Shown here: piece by piece, positions 1 through 64,000 of the stretch | How the letters are laid out: every line of letters begins with the position of its first letter | How positions within the stretch are numbered: the first letter of the stretch is position 1 | NCBI GenBank assembly: GCA_015501605.1 | Contig: JADNRZ010000002.1 | Span: 1 to 64,000 of the forward strand | Reading direction: 5' to 3' | From: Panaeolus papilionaceus | Lineage: Eukaryota > Basidiomycota > Agaricomycetes > Agaricales | Length of the DNA stretch: 64,000 nt | Notes under the pieces: generated by a model | The model's database searches: none | What the model was told of the DNA's origin: nothing | What the model saw: the letters and a program-made list of their open reading frames with translations, nothing else | Translations under genes and position numbers: made by a program

Positions 1-480
1 CGAATGAAGCTGACCAGAGCTATGTCGAAGCAAAACCATGGTTCCCTTGCTATCTATTGAGAAATAACATAAAGGCCCTATTTTGTTTATGCTTCTTATA
101 GTCTATACATTAGTACCGAGAGAAGCGGGCGTTGGAAGGGATAAAATTGACCAAACGCTCTAGTCGCTCTTGATTGAGCGTCCCCTTGAGAACCATGCGT
201 GCGTGAATGTCCAATTCGGTAGCACACCTAATTAATTAAACATGCATAGACAATCTCAGACAATGGGTACTCCCATAAGCTGTCTTCCCTACTCCCACGT
301 ACGATTGACAAGAACCACATAGTTAGATTTTTTAATTTTTCTCGTCGTCATATTAATAACTATTTGCTTTCGCAATGTCCGAAACTACACGATATCACTA
401 AGTACATCAGAGTGATTCGTCTGTAACGTCCCAGTTGGTCAGTTCAAAACATAAGCTTATCAGTGTGCTGAATGTGCTTC
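1..480. other. Intergenic, no gene seen
   Basis: No convincing coding region, RNA gene or repeat was recognised here. The stretch is AT-rich and contains only short chance open frames. It forms the upstream flank of the decayed GTPase that follows. Confidence 0.5.
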
Positions 481-492
481 CATGTTTGCCAG

Positions 493-1252
493 ACCAATGG
501 GACCAACTGGTTCTGGCAAAAGCACAGTAGGCCACCATGTACACGATATCACCCTCTGTTATCAATATTGCTTTGTAACTTGAATAGTTCATAGAATCAC
601 TTGTTTCCAACTAGGGGCGATTAATTTCCAAAGATACAATGCACGGCGTCACGCAGGAAGTTCATCCTATAAGGTGGTCAATTCGTTCGATACCCAATAT
701 CCAGTCATTCTTATCGACACTCCGGGACTTTTGGACCCAATGATATCGGAAAGCAAGGTCATACGTATGATTTCAGATATGCCAGGATCAATCCGGTGTA
801 TCCGCAGTCTCTCAAAGTATCTATGGGGCTAATCTGATGCCACCATCACAAAGAGATTAACTGACGTTGCGATTATCACGCTCTGTCACCTCCAACCAAT
901 CACCGAGATCCACGCCAAACGAATCGCGGTCAAATACTTGACAGCTTTCACCCTTAAGTTCAAGGCCAATAACACCAATATCATAACTACGATGTGGAAC
1001 AGGATCAGGGGTGACAGTCAAAAAGCGGACAAAAGAAAGGCTGAAGGTGCTTTCGATACATATCTACAAGGTGAAGACGTTGTTCAAACTGATCCCTCTG
1101 CATCTCCGGAACTTGATCCTTCACTAGAACTCCCTTCTCCCAGCATTTTATTCTTCGAAGTCGTGCCCGCTGAGACATCTGCTCTATCCATCCTTGACTC
1201 ACTGGTGCTAAAATCTGGGATTGTCGGTGGGCTGTGGATCATTGATAGCTAG
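493..1252 (+). pseudogene. Decayed AIG1-like P-loop GTPase
   Basis: A Walker A motif GPTGSGKST is encoded at 500-526 just after a candidate splice acceptor. A second block carries the G3 motif, with hydrophobic residues followed by DTPG at 716-727. A third block near 980-1050 encodes a hydrophobic stretch ending in TTMWNRIR, which matches the equivalent block (LTTMWDTLS) of the paralogue at 45.1-46.1 kb. This order is that of the fungal AIG1/dynamin-like G-domain proteins common in Agaricomycetes. The blocks are in different frames, and no splice model joins the P-loop exon to the DTPG exon in phase. A stop also follows KYLWG near 832. I therefore call it degenerate. The last block stays open to a stop at 1252. 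Family is fairly sure; whether anything is expressed is unknown. Confidence 0.5.
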
Positions 1253-1557
1253 CACAAGAGGCCATAACCAATTGGATATGACTTGTTGGATGTTTTAATC
1301 CAGTTCTTTGAAAAGGCGAACTTAGGGTTTCTTCAAATGCTGGGTTAGCTGCCTATGTGATGATCATAACATGTGGAAGCACTCTCATCGAGAAAAATTC
1401 CCAGCTTCCTAGCCTTGCGTTTCAGACATTGGTGACGAAGAGGCTTACGGATTGTCAAGTGCATACCGCGACCAGGATACACTTGTGTCGGTGCTTTGAC
1501 GGTGCTTTGAGAGCGTTCTGAGGACGGAAACGGCAACGGATTTACAGTTGTGATCTG

Positions 1558-1791
1558 GTGCAATTCATTTCTCGTGCATGTACGGGGAGAAGCAGCGACA
1601 CTCATAATAATAGACCACCAATCCGCGAGCGCTGGGAAGCAACTTTGATCCCCGCGTCGCTCAAGTCAGTCATGCTTATAGGCATGCAAATTCAAAAGAG
1701 AATACTCTTCGTCAGTTTATCGTCTCCAGCGCATGATTCATTCGGAATGCCCGGCGACGATCTTGATACCAACGATATAAATATAGTTTAA
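1558..1791 (+). pseudogene. Conserved 77-codon frame of unit A (possible F-box/LRR tail)
   Basis: The same reading frame, ending in an identical DINIV-stop, is open in all three units (1558-1791, 8293-8526, 12972-13205). It has a shared core NRPPIRERWEATLIPAS and a second core KRILFVSS. In copy B it lies downstream of a frame resembling an F-box/LRR repeat (LSVRRFP, HVDLSIDA). It may therefore be the last exon of an F-box-like gene whose upstream exons have decayed. The methionine at the start is probably not a real initiator. Copies differ at both synonymous and non-synonymous positions, so current selection is not evident. Confidence 0.3.
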
Positions 1792-2755
1792 TGCACTCAA
1801 ATGAATGAATGCTCGAAGAATCCATGATGGCGATCTGCCGTCGGGAATACCACGACTCTATTTTAAGGTGGAGACCTTATTCTTCAAAGCTATATCCAAG
1901 AATACACTCCCCTGTATTAACCTTCCCGCATGCCCCATGTTATGTGCTTTGTTAATTGTCTTGCTCTGCGGCTATTGCTCGTGACCATATTTTAACACAA
2001 AGCTTGCCCGTGAACGACGTGTGGTTCACCCGCAGTCAGTAAGAAGCCTCGAATGCCGAACTTCGATACACGCTCCGATGATGTAGGCATATGCCATACA
2101 CTGCGCATCCGGATCGCAGGACTTCCCCACCCACAGTGAGCTTCGAATTATTGGAAGATACAATCTAGTGAAGGAGCAAGGAAAGGGGTGAAATGTAGTA
2201 ACCCTATGTCATTATCGTGCTCGGTGTAAATGACATACTTACTCATCCTACCGGGAATCAAGACAGCAATGCATGATATGGTGGAATACTGTAGCCGTCT
2301 ACAGTCGGGAATAAGCGCTCCACAGGTTACCACGATGATCGCTCAAAAATCAGTGAACCAGGTGGTGCAGAAGCATAAAACGGATGGTTATCGGATCTGA
2401 TGCGCGATTACAGAAATACCGCTACTTTTTTGGGTACGAGTATGGGTGCTGATTTGCATGGTGGAGCGTTCTCAATATGTTCGGGTTCGCTGTGGAGTAG
2501 GTAAAAATAACGCAGCACGACAGCTGACTTTGTTTTTCTTATTTTGTGTCCGAATTTTGGGGAGTTGACGTACCTGACTCCAAATTCACTCAGAAGCAAT
2601 GTTGATTCAATTCAATATTCAAGTTCGCTACATTAAACCTTCGTGATCGCATCAAGTCAAGCGCTCGTCCTGACCAAGCCCGTTGGGCGTGCCGAATATG
2701 TAATTTTTTGGATGTAAGCCCTCAACTCGCAGAAACTGTAGACTGTTAGAAAACG

Positions 2756-2763
2756 TATAAATA
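2756..2763 (+). promoter_or_regulatory. TATA box of secreted-protein gene A
   Basis: TATAAATA lies about 160 bases upstream of the start codon and at the same relative position in all three units. A 5'-UTR intron (donor GTGAGC at about 2822, acceptor CTTTCAG ending 2910) separates it from the ATG. Confidence 0.65.
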
Positions 2764-2922
2764 CCAGTCCATCTAGAGGCACTCATTCAGCAGCTTAGCT
2801 TCTCTTCTCAGTAGCAATCAGGTGAGCATCGAGGCTCTTCAAGCGTCTTCCCCATCATACTGTTGTATCACCTCCAACTAATCCGTATTTTTTCTTCTTT
2901 GTTCTTTCAGAAATCAGTTATC

Positions 2923-3303
2923 ATGCAATTCAAACTTGCCACCTTCATCACCGCCGCTCTTGTTTCCGCCTCTCCGGCGATGGCAGCCACTGTTCAATGG
3001 TTCGCAGGTGCTGACTGTACCGGCGCACTCATTGGCACTAGCAACAACGCACAAAATGGTGCATGCATCTGGCTTACGAATGGCGGCTCTGTAAGGTCAA
3101 TCGGATACTCCGGTACCAGTTCTATCCAGTTCTTTATTTCTGGCGGCCAACACGATCGTTGCACCAATGGATCGCAATTGACCCGTTCTGGCTCCGGTTG
3201 TGCAACCGCTCCCTCTGGGTAAGCTACCTGGCTGCACAATGATTGATACGACGGACTGATGATTAATTGTAGTGTCAACTGGGAGAGCGTCTCCGTTCGC
3301 TAA
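2923..3303 (+). CDS. Small secreted Cys-containing protein, copy A (108 aa)
   Basis: Two coding exons, 2923-3218 and 3273-3303, joined by an intron with GTAAGC donor and TTGTAG acceptor. The first 21 residues form a signal peptide (MQFKLATF..., cleavage expected after SPAMAA). The mature part starts TVQWFAGADCTG and has four cysteines (ADC, GAC, DRC, SGC), a Gly/Ser-rich body and a C-terminal VNWESVSVR. It should be a small extracellular beta-rich protein held by two disulfides. I know proteins of this look among Agaricomycete small secreted proteins but cannot name a family with certainty. The start at 2923 is chosen because the earlier in-frame ATG at 2863 lies inside the 5'-UTR intron. Two near-identical copies lie downstream. 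Confidence 0.85.
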
Positions 3304-3490
3304 GTATTCAGCGCAGTAACCACAGATTCCTTGATACATAAATCACCAAGCGACCCAGCGTGTACTATGCACTTGTAAAGACTCAAAGGACTTGTAAATT
3401 GAATAAACCTGTTTTATACGAGCCGTTTACCTCTCAGAACTCGGAGTTTTTGGTATATCCCAGACACCTTTCGCCGTCTCTTTAATTTGA

Positions 3491-4149
3491 CTGATATATT
3501 ATGAATAACCCGTCTTTCGATGGGTAACCACTGTTGGTTCTCGTCTTTCTCGACTTCGGCCGTTCCGAGGCCTTTAGGCTCGGGTTCTTTTCCCCCGCGC
3601 CAGTGCATTTCGTCTGTTTGGACCCCCACGTGCCTCGTTTCTCCACTCGCGTGCATCAGACAATCGTTTCGGAATCGTTGATGCTCTCGTTCGTCCTCGA
3701 ACTGACATCGCATTACACCTCACATTAAAATTCACTGCTCTGCGCTTGTCTGTGTACCTTTCCCCCTTCCCCTACTACTCTCAATTCTGCTAACATGTCA
3801 ATAATCTTGCCTCAGCATAGGATCATCAGGAGGCGTAAAAGGCCTCGGATGTTGCCGCGCGCAGCGTCGGTCCTGTTAGCATGTCATATTTCTTGGTTCT
3901 TACGCTCGAGTCTCCGTAGCCGGAGTAGTCGAGTATGGGGAGAGGGAGAGGTCATCGGAAATGAACCCCTCCCAGTGTGAGAGCCGAGGGCGGTGGACGG
4001 ATGAGCCCCCACACCGACCACGGCTCCCTCTACCCCAACTACGGAGGTCGAGAGAATACTACATAATGTTTGAACTTGTGAATCATGAAGGTATGCCTGT
4101 AGATAACGAATCAAGTGAAGTAAATTAAGAGATTGACGACAAAGGGAAG
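3491..4149. other. Intergenic; holds part of a dispersed repeat
   Basis: No gene seen. The segment at about 4010-4060 (CACACCGACCACGGCTCC, then CTACGGAGGTCGAGAGAA) recurs in longer form at 7555-7740, so it is a fragment of a dispersed repeat. Otherwise featureless. Confidence 0.5.
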
Positions 4150-4318
4150 CGGTGGGTGGGTAAAGAAAAACGAGCCACGAGCCGAGATACAGCAGGCGGC
4201 GTGGAGAGTGCTAGGAAATAGAAAGAAATAGAGTACAGGAAGGAGAGGAAGCAAGAAGCGCGACGTAGGATGACCTCTTCACGTGACCAAGAAGGCGGAT
4301 CTGTGCGCGCACAGATCC
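4150..4318 (-). repeat. Dispersed palindrome-headed repeat, solo copy
   Basis: Read on the minus strand this starts with a perfect 22-bp palindrome (4297-4318, core ATCTGTGCGCGCACAGAT). It continues with CTTCTTGGTCACGTGA and a T/C-rich stretch containing TCTCGGCTCG, then a tract ending near CCCACCCACC. The same order occurs on the plus strand at 25553, 49582 and, more degenerate, 54270. At 25553 and 54270 it heads the composite repeat that contains the stem-loop arrays. No terminal repeats or target duplications were found for this solo copy. Confidence 0.6.
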
Positions 4319-4718
4319 TTCCATTCAGCTCACTAATCCCATACGCTGTCATCAATACCCTCACAACTCAGAAGGAGATTAGAACAATTTATTTACACAT
4401 ATAATTTGTTAGAATATAATTTTAAAGTCGATAAATGGGCTGTATAAGTATATATTAAAGACAGCGCATCGCTCTCAAACTAATTGATGTCTAAAATTTG
4501 TGGTGAGTATACAGCATATAGCCGTCAACGAATTGAACTAGGAACTTGGAGTACCTGATCACTCGTATCCCAAAACACATTCCTCTTCACCAAAAACACA
4601 AGCTCCAGCTCCGCTCACGAAGACTAAATTGTCCTCAAGCCCTTAATCCCCTCTTCAAGAGGGAAGTTCCACTCTCCACTCCACCTATGCCCACCCATGC
4701 GATCATCTTCACGTCCAT

Positions 4719-6970
4719 TCAACATTCCCTTGTATGCACCTTTTGCACTATCTGCAGCACCCGGGAACGGTACCGCATGGTGAGTTTGAGCGTGTTCTGG
4801 AACAACAGGAGGGAAATACGAGGTTGGTTGAACAGCAGCTGACGGGATGGGGAACGCGATGCAGACCGAGAGGAAGGCTGGGACAATACAGGTAATGGTG
4901 GTTGAGATGAAGCTGACGACGATCTTGGTTGCTGGCCAGCAGACTGATGCTTAAAACCCGCCAACACCTCATGCTCACTCCTCTGCAACTGAGCATGCTG
5001 TTCTTCCACTGCATCCACCATGCGTCTCATATCCCTCTCAGCAGCGCTTCCATACCGATCCTCCTCCTTTTTCCCTTTGCTCATCGTCAGGAGTGAAAAT
5101 GATGCTGAGCGTTTCAGGGACTTCTCCTGTGGCTGAGGTTGATCCTGACACAAGACGTGAATTTTGGGGATAGCTGGAACACTGCGGACAGCGATAGGAA
5201 GGTTGAGGGTACTGGATGAAGCCGATGGGGGTGAAAATGGTGCAACGAGCGTTATAGATGAGCTGTGAGGCAAACTGGAAGATAAGGGCGATGATAAAAG
5301 GACACGAGCAGCGGGTTTGATGTAGCGCTGCGATGTTAAACTTGATTGTGAGGGTGATTCAAGAGGGATGAAAAGGGGGCGACCAGCATTGTAGATGAGC
5401 CGTGAGGCAAGCTAGAAGACGAGGGCGACGATAAAAGAGTACGAGCAGCGGGTTTCATGTACCTCTGTGACGTCAGACTAGACTGTGAAGGCGATTTCAG
5501 GGGAGAGAGGGAATAGCCCAGTGAGTCGATCTTCCTCCTCCTTCCCGCCATTGCCTTTGCCTGGTCGTCATCCTTCTCTGCTACCCTTGGATCCCCTCTT
5601 ATCCCATCACCAGAAGTACAATGCCCATCCAGTGAGTTCAACGCCCCCGTTATATTCGCCTCTCTAGTCGAGTTGGGCGTCAACGGCGAGGTCGGCAGTG
5701 GTGGCATGATAAGATCCGCGTTAAAACCTCGTATGGTTCAGGTCTTGACCCATGATAGATATGCGATACCGATTGCGATCTCTTCCGTGTCCCAAAATCC
5801 TTAGGTCACGCTCTCTGATCCCGAGCCAGCTGGGGAGTGCGCACGGGTGATGTCGGAGCTTACGAGACCGATGAAACCGACGGGGATCAGGAACGAGGTG
5901 GTACCCCTGCTTCACAAGAGGACAAGGACGCGTCTTCCGACGCAGATAACGAAGAAGAGGGTGATGGCGAGTGAGGAGACGTGGAAGGAAAAACGCAGAC
6001 AGTGACGGAGGTGGAGAGAGAAGAATAGTGGGTGTTGAGCCTGATTTGGCGATCGTCGTTGGGGTGTTTCCTTCTCTTGTATTCTCGTGAGATAGTGCAT
6101 CGGATACTCGTTGCTCAAGAGAATTACCATTAACAGCTTGAGTGTTGTGTGTGAGAGAACGACTGGATGTTGAAGTGGGAACGATAACAATGGGAGTAGG
6201 GACGTGTTTCATTTCAACTTGAAATCAGACATTGGCTTCATCAGCTGCTAGACCCGAGCTTGAGGTGATGGTGGCGGTTTGGATATCGTGATTTTCCTCA
6301 TCAGCGATTTCAGCTTAGAAAATCTTGAAGAACCAGGGGGCGTCGCACCCCAAGGAGCAATAATAGCACGTTCACTCGGTGACGAGAGCGAGTCAAGCCT
6401 GGGTGGTCAACACCTTGCACCCCCATCGTCCTCTCTAGCTTCTCCAACCTCTTTCTCTTCAACACTTCAGGAGGCGGCGTCATGCGAATACTAGGCGTTA
6501 ACAGGCTGGGCGGAAGACTGGACATGCTCAGGAGTGAGCCGCTTGCGAGACTACTCGTGATGGGAACTAGACACGGTGAGACGGAGAAATGACTACATGC
6601 AGGTGAGGGATGCGAAATTAACGGCCCAAGCTACAAGCTTGAACGGCGAGGCGGGGTGATAGCAGGTGGAATGGCACTTTTGGGCGGCTGGACAAACAAC
6701 TTTAACGAGACGCGTGAGGGTGATAGTGAGGGTGCAGGAGAAACTCTGGGCAAGGCACTCGTTGAAGAGTTAGACGAGCTAACTGTGGACCCAAAGCGAA
6801 ATCGGGTGGGTATCGTCGTGAAGAGCAAGCGACGGCCGAGAATGAGAAAAGGAATTGTGAGGAAGGGGATAAGATTGCTGTGGCTTGGCACTCGCTGGTT
6901 TTCGGAGAGAGCCGAACAACTTTTTGGCATGAGCCTTGATGCCCAGTTAAAACCGGCTCCGCAGAATTCT
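4719..6970 (-). pseudogene. Decayed Ser/Pro-rich gene
   Basis: Minus-strand blocks are Ser/Pro-rich, with a run of basic and acidic residues typical of a nuclear or regulatory protein. From upstream to downstream these are a Pro/Ser block at about 6630-6800 and a block with MSSLPPSLLTPSIRMTPPPE followed by KRKRLEKLERTMG (about 6420-6525). Next come a Ser/Thr-rich block at about 6050-6210, one at 5336-5707, and one at 4719-5273 containing ERDMRRMVDAVEEQHAQLQR, which looks helical. The blocks lie in different frames, some separated by stops with no obvious introns. A stretch of about 90 bases is tandemly duplicated (5258-5345 and 5390-5480). The protein is not recognised, and a highly intron-split live gene cannot be excluded. 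Confidence 0.35.
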
Positions 6971-7799
6971 GCATGATCTGGACCTCGCTGCACATGTCTG
7001 CTTCTGTCTGAGAAATCCGCAAAATATGCGAAATTCTGCATTTCAACGACGTTCGAAACTTGGGAACCAAAAGTCAAAATTATTTGAAACATCTCAACTT
7101 GGATAATGTCAAAGACGAGTCGTCGTTCCACACAGATAGTTACAGACATTTGACCTCGACTCACCCCCATACATACCCTCGTCGTTCTCTCATTCGGAAC
7201 CAGCCGCAAATTTCCAAGTCAGCTTGAGATGGGCTTCTGTTGGATCTCGACGCAATCTCGACGCCCTCAACCTACTCTTTCAGCTTCCACCACCACTTCC
7301 CCTTTCTTTTCCCCTTTACGTCCATCCCCTTTTTCTCCCCACTTTCTAACGCACTCCCTTCATTCTGATTATGCCTTGGCTGTATCCCATTCATTTACCT
7401 GATGACCTTTTCACGCCTCTTCAGCCTCACGACAATGTTTAGGGCCGTGCAACTTGACTGGTAAGTTTATGATATGCATACCCGACAGTTTGACCGTAAA
7501 TCTATCCAGATAGCTATAGGGTATCTTGTATACCCCCTGATCTTTGTTTAGCACCCACACCGACCACGGCTCCTGGAATAGGGGCAGTTGCCACCCCCAC
7601 GTGACCCCGTAGTAGAACCAGAAACGCTGTAGACTAGGTTAGAACAGATCCAACTTGACCTCTCCACACCGTGTTTGCGTGAGCCTGAGGCACCCAGGGG
7701 CTCTCCACTCCCTCTGCCCGACTACGGAACTCGAGAAAATATATACACGTACTATCTAATCTTATGTATAAAAGGGTATTGAGATGTCCACGGCTGGAT
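6971..7799. other. Intergenic with dispersed repeat at 7555-7740
   Basis: No gene seen. The 7555-7740 stretch begins CACACCGACCACGGCTCC and ends GACTACGGAACTCGAGAAAA. Both ends match the shorter copy at 4010-4060, so the two differ by about 130 bases of internal sequence. Confidence 0.5.
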
Positions 7800-7842
7800 A
7801 TGCTGAGAATTCGGCTCCATTCCAGGAGCAGGGTGTGAGGGT

Positions 7843-8526
7843 CTAATATATTGGGGAGGTGGTTAGGGGTATGGAGAATCTCGTTGAGGTTCTACTTTTT
7901 TTTGCTGCTACTCCTAATGCGAAGGGTCTCAGTGTGAGACGCTTCCCATGCCTCAAACACGTCGATCTGTCCATCGACGCACAGATGAATCGCAGACCGA
8001 GGAACTCCTGTTTCTTCAAATGCTGGTTTGGATGCCTATGTGATTTCATAACGTATGGAAGCACTCTCATCGATAAGAACTCCCAGCTTCCTAGTCTTGT
8101 GCTAAGCTCGCGTTTAAATGTCATCATTGGTTCGTACTATCCTCTCCAGAATTGTATGTGATTTATGATATCTGACTAGGCTTACGGATTGTAAGTGCTT
8201 ACTGATATACACTTGTGTCAGCGCTTTGACGGTGCTTGAGAGCGTTCTGACGACGGCAACGGCAACGGATTTACAGTCGTGATACGGTCCAATTGATTCC
8301 TCGTGCATGTACGGGGAGAAGCAGCTACACCCCTAAAAATAGACCACCAATCCGCGAGCGCTGGGAAGCAACTTTGATCCCCGCGTCGACCAAGTCAGTC
8401 ATACGCAAGCTTATAGGAATGAAAATTCGAAAACGAATCCTCTTTGTAAGTTCATTGTCTCCAGCGCTGGATTCATTCGGGATGCTCGGCGACAATCTTG
8501 ATGCCAATGATATAAATATAGTTTAA
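7843..8526 (+). pseudogene. F-box/LRR-like remnant in unit B
   Basis: A plus-strand frame near 7880-8030 encodes LSVRRFPCLKHVDLSIDA, which has the look of one leucine-rich repeat from a basidiomycete F-box protein. It is followed at 8293-8526 by the 77-codon frame shared by all three units. The two pieces are not joined by a convincing intron, and the C copy of the first piece is interrupted. I treat them as remnants of one F-box-like gene. The assignment rests on general pattern only. Confidence 0.35.
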
Positions 8527-9515
8527 TACACTTGGATGAGTGAACGCTCGAAGAATCTATGATGGTGACATGCCGTCGGGAATACCACGACTCCTTTTTA
8601 AGGTGGACACCTTATTCTTCAAAGCTATATCCAAGAATACACTCCCCTGTATTAACCCTCCTGCATGCCCCATGTTATGTGCTTTGTTAGTTGTCTTGCT
8701 CGGCGGATATTGCTCATGACAATATCTTAACACAAACCTTGCCCGTGAACGACGTCGGGTTCACACGCAGTCAGTAAGAAGTCTCGAACCCCGAACTTCG
8801 ATACATGCCCCGTTGATGTAGGTATATGACATACACTACGCATCCGAATTGCAGAACTTTCCCGCCCGCAGTGAGCTTCGAAATTTTGGAAGATACAATC
8901 TGCTGAAGGAGCAAGGAAAGGGGTGAAATGTAGTAACCCTATGTCATTATTGTGCCCGGTGTAGATAGCATACTTACTCATCCTGCCGGGAATCCAGGAA
9001 GCCAAAGAGTAATTGTAATGTGTAATATAGTGGACTACTATGCCCGCCTACAAACGGGAATGAGCACTCCACAATTTATCACGATGATCGCTCAAAAATC
9101 AGTGAACCAGATGGTACAGAAGCATAGAACGGGTGGTTATCGGATGTGATGCGCGATTAGGGAAAAACAGGTACTTTGTTCGGGCACGGCTATTGGTGCT
9201 TATTTGCACAGTGGAGGGTTCTCAATATGTTCAGGTTCGCTGCGGAGTGGTTTTTTGCAAGGTAAAAATAACGCAGCGCAACAGCTGACTTCGTTTTCCT
9301 TTTTTGTGTGCGAATTTTGGGGATTTAACGTGCTTAATTCCAAATTCACTCAGAAGCAATGATGATTCAATTCAATATTCAAGTTCGCTACATTAAACCT
9401 TCGTGATCGCATCAAGTCTAGCGCTCGTCCTGACCAAACCCGTTGGACGTGCCGATTATGTGATTTTTGGAGGTAAACCCCCAAGGTCGCAGAACCTGTA
9501 GACTGTTAGAAAACG

Positions 9516-9523
9516 TATAAATA
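9516..9523 (+). promoter_or_regulatory. TATA box of secreted-protein gene B
   Basis: TATAAATA is at the same position relative to the gene as in copies A and C. The surrounding block, including CTGTAGACTGTTAGAAAACG, is conserved in all three copies. Confidence 0.65.
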
Positions 9524-9677
9524 CCAGTCCATCTAGAGCTACTCTTTCAGCAACTTAGCTTCTCTTCTCAGTAGCAATCAGGTTAGCATCGAGGTTCTTC
9601 ATGCCTCTCCCCCGTCATACTGTTGTATCACCTCCAACTAATCTGTATTTTCTTCATTCTTTCAGACAACAGTTACC

Positions 9678-10058
9678 ATGCAATTCAAACTTGCCACCCT
9701 CATCGCCGCCGCTCTTGTTTCCGCCTCTCCGGCAATGGCAGCCACTGTTCAATGGTTCGCAGGTGCTGACTGTACCGGCGCGCTCGTTGCCACTAGCAAC
9801 AATGCACAAACTGTCTCATGTATCTGGCTTACGAATGGCGGTTCCGTCAGGTCAATCGGATACTCCGGCACCAGTTCTATCCAGTTCTTCGTTTCTGGCG
9901 GTCAGCACGATCGTTGCAGCAATGGGTCGCAATTGACCCGTTCTGGCTCTGGGTGTGCAACTGCCCCCTCTGGGTAAGCTATCTGGCTGCACATTGATTG
10001 ATACAACGGACTAATGATTGGTTGTAGTGTCAACTGGGAGAGCGTCTCCGTGCGCTAA
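9678..10058 (+). CDS. Small secreted Cys-containing protein, copy B (108 aa)
   Basis: Exons 9678-9973 and 10028-10058, with the same structure as copy A: signal peptide ending SPAMAA, four cysteines in the mature protein, and C-terminal VNWESVSVR. It differs from A at a few residues, for example the segment reads ATSNNAQTVSC where A has GTSNNAQNGAC. It encodes the same protein as copy C. The in-frame downstream exon and splice sites are intact, so it is probably a working gene. Function is unknown; it is likely secreted to the wall or medium. A 5'-UTR intron (acceptor CTTTCAG ending about 9665) precedes the start. Confidence 0.85.
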
Positions 10059-10260
10059 ATATTCAGCGCAGTAACCACAGAGTTCTTGATACATAAATCA
10101 CCGAGTAACGCAGCGTGTACTATGTGCTTGTAAAGACTCAAAGGACTTGTAAATTGAATAAACCTGTTTTATACGAGCCGTTTACCTCTCAGAACTCGGA
10201 GTTTGTGGTATAACCCAGACACCTTTCACTTTCTCTTTAATTTGACTTATATGTTATATT

Positions 10261-12439
10261 TATATGCCAAATGGTTTGATCAAAGTTCACGAGCTCATTG
10301 TTGAGCTCCATGAGAGATTGAGGTTAGACTTCCAAGCTCACAAAGTTAGGTGCTTCGTAGTTCTAAAGGATGGAAACGAGGTGATGAACCTGCCGAACGA
10401 GAGGAGCATCAAGTCACCGCGCGATCCACTACACTGAAGTTCCCATCCCTAAACACCCTGTCTTCATTCGTCATCAACCCACCCCTTCTGCAACATCGCC
10501 TGAATTTCACGATCTCTCCTGTTAAGAACGATTCTCCATTCCTGAGCCTCTCACCCTGCCATTCATTGTCGTCAGCGACAACGTCTGTTCATTCAGTATG
10601 GTCATTCGTGTTCGCTCGATTTCATGATGGAAACATTAGATGATCATGTCCATCCCTCTTCAAGCATGCTTGATCACACTCTTCATGCCATTACTGTCCC
10701 GGCGAGCATCCACCACCTCTTTCTCATCCCATCGTCGTCAGTGAGACCTTCCCGCTCCCTTTCTGCTTACTTTGAATGATCCTGGACGCAGGACAGGATC
10801 AACTTTTTTGTGTCACGTGAGCGTGCAGCACTTCACAACCATCGCGCGTCTCGTCTCTCTACCTTTACTATCACCTCTCCGTATGCCCGAGCATCGTTTC
10901 GGTGCTCTATTCTTTCATTTATTTATTCTTATTTTTATCCCACCCACCCTACAAGTGCTAGAAACCGTTCATCCATGGACTTCTGATTTATCAACTCGAA
11001 GGCAGCAAAGACTTATCACAGGTATAAGATAAGGGCAGTGACGGTGAACAGAAGCATTTGATCAACATGATCAAATCTCTCCTACATTTTCAATATCACG
11101 ACTGCATAGTGAAACGACAACTAATTTTTATCTGAGTTTCCGCCGTGCGTATTGTCAGAGCATATTATCTAAACAGATCTGTCTGTCCTTCAGGTGCCTT
11201 CTATGGCTTAATGATGTTATCCAATTTCCGCGCGGTAATTTTCCTGTACTAACACGTTACACGATATTTAAAAGGATGTCCTTTATCTGACAAGGCTGTT
11301 TCCAATTTATTTACAATTCTCGCCATTTTTCTACCATAGCCAGGTTTGACGGATGGTAGGTTAGAGAGCCGACTGGACTTGGTCTTGGGGGTGCATCTGT
11401 CCTCGTCCACTGTAAAACCATATAGGGCGGGAAAACTGACTGGTAGGGTTTCGAGGCTCAAAATTATGACCCATAGAGTCAAGAATTACGTGGCCGGGGG
11501 ATTAGGGTGGGATTAGCCAAGGGAATAATCCGCCCCGTAGGTGAAGAGTAATCTTAGTTAAACATGAGGGGTAGTGTATAGTACAAAACCTGGCCCCGGG
11601 CGGGAATTTCGCCCTCGTAACTTCTCCAAGTTCACGGTCCGTTGACTTGAAAATATTTCTAAGTCAAATGTTACGACACACAGCATGTGACTTAGGGTTC
11701 AACCCCATTTATGGCAACTTCGACGAACTGTCTTCCCAAGTTTCTCTGTCATTCACCACCACCATCCTCACACTTCATCTTCAATGTAGTTAACCGCTCC
11801 TGTTCAGCTGTTCACTTTTCAGTTCATTGTCTATCTACTCATCTGTAAGTCTTCCTTCAAATCTTAATACACGCACAACTCTCATAATCCATTGAACTCT
11901 TCAAGTATCAAGCTCCTTTTTCAGGCCGATGTGGAGGATCCCATTCAGTGCCGGGTGTGCCTATGGTTTAATGCCTCTATAGGCTCTGCAGTAAGTCCTT
12001 GGTTCTCTGCCCCAATTACATCCATTCTCAACGTATCATGAAAGTATGATCATATCCCATTTTCCGGACATGGTATGTCATGATCTTATATTTTATGTGT
12101 AAACTACATTAAGTACATATATATATCATGTATGGTTATATCAGCCACCTGCTGTGATGAATAATATATTCAATTATAGTTCCTATTGATGTGTGGTGCA
12201 AGGATAAATCCCCTCCCCTGCCCTACAAAGCGCAAATTATTCACGGGGTTGGAAATTTATGAGTTAGGGAATTCTGCTCTTACGGGTCGCTTATGGGGCT
12301 GCGATTGTTCAATTTGTCGTCAGATTTCCCGACCTTTCGCATAGATGGGGGTGTGGATACCTGGCTTTGCTGAAATAGCGGAATCTACGACCCCTGGGCA
12401 CATGTTTCCCTCCACCTCTTCGAGCATCACTTGCCCTAA
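10261..12439. other. Long gene-free stretch
   Basis: No feature is supported beyond short chance frames. The first part (10261-10330) is similar to 14902-14990 and is the 3' end of unit B. The region 11240-11700 has no recognisable repeats, and 12040-12180 is AT-rich. This could be an old, unrecognisable element. Confidence 0.4.
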
Positions 12440-12499
12440 ATACACGGCTCCTTCAGAGCCGGGTTTTCTGGCACCTAGGGTCTCACAGTGCATGGGGGT

Positions 12500-13205
12500 C
12501 CAATACATCGGGGGGTGGTTAGGAATCTTGTTGAGGTTCTCAAATTTTCCGCTCCTACTCCTAATGCGAAGGCTCTCAGTGTGAGACATTTCCCATCCCT
12601 CAAACGCGTCGATCTGTCCATTGACGCGGATAAACCGCGGACTAAGGAACTCCTGAACTCGTCCTGAGATGACAAATTACAGTTTCTTCAAATGCAGGTT
12701 TAGATGCCTATATGACTGTCATAACATATAGAAGCGCTCTGATCGATAAAAATCCCCAACTTCCTAGTCTCGCACTTTAGATGTTAGTGACTAAGCTCGC
12801 GTTTAAATGTCGTCATTGGTTCATACTATCCTCTCCAGAATTGCACTTGATTTGTGATATCTGACTCGGCTTACGGATTGTAAAGTGCATACTGATATAC
12901 ACTTATGTGGTGCATCGAGAGCGTTCTGACGACGGCAACAGCAACGGATTTACAGTCGTGATACGGTCCAATTGATTCCTCGTGCATGTACGGAGAGAAG
13001 CAGCTACACCCCTAAAAATAGACCACCAATCCGCGAGCGCTGGGAAGCAACTTTGATCCCCGCGTCGCTCAAGTCAGTCATACGCATGCTTATAGGAATT
13101 CAAATTCGAAAGAGAATCCTCTTCGTAAGTTCATTGTCTTCAGCACATGATTCATTCGGAATGTTCGGCGAGGATCTTGATGCCAACGATATAAATATAG
13201 TTTGA
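12500..13205 (+). pseudogene. F-box/LRR-like remnant in unit C
   Basis: Counterpart of 7843-8526. The LRR-like piece is interrupted here, and the 77-codon frame (12972-13205) stays open and ends in DINIV-stop as in copies A and B. Function, if any, is unknown. Confidence 0.3.
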
Positions 13206-14168
13206 TACAGTCAGATGAATGAATGCTCGAAGAATTTATGATGGCGATCTGCCGTAGGGAATACCACGGCTCTATTTTAAGATGGAGACCTTGTTCTTCG
13301 AAAGCTATGTAAATCCAAGAATATTCATCCATGTATTAACCTTCCCGCATGCCCCATGTTATGTGCTTTGTTAATTGTCTTGCTCTGCGGCTATTGCTCG
13401 TGACCATATTTTAACACAAAGCTTGCCCGTGAACGACGTGTGGTTCACCCGCAGTCAGTAAGAAGCCTCGAATGCCGAACTTCGATACACGCTCCGATGA
13501 TGTAGGCATATGCCATACACTGCGCATCCGGATCGCAGGACTTCCCCACCCACAGTGAGCTTCGAATTATTGGAGGAGCAAGGAAAGGGGTGAAATGTAA
13601 TAACCTTATGTCATTATCGTGCTCGGTGTAGATAGCATACATACTCATCCTGCCGGGAATCAAGACAGCAATGCATGATATGGTGGAATACTGTAGCCGT
13701 CTACAGACGGGAATAAGCGCTCCACAAGTTACCACGATGATCGCTCAAAGGTCAGTGAACCAGGTGGTGCAGAAGCATAGAAAGGGTGGTTATCGGATCT
13801 GATGCGCGATTACAGAAATACCGCTACTTTTTTGGGTACGAGTATGGGTGCTGATTTGCATGGTGGAGCGTTCTCAATATGTTCGGGTTCGCTGCGGAGT
13901 GGTTATTGCAAGGTAAAAATAACTCAACACGACAGCTGACTTTGTTTTTCTTTTTTTGTGTGCGAATTTTGGGGATTTAACGTGCATAACTCCAAGTTCA
14001 CTCAGAAGCAATGTTGATTCAATTCAATATTCAAGTTCTCCACATTAAACGTTCGTGATCGCATCAAGTCAAGCGCTCGTCCTGACCAAGCCCGTTGGCC
14101 GTGCCGATTATTTGATTTTTTAGAGGTAAACTACCATGGTCACAGAACCTGTAGACTGTTAGAAAACG

Positions 14169-14176
14169 TATAAATA
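14169..14176 (+). promoter_or_regulatory. TATA box of secreted-protein gene C
   Basis: TATAAATA is conserved in position and context with copies A and B. Confidence 0.65.
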
Positions 14177-14330
14177 CCAGTCCATCTAGAGGTACTGATT
14201 CAGCAACTTAGCTTCTCTTCTCAGTAGCAATCAGGTTAGCATCGAGGTTCTTCATGCCTCTCCCCCGTCATACTGTTGTATCACCTCCAACTAATCTGTA
14301 TTTTCCTCATTCTTTCAGACAACAGTTACC

Positions 14331-14711
14331 ATGCAATTCAAACTTGCCACCCTCATCGCCGCCGCTCTTGTTTCCGCCTCTCCGGCAATGGCAGCCACTG
14401 TTCAATGGTTCGCAGGTGCTGACTGTACCGGCGCGCTCGTTGCCACTAGCAACAATGCACAAACTGTCTCATGCATCTGGCTTACGAATGGCGGTTCCGT
14501 CAGGTCAATCGGTTACTCCGGCACCAGTTCTATCCAGTTCTTCGTTTCTGGCGGTCAGCACGATCGTTGCAGCAATGGGTCGCAATTGACCCGTTCTGGC
14601 TCTGGGTGTGCAACTGCCCCCTCTGGGTAAGCTATCTGGCTGCACAATGATTGATACGACGGACTAATGATTAATTGTAGTGTCAACTGGGAGAGCGTCT
14701 CCGTTCGCTAA
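14331..14711 (+). CDS. Small secreted Cys-containing protein, copy C (108 aa)
   Basis: Exons 14331-14626 and 14681-14711. The predicted protein is identical to copy B. The nucleotide sequence differs at a few sites, mostly silent (for example TGTATC versus TGCATC for Cys-Ile). It has the signal peptide, four cysteines and VNWESVSVR tail seen in the other two copies. This suggests either very recent duplication or continuing selection or gene conversion on the protein. The family is not named with confidence. Confidence 0.85.
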
Positions 14712-15029
14712 GTATTCAGCGCAGTAACCACAGATGCCTTGATACATAAATCACCGAGTAACGCAGCGTGTACTATGTGCTTGTAAAGACTCAAAGGACT
14801 TATAAATTGAATAAACCTGTTTCGTATGAGCTGTTTACCTCTCAGAACTCGGAGTTTTTGGAATAACCCAGACACCTTTTGCCGTCTCTTTAATTTGACT
14901 GATATGTTACATTTCTATGCCCAATGGTTTGATCAACGTTCTCGTGCTCATTTTTGAGCTCCAATTGGGTGATGGGTTGAGGTTAGACCCCCAAGCTCCC
15001 ATCCTCGTGCAATGTCTAGACCTGCTAGA

Positions 15030-15423
15030 GCTCAATAGCAAAGTCACCTTTTCCCGCCTCAACCTCACAAACGATCAAACTTTATTGTGACAAGGAAGCT
15101 TACCATTCCACAAACTCAAATTAGCATACTTTGACTCGTTTGAGAGCACAATCTGGGATTTCGTATTCCACGCTGCAGAGGAGTGCGGTGTCGCTGCGTA
15201 TACTGCGCTCAGAAGCTTGATTACCAGGAGCAAAGGCCCCGTTCACAGCATAGCGGCAGGGGATGATAGAACACTGCCGCTCTGGCGCCTCGTCAAACAC
15301 GTTTCGTGCCTCGAAGAACTCTCTGTAAAAGGCAACCCAGCATACTGGTGCGGCAGGTCTTTGGGGGCATTGAGATGGGGACGTAAAATGGCTTTTCGCG
15401 AGCTTTGCCCTTCTTTCGTGTGA
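15030..15423 (+). pseudogene. F-box/LRR-like fragment
   Basis: A frame reads through LDLLELNSKVTFSRLNL and, after a stop near 15090, continues with LVKHVSCLEELSVKGN and further to a stop at 15423. The leucine spacing resembles the LRR part of basidiomycete F-box proteins. The upstream in-frame stop and lack of an F-box make it a fragment. Confidence 0.35.
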
Positions 15424-16487
15424 TTTTCATGGAGGGTACTAATAATGTGTGGAGGTGGAAATTATATATGGGGTTGTAGTATCACATTTTGCTACTGTAT
15501 TATACAACGTCAGGCTGGCGTTGCGCTATTTATTATCGCATGGCCCGATCACGATGGTGACCACAACGGTCAAAGCGCCAGCGCTCTGTGGTCATTTCAA
15601 GGTCAATTGATAAACTCAGCAATCCATCAGTGGCAGTACGATAAGATAAGATGTCGATCATGTTGTGTTGTCACGCTGTTCTAAATTTAAACCCCGATCA
15701 GGTGACGTCATGTTGGTTTTTGGCATCTCGAACCACACTTGAACAGCTCACATCGTTCTCATCCTTCACGACCTCCACGACCCCATCCTCTTCTCCGACT
15801 CTTCACGATTGTTAGACGTTGTACGATTGAAATTGTGAGTATTTTTTCCATACTTATGGGGAATTCGGGTGCTGGAGAGCAGAGATGAGATGAGTGGCGT
15901 GCAGATGGTATGGGTATACGGGGAAATAATTGGGAAATGAATTTCGTTGGGTGGGCTGCGGGACATGAGGCAGAGGGTCGTCTTCTCTAGCAACCTTCTC
16001 TATCATCTCCTACTATGAGCCACTCAATGACATCGTTGAGCTGACCACTTGACACAGACCCACGGCTCTGCATCCATCCAAAGACCTCACACTCAAACTT
16101 TCATCGGCTTGATTACGCGTCGCCGAAGTTCTACATTTTGATTCTGAAAAGCTGTAAGACAATTCGTACTCACAACATTCCATCATTTTGAGTCATTTAT
16201 TGTCTCTTTTTATTCCACATTCTTGTCTCGTCTTGCCTTCCCTTGGACCTATCTTCGCGTTTCGTTCTCTGTATCTCTTCTGTCTCTTACCACCATCTTC
16301 ACCTTCATCTTCTTCAAGCAGTCTAGAGTTCTGTCAAGGCTGTAACTTTCTTTCACTCGCTTTGTCTCTTATTCTTGTTCATCTGCTTCTCTCGTCCTTC
16401 TCAACCGCAACAATTCATATTGACACGGCCTTGGCAGCCCGAACACACCCACATCGTTTAAATTCCAACCTCTAGAAATCCATCACT
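15424..16487. other. Intergenic; upstream region of the MARVEL gene
   Basis: No gene seen. The last 300 bases are T/C-rich (TTCATCTTCTTCAAGCAG and similar), typical of promoters and 5' leaders of highly expressed basidiomycete genes, and lead to the MARVEL start codon. Confidence 0.5.
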
Positions 16488-17502
16488 ATGGGTATGGACG
16501 CTATGACACGCAAAGTGCACCCAAGTACGTCTCACGCCTCATCTCTACCATGATCCGTCGCTGATAAGCATGACTATGCACAGTTCTCCTGGGTCTCATC
16601 CTCCTGTTCTCCATCATCGACGTACGTCTCACTTGGTTTAATCATTCCATGCCGTCTTCACACTCACTACTCGCACCAACAGATGTGTATTTCCGCGTGG
16701 ATAACGGCGAAATACAACGCCAACCACAATAACCCCGACTCTGGTATTCGTGCCCGTGTGCGCTTCGCCGTCTTCACTTCGGTGTGGAGTATCGTTATCA
16801 CCACTATCTTACTCGTCGCATTCCTCTTTATGCCTGCCAACGGCCTTGCTAGCGTCGGAAGCCAGTTTGTCTTGTGCGTATACATCTCCCTTTGGACTCA
16901 TCTTTTTTTTTTTCTTTTTTTTTTTGCGTTTACTGATGTCTGAATGAATTATGGAATATTATAGGCTAATGATTACCTGGATCCTATGGCTCGCCGTTGC
17001 TGCGTCTATTACCCAGACGTTAGGTGGTGCGCTTGATTGTACCACTGAAGAAAAGTTTGTGTATTGTGGGCAGTTAAATGCGCTTCAGGGGTTTAATTGG
17101 TTGATTTGGTGAGTATATGCGTCTTGGTTTTTTTGATTCGTCCATCGTGCCACCCCTTTTATTTTTGTGGAGTGCTGGGTGTATGCGCATCACTATCTTC
17201 ATTGTCGGGTCTGGAAATGGGACACTCTTTGTGCATATACGTCATTTGCCCCTATCCATATCCCATCTATCTGCGTCTTTGGTTTGATCCGCATTATCTC
17301 TTATCATTCCCTTCCTTACGTTCCGTTCTCCCCCTTCACTCCATCCTTCATTGTATCCCACCCGCAATTCAACCTACTAACACGTCATCACTCCAGGGTT
17401 CTCCTCACCTTCATCGTCATCTGGGTTCTCATCCGCGGTATTCAAGCTGCCCGAAGAGGTGAAGGCTTTGGAGGGAGTATGGTTGAGCGTGATACGGTGT
17501 AA
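16488..17502 (+). CDS. MARVEL-domain membrane protein (171 aa)
   Basis: Five exons, 16488-16524, 16584-16621, 16683-16873, 16965-17108 and 17397-17502, give one continuous 171-codon frame with GT..AG introns. The last intron has a clear branch site CTAAC near 17376. The protein has four membrane segments: about residues 13-31, 51-75, 89-110 and 133-153. There are two cysteines in the extracellular loop between segments 3 and 4 (LDCTTEEKFVYCGQL), and the C-terminal tail is short and basic then acidic. Size and topology fit the fungal MARVEL family (Nce102/Fhn1-like), four-span proteins of the plasma membrane or eisosome domains. The intron at 16874-16964 carries a T-rich tract. Surrounding sequence is repeat-rich, but this gene shows no damage. 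Confidence 0.85.
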
Positions 17503-18289
17503 AGCAGCCGATATAGTTTCGTTGTGGAAAGGAAATTTTGGGTGAGTTGCTTTTGGCGTATTTCAATGAGTGTATTCATGGCTTAACGCTCTGCCGGTTA
17601 TGTAGATATCTTTTTCTACTCTCTTCACGATTTCACCACTTATGCGCCCCGCTCTGACGTTACTTATTAATGTTCACCACCACTCCCCTCGCCGATTTGA
17701 CTCACCTCGACCACGACCCCGGTTCACGACTCATGATTACTTTGTTCAATTGTACCCTACCCTACGCTACCTTGCCATTTACTTTGCTTAGTTCTTAGTT
17801 TGTTACTGATTTGAGATTTATGTTGTTGTTCAATTGTGTACTTTGATTTTGCTTTTTGTATTAATGTGGATTTATATTTGCTCTTTTATGTGCGTGTATG
17901 CGAGAGTTCCAATTCAGGCGTAACTTGAGTAAGTAGCAGTGTCTACCGGCGCCCGCTTGATGACGACGCCACGCTCAATGGACAGGTGGTGATCCGGTGT
18001 CGATCTTGGAGGCAGCGCTTGACGGGGTAAAATGGAGATCGGTATCGTGTGGGTTGTTCTAAGTGACTGATTTGAGAGTGAGAGTGGGGATGAGAACGAA
18101 GGTGGCGTAGGGAGCTTGATGGTGAGTGGATGGGGGATGGGTGCGGATGGAGATGATAGGTGTTGTATTACACTACTATAGTGTCGTCCGTTGTAATTCG
18201 CAGAGCGAGTGCGATGTGAGTAGGAAGGCGACTATGGGCCCATGTGGGATGCGTGCATCGTTTTTCATTGGTCGCGAGGTCGTGGGTTG
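17503..18289. other. Intergenic, no gene seen
   Basis: Contains the 3' end region of the MARVEL gene (T-rich, 17503-17900) and then G-rich sequence with no feature recognised. Confidence 0.5.
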
Positions 18290-19445
18290 GGTGTTGATGA
18301 TGAGCGCAACGGTGGGAGGACGAATGGGGAATGAAAACAAATGAGTAATGGGATGGTGAGTCGGAGTGTGATGGTGTAAGGTGAGTGATGAATGAAGAGA
18401 GCTCGTGTACGAGTTCGTGGGGTCCGGAGAGCTGAGGTTTGAAGAGGAAAGAGAAACCGGCGGGCGGCGGTGACTAGGAACGAAAGCCGGCGACGGTGGC
18501 TACGTAGGACGACAAGGAGACGAAGAATAAGCAAGAAACTTAAACCAGATACGGCTGGGAGAGACGACGAGATACGATAGGAAACGAACCAGACGACGGC
18601 TGGTATGAGTGCTAAGACGAAACGAAACAGAAACGAAGCTCAGACACGAAATATGGGAGGTGAGAATGATCCAATTCGTAAAAGCATTTCCCCCTGTGGG
18701 TTGTGTCCACCCTACCTTCACAGGTGTAAATCCTGAATTACACGCCGGCATGAAGGAGGCGATTATACATTGACTGCCTAATGCCACTGGCTCCACAAAA
18801 AAAAAAAAAAAAACAAAAGAAAAAGAATGATCCAATTCCTCGAGGTAAGATAGGATACAAAGATATTGTGACTATAGCTGTGTATCTACAACATGAGAAA
18901 ACGATTGAATAATGATGGAGGTTGATATGCGAAACAAAGAAACAAAAGATGGAACAGGGATTTCTGCGGCAAAAAAAAGTCATCTTCTCGCCATGGAAGA
19001 TTCAAAATCTTCTTTAAAATCCTCTCGGCCCTTTCATTGTCACCCCATATCATCTTCTTTATTTGCTGTCATTTAACTAAGGCTCTGTATATGTTCCTGT
19101 TAAAACTTATTTGCCTTTGTGGAGGTTAGCTAACGCTCGTTATGAATTTTATTATAAAATAATAGCATTTACATTGATTATAAATACCAATAATAATAAT
19201 TCTTAATGATAATACTAATTAATATTAATATTCACACTTGAAAGGACTCTGTGATTGAGTGGCAATCGCATGGCAGATCAATTTTCTTCTCGACGAGGAA
19301 GATTGTAAAGAATACCATAAAGGGGATTCTGAATCTTCCATGGCAAGAAGATGACTTCTTTGCCGCAGTGTGAGCGGCGAGTGTTCGAAAACGTACAAAA
19401 TCGCGAAAACGGAGGTAGATGGGCGCGCGCCTCATCACCGCTATA
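18290..19445 (-). repeat. Dispersed repeat, inverted copy of 46338-47150
   Basis: Reading the minus strand from 19445 gives GATGAGGCGCGCGCCCATCT, CCGTTTTCGCGATTTTGTACG, and then a body with CAACCTCCATCATTATTCAA, CCTACGTAGCCACCGTCG and TCAGCTCTCCGGACCCCACG. The same blocks occur in the same order on the plus strand at 46338-47150. This copy additionally holds an inverted-repeat pair (18971-19010 and 19330-19376, shared core CCATGGAAGATTC) around an AT-rich insert, and a SINE-like insertion at 18678-18824. No coding capacity was recognised. Confidence 0.75.
18678..18824 (+). mobile_element. SINE-like retroposed insertion, 147 bp
   Basis: The insert is flanked by a perfect 14-bp direct repeat GAATGATCCAATTC (18664-18677 and 18825-18838). 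It ends in an A-rich tail (17 or so A, then CAAAAGAAAAA). The homologous repeat at 46.7 kb has a single copy of the target (GATCATTC on its strand) and no insert, so this is an empty/filled pair. These are the marks of target-primed reverse transcription. A weak B-box-like stretch GGTGTAAATCC lies inside, so a tRNA-derived SINE or a retroposed small RNA is possible. The source is not recognised. Confidence 0.75.
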
Positions 19446-19461
19446 CCTGACATGAATTGGC

Positions 19462-19469
19462 TATAAAAG
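19462..19469 (+). promoter_or_regulatory. TATA box of kinase-like gene K1
   Basis: TATAAAAG lies 71 bases upstream of the start. The same block (ATGAATTGGCTATAAAAG) occurs inverted in front of K3, and a variant occurs at 49911 with no gene attached. Confidence 0.65.
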
Positions 19470-19532
19470 CGGCCCATCTTCCTGTGGTATGCAGCATCCG
19501 CTAGACATCATCCTCATACTTGATTTTAAGTT

Positions 19533-20306
19533 ATGGATTCTTCTATAAAGCTCACCATTGCTACGTACGACCCCACAGGCGAACACAAGGTCACCCATAT
19601 TCTCAGTGGTACCGCAGATGGGCTCGGGACTAAAATGCCCGGTGGAGGATCTAACGGGGAGATCTTCTACGACCCCACCAATCCCGAGATCCTCATCAAG
19701 CACTTTTTCAACAACGGCGGACAGACAAACCTCGTTGAGAACGAGGTCCTCACCGAGATTGACGCTCTCAAGGCAGTGAAGCAGGCCGCCGAGCCCTTCA
19801 CGTACAAGTACTACATGGCACCATCGACGAACCCGCGTATCAAGGGTGATCGGCTTTACCATCTGTGGGTGTGGATGAAGAAGATGCCTGGAAAGAAGAT
19901 GCGGGATATTTTGGATGACATTACCGACAAGGCTGAGCGCAAGATCTTCCTGGACAAGGTCAAGCCTCTCGTCATTGCCAAGGGTGTTTACCATACTATC
20001 ACTGACAAGAGGTACCACATGTGAGTATTTGATTCACCTACCTTGCACATCTGGGCAATGCTGAATCATTCGGCTGGATAGGGATATCACTGCTGAGAAT
20101 GTCCTTGTTGTTATGGACGGAGAGACTCCCGAGTCGGTCAACTTCATCGACTGGGGTCTTGTCACGGACGGTGATAGTATTGCAGATCCTGAAGAAGCAC
20201 TTGTACGTTTCCAGTGTTTTATTCTTCACTTGCCGTCTTTCACGAAGCTGATCATCATATTTAGAAAAACCAAGTCGACCCCGCGTTGGAACGATTCTAC
20301 AAGTAG
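19533..20306 (+). CDS. Short kinase-like protein K1, no signal peptide (216 aa)
   Basis: Exons 19533-20020, 20082-20202 and 20265-20306 give 216 residues. Kinase-fold landmarks are present in order. There is a Gly-rich segment (GTADGLGTKMPGGG, about 26-39) and an ILIK lysine (K56). A helix follows with candidate Glu (E71 or E75). The catalytic loop is HMDITAEN (D164, N169) and a metal-binding motif IDWG (D186) follows. The protein ends only 27 residues after D186 with a short exon (...ALERFYK), so the activation segment and most of the C-lobe are missing. IDW also recalls aminoglycoside/choline-kinase-type enzymes, so the fold class is open. K3 is its close inverted copy. With the ATP and metal residues retained it may bind nucleotide. 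Catalysis is uncertain. Confidence 0.75.
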
Positions 20307-21277
20307 ACTGGCAGTCTACCAACAAACATATCATCTTGGCATTTATCAACACTTGGAATTGAGGATTACTTGCTTTGTATTACACTACTTCTCGTAATTG
20401 CATTCTCTTCCTCGTCATTTGACCGTGTTCTTGTGAGTCATAAGCAACAGACCGAATTGAAACCGACCTTCACGGGCTCATCCACCTTCGGGACCTATAC
20501 TCTCCGTGATATTATACATACTTTATACAAGTGCTGACGGAAAATTGAAGAATATTCGTCAATGAGACGGTGTTACGATGCCTGTCGGTTCCCCCGTGTG
20601 TCCCGGCGCATCGTCAGCATCAAATAATTCCACTTCACAACTTCGCCGAACATACATCTTAGTCCACTGATAGTCTATTCAAGGAAATATCAGCCTATTC
20701 AGGGACGGGACAATCAGACCCTGAATTGACCCAAGGAGCTGCCGTGGGTGTTAATGGTCCCAATCATGTCCCCGCGCCTCATCACTCCTGCATCACTCAA
20801 ATACTGTCTAGACCACTCCACTCAACACAGCTTAGATTCAATGAGAGCCTACGAACGGACAGCGCCCAAACGATATTTAATTAAACCCCACCCAACCGTC
20901 AACCCCGTGCCCCCCATGCTACCTGCGTACAACGACTTCACAACCCCACAAAAGTCAAGGGGTCGAAATTCGGTGTTTCCGGTTGACGATGTCTACGGTG
21001 ACGTCTTTCGTACACCTCGCCGACAACATCGTTCTCAACTCGAGGGTCGTCTGGACCGGTGTTTTTCGGTACAGTCACAAAACTGGTCAAGGGCATTTTC
21101 AGTACCCTAATATGCAAAACAACACCGTTTCACATTCGAGTCTCAACCCGTTTCTTCCTTGAAACCCTTTTCAGAGTCACCCAACTCCGTTGACTCGTTC
21201 GCAGTTCTATAACTCGACCACGCATAGTCCCCCTCCTCCTCCTTCAGTCCACTCTCAGCCTCGACGCTCCACGTACA
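20307..21277. other. 3' tail of K1 and non-coding debris
   Basis: 20307-20535 matches the region downstream of K3 in inverse orientation. 20541-20720 matches the inverse of 25310-25499. The junction (AAAATTGAA, 20541-20549) is the uninterrupted version of the site where the 3.2-kb element sits at 25500-28674. From 20740 to 21180 there is sequence weakly similar to 53830-53940, with no gene. Confidence 0.6.
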
Positions 21278-21345
21278 CTGATGAGCCGCGCGCCCATCTA
21301 CCTCCGTTTTCGCGATTTTGTACGTTTTCGGTCACTCGCCGCTCA
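21278..21345 (+). repeat. Partial copy of dispersed repeat; right arm of an inverted pair
   Basis: GATGAGCCGCGCGCCCATCT followed by CCGTTTTCGCGATTTTGTACG is the inverse of 19372-19445. Together the two arms bracket K1 and its tail. This explains how K1 could have been inverted relative to its neighbours. Confidence 0.75.
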
Positions 21346-21374
21346 CGCGCCTATGCACGGCGAACCCAATGGGG

Positions 21375-22680
21375 TCTTCGATTTCACCGAAACCACTATC
21401 TCTATCTATCATTGTACATTGTGTCATGAATTGAACAAGTGCATTGCGCGCTGGGGATTTTGATGTGTCTAAGGCACGAGCAGCATCAGGGGGGTAGAAG
21501 AGCCGTTGAACCCTGCTGACCACTAATTCTGGATGAGGGAAATCATTCATGAAGACATCTTCACAGCACACCATATGTCTCGATATTTCACACCCCTTCT
21601 CGCGTCTTTGCTTATCCGGAACTGACAAGATACAATCACGGATCGATGATTCACTACTTTTTTGGAGTGTTCAGGGCTCTCTATCGGGTGAATGTTGGTA
21701 GCGGGTGATGTAAACATACTTTGAATTTTCTAGCAGCAGAATTACGCCCACATTATCGTGTATCTGTCGCTCTTTGTTTCCCGGTATTCCTCTATGTATC
21801 GGCTGCAACACATCCGTGTTGAAGCTGTCAAGGCTGTGGTCGAGATTGTTTTATCCCTGAAGGGGGATACTGTACTTCGCTGAACCCGAGCTGCCGATTG
21901 ATGCCATCATGATGGCTCAGCGCTCAGGGTTGTCAATCAATTCGACTGATAAGGCGGCGTCGTCGAGGTTCCTTTAATTGGGAGACTACTGAATCCATGC
22001 TCTCAAGGTGCTCATCCTTTTCACAGGTCCTTCACTTTAAACGGTTCTGTACACCGAGTCCTGAAGTCCAAGAGGTTCTGAACTCTCTAACTATGACACC
22101 GGATTAGGGGAAATAAACGAAGCAATGGTACCGATTTTTGGCACAACGCAACAACAGACGGCATCAGTGGTGATGCGGGAAAGCAATCGATGCTTTTTGT
22201 AAACACTTGTCCATGCCTACCGCAGAAACTGGGTCGGTATCAGGCAATGGAATATTTCACCGAACGACCCCCCAGCTTAACCCTGCACTGACAAACGATG
22301 TGATTAGGTCCCCGCAGGATAGACGTGACTCACCGATTTTTCCAATAATTCTCACTGTAGCATTCTGAAGCTCCACTGTGGCTCAACTTTTAATATTACA
22401 ACGTTAACACCTGCTATTTTGGATAGTGGATGATGAAACTCACGGCTTCAGGAAAAGAATAAACCGACAGGTTACCGGGAGTTTCTATTCAATTGTACTG
22501 AGCCACAATCAAGCTGCAGTGGTGACTAAATAGAAATGGTATAAGGAGTGCTGGGTCACACAGCAAGGACCGAATCAAGTCTGAGCGATGGATCAAATTT
22601 CCAAAAGTAATGCAGTGAATTGAATAGAGATAGAAAACTTAATAATCCATCAGATCCAGTTACGACGACTGGCGAAAGGG
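21375..22680 (+). repeat. Flank segment shared with 29860-30430 and 50265-51720
   Basis: Starts GGGTCTTCGATTTCACCGAA and runs through TGCATTGCGCGCTGGGGATT, CCATCATGATGGCT and CCACTGTGGCTCA up to the K2 promoter. The same sequence precedes K4. The left 560 bases also lie next to K3. It appears non-coding and was duplicated together with the kinase-like genes. Confidence 0.8.
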
Positions 22681-22852
22681 GCTAATGCGATGTTGTATTG
22701 GCGTCTCCTCAATGGCCCATCTATTGAGTTCTGTTCCCAACACAGTCAGTCCCTGGGAGTTGACATGCATGATACGCGTAAACTCGTTTCACGTTCAGAG
22801 TATGTACAGTCATTGCGCTTGTGCGGGTCAGCATGGGGGGGCATGGATGACC

Positions 22853-22860
22853 TATAAAAG
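22853..22860 (+). promoter_or_regulatory. TATA box of kinase-like gene K2
   Basis: TATAAAAG lies 98 bases before the K2 start and is conserved in K4 (51908-51915). Confidence 0.65.
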
Positions 22861-22957
22861 CATTCTATTTTCATCTTTGGAAAGCCAGGCTGGTCCTACA
22901 CTTCCAACAACTTAACAATAATCTCGCAAAAAAACACTCTCTCACAATCACCTATTC

Positions 22958-24097
22958 ATGATGATCTTCACGACGTCTGCCACCTCTTTCGTTCTCACCG
23001 CACTAGTCTGCGTCTCTCAGGTCGTCGCCATCCCCGTCCAAGGTCCATCCGACGATCTCGTCCTTGCTGCAAGGGCACTCGAAGCCTACCGACGTTCCCT
23101 ACTCGACCTCGACGAGCTCTCCACTGCGTTGACGCGTCGTGGGGGTGATAAGAAGAACACGCCTGTACGCTCAAATTCCAAGTCGTCAGGTGGTGGATCC
23201 AGTCGTGTTACGCTCTGTAAGCCCAGGAACGGACACAAGAAGCGCTCCATCGAAGAGCTTCTATTCCCCCATGGTGCGTACATCTCTTTGTATACGTTTG
23301 CGTTGCCATAGTCTGACTTTTATGTCGCATCACAGCACATACCATTGCTTCGTATGACCCCACCGGCGCACACAAAGTCACCCACATCCTCAATGGCGCT
23401 GCTGATGGTCTTGGAGCCAAGATGGGTGGTGGAGGATCCAACGGCGAAATCTTCTATGACCCCACGAACCCGAATATCCTCATCAAGCATTTCGTGAGCA
23501 ACGGGGGGAGGACAAACTTGGACGAAGACGAGGTTCTCACCGAGGTCGATGCTCTCAAGGCCGTGAAGCAGGCCGCCGAGCCCTTCAAGTACAAGTACTA
23601 CATGCAAGCATCGACTAACCCGCGCATCAAGGGTGACCGACTTTACCACTTGTGGGTATGGATGAAGAAGATGCCTGGAACGAAGATGGCGGAGATTTTG
23701 GCGACCCTCACCGACAAGGCTAAGCGAAAGACCTTCTTGGACAAAGTCAAGACCCTCGTCATCGCGCAGGGTGTTCACCACACTACGACCGATAAGAGGT
23801 ACCACCTGTGAGTATTTCCTTTTCGTGCCTTTCGAGATTCAACAATGCTGACTCGTTTGAATGAAGGGATATCACGGTTGAGAATGTCCTCGTTGTGATG
23901 GAGGGCGAAACGCCCAAGTCAGTCAACATCATCGACTGGGGTCTCGTCGCCGACGGTGATTGCATTCCAGAACCCGAAGCGGAAGTTGTGAGTGTTCTGT
24001 TCTCTTTTCACAGTTCATATGCCCTCTTTCATGACGCTGACATTCATGTTTCATTCAGACAAAGCAAGTCAACTTCGCTTTCCAGCGATTCTACTAG
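22958..24097 (+). CDS. Secreted kinase-like protein K2 (315 aa)
   Basis: Exons 22958-23273, 23336-23807, 23867-23987 and 24059-24097. Exon 1 is absent from K1 and K3. It encodes a signal peptide (cleavage expected near VVA-IPV, residue 24) and a pro-region with dibasic sites TRRG (about 60) and KKRS (94-96), suitable for Kex2. Processing at KKR would release a protein of about 219 residues, nearly the length of K1. The rest matches K1: GAADGLGAKMGGGG, ILIK, catalytic loop HLDITVEN, IIDWG, and a short tail ending FQRFY. As in K1 the chain stops soon after the DWG motif. It likely acts in the secretory pathway or outside the cell. Atypical secreted kinases exist in other fungi and animals, but I cannot place this family. 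Confidence 0.8.
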
Positions 24098-24225
24098 TAA
24101 AGTCGTATTCGACTAACATAAATATTGTTATTTATCATGCGATTAATTTCTAATTTAATTCACCTTCGTAGATACATAGCTAGCCCCACTTCCTTTTTTC
24201 GCGCACAGCGACTAGTCTTTTGTAC

Positions 24226-24997
24226 TATGGTGCGCCATTTGCACATTTATTATAAGGGTCAAACATTTTAAGTAATTTTGTAGACTAATCTAAACTTTTG
24301 TAATTGCCCAATGAATCTAAACATCTCTTGGCGCTTTTAAGATTCTTTAAACATTTCTTGGGCGTTTCATGTGTTCTTCAAACATTCCTCGAGCGCTTGA
24401 CACATTCTTCAAACATTTCTTGGGCGCTTATGACAATATGGAAAATATTTGTGATATTTTTGACAAAATGAGAACATTTTCTGGCGCCTATGGTGTAATA
24501 CACCAAACAGTTCACATTTGTTTGACAAAAGGTCAAACATTTTCGAGCGCCTAGTAAAACACTCAACAGATATAACAGAATCCCTATCAGGCGCCCAAGG
24601 AATGAGAAGAACTTCAGAAAAAGACGAAGGCATATTCAAGTTGTTCTCGATTTCTTGGGCGCTTGTGAGAGGTGTTTGTAACTTTGTCGAGGGGTTCACT
24701 AGACGCTCAAAAGTGTTTGGCATTTTCATGATTTTTTTATAAGCACTTGAAAATGTTTGGCAATTTCTTCGAATTTTTTTGAATTTTTTCCCTGTCCGTC
24801 TATGCGCTGGAAGTTGTTTTGATGATTTTAAACAACTAAACTGAAATATTTGCAAAATTATCGGGCGTTCTCCTAATGTTCTTGCCCATAATCACACAAA
24901 AAGGTTGTTCGACTGAATATTGAAAAATGTTTACAAAGTGTGCTATGTTACTTGAAATGTTTGGTAGAAATAATATTTGTGCAAATGGCGCACCATA
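24226..24997. mobile_element. 772-bp non-autonomous TIR element
   Basis: The ends are perfect 20-bp inverted repeats: TATGGTGCGCCATTTGCACA at the left and its complement at 24978-24997, with similarity continuing a further 8 bases. It is flanked by TTTGTAC on both sides (24219-24225 and 24998-25004). The corresponding position downstream of K4 has one uninterrupted TTTGTACTACAC (53292 onward), so the insertion is recent relative to the duplication. A 9-bp duplication (TTTGTACTA) with the repeat starting TGGTG fits less well but is possible. The interior is filled with degenerate copies of AACATTTCTTGGGCGCTT in direct and inverse orientation, typical subterminal repeats of Mutator- or hAT-like elements. 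No transposase is encoded. Confidence 0.85.
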
Positions 24998-25490
24998 TTT
25001 GTACTACACTACTTATTATAATTGCATTCTCTTCCTTGTCATCTATCATGTCCTAATCTCCTGTGTCTCCCTGCACACCGTCGCCATCAAGTATCTCCGT
25101 TTCATTCGCTGGACGGTGTTTCTCAGAGCATTTTTCACGAAGTCAGTCTATCAAAGCGCGAACCACATTAGTTTAAACCAAATCCCTGGAACCCAGTGAC
25201 AATACTATCAGCCCCTGAATAGCACCAAAGGGTTGACGTCGGTGTTTCCGGTTCCATATGGGTATACATAGTTCATGTCACTGACATCTTCCTCACTTCT
25301 TAGACTCAATACTTAAAAGGGATGATTGGCCTCTTCCCTGAATAGGCTGATATTTCCTTGAATAGACTATCAGTGGACTGAGATGTATGTTCGGCGAACT
25401 TGTGAAGTGGAATTGTTTGATGCTGACGAAGCGCGGGGACACACGAGGGAACCGATAGGCTTTGTAACATCGTCTCATTGACGAATATTC
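24998..25490 (+). repeat. Downstream flank of K2, shared with K4 and (inverse) K1
   Basis: 24998-25330 matches 53292-53635 downstream of K4. 25310-25490 matches the inverse of 20550-20720. No gene seen. Confidence 0.7.
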
Positions 25491-25552
25491 TTCAATTTTG
25501 GGCATTGGAAAAAAGCCGTGCGCGGCCGTGCATGACCGTTCAGTACTGAGAA

Positions 25553-25735
25553 GATCTGTGCTCGCACAGATCGCTCTTCTTGGTCACGTGAGCAAGCCGC
25601 AACACTCGCCATTCATTCCACTCCGTATCTGTATTATCTTTACTGCCTCGCTTTCTCGCCGGTTCAGCGTCTCTCGCTCGGCTCTCTATATCTTTATCCT
25701 TTTAATTTCTGGATACATCTCCTTCTAAGACCGAC
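25553..25735 (+). repeat. Palindrome-headed repeat (head of composite repeat, locus 1)
   Basis: Starts with the near-palindrome GATCTGTGCTCGCACAGATC, then CTTCTTGGTCACGTGAGC, then a T/C-rich stretch with GCTCGGCTC. Same order as 4150-4318 (inverse), 49582 and 54270. It is followed by roughly 800 bases of C/T-rich sequence leading to the stem-loop array. Confidence 0.65.
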
Positions 25736-26575
25736 ATTAATTGGGACACCACAACACTGGCGACACTGATACTCTGCCAGCTCATCACCTGCATCTGTGT
25801 CGACACCCATTGCAGCACACTAACTGAGCTGCAACATAGCCTGTACCTGACGCCTCACCAACCTGACAACTTCATGAACAAAGAATGCAAGAATTGACGG
25901 GCGACTCTTCGCCAGGAGGGTCTATGAGACCACCAGATCCTCATAACTCTCTACCCTGACCAGCTACGGGCTACAAAACTGGAGGACTACCGCTACTCCC
26001 TTTCCCTAAGCCAACCAGGAATACGAGATGGCTAAAATCAGATGCGTATCCCATCATTTCCTCATAACGCAACATATCTCCCCCCTCCACTCCTTGCAGG
26101 ACACTCCCTGAACACTTCTCCACCTACGTCAGTAGGGCGATTCATATTCTTCTCATACTCGCTTGGCCAAACTCAAGCAGTCACCCCAATCCCGATTACA
26201 CCAGACCTCAAGAATCGCAGGTAAGCAATACCATATGACAATCTCCCCTTCTCTACATCCCCCTCAACCTCTACCCATCGCTATCCAATATTCCTCCCTC
26301 GTCCCCAATCATCACACCCTGTCTTTATCACTATCCAATGATCCATTCCCCACATCTCGCCATCAGCTACTCTTCCTCGTATCCTCCCTCTTCTACCTCT
26401 CAAACCCTCCAACACAACCGGATCTCTCTTTGGATGCGAAACTGTCTGCGCCCAGCGCGTCAGCTAACATCAAAACCACCGGTCCACATGCCCACCAATA
26501 TGTGATTATCACCTCTGTTTGATGCTGGCGTGTCGATCGGGGGGGATTCGCCATGGCCTATCATGACTCTAACGG

Positions 26576-27165
26576 GTCCTTTGGGTTTACACACCCATAC
26601 CTATGGTTAACACCATTCCTATGACTCTAACGGGTCCCCTGTGGTTTACACACCCATTATGCGGTTAACACCACTTCTTCATGACTCTTAATGTGTCGTG
26701 GGGCGGGTTTACACACCCCTTGGAGTGGTCACCACCACTCCTGCGATTCTAACGTCTCGCGCTTGGGTTTACATACCCAATTACTCGGTGGTTATCACCA
26801 CCTTCTGCGACTTTAACATGTCGTCAGCCGGGTTTACACACCCATTGGGGTTTACACACCCCCGCGATTCTAACGTTTCGCAACTGGGTTTACACACCCT
26901 TTTAACTTGAGGTTTACACACCTCCGCAATGTCTAACGTCTCGCGTCTGGGTTTACACACCCATTTTTCACAGGTTTACACACCTGTCGGGGTTTACACA
27001 CCCCTGCGATTCTAATGTTTCGCCTTTGGTTTACACACCCTATTATCTCATGACTCTAACGGGTCCCTCGGGGTTTTACACACCTTGTGATGTCTGACAT
27101 CGTGCACCTGGGTTTACACACCCACTAGCGATCCTAACATCTCGCTGCATGGGTTTTTTATACCT
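26576..27165 (+). repeat. Array of covarying stem-loops, locus 1
   Basis: More than 20 imperfect palindromes of 14-20 bases share the loop TTTACACA while the arms change in concert. Examples are TGGGTTTACACACCCA (26582), TTGGGTTTACATACCCAA (26763-26780), GAGGTTTACACACCTC (26909-26924) and ACAGGTTTACACACCTGT (26970-26987). Others have shorter loops (GGAGTGGT-CACC-ACCACTCC, 26722-26741). Between them lies a second hairpin type around CTAAC or TTAAC: GCGATTCTAACGTCTCGC (26743-26760) and CGACTTTAACATGTCG (26808-26823), again with matched arm changes. Spacing is irregular. No protein frame is conserved, so a structure-forming role in RNA or single-stranded DNA is more likely than coding. A second array is at 55.3-56.3 kb. 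Confidence 0.85.
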
Positions 27166-27227
27166 GCTTGTTGGTCCACAGACAAGCTATGTGGCATATA
27201 GGCTATTAGGTACGCTTCTCTCACCCG

Positions 27228-27425
27228 CTGTTTGGGGCGAGCCAATGTTCGTCATCGGCTGGGCGGCCTTGCTCGCTTTGGGGGCGCATCCTCATCCGAC
27301 CATTGGCTCTTGACCTGGGAAGTGGGGCAGTGGTCTTCGGGCCATTGCCCTCTTTCCACCCCCAAGCTGTAGCCTCTAGGCTACTACCTCCTCTGGATGA
27401 CGAGCGAACGGAAAGACACAAGACG
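27228..27425 (+). repeat. GC-rich tail of composite repeat, locus 1
   Basis: GGGGCGAGCC, TCATCGGCTGGGCGGC, CTCGCTTTGGGGGCGCATCC, CGGGCCATTGCCCTCTTTCC and GATGACGAGCGA occur here and in the same order at 57045-57245, both directly downstream of a stem-loop array. It is non-coding as far as can be seen. Confidence 0.75.
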
Positions 27426-27470
27426 TGTGTAACGGTGCTCCTACCATGCAGTGCCGTGCAATCCAACTGA

Positions 27471-27842
27471 TCAGCCGTGCTTGTCAGCCGTGTGTTCATC
27501 AAACCAGTTGGCGATCTGGGCATGCTCAACGAGAGACAGATCGCCAACGTAGGGGACAACATCCCGTTGAGGTGATTTCTTAGTCGCATCTATCCAGCGT
27601 TTTGATGGAATAACACTGTCGTTGAGTTGTCTGAAGCCAACATGGGACCAGCTTCGACAATCATTGCATTGGATAGCCTCCCCATGAACCTCAGGTTCGT
27701 AGGAAAGATTGCCATCCCCAACAACACTATAACAACCGTCCAAAGCAAACAATGACAGAGGAAGTGAAACTAGAGACACAGGTAAACTTTGGAGGGGGTC
27801 ACCGTTGCTGTAGGTTTGGTCTTTTTTTCCAACTTGGTACAT
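27471..27842 (-). pseudogene. Frame with zinc-finger-like stretch inside TIR element
   Basis: A 123-codon minus-strand frame contains IQCNDCRSWSHVGF, which resembles the CxxC...H core of a PHD finger. The next expected cysteine is Phe, and no further zinc ligands are clear. It lies in the part of the 25.5-28.7 kb element that is not composite repeat, so it may be a remnant of that element's own gene. The evidence is thin. Confidence 0.25.
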
Positions 27843-27929
27843 GTGGCACAGTTGCTTCAGACCTTAAGCAATCACCAGAGATATCACCCTCATCTATATT
27901 CATAAACAAAACCACACCATAACATCTAC

Positions 27930-28140
27930 CGTGCAGTTAGCTCACTATGATCGTGCACTTCATTCGAAGGCCTTGCCAGGTGTTCGAGTGGATGTGCATG
28001 ACTGTGCCAAAGTTAAACACTACCGTGCAGAGCCGTGTAGAGCCGTGCATTGACCGTGCATAGCCGTGCGTGAACCGTGCAGTAGCCTTGCCAAGGGTGC
28101 GACAGCCGTGCATGAGCCGTGCACCGACAGAGCTCCAACA
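27930..28140 (+). repeat. Cluster of CCGTGCA motifs
   Basis: AGCCGTGCA, ACCGTGCA and close variants occur about ten times between 27930 and 28130. They appear again at 28590-28665 and beside the left terminus (25513-25535), on both strands. They include the terminal repeat core and are best read as transposase-binding-type subterminal repeats of the 3.2-kb element. Confidence 0.6.
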
Positions 28141-28924
28141 CATCACATTCTTGGTTTTCACCCATGTGTGTCGCAATTAGTATATCCTCTCTTGGTTAAC
28201 ATACCATTGTGCAGGAGGTACACAGGTCCGACATATCTCATCCAAACCCCTGGCAGGAGGTAGCATGGATGATTGATAGTACACTTTACATTTGTGGGAT
28301 TTACATCTGGTAGGATAATTTTACAAGCGGTATATATAGTCTTTGGAACAGTGGTTTCTGTCGTGATTCATATAACAGGATCACCCTTGTGTTGTGTGGG
28401 CATTACATTGTTAGTATTCGGACAGCTCTGGCCCGGGTCATGTCAAGGAATCATGTTTCATTATTCATGCCTCTGGTTTACAGACTTTGTACATGAATTG
28501 ATAACTCTAGACTGAACCACCACCAACAATACAACAATGCTGTACCCTGTATAATACCTAAATACCTCAGGAACCAATAAATATGCTATAACCGTGCAGC
28601 CGTGCATGGCCGTGCATGGCCGTGAATTTTACCATTTTGCACGGTAGAGACTGCACGGCTTTTTTCTTTTGCCCTTCAATTTTCCGTCAGCACTTGCATA
28701 AAATATGTATAATGTCACGGAGAGTATAGGTCGCGAAGGTGGATGAGCCCGTGAAGGCCGGTTTCAATTTGGTCTGTTGCTTATGACTCACAAGGACACG
28801 GTCAAATGACGAGGAAGAGAATGCAATTACGAGAAGTAGTGTAATACAAAGCAAGTAATCCTCAATTCCAAGGGTTGATAAATGCCAATATGATATGCTT
28901 GTTGGAACTTGGTAGACTGCCAGT

Positions 28925-29698
28925 CTACTCATAGAATCGTTCCAATGCGAGGTCAACTTGGTTTTTCTAAATATGATGGTCAGCTTCGTGAAAGACGGCA
29001 AATGAAGAATAAAACACTGGAAACGTACAACTGATGCTTCAGGATCTGCAATACTATCACCGTCCGTGACAAGACCCCAGTCGATGATGTTGACCGACTT
29101 GGGAGTCTCTCCGTCCATAACAACAAGGACATTCTCAGCAGTGATATCCCTATCCAGTCGAATGATTCAGCATTGCCCAGCTGTGCTAGATAAGAGAATC
29201 AAATACTCACATGTGGTACCTCTTGTCAGTGATAGTATGGTAAACACCCTTGGCAATGACGAGAGGCTTGACCTGGTCCAGGAAGATCTTGCGCTCAGCC
29301 TTGTCGGTAATACCGTCCAAAATATCCCGCATCTTCTTTCCAGGCATTTTCTTCATCCACACCCACAGATGGTAAAGCCGATCACCCTTGATACGCGGGT
29401 TCGTCGATGGCGCCATGTAGTACTTGTATGTGAAGGGCTCGGCGACCTGCTTCACCGCCTTGAGAGCGTCAATCTCAGTGAGGACGTCATTCTCAACGAG
29501 GTTTGTCTGTCCGCTGTTGCTGACAAAGTGCTTGATGAGGATCTCGGGATTGGTGGGGTCGTAGAAGATCTCTCCGTTAGATCCTCCACCGGGCATTTTA
29601 GTCCCGAGCCCATCTGCGGTACCATTGAGAATATGGGTGACCTTGTGTTCGCCTGTGGGGTCGTACGTAGCAATGGTGAGCTTTATGGAAGAATCCAT
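28925..29698 (-). CDS. Short kinase-like protein K3, no signal peptide (216 aa)
   Basis: Minus-strand exons 29211-29698, 29029-29149 and 28925-28966 mirror K1 exactly in size and phase. The protein shares K1's landmarks: ILIK lysine, HMDITAEN catalytic loop, IIDWG, and a short tail ending ALERFYE. Differences from K1 are few (for example HFVSNSGQ for HFFNNGGQ). K3 is convergent with K2, and the 3.2-kb element lies between them. All splice sites and frames are intact, so both non-secreted copies look functional. Confidence 0.75.
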
Positions 29699-29761
29699 AA
29701 CTTAAAATCAAGTATGAGGATGATGTCTAGCGGATGCTGCATACCACAGGAAGATGGGCCG

Positions 29762-29769
29762 CTTTTATA
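29762..29769 (-). promoter_or_regulatory. TATA box of kinase-like gene K3
   Basis: TATAAAAG on the minus strand, 64 bases upstream of the K3 start, in the same context as in K1. Confidence 0.65.
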
Positions 29770-29849
29770 GCCAATTCATGTCAGGCATAGCTGCCTGTAT
29801 GTAGAATGCCCAACTACTAATGTTCTCACTGCCACTAGAGCTTGATGAC

Positions 29850-30430
29850 CCCATGCGAACCCAATCGGGTCTTCGATTTCACCGAAACCACTATCTCTAT
29901 CTATCATTATACATTGTGTTGTGAATTGAATAAGTGCATTGCGCGCTGGGGATTTTGACGTGTCTAAGGCACGAACAGCATCGGGAGGGTAGAAGAGCCG
30001 TTGAACCCTGCTTACCACTAATTCTGGATGAGGGAAATCATGCTCATTTGTAGATTTTGGGGATTATACTCATGAAGACATATTCACAGCACACCATATG
30101 TTTCGAGATTTCACACCCCTTCTCGAGTCTTTGCTTATCCGGAACTGACAAGATACAATCAAGTATCGATGATTCACTGCTTTTTTTGGGTGTTCAGGAC
30201 TCTCTATCGGGTGAATGTTGGTAGCGGGTGATCATTATCGTGTATCTGTCGCTCTTTGTTTTCCGGTATTCCTCTATGTATCGGCTGCAACACATCTGTC
30301 TTAAAGCTGTCAAGGCTGTGGCCGAGAATATTTTATCCCTGAAGGGGGATACGGTATTTCGCCGAACGCGAGCTGCCGATTGATGCCATCAGGACTGTCA
30401 ATCAATTTGACTGATAAGGTGGCGTCGTCG
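29850..30430 (+). repeat. Flank segment next to K3
   Basis: Matches 21375-21980 and 50265-51030 (GGGTCTTCGATTTCACCGAA onward). It abuts the K3 promoter, as the 50.3-kb copy abuts an orphan K-type promoter. An ancestral unit of two kinase-like genes diverging from this flank is therefore likely. Confidence 0.8.
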
Positions 30431-30889
30431 ATGTAGTGTTTCTACCGAGTTGGCTGAGCTGAGTTGAGTTGGCCAACTTGGTACAACTCGGAGTTTAACC
30501 GAGCTAGAGGGAGATGTTGTGGAAACAAGCAGCAGCCAATGAAATCGCTGGAATCGTTGATGGGGCTATCACGGCTCTGGACGGTTATGCATTAATAATC
30601 ATCTGTTGATATGTAAACACAGAAGTCATTAAGATAATTGATGAAACAAAGAAATTTAGAGGTCTGGCTAATGTGTAAATACTGAATAAGATTATTTTGC
30701 AGACTCTCGAGCATCTCAGGAATTTTGAACGAGTGAAGCTATGATTTTGCACGGGGTGGGGGACCAACCAAGCACCTTGAAATGCTGCCCACAAAGAAGC
30801 ACAGTTCGACGAAGTAAACACTGTGGAAGTGGAAGGTTACGATTGTATTTTAACATCCTGGTAATCAAAAACATCACTCATCTAACTCA
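30431..30889. other. Intergenic with short palindromic low-complexity run
   Basis: 30450-30510 is rich in GAGTTG/CAACTC (GAGCTGAGTTGAGTTGGCC, then AACTCGGAGTTTAACCGAG). It recalls the CGAGTTG-type subterminal repeats of the hAT-like element at 59.5 kb, but no ends were found. Nothing else seen. Confidence 0.4.
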
Positions 30890-30927
30890 GTGATGGGTTT
30901 GTTGTTCCATCTCTGTTCAGCACGGTC

Positions 30928-31263
30928 GTGTGCAGAGCAACTCGGAGTGGCAGAAGAACATGGTCGAAGGATATGCTCACTCGTCCACAATATATTTACG
31001 TCCAGGAAAGTTTTTTACTGTTACAATCAAACACACCAATCAAGCTCTCTCCGGGTCTGCCACGCCCTTTGTCCTTCATCACGAGCTTCTGGTGTTATTT
31101 CATGACCGTCGAGATTGATATGCGAAAGGCTATAGGCGAAACGTATCACCACTCTGGTCCGGTCAAGACTTTCACGTTCAGGTTGGACTTGGACGATGAG
31201 CCAGATTCGGAACAAGATGCATTCAGAGTAGATTTTACAAGAAAAGGAGAGAAACGAGTCTAA
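30928..31263 (+). CDS. Hypothetical protein, weakly supported
   Basis: A frame ends KTFTFRLDLDDEPDSEQDAFRVDFTRKGEKRV-stop at 31263. Another frame nearby gives NMVEGYAHSSTIYLRPGKFF. The two may be exons of one small gene, but no clean splice model was found. The composition of the C-terminal part is protein-like. Not recognised. Confidence 0.25.
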   Translation: MCRATRSGRRTWSKDMLTRPQYIYVQESFLLLQSNTPIKLSPGLPRPLSFITSFWCYFMTVEIDMRKAIGETYHHSGPVKTFTFRLDLDDEPDSEQDAFRVDFTRKGEKRV

Positions 31264-31661
31264 GTAAGCAGCGGTAGCGACGAGTAGGTGATGACAATGT
31301 ATGAAAGAGAAGGTCGGAAAAATGATGCGAGCACTGAGGTTGTTGATAGGGTGGTGTGGATGTGAATAGACAAGGCGCGAAATTCAAAGTTTTCGTGGAA
31401 CAACGACAGAAACGCCGCCTTGTGGTGAGAATTTGAAGAGCAATTGGATAGGGATGGGGTTGAAGTTGAAGTTGAAGTAAGATGGAAAGAGCGCAGAAGG
31501 AGGCAGGGAATCTAAATACTAGGAAATGTCCCAAAAGAAAACCTGCATCGGTCTATCAATCCCATCATCATGTCGCCTACACCACCACCTCCTGTACTCG
31601 TTCTGCGTCCGATATCGCATCGCATTGTATACCTCATCCACATCCTAAGCACGCACACCAT

Positions 31662-34595
31662 CTACTCATCCTTCTTAACCTTCTTTTTCGGCGGCTCATC
31701 CTCCTCCCCATCCTTCTTCGCCTTCGCCTTGGGCTTGGGCTTAGCCTTAGGTTTCGGCTTATCCTCATCATCCACGTCCATCTTATCCTCTCCATCCTTT
31801 TTCTTCGCTGGCGCAGCCTTAGGCTTCGGCTTAGGTTTGGCCTTTGGCTTATCCTCATCATCCACATCCATAGCATCTTCATCCTTCTTCTTGTCCTTGC
31901 CCTTCTCCTTCGGTGCTGCCTTGGGCTTTGGTTTCGCTTTTGGCTTCTCCTTTTTTTCCTTCTCGCCCTCGCCCTCTTCGTCATCTGATGCCGACCCGCT
32001 CTTCTTCGCTGCGGCTTTCTTCTTCACTGGTGCCTTCTTCTTCACGGCTTTCGTCAGCGCGAGATCTCCTGATGCGTCAGAGGCGGTTTCGGCGCCTGAG
32101 GATGAGTCGGTGTCGGAGGGTGAGCCAGAGTCGGAATCTGAGGCTGCGAAGTCCTCTGTGGGGGTTGTTAGCTATGTTGAAGGTGGGACAAGAATGAAAA
32201 GGGGGAAAAATAAAGAAAATGCGTGATGAAAAAACATGGTGTTAACATGATGAGAGGGGTGAAAAAATGAGAGTCGTGACGGCGAAAATTATAAGAGCGA
32301 CGCGGGGAGAAAGAGTGAGATATGTATACGACGGAGAAGAAAGGAAATCGCGAATTTGAAAATGTAAGCGAGAGCTAGGACACCATCAAATATGTGGAAA
32401 CGAGAAGAACGTTCAAGTCAAGTTAAAAATTAAACGTAAACACGCGCTGTGAAAAGAGCACGAAACAAGGAATGAAACAGGATAGGATAAGTGTGGTATT
32501 TTAATGGGAGAAAGTATGAATTTAATCAGCGAGAAGTGATAGAACATGAAAGGAGGTTTGAAAGACGAGGAAAGGAAGCACAGAAGTAGACCAAGTGAAG
32601 ATTGAAAGGAGTAAAAAATAAGAACGACGAGTCAAAGGGACGGGAATGAAAGAAAAAAAACCCGACGCGAAAAACGCGAAAAGAACACGATAAAAATACC
32701 AAATACCAAAAAGAAATACCACATACCATCATCCTCACTATCCTCATCCAAATCCGCCCCCCTCTTCACCGTCACCTCCTTCTTTTTCTTCCCCCTCCTC
32801 CGCCCTCCCTCATCGCTCTCACTATCACTCAACACACTCTGCATGCTCTCGTCGTCGTCATCATCCCCAACATCGCCTAGCAACAAGTCCGCATCCGGCA
32901 CCATCTCGCTCTTGACCCGCACGCCCTTTTCACGCAAGAACGCCTCGGTGACTTCGTATTCTTCCTTGTTGAGAGAGGTGAAAGCGTGTTCTGGGCCGGA
33001 TTTGGTGACGATCTTCATGTCAAAGGTGCGACCTGTGGTGGTGGATGCGGCTGCTGCGACGCGCGAAAAGACGATTTGTTGGATGTCGGATAACTCGATG
33101 AGGAGAGGGGTTTTGGAAACGAAGAAGATGTATCGTTCCAGGAAGAACAAGTCTCCAGCGATGGCCTTGAGGTTGGCCTTGAGACCAGGATGGCCTTCCC
33201 TAGACTGGAACGACCCAGACCCGATGATCTTCTTGGACGCAAGGGAGCGGAACACGGAGGAGATGACCTCGTACGTGGGGCTTCATACGACTTTTTGAGT
33301 TTCCCCTCGTATTTGTTGTCCAAATCGGATTGGGAGATGTTGAGCTCTGCGACGATTTCTTCTTCGCGGGTGAATTGCATGACGAGGTATTGGTAGAGCG
33401 TTTGTCCTTGACGGATGGGGGTGCTTAGACCGAGCTGTGAACGTGTTAGAAAGGGCGAGAATAAAGAGAAGGGGGACGTACGATGAAGAGAACGTGCATG
33501 TCATCCTTGGGAAGAAGGAAAAGGCGCGCTATGCTCTGGTAAAGGACCTTGTAGTCATATGTGCGACCACGCAGACGCAAGAAGTCGGGGAACATCTCCA
33601 TATCGTACCGCCCACGCGGCGTGAGGACGAGCACCTCTTCAAAGCTGAGAATCATCTTGCCTGTCATCTGCCCAATATTCGCCTTTTCCTTGATCGTATC
33701 ATGGAACACCTGCGCAGCGCTGATCTCTTCTTCTTCAATCTCCTCCTCATCAGCTGCGTCATCACCTCCTCGTCCCCCTCCTCTCCTTCATTGACCTTGA
33801 CCTTGGAAGCTGACCCCGCGCGGAGTTTGGTCATGGTTCCTGGGACGTAGAACCGGATTTCGGTGAGCTCGTCTCCCATTTGAGTTTTTGCTTTTGAACC
33901 TGAGGGTGTAAGGTTGGAGAATTCGAGTGACACTTCTGTTTTTCCTGGCGATGTTGGAGTTGGCGACATGGTTGAGGGGAAGCTCAAAGATGGTGCGGTC
34001 TTGGACCATAAAAGCGAGGTCTTGGCCTGAGACGAAGATGAGAAGTGGGGTTAGGGACGATGGGAGTGAGATACGTACCTTGGAAGTCTGTGATACCCCA
34101 GTTCCAGCCTTTGAAAGAAACGTCGCGTGTTTCTAGCTGATGCTAAAGTACTCTTTCAAGAGTTTTTGGAGACGATCGTGATCCTGGTGATCATGAGTAA
34201 AATTGAGCAGCATAAACGAAAAGGCTTACCTCTGCCTCAAATCCGTCGAATTTCTCTTTACTAAACCGCTCACTATCCTGTAGTCGAGTCAGAAAATCAA
34301 CATAAATGACAGATCAATGAGTGGACGTACTCCGCCTGATTCATCTGGTTTATCGTGCTTGACCCCGAATCTTAGCTGATATTTTCGCGCAACACGTATC
34401 CACTGAGCCCATTTTATGGATGCTGAGGGGTAGGTGAGGACAGTGCCGTCTCCTCCTCTCCAACCCACCCCACTGACAGCAAGACGAAATTCTGAGTCAT
34501 AACGCGTCAATTCCAGTCAAAAAAGCCGCGAAAAATGACCCACTCCCAATTTCAGGCTTAAGCCCGTGATAAATCCTATCAAATTCAACGACCAT
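31662..34595 (-). CDS. POB3: FACT complex subunit Pob3/SSRP1, with frameshifts in this sequence
   Basis: Pob3 pairs with Spt16 in FACT, which handles H2A-H2B during transcription and replication. Exons on the minus strand: 34544-34595 (MVVEFDRIYHGLKPEIG), 34331-34491, 34230-34277, 34079-34183, 33482-34026, 32727-33434 and 31662-32155. Conserved blocks are present in order: KGWNWG, PGKTEVSLEF, a long PH-domain part (PRGRYDMEMFPDFLRLRGRTYDYKVLY), IIGSGSF, the acidic segment (DDDDDES...), and a Lys/Pro/acidic tail rich in KPKAKPKPK with no HMG box, as in fungi. At least four single-base shifts break the frame, near 34136 (after YFSIS), 33940, 33775 and 33287. Protein residues on either side remain conserved and no nonsense change is otherwise needed. 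The last intron (32156-32726) is 571 bases, ten times the local norm. Confidence 0.85.
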
Positions 34596-34767
34596 GACAA
34601 TGAAACGAGGAGAGGTAGGGAGAGAAGATGAGAGTTGGCAATGAAAGAGCCGAGACGCGTGGCGGAGATTGAAATGTGTGTGTTGTAAGTGGATTGCCAA
34701 ATGCAGACGCGTTCGACCCTCACACAGCCCTTTGGTCTTTCATCTTGAAGACTTGCGACGATTGAAG

Positions 34768-37261
34768 ATGGCGTTTGCGAATATGGTGGAAACTGCCGAG
34801 TCGAGGTCTAGGGATATGCAAGAGAGAACATTTTGTAAATGGTGCGTTAAAGGTGGCGAGAGATAGCGAAACTGATGGTTGGGATAGGTTGAACACCAAG
34901 TTGGAGGCAAATGGATACCCGCCCATGATCTCGCTTGTTCGTGATTTATCGGATGGAGTTAGACTTATACAGTTAATGGTCAGTGAATCTCTGTTCCTGA
35001 TATCTTTGACTGACGAGGAATAGGAAATCATGGGTACGCTTTAGTTGGAAGACGGTCGACTAGTTACTCATGATGATCAGGCGACACTTCATTGGGGCGA
35101 TACAACAGGAATCCAAGGATTAGAGTTCAGAAAGCGGAGAATGTGAATAGGGCGTTGGAGTTTATCACGTCCAGAGGGGTGAAGCTCACAAATATCGGTC
35201 CAGAGGGTGAGTCATCGCTGAGTTTTCTTTGATGCGCTAGCTGACCATCTTTCAAGATATCATTGACGGGAATATCAAACTTATCCTTGGAATGATATGG
35301 ACTCTTATTCTCAGATTCACCATTGCCGATATAAGGTACGTGGATTTGCTGCCTTTTCTTTCAAAACTAACGCGACGTTCAGTGAGGAAGGTCTTTCAGC
35401 AAAGGAGGGTCTGCTCCTCTGGTGTCAACGCAAGACTAAGCCATACGACGATGTCAACGTTCAAGATTTCTCTTACAGCTGGCAGGATGGTCTTGCTCTG
35501 TGAGTTGATGGTTTTTCTCTCAATGACCACGTTCTAATTCCCTCAGATGTGCACTCATTCATTGCCATCGGACCAGACCTCATCGACTATGAGAAACTCG
35601 ACAAAGTGCGTTCCATTCGCCCTTTCTTCCCCCTCTCTCATCCTCTTCAAGACTGCTCGTCACGAAAACACCCGTCTCGCTTTCACAGTTGCCGCAGAAT
35701 CACTCAACATCCCCGTACGTCCGCTCCCCAATTTTTTCTTCCACTGATCTCACATTCCCCAGCCCATCCTTGAAGTCGAAGATTTATGCGACAGCACCCA
35801 CCCCGATGAACGATCCGTCATGACCTACATCGCCTCTTTCTTTCACGCTTTCTCAACTATGGGTCCGTTCTCTGCTCTTCTCCCCTCATCCGTCTAACAC
35901 CTCTTCCTCAGATCAAGAAGAGACGATCGCGCGACGCGTTGAAAAGTTTGCAGAGCTCATGCAATCGGTATGGGTCATTAGAAACGACTATGAGCGTCGT
36001 ATGCAACTCGTGCGTTCCCTCTTCCTCCTTCATTTCCTTCCTCGTTCAAAGTGCATTTCTCAGCTCCTCGCCTCCATCCGCTCCACCCTCTCCTCATGGG
36101 CCTCCACCACATTCACATCCTCATACTCCGACACCAAAGCCCTTCAATCCCAATTCCTAGCATACAAATCCACAACGAAACGGATTGGGTCGCAGAGAGA
36201 CAGGATATCACGACGCTATTCTCGAATGTGCAGACAAAACTCAGAACGTATGGGATGCGGAAGTATGTCCCGCCTGAGGGACTGAGGTTGGAAGATATGG
36301 AGGAGTGGTGGGGACGGTTGGTCGGTGGAGAGAGGGAGAGGGGTAAGAGGATTAATGAGATGATTAGAGGGTTCGTCACCTTATTTCTTTGTTAATATGG
36401 GTGCTAATTTCGGAACAGGATCAAGGAAGAGTTGCGGATTAAATTTGCGAATCTCGCGAATGACTTTTCGGCGCGTCTGGATGCGCTGAACCGAGAACTT
36501 GCACAACTATTTGGTCCTCTTGAATCGCAACAAACCTACATCCGCGACCTCTCCACCACCCTCATCCCCTCGCTCACCCAGCGCCTTGAAGAAGTCGCTG
36601 ATGCCGAAGCGCAAGGAGACGAGGCGAATGTAGAAGAGAATGACCACACCGTATTCACTACCTCGATCTCTCATTCGAGTTGAGCCTCGTATCAAAAGCA
36701 TCAACGCCAAAGCCGCATTCATCGAGAACCAGATCGTCTCATCAAAGCAAACCAACCTCTCCCCATCCCAACTCGAGACATTCGAGTCCACGTTCCGATA
36801 CTTGACAAGGACGGCACCAACACCCTTTCGCACTCTGAGATGATCGCTGCCTAGCGAGTTTGGGGATAGTGTATGGGGAAGAGGATATGGATTCCATATA
36901 TGAGGGGCTGGTGGAGGCGTTTGGAGCGGTGAGCTTTGAGGCTTTGTGAGTTGTGGATATTGTGCAGGATCATGGGGGGCTGAACAGTGAGGGAGGCATT
37001 GGGGGCGTGGCGAGGGGGAAGGCGAGTATTCTTATTCTATCTCTTAGTTTTACTGATGAGGTATAGGCGTATATCACGGAACTCGACCTCCGACAAGCGC
37101 ACCTCCCTGTTCAGGCGATCGAGTACCTCAAATCGGCAATGCCGAGTGAGAAGACGAAGGAGGGCAATATGCAGTATGATTATGCGAGGTTTATTGATGA
37201 GGTTTTCGAGGATCCGGAGGAGGGTTATGACGTGGATGGGGGGAGGGAAGAGAGGGATTAA
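34768..37261 (+). CDS. Alpha-actinin (CH-CH, spectrin-like, EF-hand), with frameshifts
   Basis: This is an actin-crosslinking protein. Exons begin at 34768 (…MQERTFCKW), 34888, 35024 (a 10-base exon), 35081, 35257, 35393, 35547, 35652, 35763, 35912, 36052 and 36419, running to a stop near 37261. CH domain 1 contains [19 protein letters not shown] and [11 protein letters not shown] domain 2 contains [12 protein letters not shown] and [15 protein letters not shown], then [12 protein letters not shown] spectrin-like stretch and a C-terminal EF-hand-like part follow ([18 protein letters not shown]). Single-base shifts occur near 35570, 36187, 36802, 36853 and 36945. One intron near 37022-37067 appears to use a GC donor (AAG-GCGAGT). 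It is divergent from pob3 with a 172-base spacer between start codons. Confidence 0.85.
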
Positions 37262-38124
37262 GGTAGAGTAGCGTAGATGTTTTGGTGTCGGACATTTGTG
37301 TAATGATTTCCTCTTCGATTCATATGACGCGTAACATAAGAACGAGGGACTGTCCAGATGAGATAAACGACGAATGATTCATCGTGACATCGATTATCGG
37401 ATGATTGGGCACCTTTCACACCAACTCCCTCCATCTCTCCTACGCAGAATTATTCACGTACTAAAAACACTATATCGTCGCCGATATTGCCATCATGGAT
37501 ATTCCTAAAATGAACTGACTTCATTGACATTCGTTCCACAACCAGTTGTATTCGAACTTAGCACCTACCTGATCCCATCAGCGGGCATGTACGTAGCTGT
37601 TCTGTTGTCCAACAAGGTTGAATGGATATAAATCAAGGTATATACCTGCTTCAAGTATCGTTGCTGTGCAACAGACGAAGGCACCTCGACATTCATTATG
37701 GAGACTCGCCGACATTCATCCGTCGAGTTCTGACATTCTACGAGCTCGAGCGCCCGCTTGATGAGTAAGTTGTGAGCGAAAGTGGAAAATTAGCGCTGAT
37801 AGTCGCCATCTATCAAGTACAATTAACCTTTTGACCTTTTTAAGCTTCGTTTCAATAAATCCATGAATCGTTGAGAACCTTGCAATTGAACTTTTTATAT
37901 GATCAGGTCTCTGGCCACATTCTGCAAGGTTGTCGAGAGAAAGGGCACCCAAGTGAAAGAACAACGGTTTCTTAGCAGGGATGTTGTCAGGCTATAAATA
38001 CCCGTAAGCGTTTAATTGCGATCTCTACCACATACCGGAGACCGACTTCGGCGGGCCTGATTTATGCCTTACTAAGGTACTTCAGACATCACTGACACTG
38101 TCCTCAAGCCCGCAATCAGGGTGG
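37262..38124. other. Intergenic, no gene seen
   Basis: 3' flank of alpha-actinin and upstream debris of the laccase remnant. No feature recognised. Confidence 0.45.
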
Positions 38125-38880
38125 AACGTTCTGGTACCATTCTCATGACTGTGCGCTACACATCCATTCATTTGCTCATTCTATAAATAGCTTACATGAC
38201 GGATTGATCCACCTATCTAGCTACGCAGTCTGTGACGGCCTTCGTGTGGCTATGGTCGTCTATAATCCTACGGGTCCTCACAAACAGTTGTATGACATTG
38301 ACAATGGTGAGTAGGGGTGTAAATAACGAGGCGCTATGTATAGAATTTATGCAATTTACGTATCACGGGCTAACGGTTTAACAGAAAGCACCGGTATCAC
38401 CCTTGCTGATTCGTACCACGCCCTCGCGCCTGTCGCTGGTTCCATTCCTTCTCCTGATGCTACTCTCATCCATGGAATTGGACGCTATCTCAGAAGACCG
38501 TCCGTCCCACTTGCAGTAGTAAACGTACAGCGTAACAAGCGCTACAGGTTCCGCCTTGCCAATATTGCCTGCAGTCCGAACAACCACTTCTCCATCGACG
38601 GTCATGCTTTAGTAAGCATCATCCCCTTTTCGAACGTAGTACTGAGGTCCTGACATCGCAAAATAGACCATCATTGAAGTCGAAACCGTCAACGTCCACC
38701 CTACACTGTGACCTCTATTGAGATCTTCGCTGGCCATCGCTATTCCTTCATCGTGCACATCTAGATGCCAGTTAACAACTACTGGATTCGGGCTAACCCC
38801 AACAACGGGAACCTCGGACACGAAGGAATTATCAACTCAGCAATTCTGCGTTATTACGCTATCTTTGGGGACGATGATTG
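38125..38880 (+). pseudogene. Laccase (multicopper oxidase) pseudogene
   Basis: The copper-binding block GGTFWYHSH is encoded near 38129-38156. After a degenerate intron come [24 protein letters not shown], then LADSYHALAPVAGSIPSPDA, then NVQRNKRYRFRLANIACSPN and FSIDGHAL. The last recognisable parts are VTSIEIFAGHRYSF and [13 protein letters not shown]. These are domain 1-2 signatures of basidiomycete laccases. Damage includes a missing base before CDGLR, a lost base after NVHP (about 38701), and an in-frame TAG before the NNYWIRANP block (about 38762). The N-terminus and the whole C-terminal domain with the type-1 copper site are absent. Introns still have usable GTGAGT/TAACAG ends. It abuts the lectin fragment at 38921. 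Confidence 0.85.
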
Positions 38881-38920
38881 AGGTGACCGTTTGTCATCGG
38901 AATATCCTGTGACATGTAGA

Positions 38921-39243
38921 AATCCAATGGTCAACAAGTCCTCAACATGGGTGGCAGCGGTACCTCTGGTACCATCCGCTTCGTTGCTGATAACGGCGAG
39001 AACTTCATCGTCGCACTTGGCGTTCACAACTACAAGCGATGGTGCGACATCGTCACCAACCTCGGAAGGGATCAAACTGGCACCGTGATCAATCCTCAGT
39101 ACTACAATGATGGACCACGCGCTTACCAACGCGAGAAGCAACTTGCCTCCTACAGCGTTAAGAACGCGAAGGGTCGCCAGTTTGCTGTTAAATTCACTGA
39201 TGGTGAAGGCCAGGACCTTGCTTGCGACATCATCGTCGGATAG
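38921..39243 (+). pseudogene. Fungal fruit-body lectin, C-terminal three-quarters (inverted piece)
   Basis: Encodes the lectin from within codon 36 to the stop at 39241-39243. It is very close to the intact gene at 40660 (MGGSGTSGTIRFVADNGEN, HNYKRWCDI, SVKNAKGRQFAVKF) with a handful of changes. There is no start codon in the right place and no N-terminal strand. The missing first 35 codons lie on the opposite strand at 39447-39551. The 3' side keeps a GTGAGT...TTCTAG intron-like segment that parallels the 3'-UTR intron of the intact gene. Confidence 0.9.
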
Positions 39244-39446
39244 ACGTGAGTATCTTTCTTACTGCGTGATTGCATATATTGACATTATGAACGGTTCTAG
39301 GATGCTCTCTATTTCAAGAGGAGTGTATTACTATGCTGCATTGTGCAATATCATTACCCTCGACCTCTGTATCAACATGTTTACCCAAATATATTCTCTG
39401 TCCGATATATTCGTTCAATCTTTCCAGCGTTAATTCTACATCATTT

Positions 39447-39551
39447 AGTCCAGGTGCCGCCGTTGGCGTAGTTCCAGACGGTTTGCTCGACGACGTGGAA
39501 GAAGGCGGTGAGGTTGGTTTGGAAGACGCAGACGACGATCTTGTAAGATAT
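39447..39551 (-). pseudogene. Fungal fruit-body lectin, N-terminal piece (opposite strand)
   Basis: On the minus strand this encodes residues 2 to 35 of the lectin (SYKIVVCVFQTN..., ending NYANGGTWT), stopping where the 38921 piece begins. The initiator codon has become ATA. Upstream on the minus strand is a TATAAAAAG box (39684-39692) and a leader, so this piece keeps the original promoter. Confidence 0.88.
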
Positions 39552-39683
39552 CTATGATGGAATATGAGTCCGACGCTTTTGAGATGAACAGGGTGGACGT
39601 CTACATCCTTGTTGGAAAAGGCTTGTTGATTCTTCACTTGCGAGTGATGAAACGATTCTGTAGAGTCCGAGTCGTCTTGCAGT

Positions 39684-39692
39684 CTTTTTATA
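39684..39692 (-). promoter_or_regulatory. TATA box of the split lectin copy
   Basis: TATAAAAAG on the minus strand, about 135 bases before the former start codon of the N-terminal lectin piece. That is a similar distance to the TATAAAG box of the intact lectin. Confidence 0.5.
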
Positions 39693-40553
39693 CTAAATAT
39701 TACGTCACCATGAACAGTCTTAAGATATGATAGAAAGACGATGAGCACCATGAAGTCACTTACCTCCACCCAGTCAACCCACAACACACACCCCTCAAAG
39801 TCTACTTGGCACATCCCCGTTAGTTCGTTTCGTTCTGTCGCTAGAATGTGGTGAGTAGCTTTCGATACTCCACGATATGCCGCCGCCTCCAAATTAACGA
39901 CCCCACCACGCCATCGATTGATACAATAATTCTGAACACAACACGCACACTTAATCTGACCCAGGGAATATACATGAGCCGACCAGCACTCACGGTTGCT
40001 CATGAAGAATGATTGAACCAACACACCGCAAATCTGAATCAGAAAAAATATCAGTCAATAGTACCAGGCCTGACCCAGTTCGCGCTCGCATACGGGTGAC
40101 GAGTCTCTACATGGCACATACTCACGAGTTCATTAAAGTAGCGAACCTCTCCCATCCATCACCGGAGCTCTTCAATTTCCTAACCCCAGACTCGCACACC
40201 TGATGAAAGTCTGAGGTTAATTCAACGCTTCTAGAGATTCACGACGAACCGGACCTTCATCTGCCGATGTCGAGGAAGCTATTCATTGAGCTTCGTTGCC
40301 AAATGACATTAGGTGCCGCATTGATTTAATGAAACCAAGCGTGAATCGGCATCACGGGGATGGCGAGCTGGCGTCGTCATAACCCCGAAAGCTAATTGCC
40401 ACCGCCAAAGCTATCGAATGTAACGATGGGGTTGCGTCGATGAAGGTTGGCGATGATGGCATGAGGTCCCACAGTCTCTGAACAGAAGCCGTACGTGTGG
40501 GGTTGGGACGAGAATGAAGGAGACGGAACGCGAAGACTGACTTCAAATTTTGC
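39693..40553. other. Shared upstream region between two lectin copies
   Basis: The split copy (minus) and the intact copy (plus) were originally head to head, so this interval was a bidirectional promoter region. No gene or repeat recognised in it. Confidence 0.5.
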
Positions 40554-40560
40554 TATAAAG
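40554..40560 (+). promoter_or_regulatory. TATA box of lectin gene
   Basis: TATAAAG lies 106 bases upstream of the lectin ATG. Confidence 0.6.
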
Positions 40561-40659
40561 GCTCGTCTATCTGGGCTTGAGCAAGTAAACCAACAAGCAA
40601 ACAAATAAGTAGGTCATTTGTCTCCGATCACAGACCCATAGAACTCACCTAGGTTTAGA

Positions 40660-41088
40660 ATGTCCTACAAGATTGTCGTCCGCGTTTACCAAACCAACCC
40701 CACCGCCTTCTTCCACGTCGTCGAGCAAACCGTCTGGAACTACGCCAACGGCGGCACCTGGACCGAATCCAACGGTCAACAAGTCCTCACCATGGGTGGC
40801 AGCGGTACCTCTGGCACCATCCGCTTCGTTGCTGATAACGGCGAGAACTTCATCGTCGCTCTCGGCGTCCACAACTACAAGCGGTGGTGTGATATCGTCA
40901 CCAACCTCAAGGGCGACCAAACTGGCACTGTCATCAACCCACAATACTACCACGATGGACCACGTGCTTACCAGCGCGAGAAGCAGTTGGCCTCTTACAG
41001 CGTCAAGAACGCGAAGGGTCGTCAGTTCGCCGTCAAGTTCACCGATGGTGAGGGCCACGATCTCACCTGCGACATTATCGTTGGATGA
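40660..41088 (+). CDS. Fungal fruit-body lectin (142 aa)
   Basis: Single coding exon of 142 codons, the usual length for the fungal fruit-body lectin family (PF07367; the Agaricus bisporus and Xerocomus lectins belong here). There is no signal peptide, as expected for these cytosolic defence lectins. Recognisable family blocks include QTNPTAFFHVVEQTVW, YANGGTW, TMGGSGTSGTIRF and NYKRWCDIV. Members bind T-antigen-type galactosides and GlcNAc-terminated glycans and protect fruit bodies against animals. The stop is followed at once by GTGAGT, and an acceptor-like TTACGCAG lies about 50 bases on, so a 3'-UTR intron is likely. A broken paralogue lies 1.1-1.7 kb upstream. Confidence 0.93.
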   Translation: MSYKIVVRVYQTNPTAFFHVVEQTVWNYANGGTWTESNGQQVLTMGGSGTSGTIRFVADNGENFIVALGVHNYKRWCDIVTNLKGDQTGTVINPQYYHDGPRAYQREKQLASYSVKNAKGRQFAVKFTDGEGHDLTCDIIVG

Positions 41089-43840
41089 AGTGAGTGCTTT
41101 GTTCTTATCCATTCAAGGGGGGTAACTCACCATTACGCAGTCACTTTGCGTACCTCAAGGTTCTCTACTGATTTTCTATTGTGTAACATTATGTTGAATA
41201 TGAGTATTTCAAAAAAGCGTCGAACGAAAGGACTTCCGTCGAAGATCTAGCTGATATTAGCAAATAGCCGCGTGAATATTATTGCATTCAGCACAAGAAA
41301 TGAGCAGTGGTTTAGAGGGGTGAACGAACGAGAAGAAAAGTGCTATCAAGCAAGAACGTTGAGACGAGAAGAGTAAATATGCATCATTATTGTAACATCC
41401 CTCGTCAAGAAATGCAAAACGAACAAAATCGGATGATAAAACGGAAAAGGGCTGAGACCACCCGCGAAGCTGACGAGGTCAAATGACGTATACCCTCTGC
41501 AACATAGTATGCGAACGCAGTGTCGGACACACCATTTCAAGAATAAGGTACAATGTGCCAGACACTGCGAGCATTTGCTGAGAAAATATATGAAACTGAA
41601 CGCAAAGCCCACGCGCAATGCGCGCCAAGGTGTGAGGCGATAGGCGCGTAGGAGATAAAAATGCCAGAGAGGTCAGCGAAAACGATCATGGACGAACGAA
41701 TCAGAGTTGAATAGCGTCCAAGTGCCCCCCGACGACGAGCCTAGAAGCGACATTTTACCGAGCATGACCAGTAAAGAAGGCAAAACGAAGACACGCAATA
41801 TGGTGTCAGAAAGATAAGCACAGCGGAGTTGGAAGAAGATACATTGAAGTGAGTCCTGGCGCAGGTTCTCCCACCACCCTCCATTTCAAGGGACGGTGTA
41901 AGAGAGATACCGTCGCCGAATCCATCTTATCCTGTCTAACCATGATTTAGCCAGTCCCCATCGCCTGAATTTTCATCTCGCCCAGCTAGAAATTGTCGGA
42001 AGTCTACAACACAACACTTCTGAGGAATTCAGAGAAATAAATTCACCCAACGGTCGCTGTCACGTCTAGTACATAGCCCTTAAAAACTTGAATCGCCCAG
42101 ACGCAGCCATCCAAGACCAGCCCATAAGCCGAAGGTTATGCGCCCATACGGCATATAATGTCAACAGAAGTGGCATGCGTGGTGAGCAGCAAATATGAAT
42201 AGCGGAGATTGTCGAAAAACATAGATGATGAGCGTTGTAGAGAAAGAGGGAAGTAGGCAATTGCTGGCCTCGTGTTACGCGTTGTTTGGATAGCAACGAT
42301 AGGACTAAATATCGGAACTTTCCGAACGCCTGTTAAAAACTGATTTGCCTTCAACATCAATTGTAATCTCGACCTTCAACTTCATCGATATCACCCCATT
42401 CTCGACTATACAGCGGGACATTTAGCACATGAGTTCTGAGTTTGAATCGAGACCAGGGGATATACTACTTCGATCAGTTATAGATAGCCTTGCCAGTGCG
42501 CGGAACAGGATAATTCTATTTGCGAAACCCCTTCAAATACGAACCCCGTGCGAACCCTGATGCTAAGTCTTTGCTAAGTGTAAATCAGGTGATTACGATG
42601 TAAGTCATGCAGAAGTCTCCTCGAGTCCTATACAGTGCTTCGCTTCGAGTCTATCTCCTCTCTCTCGAACCTCCTCAACTTGGAGGATCGGAATTTCTGT
42701 CCACGGCCCATATTTATTTCGTCTTTGAGCACTTCCTTTCTATTTTAGCACATCCTCTGATAGTTAATAGTTGCATGGCACCTTTATTTCGTCTGTTACC
42801 TGCAAAATGTCGCATGGCTACAACGGCTACGAACACCTATCATGTTCACCTAAGACCATTGTAGTAAAAATTCCCCATGTCAAGACACCCAATCACATGC
42901 ATTATTTGAGTGATTCGAACCATGCCCTGCCAGTAATCATGCTTTAACCCCTGAGTTATAAGTATGCATATGTCCCCGAGCTGAATAATTGAGGGAGGCG
43001 CCGAGCTCGCAACGAGAATATAAAACCTGTGGATGTGAATTTGGTGAGAGTAAAAGGATTGGGAGTCACAGAAACTCTTTAATCCAAGTCAATGGGGTTC
43101 AATGGATTATCAGTTTGTTATGTACACGATTTGAATGCCTGGCTAATAAATTGTGAGGCATGGTGATGAGCCTAGCGCCCATAACCCCACTAGGTAAATG
43201 TCGTGATTCTGAAACTAAAGACAATGGGAGGTATCTCGGGTCTATGAGATTTTGCAAGGACGGTACTTGGGTGGATGAAGAATGAAGGGTATAGAGCATG
43301 GAGGACGAATTATACCAGTACACGCTGGAGCGGAGACGGAAACGGTGGATTATGGCCGTAGGCAGGAGCGATACGTCCGGAGGATTGGTGTAGCTTGGGT
43401 GGTGTTATTAGAAATGCGGTCGTTGTCGTGCATGGGGGTTCAAAACTTGACCAAGAAGAAACGCAAACTTGGCTGTGGAAAGACAGGGGAAGGGAGGATT
43501 GTGGATGAAACAGTGCGACGCAAGAGAAGTGTTGAGGCGCATACTTGTGGATACCCTCTCGTTAGTGAGCTTGCATGTTCAATTCCTTTATGACTGCCAT
43601 GGTGGTCCCGGATGCGATTTGTTGGCTCGCATCTTCACCACAGGAGGCTCAGCAGAGTCCCTGAAGTGACCAGTAATTGAGGAAGAGGAAAGCGGAAAGG
43701 GAAAACGAAGGCTGTGTTGAGAACTGTGATGGGAGGCGAATGCTGTAGTGAAAGGGGCGTAAAACAGAGGGGTTCCGCGATAGAAGTAAACTCAACTGAG
43801 CCTGCAGGCGAGGTAGGCATGAATCTGCTGAGACTCAGAG
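41089..43840. other. Long gene-free stretch
   Basis: No gene supported. Chance frames up to about 100 codons occur on both strands without family resemblance. A tRNA-like pair of boxes near 42905-42960 (minus) was examined and rejected. Confidence 0.4.
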
Positions 43841-44430
43841 ATGGATCACCATGCAGGTGGCGGTTCTACAGGGCTTGGTATGTATTGAGGTGGTGGATGT
43901 ATGCGACCCAAGTAACAGTTTTGAGGAATTATTGGGTCAAGGAGCTGCCTAAACTCACCAACCCCCCGTCCATGGAGACGACGAGGTTGTAGAGAATCCA
44001 TTTTACGCGTGCAGACGGTGTTGAAAGGATGACGTCCACCATAGTGCATATATGGAGGGTTGTTGTACTTGGGGAGGTGGTCGTTGTGGTCGTGTACGGT
44101 GCTCCACAATGGATCGATGAGTAAAATATTTGAGGAGACAAGAGCGAAGATGGATATCGGAGAAGGTGTTAAAATGGAACAGCTCAGGAGAAGAGGTTGC
44201 GTACCTGTGAATGCCCTCATCCTCCGATAGGTGGCCACTTCCAAGTCTCAAATCCGTCGTATATCCAGGAAAATTATGACTAAAACTGTAATAGCAATGG
44301 AAAGGTCAGCAGAATGTTTGTATTGACCTTGCTCGTTTTTCAATTTGGTGGTTGAACAAGCATGTGGATTTTCAGTGCGGTGGCTGCTTTGTGGATGAAC
44401 GCAAGAGCGGCCGAGATGTCGACGTGGCGT
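43841..44430 (-). pseudogene. Unrecognised coding-like remnant
   Basis: Minus-strand blocks look protein-like: HVDISAALAFIHKAATALKI (about 44360-44430), HNFPGYTTDLRLGSGHLS then EDEGIHR before a GTACGC donor (about 44215-44275), and STVHDHNDHLPKYNNPPYMH (about 44045-44110). They are in different frames, with a stop after the first block, and the introns needed do not keep phase. Possibly a decayed enzyme gene. The family is not identified. Confidence 0.3.
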
Positions 44431-45074
44431 TTCTAGGTTGAGGGGGGTCAGGATGACTCATCAAGGTGAGAGTGATGAGACCGAAGAGGCAGAGTAAAAG
44501 GACAAAAACGTGCTGATGATAATGCATGACGAAACATCTGGTTCTGAATTGAAGGGGCTTTCAATCTTCAACGTGGGGACAATTGGGAGGGTAAAACGAC
44601 GAGAGTATGAGGGGTTTATATTTGGCTAGGACAAGATAAAGCCTAAAGGTAGTACGACGCGAGAAGATGAAGCATTACGCACTGTGAGAGCTGGAAAAAA
44701 TGTAACTGAGTCGGCAAAAACTGCTCTTAGCGTAGAGGATGGTCGAACGGAACGTACGGTCACATCGTGTGAAAACATGTCACGAACCTCCCACTCACCT
44801 CACCCTTGAATTCATAGAAGTTCGTTCCCCCAGATACTAATAAGAAGTCGAGGACAGTCGTACTAATGCCGTGTGCTCCAATATAATCCTGAATGTAAAT
44901 GGACAAAAATTGTTGCTTGCGTGATATGCCGGGCGGTGCATCAGAATCGATGATTCATCGCATCGCCTCCGGCTGACAAGCAACTCTGCGTCTTTGCTTC
45001 CAACCATTATAATTATCATCTACTCTACTTGTTCAACTCTGCGACACCCCACCCCCATCCGCATTCTAATTATA
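44431..45074. other. Intergenic, no gene seen
   Basis: Nothing recognised apart from continuation of low-complexity G/A-rich sequence. Confidence 0.4.
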
Positions 45075-46110
45075 ATGACTTATGAGCCAACTGGATTCGA
45101 ATTCACGGAATTCACGGGCAATGTTTCGATCGAACCTAACAACACAACACCTCTGCCTTATTCGTTTCGGCATCTGTCAGTACCCAATTAGTTTAATTGT
45201 ACATCTTATGACTTATTTTAAAAATTAACACTGATTTTGGCAGTATTATGGGACCCACCTGAGCTGGAAAAAGCAGTGTAAGTAAAACAGTTATTTCAGC
45301 TCCATCCACCCGAACTCATTTCCATCCTTCTCCACTGACACGCTCTCAAGTTTATACAAGCACTTGCAGGCGGCTCCCGCAATCTTTCCATTACGAAAGA
45401 CCAGCTGGCTGGTTATACCCAACAAGTGACGTCGTACAAAGTTGCGGGCTTTGTTTATCGCAACGCCAGTGGGACCTACCCCATTTATCTAGTGGACACA
45501 CCTGGATTTTCTAATGCCGACATTTCCGAATGGGAGCTGATGGTTATGGTACGTCGATGGCTGGAGTATACCAAGTACGTTGTTTTTTCCATTACTCCAC
45601 ACAACACTCAAGCAACGGATTAGTAAATCATATTGGATGAACGGGATTTTATACTTCACCCCAATCACCGACACCAGACTCCGAGGATCTCAGCAGAGGA
45701 CGATAGAAATGCTTAGAGAATTCCTTAACCCAATTTATCCAGGGAATTTTCTCTGTCTAACCACCATGTGGGACACACTGTCCAACGAGAGAATTAAGCA
45801 GCGGGCGGAATATAATTTCGTACAACTCCGAGACGGGCGCTTCAAGGTACGTGCCGTTATCATCAGACTTTCGGAAGAGGAAGTGGTACTAAGAAACGTG
45901 GCTGTGGAAGCAGGGTAACGAAATTATGCGATTCATGAATACGCAAACCTCGGCACTACAGATTTTGAATAAGAATCGACCCATCATTCAGCCGTTCACT
46001 CAACCCTTTTCATCATCTGTATCGAGACCTCTGCTCTCGTATCGAAACGCTGCTGTTCGAGAAGGAGAACACGGACTCCGACATGTCTCTCCTGGCGACG
46101 CAAGCTGACT
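45075..46110 (+). pseudogene. AIG1-like P-loop GTPase with stop in Walker A
   Basis: Exons 45075-45175, 45244-45277, 45351-45574 and from 45624 can be joined in phase. Exon 2 encodes IMGPT-stop-AGKSS. The codon for the P-loop glycine is TGA (45260-45262), which one base change from GGA explains. Exon 3 has SYKVAGFVYRN, then IYLVDTPGFSNADISE (G3 at 45495-45506). Exon 4 has WMNGILYFTPITDTRLRGS and FLCLTTMWDTLSNE, in the order expected for the fungal AIG1/dynamin-like family. After 45847 the frame becomes ambiguous, and a last piece (MRFMNTQTSALQIL) is near 45926. Apart from the stop and the tail the gene looks recent. Stop-codon readthrough or a sequence error cannot be excluded. Confidence 0.7.
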
Positions 46111-46337
46111 CTACCCTGCTGTCAATCCTAGAACATAACCAGGAGGAAAATCAGGACATTTTAATCAAGCTTATTAGACAGCTTGCAGCACCGTCAGAAC
46201 TATCCCGACCAGACGGATTCATCCACGCCTCTCATCACCTACGTTAGAAGATTGCAGCGGAAGTGCTTCCAATGGATACTCAATTTGAACACCTCCTCAT
46301 GGAATGGGTCCAGGAGCCAGAGATAACACAGGACGGT

Positions 46338-47150
46338 GATGAGCCGCGCGCCCATCTATCTCCGTTTTTGCGCCTTTGTACGTTTTTGGACTAATTCAGC
46401 GACTTGCCGTTCAAGCGCCTAGGCCACGGCATCAGTATAGCGCTCACACACGCACACTATCACGCCTGCACTACCAACCATCCTTACAATTTCATGCCTT
46501 CTTTTCATTAATTTATTCAAAACCATTGTTCCATCTGTTGTTTCTTTGTTTCATATGACAACCTCCATCATTATTCAATTGTTTTCTCTTGTTGTAGATA
46601 CATTTTCCAGTAGCTACAATATCTTTGTATCGTAGCCTACCTGGAAAGAGCAGATCATTCTTACCGCCCACATTTCGTGTCAGAGCTTGGTTTCACCCTC
46701 GTTTCATCGTAGCAGTCATACCAGCCGTCGTCTGGTTCGATTTCAGTCGTATTTAGTCGTCTCTTCGTCTCTCAGCGTCGCCAGCCGTGTCTGGTTCGAG
46801 TTTCTTGCTTATTTTTCGTCTCCTCATCATCCTACGTAGCCACCGTCGTTGGCTTTCGTTCCTAGTCGCCACCGTCACCGGTTTCTGCTCTCTTATCGCT
46901 TCGTTTCGTCTCTCAGTGTCGCCGTCGCCGACCTGAAGCCCTCTCCATCGCCCTCAGCCTTAACTCTTCAAACCTCAGCTCTCCGGACCCCACGAACCCG
47001 TACACGAGCGCTCATTCTCATCACTCACCTCACTCACCAACGCCCTCACCCTCACACTTCGTTTCCCACCCACATTTTGGTTTTGTGTTCATTGCCCATT
47101 CCTCCTCCTACCGTTGCGCTCATCATCAACGGTTGTTCAGATGAGCCTCT
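46338..47150 (+). repeat. Dispersed repeat, direct copy of the 18.3-19.4 kb repeat
   Basis: Begins GATGAGCCGCGCGCCCATCT and continues through CAACCTCCATCATTATTCAA, CCTACGTAGCCACCGTCG and TCAGCTCTCCGGACCCCACG. It lacks the SINE-like insertion of the other copy and so gives its empty site near 46645. Non-coding. Confidence 0.75.
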
Positions 47151-48693
47151 GGTACCGATAAACACCAGTACTCAAACCAGCGATCAGCGATTGTCTGTGA
47201 AAGGTTTAATTGGGCGGTTACTTTATGTTTTGAAACGTGTAATGGTCATTTAGAACTCCATCCGAGTTCTACGTTTTATGTCACTTACGAATTTGTTCGG
47301 CGCTCTTCACGTGAATCGCTGCTCTAACTACGATGTGAGCCTGATGTTACCCCTGTATTCCGTCATAATTCTGGCTCGGACGGTAAAAGGAGTAATGAAG
47401 TAAGTTTTTCGTCCAAGCGCATAACACTGGTTAAACCAAACGTGCACAGTCTTGGCATTATTGGGAACGGGCGTTCTTGGATTGCGCATAAAATATTGAA
47501 TACTAAACATGGACCCCAAGGTGCTCCAGGCCTGATATGCGCTCAACATATGTGTTTCAGCTAGAACCATCCTGCGCCAGGAGGACTGCCTCTCACCAGG
47601 ACCTCAGTTAACCTTCATTGTGTTCTAATGATCTGCTCATCCACACCGTTTCTGAACCCCTGAACTAGACATTGCGGGACTACGGGCGAGTTCGGTTCCG
47701 CAGCACGTGTGGGCGTTGTATATTATGCCAAGGTTAACCGGTCTGGCCACAATATCGAGAGTGATCTGCGTGTCGACTTGGTATCAACCAGCACACTGGT
47801 CTTCGAGGCTTGGCAGAACTACATTTTATTCGCTTTTGATCCCCAGTGTGTGTAACGATCTACAGCAGATGCCATGTTCCAGCTACTCTCTGTCACTCAC
47901 AGCACTGGTGACATCAATAAAGTGGACTCTTCCTCCATAAGTAGAGCTGAAAGTGGCTAATGCAGGTTTTAATATTACTCGACACATATCGCACTCATCT
48001 AATACGTCGAAACTAGATTTTCTCCAGCACGGAGATGATGTAGACCGGTAGTTATGCTCCGCACTTTCGGTTCTGTGATCCGCATGTTCCAGGGCCGCAG
48101 GGCGTCATAATAGTATTATTGCCTCCTTCACGGAAACAGCTATCTCTCCTTAATGGGTTATGCCTCATTCCTGATATTGCGTCGGCGCAGCGTCGCTGTC
48201 ATAAAAACGGTGAACCAGCGGACTTTGATGTGGGTCTGGACCAAAATTTGGAACACTCATCTTAACCGACGCTTCGCCAGGCCGCCCATAATACCAGCCG
48301 CTGCCTCGTCTATACCAACTTGTTGGTCCTAGGTTTATTTTACTTACTCAATGGGAATTTTATACACTTGAAAAGGATGTAGGGAGTGTTCATTATACAG
48401 GCGCCGAAGGTAATTGCACCTCAAAGAGAGAGATATGCACAGTGTATGCATTATTCGAAGCCATATATAATGAGGTACGGAAAAAGGTTCGGGATCATTT
48501 ATCTGGCTTCATGGCGGAACAGAAGGATATCTCTTCGATGGAATGATACAAATCATCTGGGCGTCCTGCGGCTTCGTTGTGCAATTAGGGAGATGCCCGT
48601 ACGCGACGCGAAGCGTGATGCAAAGATTGCTATTCATCGGTAATGTTCCCTTACCCCGACCATCGGTAGCACTCAGCGAGGCAAGAAAACAAC
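47151..48693. other. Gene-free stretch upstream of Hce2 gene
   Basis: No gene or repeat recognised. Short frames on both strands lack family resemblance. Confidence 0.4.
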
Positions 48694-48701
48694 TATAAAA
48701 G
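48694..48701 (+). promoter_or_regulatory. TATA box of Hce2 gene
   Basis: TATAAAAG lies 145 bases upstream of the start codon. The leader contains TCTTCAGTCATCG and may be spliced. Confidence 0.55.
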
Positions 48702-48838
48702 GGCTTCTTTTCGTCGTTGTTTCTTCAGACAGGTCTTCAGTCATCGTCCAATTCAATCAACGGTTCGTCCTCTCATTTCTTTAGTTTCTACAACTTGACC
48801 GATTTTCTCCACTAATCATCCAGAGCCCAACGATAAAG

Positions 48839-49359
48839 ATGAAGATCACCATCGCTCTCGCTGCGCTCCTCGCTATGGCAAGTGCCGCACCAAACCCTGC
48901 ACCCGTGTCAAGCCCTGTCAACGAATTGGAGACTCGTGCCTCCATTAACAACTGCGGCGACTCCACCTTTGTGAACCAGTCCAGTGGCGGCTCCCCTCGC
49001 GTCGAAGACTGCCTTCGTATCGCTAGGAACATTGCAGGAGGAGGCACCTGGGTGAGTCAGACTTGACATGGATAACTTGTGCGTTTTCGCTGATCAACAT
49101 TCCGAATCCTCAGTCCGTCGCACTCATCGGGCACCACCAACTCGTGGAGTATGGTACCTGCGCTTTCGGTGTCAAGGCACCTTTCGAACTCGGTGTCAGC
49201 AACATTCGGATTGGAAACCAGGACATCATCGACATCATCAACGATTCCGTGCGACGATTCCAGTGGAATGGACGCGTGGGCGCCAAAGGAGAGATGAAGT
49301 GCCAGTCAGATCCCGGAGGTATCTGGCACAAGACCGATTGGGGTATTTACCACAACTAG
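48839..49359 (+). CDS. Secreted Hce2-domain (Ecp2-like) protein (152 aa)
   Basis: Exons 48839-49051 and 49114-49359, joined in phase 0 by a 62-base GTGAGT..CTCAG intron. The first 17 residues (MKITIALAALLAMASAA) are a signal peptide. The following Pro-rich piece ends with a possible processing arginine (LETR). The mature part has the Hce2 pattern: NNCGDSTFVNQSSGGSP, then EDCLRIARNI, then LVEYGTCAFG, then GNQDIIDIINDSVRRF, ending WGIYHN. Four cysteines form the expected two pairs. Hce2 proteins are homologues of the Cladosporium Ecp2 effector. They are widespread in fungi, with roles in host interaction or competition between fungi. The role here is unknown. Confidence 0.9.
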
Positions 49360-49581
49360 GCAGCTCAACGGGAGATGTTGACGTAGACCACATAATGTAT
49401 ACGATTAACCACCCTCTCGTAAACCTAAGCTACTAGTATGATGTACAATTGCCTCAACGCATTAGTTACTCGAGCATCTTCCGTCGGATTGTCATTTGAG
49501 TTAATCTTCATGTCATGGCCTCAACTACTGAATCTCCTCGAACGTGAGGATTGCTGTATCGAGTGTATTTTTTGTGTGAAT

Positions 49582-49790
49582 ATCTGTGCACGCACAGATC
49601 GCACTTTTTGGTCACGTGAGCGAAGTCACCCTTTGGCGACTCATCCACGTCTCTCCCACTTATCATTGTACTTCGCCTCGCACTCTAGTCGATGTGGCAG
49701 ATTGTCGCTCGGCTCAGTATTTATTTTATTTTTTTCTTTCCCACCCGCCCTCTCCTTCATTTCTCATTATTATTACTTGAATTCACCTCA
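49582..49790 (+). repeat. Palindrome-headed repeat, solo copy
   Basis: ATCTGTGCACGCACAGAT, then TTTTTGGTCACGTGAGCGAA, then CGCTCGGCTCAGTATTT and a T/C tract. Same head as at 4150-4318 (inverse), 25553 and 54270, but with no stem-loop array behind it. Confidence 0.6.
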
Positions 49791-50264
49791 TATCAACCCA
49801 CCTTCAAAATGACAATATGATATCGGTATAACCAGATAATTGTCGTTGTATTGAATGCCATCCAATGCAAGTCCTTGTATTAATCCAGGCAATTTTGTGA
49901 TGATGGTATGCTTTTATAGCCGATTCATGTCAGTTATAGCAGGTTACATGTAGATGCTCGATGACTTTACTGTCAAGATGAAACCTCTTGTTAGAACTCA
50001 CGGAGGCCGGTGCCTCGAGTGAGGGGCTGGTCACAGTAGTTAGAAGTGTTCTGACGTGCCTAGACAGCCATCCCTCGAACAAACAGCCACTCGCAGGACT
50101 TTGATCGCTTTTGGGTGCCAAACTTTGTAACCATTGCGTGATGCGTCAAACGCTGAATGAATTACTACCTCATATACCATCACGATGTCTTCCTCAGTTG
50201 AAACACGGACTCATTGGGCTATACGCCATCCTTGTATGAATTCAATCATGAGGAGTTTAGGCGG
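49791..50264. other. Intergenic; contains an orphan K-type promoter
   Basis: No gene. On the minus strand, TATAAAAG at 49911-49918 with GACATGAATCGGC upstream matches the K1/K3 promoter. The sequence downstream of it on that strand (49910 down to about 49800) does not encode the kinase-like protein. Confidence 0.55.
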
Positions 50265-51720
50265 ACCCCCGACTGGGTCTTTGATTTCGCCGAAATAACC
50301 ATCTCTATCTATAATTGATGCACTGCGACGTGAATTGAATAACTGCATTGCGCGCTGGGGTTTTTGACGTGTCTAATTTTACGCCGTGAAATAGGTGTGG
50401 GACATACTTGACGTCTAAATAGATTGACTCATATATATAAGCCAACTCGTAAATTAGACGGTGCGAACCCTCTAAATTGCTAGAACCCTGCTAAGAAGCG
50501 ATCACATTTGCCTGGGGCACGAGCATCGTGAGGGTAGAAGAGTCGCTGAACCCGCTGGCCACCAATTCCTGGATGAGGGAAATCATGCTCATTTTGGGGA
50601 TTTCGGGGATTATACCCATGAAGACATATTCACAGCGCACCCTATGTTTCAATATTTCACACCCCTTCTCGGGCCTTTGCTTAACCAGAACTGAAAAGAT
50701 ACAATCACTTGTCAATAATTCACTACTTTTTTGTGAGTGTTCAGGTCTCTCTATGCGGGTGAATGTCGGGGAGAGGTCATGTAAACACTTTTTGAATTTT
50801 TCTAAACATTAGAATTACGCCGACATTATCGTGGATGCGTCGCCCTTTGATTCTCAGTGTTCCCTATGTATCAGCCGCAACAATCCGTCTGGAAGCTATC
50901 AAAGCTGTGGTAGCGGTTGTTTTACCCCTGGAGGGGGTTGTTGTATTTCGCCGAACCCGAGCTGCCGATTGATGCCATCATGATGGCTAAGGGTTGTCAA
51001 TCAATTTGACCGATAAGGAGTCGTCGATGTTCCTTTAATTGGGAGATTACTATCTTCCAAGGTCTCCGTCGTTTTCATAGGTCCTTGTCATGAACATTAC
51101 TGCGCAACGAATCCTGGGCTCCAAGAGGTCCTTGAATCTCTAACTGTGACACCGGATTAGGGCAAATAAGCGAAGCAATGATAGCGACATTTTGGCACAT
51201 CGATGACAGACAGCATCAGTGGTGACGCGTCAAAGCAATCCACGCTTTTTTTATAAATACTGGTCCATGACTACCGCAAAAGACTGGGCCGGTATTAGGC
51301 GATGGAATATTCACCGAACGAGCCCCCCAGCTCAACCCTGCACTGACAAACGATGTGATTAGTTTTGCGCACAATAGATGTGACTCACCAATTTTTCTAA
51401 GAATTCTCACTGTAGTATTCCAAAACTCCACTGTGGCTCAGGTTTGAATATTACCACGTTAAGATCTACTACTTTGGATAGCAAAGGATGAAACTCACGG
51501 CTGCTGGAAAAGAATAAACCGACGGGTTACCCGGGGTTTCTATTCAATGGTATTCCGCTACAATCAAGCTGCAGCGGAGACTTAAATAGAAATGATATAA
51601 AGAGAGCTGGGTCACACGGCAACCACTGAATCAGGTCTGGGCGGTTGATCAAATTTCCAAAAGTAATGCAGTGAATTGAATAGAGATAGAAAACTTAATA
51701 ATCCATCAGATCCAGTTACG
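50265..51720 (+). repeat. Flank segment upstream of K4
   Basis: Copy of 21375-22680. Relative to it and to 29860-30430, it carries an extra stretch at about 50379-50505 (ATTTTACGCCGTGAAATAGG onward). Otherwise collinear up to the K4 promoter. Confidence 0.8.
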
Positions 51721-51907
51721 ACGACTGGTGAAAGGGGCTAATACGATGTTGAATTGGCGTCTCCTCAACGGCCCATCTATTGAGTTCTGTTCCCAACACA
51801 GTCAGTCCCTAGGAGTTGACATGCGTGATACGCGTAAAATCGTTTCATGTTCAGAGTATGTAGAGTCATTGCGCTTGTGCGGGTCAGCATGGGGGGCATG
51901 GATGGCC

Positions 51908-51915
51908 TATAAAAG
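51908..51915 (+). promoter_or_regulatory. TATA box of kinase-like gene K4
   Basis: TATAAAAG at the same distance from the start (98 bases to the T of the box offset) as in K2, in conserved context. Confidence 0.65.
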
Positions 51916-52012
51916 CGTTCTATTTTCATCTTTGGAAAGCCAGGCTGGTCCTACACTTCCAACAACTTAACAATAATCTCGCAAAAAAACACTCTCTCAC
52001 AATTACCTATTC

Positions 52013-53152
52013 ATGATGATCTTCACGACGTCTGCCACCTCTTTCGTTCTCACCGCACTAGTCTGCGTCTCTCAGGTCGTCGCCATCCCCGTCCAAGGTC
52101 CCTCCGACGATCTCGTCCTTGCTCGAAGGGCACTCGAAGTCTACCGACGTTCCCTACTCGACCTCGACGAGCTCTCCACTGCGTTGACGCGTCGTGGGGG
52201 TGATAAGAAGAACACGCCTGTACGCTCAAATTCCAAGTCGTCAGGTGGTGGATCCAGTCGTGTTACGCTCTGTAAGCCGAAGAACGGACGCAAGAAGCGC
52301 TCCATCGAAGAGCTTCTATTCCCCCGTGGTGCGTACATCTCTTTGTATACCTTTGCGTTGCCATATCCTGACTTTTATGCCGCATCACAGCACATACCAT
52401 TGCTTCATATGACCCCACCGGCGCACACAAAGTCACCCACATCCTCAATGGCGCCGCTGATGGTCTTGGAGCCAAGATGGGTGGTGGAGGATCCAACGGC
52501 GAAATCTTCTATGACCCCACGAACCCGAATATCCTCATCAAGCATTTCTTTAGCAACGGGGGGAGGACAAACTTGGACGAAGACGAGGTTCTCACCGAGA
52601 TTGATGCTCTCAAGGCCGTGAAGCAGGCCGCCGAGCCCTTCAAGTACAAGTACTACATGCAAGCATCGAGTAACCCGCGCATCAAGGGTGACCGACTTTA
52701 CCACTTGTGGGTATGGATGAAGAAGATGCCTGGAACGAAGATGGCGGAGATTTTGGCGACCCTCACCGACAAGGCTAAGCGAAAGACCTTCTTGGACAAA
52801 GTCAAGACCCTCGTCATCGCCCAGGGTGTTCACCACACTACGACCGATAAGAGGTACCACCTGTGAGTATTTCCTTTTCGTGCCTTTCGAGATTCAACAA
52901 TGCTGACTCGTTTGAATGAAGGGATATCACGGTTGAGAACGTCCTCGTTGTGATGCAGGGCGAAACGCCCCAATCAGTCAACATCATCGACTGGGGTCTC
53001 CACGCCGACGGTGATTGCGTTGCAGAGCCCGAAGCGGAAGTTGTGAGTGTTCTGTTCTATTTTGGCGGTTCATATGCCCTCTTTCATGACGCTGACATTC
53101 ATGTTTTATTCAGACAAAACAAGTCAACCTCGCTTTCGACCGATTCTACTAG
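52013..53152 (+). CDS. Secreted kinase-like protein K4 (315 aa)
   Basis: Exons 52013-52328, 52391-52862, 52922-53042 and 53114-53152, collinear with K2 at a constant offset of 29055. Signal peptide, TRRG and KKRS dibasic sites, ILIK lysine, HLDITVEN loop, IIDWG and a tail ending FDRFY are all retained. Differences from K2 include LARRALEVY for LAARALEAY in the pro-region, HADGDCVAEP for VADGDCIPEP after the DWG motif, and HFFSNGG for HFVSNGG. Retention of all four exons without damage in two copies argues for function. Confidence 0.8.
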
Positions 53153-53635
53153 TAAAGTCGTATTCGACCAACATAAATATTGTTATTTATCACCTGGAAT
53201 TGAGGATTAAAGCGATTAATTCCTAATTTAATTCACCTTCGTAGATACATAGCTAGCCCCACTTCCTTTTTTCGCGCACAGCGACTAGTCTTTTGTACTA
53301 CACTACTTATTATAATTGCATTCTCTTCCTTGTCATCTATCATGTCCTAATCTCCTGTGTCTCCGCGCACACCGTCACCATCAAGTATCTCCGTTTCATT
53401 CGCTGGACAGCGTTTCTCAGAGCATTTTTCACGAAGTCAGTCTATCAAAGCGCGAACCACATTAGATTAAACCAAATCCCTGGAACCCAGTGACAATACT
53501 ATCAGCCCCTGAATAGCACCAAGGGGTTGACGTCGGTGTTTCCGGTTCCATGGGTATACGTAGTTCATGTCACTGACATGTTCGTCACTTCTTAGACTCA
53601 ATACTTAAAAGGGATGATGATTGGCCTCTTATTTT
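53153..53635 (+). repeat. Downstream flank of K4
   Basis: Matches 24098-24225 plus 24998-25330. It is the empty-site version for the 772-bp element. Similarity ends abruptly at about 53635. Confidence 0.75.
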
Positions 53636-54269
53636 AATCAGAACCCAGTTGAATCCCGCTGTTCAGTATGCACCGAAATGGAGTCAGACGCACTTCGAAT
53701 TCTGCATCAATCAAGTTCTGGAAGATGACGACGTGCTACGCAGTGTTTGTGTCAGTGAGGGATGTGGTCGGGTGAGAGCCGAAATACAGCTGAGAATAAA
53801 AGTTAACTGCGACCCTTGAATTGAATCTCCACCCACCGTCAGGCCCGTAACGGCCATGCTACCCGCATACTGCGACAGTAAAGCTTCACAATTCACTCAA
53901 AAGGGTCAAGGGGTCGAACTCGGTGTTTCCGGCTGAAGGTAAGAAGGTCCATAATCTCGCCGAAACATCGTTCGAAACTCAAAAAAATACAAGACCGCAC
54001 GAGCCTTGAAGCAAGTTCTGGAAGTTCTATAGCATTTTTTCCCGTAGGCAATGTTTCAACTTCAAAGTTCGGAAGTTCGTTCCCTTCTTTGATGTCGTCA
54101 AATAGATCATGCCGACAACTGCGCGGGTCAACTCTCCTCTGCAAACCCAATGCACCCAGTTCTTGTCTCCCTCTCACCAACGCTCGTTACTCTATGTCCA
54201 GCGGCGTCTGCAATGGAAATACAAAGGCCCAGCGTACAGGCCTCATACGTCCCTCTGTGCAATATTGGG
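53636..54269. other. Intergenic, no gene seen
   Basis: Contains weak similarity to 20880-20990 (GGGGTCGAA, CGGTGTTTCCGG) and nothing else recognised. Confidence 0.4.
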
Positions 54270-54450
54270 AGGATATGTGCGCGCATTATATCCATCTTCT
54301 TGGTCACGTGAGCGAGCCAGCACCCCGAACAAATTCGACTACACGTATCCTCTTCACTATTGTGTACATCGCCTCGCTCGTGGTCTGAGCGACATGTGTC
54401 GCTCGGCTCACTACTTTACTTTCTTATTCTCCTTACTAAAACCACGACGA
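54270..54450 (+). repeat. Palindrome-headed repeat (head of composite repeat, locus 2)
   Basis: Degenerate palindrome (ATATGTGCGCGCATTATAT), then CATCTTCTTGGTCACGTGAG, then GCTCGGCTCACTACTTTAC. It is followed by about 800 bases of C/T-rich, gene-free sequence before the stem-loop array, as in locus 1. Confidence 0.55.
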
Positions 54451-55259
54451 AATATCTACACCCTTATTGCACAACAAAAAGGAACCCCGATCATCCAGTG
54501 CCAGCTCATCATTCATCTTGCACCGCAAAAACCACCACTGGTACATTCACTAATGCAAGCCCATCCCAGAACACGCAACCTACACATACTGTATATACTC
54601 AAATCCAGATTTAAAATTTGGCAACAAGTTATACAGAAATCGGAATGGAGACCGAACCTCACACTAGATGAGTGACCATACCCTGCTATCCACTAATCAC
54701 CATATTTCTACCTGCCTAGTCTCCTAGAGTCCCTTTTTTACACCATGGATTCACTTCTTGAATCGACATAGCCCACTCTCAGACCGTTCTCAGATTATCA
54801 ATATCATATTCACACTCAAACCATCAGGAAACCAATATCCAAAATGGTAGCATGTCACTACCGCGTGTGTCATGATTCACCTTCACTAAGACTCCCTTTC
54901 TTTCCTCCCCGTAAAACTTATGCGCTAACAAATGCACCTAGCGACACGATACAGAACGAACAGTCAGCTCAACCAACGAGCATAAGAATGCATAACAATC
55001 CCGAAGTAAGTTGTATGGTTTTCTTGTTATTTCGCACTTGCACTGTGGTCCTTTTACAGTGTTACCACCTTGTGTCCCCCACCCTCACCGCACTCTATGC
55101 TAGTGATTTTCGTCCCATGCACGCTACCAACGCCAGTTTCGACGTATGGATGTCAGCCGACTGGGATGCTCCTCACCCGGCTCTGGGGTTGGGACTCGCC
55201 TTGCGATGTTAAACGTCCCGCAGCCACCTATGCGGCCTGGCTGTATATCGCGTCCTTTG
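54451..55259. other. C/T-rich part of composite repeat, locus 2
   Basis: No gene seen. Occupies the same relative position as 25736-26575 in locus 1. Direct similarity by eye is weak (shared TGCCAGCTCATCA). Confidence 0.4.
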
Positions 55260-56300
55260 TGCGGTGCTTATACACCTAACACATTGCCTATACACCCACG
55301 CTCATAGCACCCGCTACGCGGCATTTAATGTCCAGTTGTCGCCCATAACCTCTGCGTTTACGGTGCCCTCTGCGCGATTACCTGTGCATCCCACCTCCTG
55401 CTTATGGTGCCCTCTGCGCATTACTTGCGTACGCCACCTAGGCCCACTTCTACGGGGTTAGCATACCCATTACATCGGTTTACACACCGAATTGGGCCCA
55501 CGAGCCCCCGTAGAACTTTGCCGTTGTGTCCTCTGCATGATAACTTGTGCATGCCGCATCTTGGTACGGTGTCCTCTGCGCAGTACCTCGCGTATGCCGC
55601 CTCTCGGTCGAGTGACCGCTACACGATAACTCGTGTATGCCACTTCACTGATTTACATCCGGCTTACATGCCCGTTACGTCGGTTTACACACCGCACTGG
55701 GTTTACACACCCTTTTTCATAACGGTTTACACACCGTCTTGGGCCTACATGCCCTCTACATACCGGTTTACACACCGAGTTGGGGTTTACACCCCCCCCT
55801 TTATCTCGGTTCACACACCGACTTGGGTTTACACACCGTGTTGGGTTTACACACCCATTCATACATCGGTTTACACACCGACATGGGTTTACATACCCTT
55901 TACAACGGTTTATGCGCCGTCTGGGTTTACATACCCTTTTGCCTTGGTTTACACACCAACTTGCATCGGTTTACATACTGATTGGGGTCTACATTACCCT
56001 TTTCTAACGGTTTACGCACCGTCGGGGTCTACATTACCCCTTTATAACGGTTTTAACACCGTCTGGGTCTACATTACCCTTTCGTGTTGGTTTACTCGCC
56101 AACTTACATCAGTTTACACACTGATTTGGGTCTACATTACCCTTTTTACAACGGTTCGCGCACCGTTTGGGTTTACGCACCCAATTTTTCACCGGTTTAC
56201 GCACCGATCTGGGTCTACGTACCCACTTTATAATGGTTTACGCGCTCTTGGGTTTACACCCCCCTTTCCATCGGTTTTATACATTGACTCTTGGGTCTAT
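55260..56300 (+). repeat. Array of covarying stem-loops, locus 2
   Basis: Longer relative of the 26.6-27.2 kb array. Hairpins with loop TTTACACA and matched arms include TCGGTTTACACACCGA (55475-55490), ACGGTTTACACACCGT (55722-55737), TTGGTTTACACACCAA (55944-55959), ATCAGTTTACACACTGAT (56108-56125) and AACGGTTCGCGCACCGTT (56150-56167). They alternate with a second series, GGGTTTACACACCC drifting to GGGTCTACATTACCC. The left part has hairpins around TAAC such as ACACGATAACTCGTGT (55621-55636). Period is about 28-36 bases per hairpin pair. A 322-codon frame runs across the array only because the repeat lacks stops, and it shifts register between units. Confidence 0.85.
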
Positions 56301-57044
56301 ACACCCATTTGCAACAGCTCCTGCAATGTCACAGAGTCTATTAGCCTGCATGCCAAAATTTTCGGCCTTTAGGCACCGTCTTAATGGTTGGTGCATCGCT
56401 CTAGGCCTAGGGACTCAGTCCCACCTGTCATACCTGCCCTCCGTTTTTTCATGCCTTTATACAACCCCATCCATGCTGAACTTTGGAACGGTGATCGGCA
56501 TATATGGACACCCATCGCTGAAGGTTTGGGCGCTAAGGTCCACTTATACAATATTATAGATTATCAAATAATGTTCTCGTATTTATTTATTTTTACCCAT
56601 TTCGACTTGCACTCCCCTTTATGACCCTTCCCGACTTGCTGCATGTATCATCCTTGCCAGTTCATACTCACTCCATCTCTGTGGTTCATCCATTAAGATA
56701 AAAACCTCGCTCACTGGCATCCACACTCACCCCATTGATGCCCATGCATCAACTACCATCTGCCTTCCCCAGCACGTCTACACCTGTTCGTTCCATACCT
56801 CTCAGTCTGAACTTGACCCAGCCCCTAATCCGGGACACTATTATAAATTATCCGGCTTCCGTTCACACTCATTGCCCGCTAAAACTCACCACAACATATG
56901 AGAGTTCCTTGAGCCTGTTCTTCATTATCTGGCAGAGTTGGACAATCCCCGCTGAGGAACCGTTATCTTTCCCCACCGCGTCACCATTTCCACGCACTTC
57001 GTTTCAGCATCCTACCATTTATCCATAGATAGGTGAGCTTCTCT
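56301..57044. other. Gene-free part of composite repeat, locus 2
   Basis: Between the array and the GC-rich tail. No gene. Locus 1 has only about 60 bases here, so this may be an insertion in locus 2 or a deletion in locus 1. Confidence 0.4.
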
Positions 57045-57245
57045 CCACCGCCGTTGGGGGCGAGCCGACGACCGTCATCGGCTGGGCGGCTGCGCTCGCT
57101 TTGGGGGCGCATCCTCCTCCGTCCATCGGCTCTCGACCTGGGAAGTGGGATAGTGGTCTTCGGGCCATTGCCCTCTTTCCACCCCCGCTTAATATCTCCT
57201 AGCCTACTATCACCTGATGACGAGCGACCGAAAGACGCAAGACGA
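57045..57245 (+). repeat. GC-rich tail of composite repeat, locus 2
   Basis: GGGGGCGAGCC, TCATCGGCTGGGCGGC, CTCGCTTTGGGGGCGCATCC, CGGGCCATTGCCCTCTTTCC and GATGACGAGCGA in the same order as 27228-27425. The last shared bases are AAGACGCAAGACG (ACACAAGACG in locus 1). Confidence 0.75.
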
Positions 57246-58628
57246 GAATGTGTCCATTGACCCTCACAGTCGCTCGTCTCGAATCACCTTGATACTCGTG
57301 CTTGTTTAGAATGAGCAACAGAATACCCATCTATAGCTTTCCCGGGCCTATCCCCGCCATTCCACCATCATTGAACGCTCTCAGCTCTTCATTCGGGCAC
57401 TCCGCGGTCAACTATCCAGCGTGAACAAAGGGCGCACACCGACTCGGAGCTCTTCTCAGAGTCGGTCAAAGGTATCCATAGGGTAATCGGCAAGGTTCTG
57501 TCTGACCTTGTTCTGACGTCGATGAATGATACACAGACGTGTTTGTCAAAGTTCACGCGGTGTGTGAGGCAAAGTCTAGTGGAGAGAAGCGTTACCTCGC
57601 TGGACTCACGCGAAGGCCTAAAAGACAAAGCGAGCGCGTTAACTTGTAAACAGAACGAGTGATGAATATTCTGCGCGGGAATCTACTCGTAAATTACAGA
57701 AAATAGCCACTATCAAACATATCTTGACAAGCTAGCCAGTCATCGAGAATATTCTGGATTTCTGAATCGTCGCCTCAAACCCACGAGTCTACGACTGAGG
57801 TGCTCGAACCCCAATCAGGTAAGAGTACCACGAACCTTCGCTCAAACTCAGTTTGATATCTAGACCAGCCTCAGCCAAGTTGCACATCGACTTTATGATT
57901 AGTAGTGGATGTTACACTCCCTTACGTCACCGTTCCTTACACATAACTTCTATATGACCGCACACTGAACACGATAGGAGGAACAAGTTGTGGAAATATC
58001 GAGATACAGAAGCGTACAAGTTACTATATGAAAGCAAAGTCGTTGTGAAGCATATAAATGAAATTTTTATGACGTTATCTACCCCTCATACCCTTCTCTC
58101 CTACATGCTGACTCCTCGTGGCATGTCTTTGGTGTCTGTACCGCCGCTACACCATCTATCGGAGGTGTGACCATATGGCCACCTGGGTGTAAAGGTATGA
58201 GTTCCAAAGCGAGAGGTAGAGCGGGTGAACTGGGTAGTGAACAAGATGATGTATTAGGTAGACAACATCTGCTTAAATACATGAGCAGGTAAATAATGAG
58301 AATACCGAGAGTATGTAAAAGGCGAGAGATCGAGACGGCTTTGTATGTTGAATACAAAGCCACTAACTAAGTAGTGTAGTGTCAAACATACAGGGGCGCG
58401 AGCATAAATGAAGTAGAAAGATCACCGACAATAGGGACATCGGTGAAGTAGTTAACAAGAAATATAATTAATTATCTAATACTGGGTTCCGGTACGGTCT
58501 ACAGCGCCAGACCTTGTGGAACACCGTCGTTTTGAAAATTCAACATATACGAGGGAGCACAACTTCAAGTAGCACCCAACACCACCCACGCACTCATCAA
58601 CGGCGATGCAGACAGGGGCGGTCCTGTC
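57246..58628. other. Gene-free stretch
   Basis: No gene, repeat or RNA recognised. Chance frames reach 94 codons. Confidence 0.4.
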
Positions 58629-59181
58629 TTACAACCGTCCGTTAAAGAGAGCGGGCAGTGCTAAGGGATGCCAGGAATTGTGGCCCGCATAGCCAAATAA
58701 AACGCCGGCTTGGATATAAATGAAACGAATCGCTCTATCAAGCTGAGCATGCTGCTTAGCGCGACGAACAAGTGAGCATCCATCCAGACGACGAGAGAGA
58801 ACTTAGGGCTTACAGAGTCGCACTTGGGTGCAGGTTCGTTGAGATGAATATGGTTCAGATAAGTAACATTGCTATGGGTGATTAAAAGTTTGGACGGGTT
58901 CGAGGGATTTCGGTTGGGTTCTGAAGGTGTGGGCATTGGCATTGCATTCTGTGATAAACGTGTGAGGGTTGATGGAGTTCATCAAGGAGAGCTTCGCGTA
59001 CCGGGTTACTGACGATCTTGGTCACTTCTGAAGAGAGCAGCATCAAAGATTCCTGTGAGAGCTGGCCAGTAGCAGCGCCCTCTTGGATGGTTTTCAGTAT
59101 GGAGATCAGAAACTCTTGGTTGGGTGAGCCTGCCGAATTCTCGAGTCCCGCCCCCTGTCCATGCTGCTGTTCAGCTCGCAT
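58629..59181 (-). CDS. Orphan three-exon protein P1 (145 aa)
   Basis: Minus-strand exons 59002-59181, 58814-58948 and 58629-58751 join in phase 0 at both introns (donors GTACGC and GTAAGC). The model is supported by the paralogue P2, whose splice sites fall at the same places. The protein starts MRAEQQHGQGAGLENSAG. It has a helical segment (LISILKTIQEGAATGQLSQE) and a shared core with NP..PS, N..NEPAPK just before the second intron. The C-terminus (HAQLDRAIRFIYIQAG...) is unlike that of P2. There is no signal peptide. Not recognised as any family. A hAT-like element sits about 320 bases upstream. Confidence 0.55.
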
Positions 59182-59499
59182 GGTAAGGGGGAGAGAATGG
59201 CGTGCGGTTTATTGAATCAGCGAACTTGGGAGAAAGTGTGGGATATCCGAAGAGGTGGGTTATGAAGGGAGACGCTGTTCCATGACGTCCTTTTATCCTT
59301 GAACTGCCCATCGAGTAAGCCACACCGCCTCAAGGCTCAAGATACTCGGAAACCAGATACACCTGTCATATTATACTTCATATCGTAAGTTCTTGGGAAC
59401 TCCATTGTCGTACTTACCTTGTTATCCTCCATTTCTAAGGAAATGTTGTTCGAGTCCTTGACGTAAATGACAGGTGCCGAAGGCCAGTCTGGGTACGCC
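59182..59499. other. P1 promoter region
   Basis: Minus-strand upstream region of P1. Several blocks (TTCTAAGGAAATG, CCTTGACGTAAAT) are shared with the P2 upstream region at 61735-61975, confirming duplication of promoter and gene together. Confidence 0.5.
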
Positions 59500-60415
59500 T
59501 AGTGTTGTTGTCGAGTCGAGTTGAACTCGTTAAAACGAGTCGAGTCGCAACTCGATTGGTTCGAGCGAGTCGAGTTGTAAACGAGTTTACGCACGATACA
59601 TGTGACTTTGTTTAATCTAGGGACTGGGAATGATGATTGGTCTTGTCCTTACCCTTGACCCTCTCCCGACGCTGCCATCATCATCGAGCGCACTTGTGAT
59701 TGATCCTTGCTCCGTAGTAGAACCTTGGCCAATGTCTTTAACGTATATCGGAACATTCAGTAGCCTCGTTTTTCAATGCCAGCAATGTTCAAACATCAGG
59801 GCTGGAGTTTGAGGAGCATATAAATTATGAACATAGGGTGAGTTTCCTCAACATCGGTGGCCATGAGTGCTGGTTACTCTGCAAGATGTATGTGCCAGTC
59901 ACCTACTGTCTGTCAATGTGGGCCGCAGCACAGTCGCTGGGCTCAACAGCGTTGGCAGCATGAGCCGCCACAAACCCCTCAGGCTCGGGGCTCCACCCCT
60001 TTTCATTTCTTTCCTAGCAGTGCACACTCTCCTTCACCTCCTCAGCCTGCCTACTCTCGCTACCCACCAGGGTCTTAAATCGAAGAGGCCATTAAATAAA
60101 TAATTTAACTGTAAAGTCTAGCTAATTTTAAACTTAATTATATACTAATCTACATGTGTATGTTTAATAACAACTATGAAATATCAAACCACAGGCAATA
60201 TTGTCTAATTACTACAGGTTCAATGATGTAAGGACTCTTACGGACTTGTTAACAACTGGAAGATTTAATCAAGCAATCTCATTGGCTCCAGGGAACTACC
60301 GATGATCACACGTGTCATAACGAGTCAACTCGTTTAGACTCGATCAAAACTCGCACAAACGAGTTAAACGAGTTTTCCAACTCGAATCGACTATATCGAC
60401 TCGACAACAACACTA
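59500..60415. mobile_element. 916-bp hAT-like non-autonomous element
   Basis: Perfect 20-bp terminal inverted repeats TAGTGTTGTTGTCGAGTCGA at 59500-59519 and, inverted, at 60396-60415. GGTACGCC is duplicated on both sides (59492-59499 and 60416-60423). An 8-bp duplication with ends starting TAG.G is the hAT signature. Subterminal CGAGT/ACTCG motifs are dense at both ends (59510-59590 and 60320-60400). The paralogous P2 upstream region has the uninterrupted target (about 61957-61964, AGTATGTC, followed by the same CTTGTTTTT). The interior has no transposase. Confidence 0.9.
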
Positions 60416-60423
60416 GGTACGCC

Positions 60424-61183
60424 CTTGTTTTTGCAAGGACCCACAATCAAATTGGTCCTTTTCACACACGTGACGTGATTAAGTATTCGGCCCAAACTGG
60501 CCTAGTTTGAACCCAGCAGGAACTTGTCGAGCTACGATACGAAACCGAAACGCTTCGTCTCCACGTTTGGCAGCACTTGTATTTTGCCTCCTGCAACCGT
60601 ACTTGCTATGAGCTACGCACAATGACCAACGATGTCTTAGCCTATCCGATCCATATTATTATGCCAAATCAGGTTCGGTTCATATCCCTGTCCATCTTGG
60701 CTATCGAAGTAAACGAGGCACTCACATCACACTCTGTAAGTAAGAGGCGAATGCGACTATGAATACTCTAAATCATATGACAAATCGCAGGTCTGTTTCC
60801 AGGTTCTAAGATATTTTTGTCCTCCGTTGATAGTTCCATGGTTTGGTCACTTTCTACAACTCGTCCCAGTGCATTATGAGGTTCCAAGAGCTCGAATCAC
60901 CACTGGACTCTTCCGTGTCACCAAAGCATCAAGACACATATGTTAGATCTCACAACATTTTGTGCCTGGGATCGCTTCAATCGTATTCAAGTTATACAAA
61001 TATCACCCAAGATGTGATTCTAATATGTGAAGAGCGTTACACCGGCACATGCAACAACGAAAACTAGTTTTGTGTAACCGTAGAGATTGCATAGACATGT
61101 AAATACATTACTGGATTTAAAAAGGACCTGAGATGGAGCTATCGTTGCTCTGAGAATATCACATCTGCTACTTCACTACTGTG
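60424..61183. other. Intergenic, weak coding-like stretch
   Basis: A plus-strand frame near 60520-60762 reads LRYETETLRLHVWQHLYFAS and further, which looks protein-like. No partner exons or family were found. Otherwise nothing seen. Confidence 0.3.
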
Positions 61184-61732
61184 CTATAGCACCGTGAGCC
61201 GTAGGAGTCCATGAACAGCGCAAGCCACCAAAACCACCGCGATTGGGTCCACACCTGCGTTATCAGCGTCCTCTGATTCTACCACTCGTTTCTCAGATCG
61301 AGAATGACGCTGAACACCATGAATAAGCGAGCATCCAAACGACGACGACAGAGAACATTGAGCTTACAGAGCGGACTTTTGGCGGAGGTTCGTTGATATA
61401 ATTATGGTTCAGCACACTAAGGTTGTTAATGAAAATTCGGGATGGGGTATGGGGGTTTGGGATAGGTTGTGCAGTTGCGGGCATTCCGACTTCAGTCTGC
61501 AATAAACGTGTGAGAGTGGTTGACAGAGACCATCAAGGGGAGCATTGCTGACCGGGTTTTTGACAATCTTGTTCACTTCTGAAGAAAGCAGCTTCAGCGA
61601 TTGTTCTGAGAACTGACCAATAGCGGCACCCTCCTGGATAGTGTTTAGCATGGCGTTCAGAAATTTGTTATCGGGTGAGCCTGCTGGCATCTCGAGTCCA
61701 GCTCCTTGTTCATGCTGCCGTTCAGCTCGCAT
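61184..61732 (-). CDS. Orphan three-exon protein P2 (144 aa)
   Basis: Minus-strand exons 61553-61732, 61368-61496 and 61184-61309, phase 0 at both introns. Exon 1 is 60 codons, as in P1, and shares NTIQEGAAIGQ, LLSSEV and KIV.NP with it. Exon 2 shares NP..PS and the end INEPPPK. Exon 3 (RHSRSEKRVVESEDADNAG, then VDPIAVVLVACAVHGLLRL) is unrelated to P1 exon 3. No signal peptide. Function unknown. Intact frames and conserved splice sites in two copies separated by more than 2 kb support a real gene family. Confidence 0.55.
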
Positions 61733-62955
61733 GATAAGAGGGGTTTCTTAAATCAGAGAACTGGAGAAGAGAAGTGCGAGATGCCTGATGGGGGCTGGTT
61801 ACTAAAAAAGCCGGAGAAGGTTTGTGGTCCTCTTTTATTGGTTGACATTCACTCCGGACATGCCACCTTGTAGTGCATGCCGTAACTTCTTGTAATCCTG
61901 CATTTCTAGGGAGACGGTCCTTGACGTAAATTACATTGATAGATATCCGAGTTCCTAGTATGTCCTTGTTTTTCGCCAGGACTTTAATGCACAACCAAAT
62001 TGGTCCTTCCCCGCTCGTTTATTCCGAACACGCCTCATTTTAGTGATTTCTCTGATCCAGTCGCCTGCAGATGCACTGAACATAAACTTGTACATGCCTC
62101 GATCTGAGTATTAAATAGGTCATCATCCCCCCTGTGTGTCGAAATATTGCAAACAAAACAGTCACATTACACTCCATAAGTAGAGACAAACAAAAAAACC
62201 CAAAACAGAAAAAACGAAAAAAGAAATGAGATGAGATGTTGTCCGGAATAAGAATCATACGTAACCAAGTTAGAATCACAATAGTAAGCACCCTAGCGCA
62301 TGCGAAGTATATAGAAACGAACGAAAACAAATACATACTCATCATAATATAGAAATAGAAGTGATAGGGTGCGCAACAGCCAGAACTAAGAAAATGAGGG
62401 ATACGTTGTGTGAATACTGTACAAATCTTGAATTTAGTGTTACATTTTGAAGATCAGATCATCATCAGCGAGTTGAGCGATAGGAAACTTGAAAGGAAGA
62501 TGGAAGATGTGCAGTACTGGGTACAGTTCCGTTGCTAAGGGTTTACATTCGGACATGAGCGTGACGAAATTGGATGCGTAAGGTGACATAGGGGCGTAAA
62601 GGGAACACAGCGCGGGGATAAAGAGAGAGAGAGAGAGAGAGATGGCGATGGCAGGTGGAAGGACAGTGTGAAGATGACAAGGCGAAGGCAAGGAAAGAGG
62701 TCTTGATCTGGTAGACGAACAAAGGAGAGAGGGGGTCGAATTATGATGACGATGGTGATGGGGACCATATGGAACGTGCAGTACACCCACATGTTGGGAC
62801 ATGCAGGAGGCAGTTCACATGCTCAGCCGCCTTGAGATCAGGATGCATCAAGCAAGGCCAACGCGGAACTAAAAAGTAGCGTCAACGTGTACGACTTTCG
62901 CTGGCGGAGTGGTGTATTAGAGGGTAGCCGAGACTCGCAAAACAGGACAACGGCT
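61733..62955. other. Intergenic; contains a (GA)n microsatellite
   Basis: P2 upstream region (61735-61975), then gene-free sequence. A run of about ten GA repeats lies at 62622-62642. A 120-codon minus-strand frame at 62440-62802 depends on that repeat and has no family resemblance. Confidence 0.45.
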
Positions 62956-64000
62956 CTATTCCTTCCCCTCCCCACCCTTCTTCGTCGTCCCCGAAACACC
63001 ACCAAAGCCTTTCAGCGCAAACGAAACATCTTCCTCCCCTGGCTCACATCGTTGCTCCTCCAACGGTTTCAACTTCGAGTCCTTGTCCCCCAAATCAGCA
63101 TTGGCCAGGACAGTCTTCCTTGTTTCATGCTCCACAAATGCCGACTCATAAGTACACGAACTTGAGGTTTGCCCTACCCTCTCCACTATGGATTGGAGTT
63201 GCAACGTCTGCGTTTGCGTTTGCGTCTGTATCTGGCTCGTATGACTTGGAGTATGAATCTAATTGGTCATGCGTCGTCAATATGTGAAGCATTGGACAAA
63301 GAGTGAAACGGGCGACTTACGCTCTCCTCTGCAACACCTTCATGCTGCGTCCCCACACCAAAGCTAACAACATCCCCACCCCCAGCTCTAGAACCCCTCA
63401 AACCAAAGCTGACCGTATCCATATCCCTCGTACCCGTCTCCCTGCCACTATTCCTCCACGTCCTCTTCATCCCACTCCCTCCAACATTGAAGCTAACCGT
63501 ATCTCTCACCCCCGCACCAAAACTCACGCCCTCCCTATCCCTCACCCTCCCAGCCCCACCAAAACTCACGCTATCCCTAATCCGCCCAATGCTCTCCCTC
63601 ACACTCGTCAGCAGCCCCGGCACATTTGCCAAAAACAAATTTAAACCCGACTCGTCCTCGCTATCCGACCCACTACTTCCCTCATCGCCACTCCCACGTC
63701 TTCGTCGACTCCGACGCCTGTTTTCGTCTCGCACTCCTCCGGACCCGTCTCCCTGGGCATTTTCTTCATCTTCGAGGTTCACGTTTTTATCACCAGACAC
63801 TCGGGTTTTCTTCGTCGTTTTTCTCCTCGATCTACATCTTGAGGACGATCCTTCTCTGAGATGTCGTCTCGTGTTGAGTGTTGCGAGGAGTGAGTTGGCA
63901 TATGCTACAATGAGTATCAGATATCGCAATGTCTGCATCACTGAGTAATGAAAGAAAGAATGAACGTACTTTTGGAAATGATAAAGTGCAACCCCATGAA
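62956..64000 (-). CDS. 3' part of a DUF6534-type membrane protein gene (runs off the right edge)
   Basis: Minus-strand exons 63970-64000 (partial), 63321-63904 and 62956-63258, all joined in phase. Across the first junction the protein reads FMGLHFIISKTYANSLLATL then NTRRHLR. This is the end of the last membrane helix and conserved C-terminal boundary of DUF6534-domain proteins, a large basidiomycete family of seven-span membrane proteins resembling receptors. What follows is a long cytosolic tail of about 290 residues. It is basic, then acidic, with a striking series of VSFG/VSF motifs each preceded by D, T or V (about seven, for example RDSVSFGGAG, RDTVSFNVGG, GDVVSFGVG) and a Gln/Thr-rich stretch. 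The N-terminal helices lie beyond the window. Confidence 0.7.

Follow-up and report, generated by a model that had tools for sequence, protein, structure and literature searches.

Covarying hairpin arrays in non-autonomous Ngaro-type retrotransposons of Panaeolus papilionaceus and the position of matching arrays in a predicted gag intron of some coding relatives

Introduction

Retroviral packaging signals are hairpins that lie 3′ of the major splice donor and are confined to genomic RNA that has not been spliced. Hairpins that are short, conserved in part and compensated in their stems are also found in the double-hairpin elements of Allomyces mitochondria and in the REP/BIME sequences of bacteria. 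To our knowledge, the means by which tyrosine-recombinase retrotransposons select their own RNA, and by which a retrotransposon can retain an intron, are little understood. The Ngaro elements of fungi and animals combine Gag, RT/RNase H and a tyrosine recombinase with split direct repeats in the order A-pol-B-A-B, according to the consulted sections of three papers (PMC3783388, PMC4157794, PMC8547959). Those sections do not describe a gag intron with a covarying array of hairpins, or gene-less copies that keep one: PMC3783388 and PMC4157794 use neither "hairpin" nor "intron" in their main text, and PMC8547959 does not use "hairpin". A search of the open-licence literature on Ngaro repeats, introns, hairpins, packaging and retained introns returned no such array in titles or the first lines of abstracts; the element class is known, and the array feature appears to be undescribed.

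Here, we analyzed two hairpin arrays in a 64,000-nt stretch of Panaeolus papilionaceus DNA (the window; contig JADNRZ010000002.1). Unlike the hairpins of Allomyces and the REP/BIME sequences, which are mitochondrial or bacterial and form small mobile or dispersed units in their own right, these are tandem units within a larger retrotransposon. They share with retroviral packaging signals a place after a putative donor and a Gag with a presumed zinc knuckle (CX2CX4HX4C), but here dozens of short tandem hairpins lie in a predicted intron that interrupts gag, and any packaging function would be hypothetical. A coding relative is like Ngaro in its Gag, RT/RNase H, tyrosine recombinase and split direct repeats.

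Results

The arrays are modules of dispersed elements

The arrays and the elements that carry them are listed here by window position.

25547..27423, plus strand: elem1, a non-autonomous element, almost certainly of Ngaro type, in the A1-B1 ("long") form; 1877 bp, from copies with unique flanks and exact ends
25547..25710, plus strand: A repeat (head, 164 nt) of elem1, common to short elements
About 25553-25572: terminal hairpin GATCTGTGC/GCACAGATC in the elem1 A repeat, which also contains TTGGTCACGTGAGC
26221..26226, plus strand: splice-donor-like CAG|GTAAGC in elem1, 675 nt from the element start
26561..27165, plus strand: hairpin array 1, inside elem1, with a repeat of ~62 nt; its units are GG-TTTACACA-CC, GG-TTAACA-CC and hairpins with a CTAAC loop
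27207..27423, plus strand: structured tail of elem1; the B repeat is its last 143 nt (27281-27423)
54266..57242, plus strand: elem2, another long, non-autonomous element, from a related family, with the same head and tail types
55006..55011, plus strand: splice-donor-like GTAAGT in elem2, 741 nt from the element start
55400..56310, plus strand: hairpin array 2, inside elem2; units with CGG/CCG stems alternate with GGG/CCC stems, and the loops are TTTACACA or TCTACATTA
57030..57242, plus strand: structured tail of elem2, including the B repeat

When at most two mismatches are allowed, GGTTTACACACC has 39 matches in the window against 4.35 expected, a number reached in none of 100 shuffles, and exact GGGTTTACACACCC occurs 99 times in the genome (50.85 Mb, 71 contigs), compared with 0 for the reversed control. 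The sequence-only reading had counted dozens of palindromes with a shared loop, which is too many for array 1 alone (14 loops of the TTTACACA type) and fits array 2 (30-35 loop matches, varying with the loop list used) or both arrays. Array 1 has 11 good matches in the genome, ten near-complete and one split, and every one lies within a copy of elem1. Satellite DNA, which would form long arrays apart from a mobile element, was rejected on this count (11 of 11 loci in elem1 copies); arrays 1 and 2 are modules of dispersed elements. A 347-aa open frame runs over array 2, but the spacing of its units is not a multiple of three and the frame has no Pfam match, and a protein-coding array was also rejected. 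In one copy of elem1 (L018, 5436-7658), the hairpin array contains an insert of ~2.2 kb; another copy (L011, contig C46) is interrupted by sequence with a copia-type open frame at 6815-9901 (RVT_2, rve and gag domains).

The ends of elem1 are TGAGAAGATC and CAAGA. None of 30 insertions had a flush target-site duplication of at least 4 bp, and an offset of 1-3 nt gave four matches (4, 4, 5 and 6 bp). Insertions preferred T at -3 (19/30) and A at -2 (18/30), and one approximate empty site (71% identity) was consistent with clean insertion. No open frame of at least 150 aa overlaps elem1; three such frames overlap elem2, and the longest (55329-56372) had no Pfam match when scanned. Both elements are therefore non-autonomous, having no RT or recombinase genes of their own. 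When elem1, elem2 and a further element (L040) were compared with each other by BLAST, matches were essentially limited to the head, the array or the tail.

Heads of two more related elements are found in the window at 49575 (plus strand) and 4323 (minus strand), the latter from a divergent family of short elements; read by eye, the tail hairpin of this family has a different sequence and a similar-looking shape. Short tandem repeats of CCGTGCA lie close to elem1 (28023-28123 and 28592-28624), and the word is also found just 5′ of the elem1 start.

Other identities suggested by the ends were tried and dropped. A SINE would carry a target-site duplication and an A-rich tail; the tails end in CAAGA or CAAAA. 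The tail words resembling an A box, which had suggested a SINE or other pol III element, belong to a conserved stem, and hammerhead-like words near the 3′ end had no Rfam match in the window at gathering score or in five loci by E-value. The scan of the five loci returned a tRNA in the flank of L042 and a weak tRNA-like match inside L042 (E 3.3, below gathering). The flanking tRNA gene (2917-3001, 47.3 bits) lies ~360 nt outside the head of that element copy.

A coding relative has the Ngaro architecture

Heads and tails were aligned among families, and a pair of heads separated by 5.7 kb on the same contig led us to a coding element (L060) whose head and tail types, read by eye, are those of the window elements. 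Its ORFs encode Gag in two pieces with a CX2CX4HX4C motif, which we take to be a zinc knuckle, followed by RT/RNase H and a tyrosine recombinase. Its main features are as follows.

2668-4272: RT/RNase H ORF, with RVT_1 (E 0.017) and RVT_3 (E 0.0044) matches, both below the Pfam cut-off
170-338 and 5885-6053: A1 and A2 repeats, 169 nt, 100% identical
5757-5886 and 6146-6275: B1 and B2 repeats, 130 nt, 100% identical

DVDSAFR and WVDD motifs were read by eye in the RT/RNase H ORF. The recombinase matched Phage_integrase (E 1.2e-4, 22.4 bits) below the cut-off of 27.1 and had 630 homologues, some named as tyrosine recombinase domain-containing; among those with names, the top four come from Panaeolus (72-80% identity), and the R, HxFR, RW and Y residues are invariant in 16 aligned sequences. 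The order is A1-ORFs-B1-A2-B2, with the split direct repeats extending downstream of the recombinase gene, and no methyltransferase domain, which would indicate DIRS, was found among the Pfam matches of the five frames scanned. A search for a partner with RVT_1 gave 150 scored matches, and scans of viral contigs returned no relatives.

Since this architecture is that of Ngaro and the ends are common to the window elements, the latter are almost certainly non-autonomous Ngaro-type tyrosine-recombinase retrotransposons. The sequence-only reading knew of no named fungal element with this structure; the array is not a stand-alone element but an internal module of these retrotransposons, and in some of their coding relatives an array occupies a predicted intron of gag.

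Long and short copies are parts of split-repeat elements

The 164-bp head and 143-bp tail are also present in short elements of 528 bp. Thirteen of these were compared, 11 of which differ from the majority by 0-3 substitutions; one more (L030) has 2 substitutions and a 7-nt insertion, and L033 is divergent. A listed head was found within 12 kb for 46 of the 51 tails listed. Long and short forms are fused head to tail in five loci (L010, L013, L016, L034 and L037), and in L010 the A repeat is present twice, as A1 and A2, with 100% identity. Given the A1-B1-A2-B2 structure, these joined pairs are complete split-repeat elements, and the separate long and short copies are, judged by their repeats, the A1-B1 and A2-B2 parts of such elements. 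The same structure supersedes template jumping, which we had considered for the exact joints; the two forms may have become separated by recombination or circle resolution. Within L034, the A repeat of the long part is 99.4% identical to that of the short part, and between L034 and L037 the A repeats differ by ~9-10% and the B repeats by <1%.

An array lies in a predicted gag intron of three coding elements

Introns were predicted from sequence, with splice sites chosen by eye. In L060, the unspliced gag frame reaches a stop after 211 aa, and the array (1023-1309, TRF) is flanked by a predicted donor (889) and a predicted acceptor (before 1617); in-frame removal of this 728-nt intron gives a colinear Gag of 509 aa. 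The donor is ~720 nt from the element start, similar to the donor-like site of elem1 (675 nt). Split repeats were established in L060, and two further coding elements were read as the 5′ parts of copies. The first (L061, recombinase 79% identical) has its array in a predicted gag intron of 451 nt, positioned as in L060, with a colinear Gag of 511 aa. In the second (L062, recombinase 54% identical, with one TGA within the match), an array of GGC/GCC units lies downstream of a GTGAGT donor; the acceptor first picked by eye was out of frame, and two other acceptors are in frame. Two more distant elements (recombinases 35% or 33% identical) have no such array: in L063, gag occupies two frames and a donor-like site is present, and L064 has an uninterrupted gag. 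In L063 (contig C3), a different Ngaro-like element, repeated GCATCA words occupy the place of the hairpin array at ~1590-1930, in a likely gag intron.

An array therefore lies between a predicted donor and acceptor in three of the five coding elements read (L060, L061 and L062), and in these coding relatives it likely sits in an intron that splits gag, as predicted from the reading frames. As for the non-autonomous long elements, a donor-like GTRAGY was found 515-918 nt into the sequence read in 9/10, a raw count from elements that include several close relatives rather than ten independent families, and in which the start of L023 is not defined by a head. In L022, no donor-like site was found near the expected place.

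Two types of array were found: TTTACACA loops on variable stems in elem1, elem2, L019, L021, L022 and L023, and near-constant GGC/GCC stems with variable loops in L040, L042 and the coding copies. The two types correspond in where they lie within the elements, which does not imply common descent of the units.

Stems covary at the third and fourth pairs

Because hairpins must not be picked by their stems, loops were selected by sequence only, blind to the arms, in six elements (elem1, elem2, L019, L021, L022 and L023), four of which (elem2, L019, L021 and L022) belong to a single group of relatives. Every one of the 129 units was retained, poor ones included, and right arms were shuffled among the units within each element as the null. 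Counting from the loop, pairs 1 and 2 are a nearly invariant G-C, with Watson-Crick pairing in 94/129 units each against 86.9 and 86.8 after shuffling. A strong excess was found at pair 3 (91/129 against 49.5) and pair 4 (59/129 against 40.2), and none at pairs 5 and 6 (35/129 against 39.2 and 19/129 against 21.6), giving a stem of ~4 bp. The claim that left and right arms change together thus stands for pairs 3 and 4, far above shuffled, and not for the near-fixed inner pairs or the outer ones.

Complete 4-bp stems were found in 37/129 units against 11.1 (P 2e-4), and in 21/105 against 6.1 when identical inner arms were counted once; the units are related by duplication, and such shuffles overstate their independence. 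By element, the counts were 8/15 against 2.7 in elem1 (array 1), 13/30 against 3.1 in elem2, 3/19 against 0.5 in L019 and 8/24 against 2.3 in L021, and were not significant taken alone in L022 (2/23 against 1.1) and L023 (3/18 against 1.3). A 6x6 scan of arm positions placed the nested pair 3-3 on top (z 8.2); nested pair 4-4 reached z 4.0, with the off-register cell 4-2 higher (z 4.6) and 2-1 also raised (z 3.8). The variants include TGGG/CCCA, GGGG/CCCC, GAGG/CCTC, CAGG/CCTG, TCGG/CCGA, ACGG/CCGT, TTGG/CCAA, TCAG/CTGA and GTGG/CCAC, a variety that suggests several independent paired changes. The second hairpin series, around CTAAC, had also been said to covary, for which the support is weak (stem lengths total 36 against 30.6, n=11, P 0.025).

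In an alignment of nine young array 1 copies (excluding L011 and L018), hairpin units were gained or lost and single substitutions were seen, with no double compensatory change. The GGC/GCC-type arrays (L060, L061, L062, L040 and L042) have stems that hardly vary and thus provide no evidence of covariation.

RNA is favored as the folding strand

Arrays 1 and 2 lie 3′ of a donor-like site on the strand that is sense in the coding relatives. At pairs 1-2, G-T outnumbers A-C by 25 to 6 (P 0.0009), and the count is flat in a stricter subset (10 G-U, 9 A-C). The tail forms a multi-branched structure in which six pairs are G-U or U-G in 9/9 sequences, which would be A-C on the opposite strand, and the ORFs of L060 are on the strand that these pairs favor. 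On the plus strand, array 1 (z -7.0), array 2 (z -4.6) and the L060 array (z -5.6) fold better than shuffled sequences; the minus strand exceeds its shuffles by more in array 1 (z -7.9) and array 2 (z -6.4), and a short element reaches z -6.5 on the plus and -3.7 on the minus strand. The arrays of L040 (z 0.15), L061 (-1.35) and L062 (-0.98) fold no better than shuffled. Global folding energy is uninformative for the choice of strand; taken together, RNA is favored as the folding strand, but not proven.

Discussion

The array is retained in gene-less copies and is predicted to be intronic in coding ones, and the simplest joint reading of both is a recognition element that marks genomic RNA. 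We give a probability of about 0.5 to the array serving, in unspliced genomic RNA alone, as a multivalent recognition element similar to a packaging signal. Hairpins in the unspliced sense RNA would together provide multivalent binding, most likely to the zinc-knuckle Gag of the element itself. The spliced form would yield Gag and lack the array, and unspliced RNA, the only form to contain an intronic array, would be chosen for particle assembly and reverse transcription. Features retained by non-autonomous copies are expected to act in cis, and the ends, donor-like site and array of gene-less copies would be their cis signals for mobilisation in trans, with selection on short stems presenting fixed loops producing the covariation. 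The array in coding relatives could mark unspliced genomic RNA; we infer both that the intron is spliced and that the array has a packaging role. Packaging or recognition by Gag specifically is, in our judgment, slightly less likely than not. That a mushroom lineage of tyrosine-recombinase retrotransposons evolved its own packaging signal, a hairpin array in the gag intron such that only unspliced RNA is reverse transcribed, is a tentative proposal with the odds somewhat against it. Short A-B elements are numerous though they have no array, which counts against the recognition element; we assume that they arise after reverse transcription or through recombination.

A covarying array that lies in a predicted intron and is kept by gene-less copies is a possible cis signal, making both the choice of RNA and the retention of an intron testable. 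If the reading is true, it would explain why an element mobilised through RNA retains an intron, and gene-less parasites would compete via the same array. Satellite-looking arrays can be conserved RNA modules of mobile elements.

The main rival is splicing control, in which the intronic hairpins would occlude splicing signals or bind to them and so determine what share of the RNA is spliced. It is compatible with the position inside the predicted gag intron and with the CTAAC-type loops of array 1, as some loops carry branch-point-like CTAAC or TTAAC, but the main loop, TTTACACA, is not a branch-point word and non-autonomous copies keep arrays without any gag to regulate, and we consider it unlikely. 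Next, and a little less likely still, is an array without function that grows by unit duplication and has its complementarity restored by hairpin-templated copying (quasipalindrome correction). Tandem arrays readily expand, and the gain and loss of units among young copies with no compensatory pair speaks for such copying, whereas it would not account for pairing that ends sharply at ~4 bp, for loops that are conserved although arms change, or for arrays similarly placed in elements with barely alignable bodies. The sequence-only reading had left selection on a folded strand and templated copying side by side; because of the sharp end of pairing, the similar placement and the arrays kept by gene-less copies, selection is the better of the two, and in our judgment it probably acts on the folded strand.

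Folding could also matter in single-stranded DNA, with the hairpins acting in the cDNA or in a circular intermediate, for example as recombinase sites. A circular intermediate has been proposed for DIRS1-like tyrosine-recombinase elements (PMC3266345), and in arrays 1 and 2 the folding of either strand is better than shuffled, by a larger margin on the minus strand; the short A-B elements sit at unique sites without any array, and the G-T bias and the G-U pairs of the tail favor the sense RNA strand, making this role improbable. The ends invite one more comparison, with a Helitron or other rolling-circle non-autonomous DNA transposon bearing terminal hairpins, given the absence of a flush target-site duplication, the terminal hairpin, the copies joined head to tail and 18 Helitron_like_N matches in the genome. 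Within 10 kb of those 18 matches we found none of the 100 of 122 heads and 51 tails listed (nearest, 10.7 kb), and therefore no Rep/helicase partner with the same ends among them, and the same ends belong to L060, a tyrosine-recombinase retrotransposon, which contradicts a Helitron identity; we rejected it as extremely improbable. Several of the Helitron ORFs are long and uninterrupted, up to 2607 aa, and may reflect recent Helitron activity in this genome.
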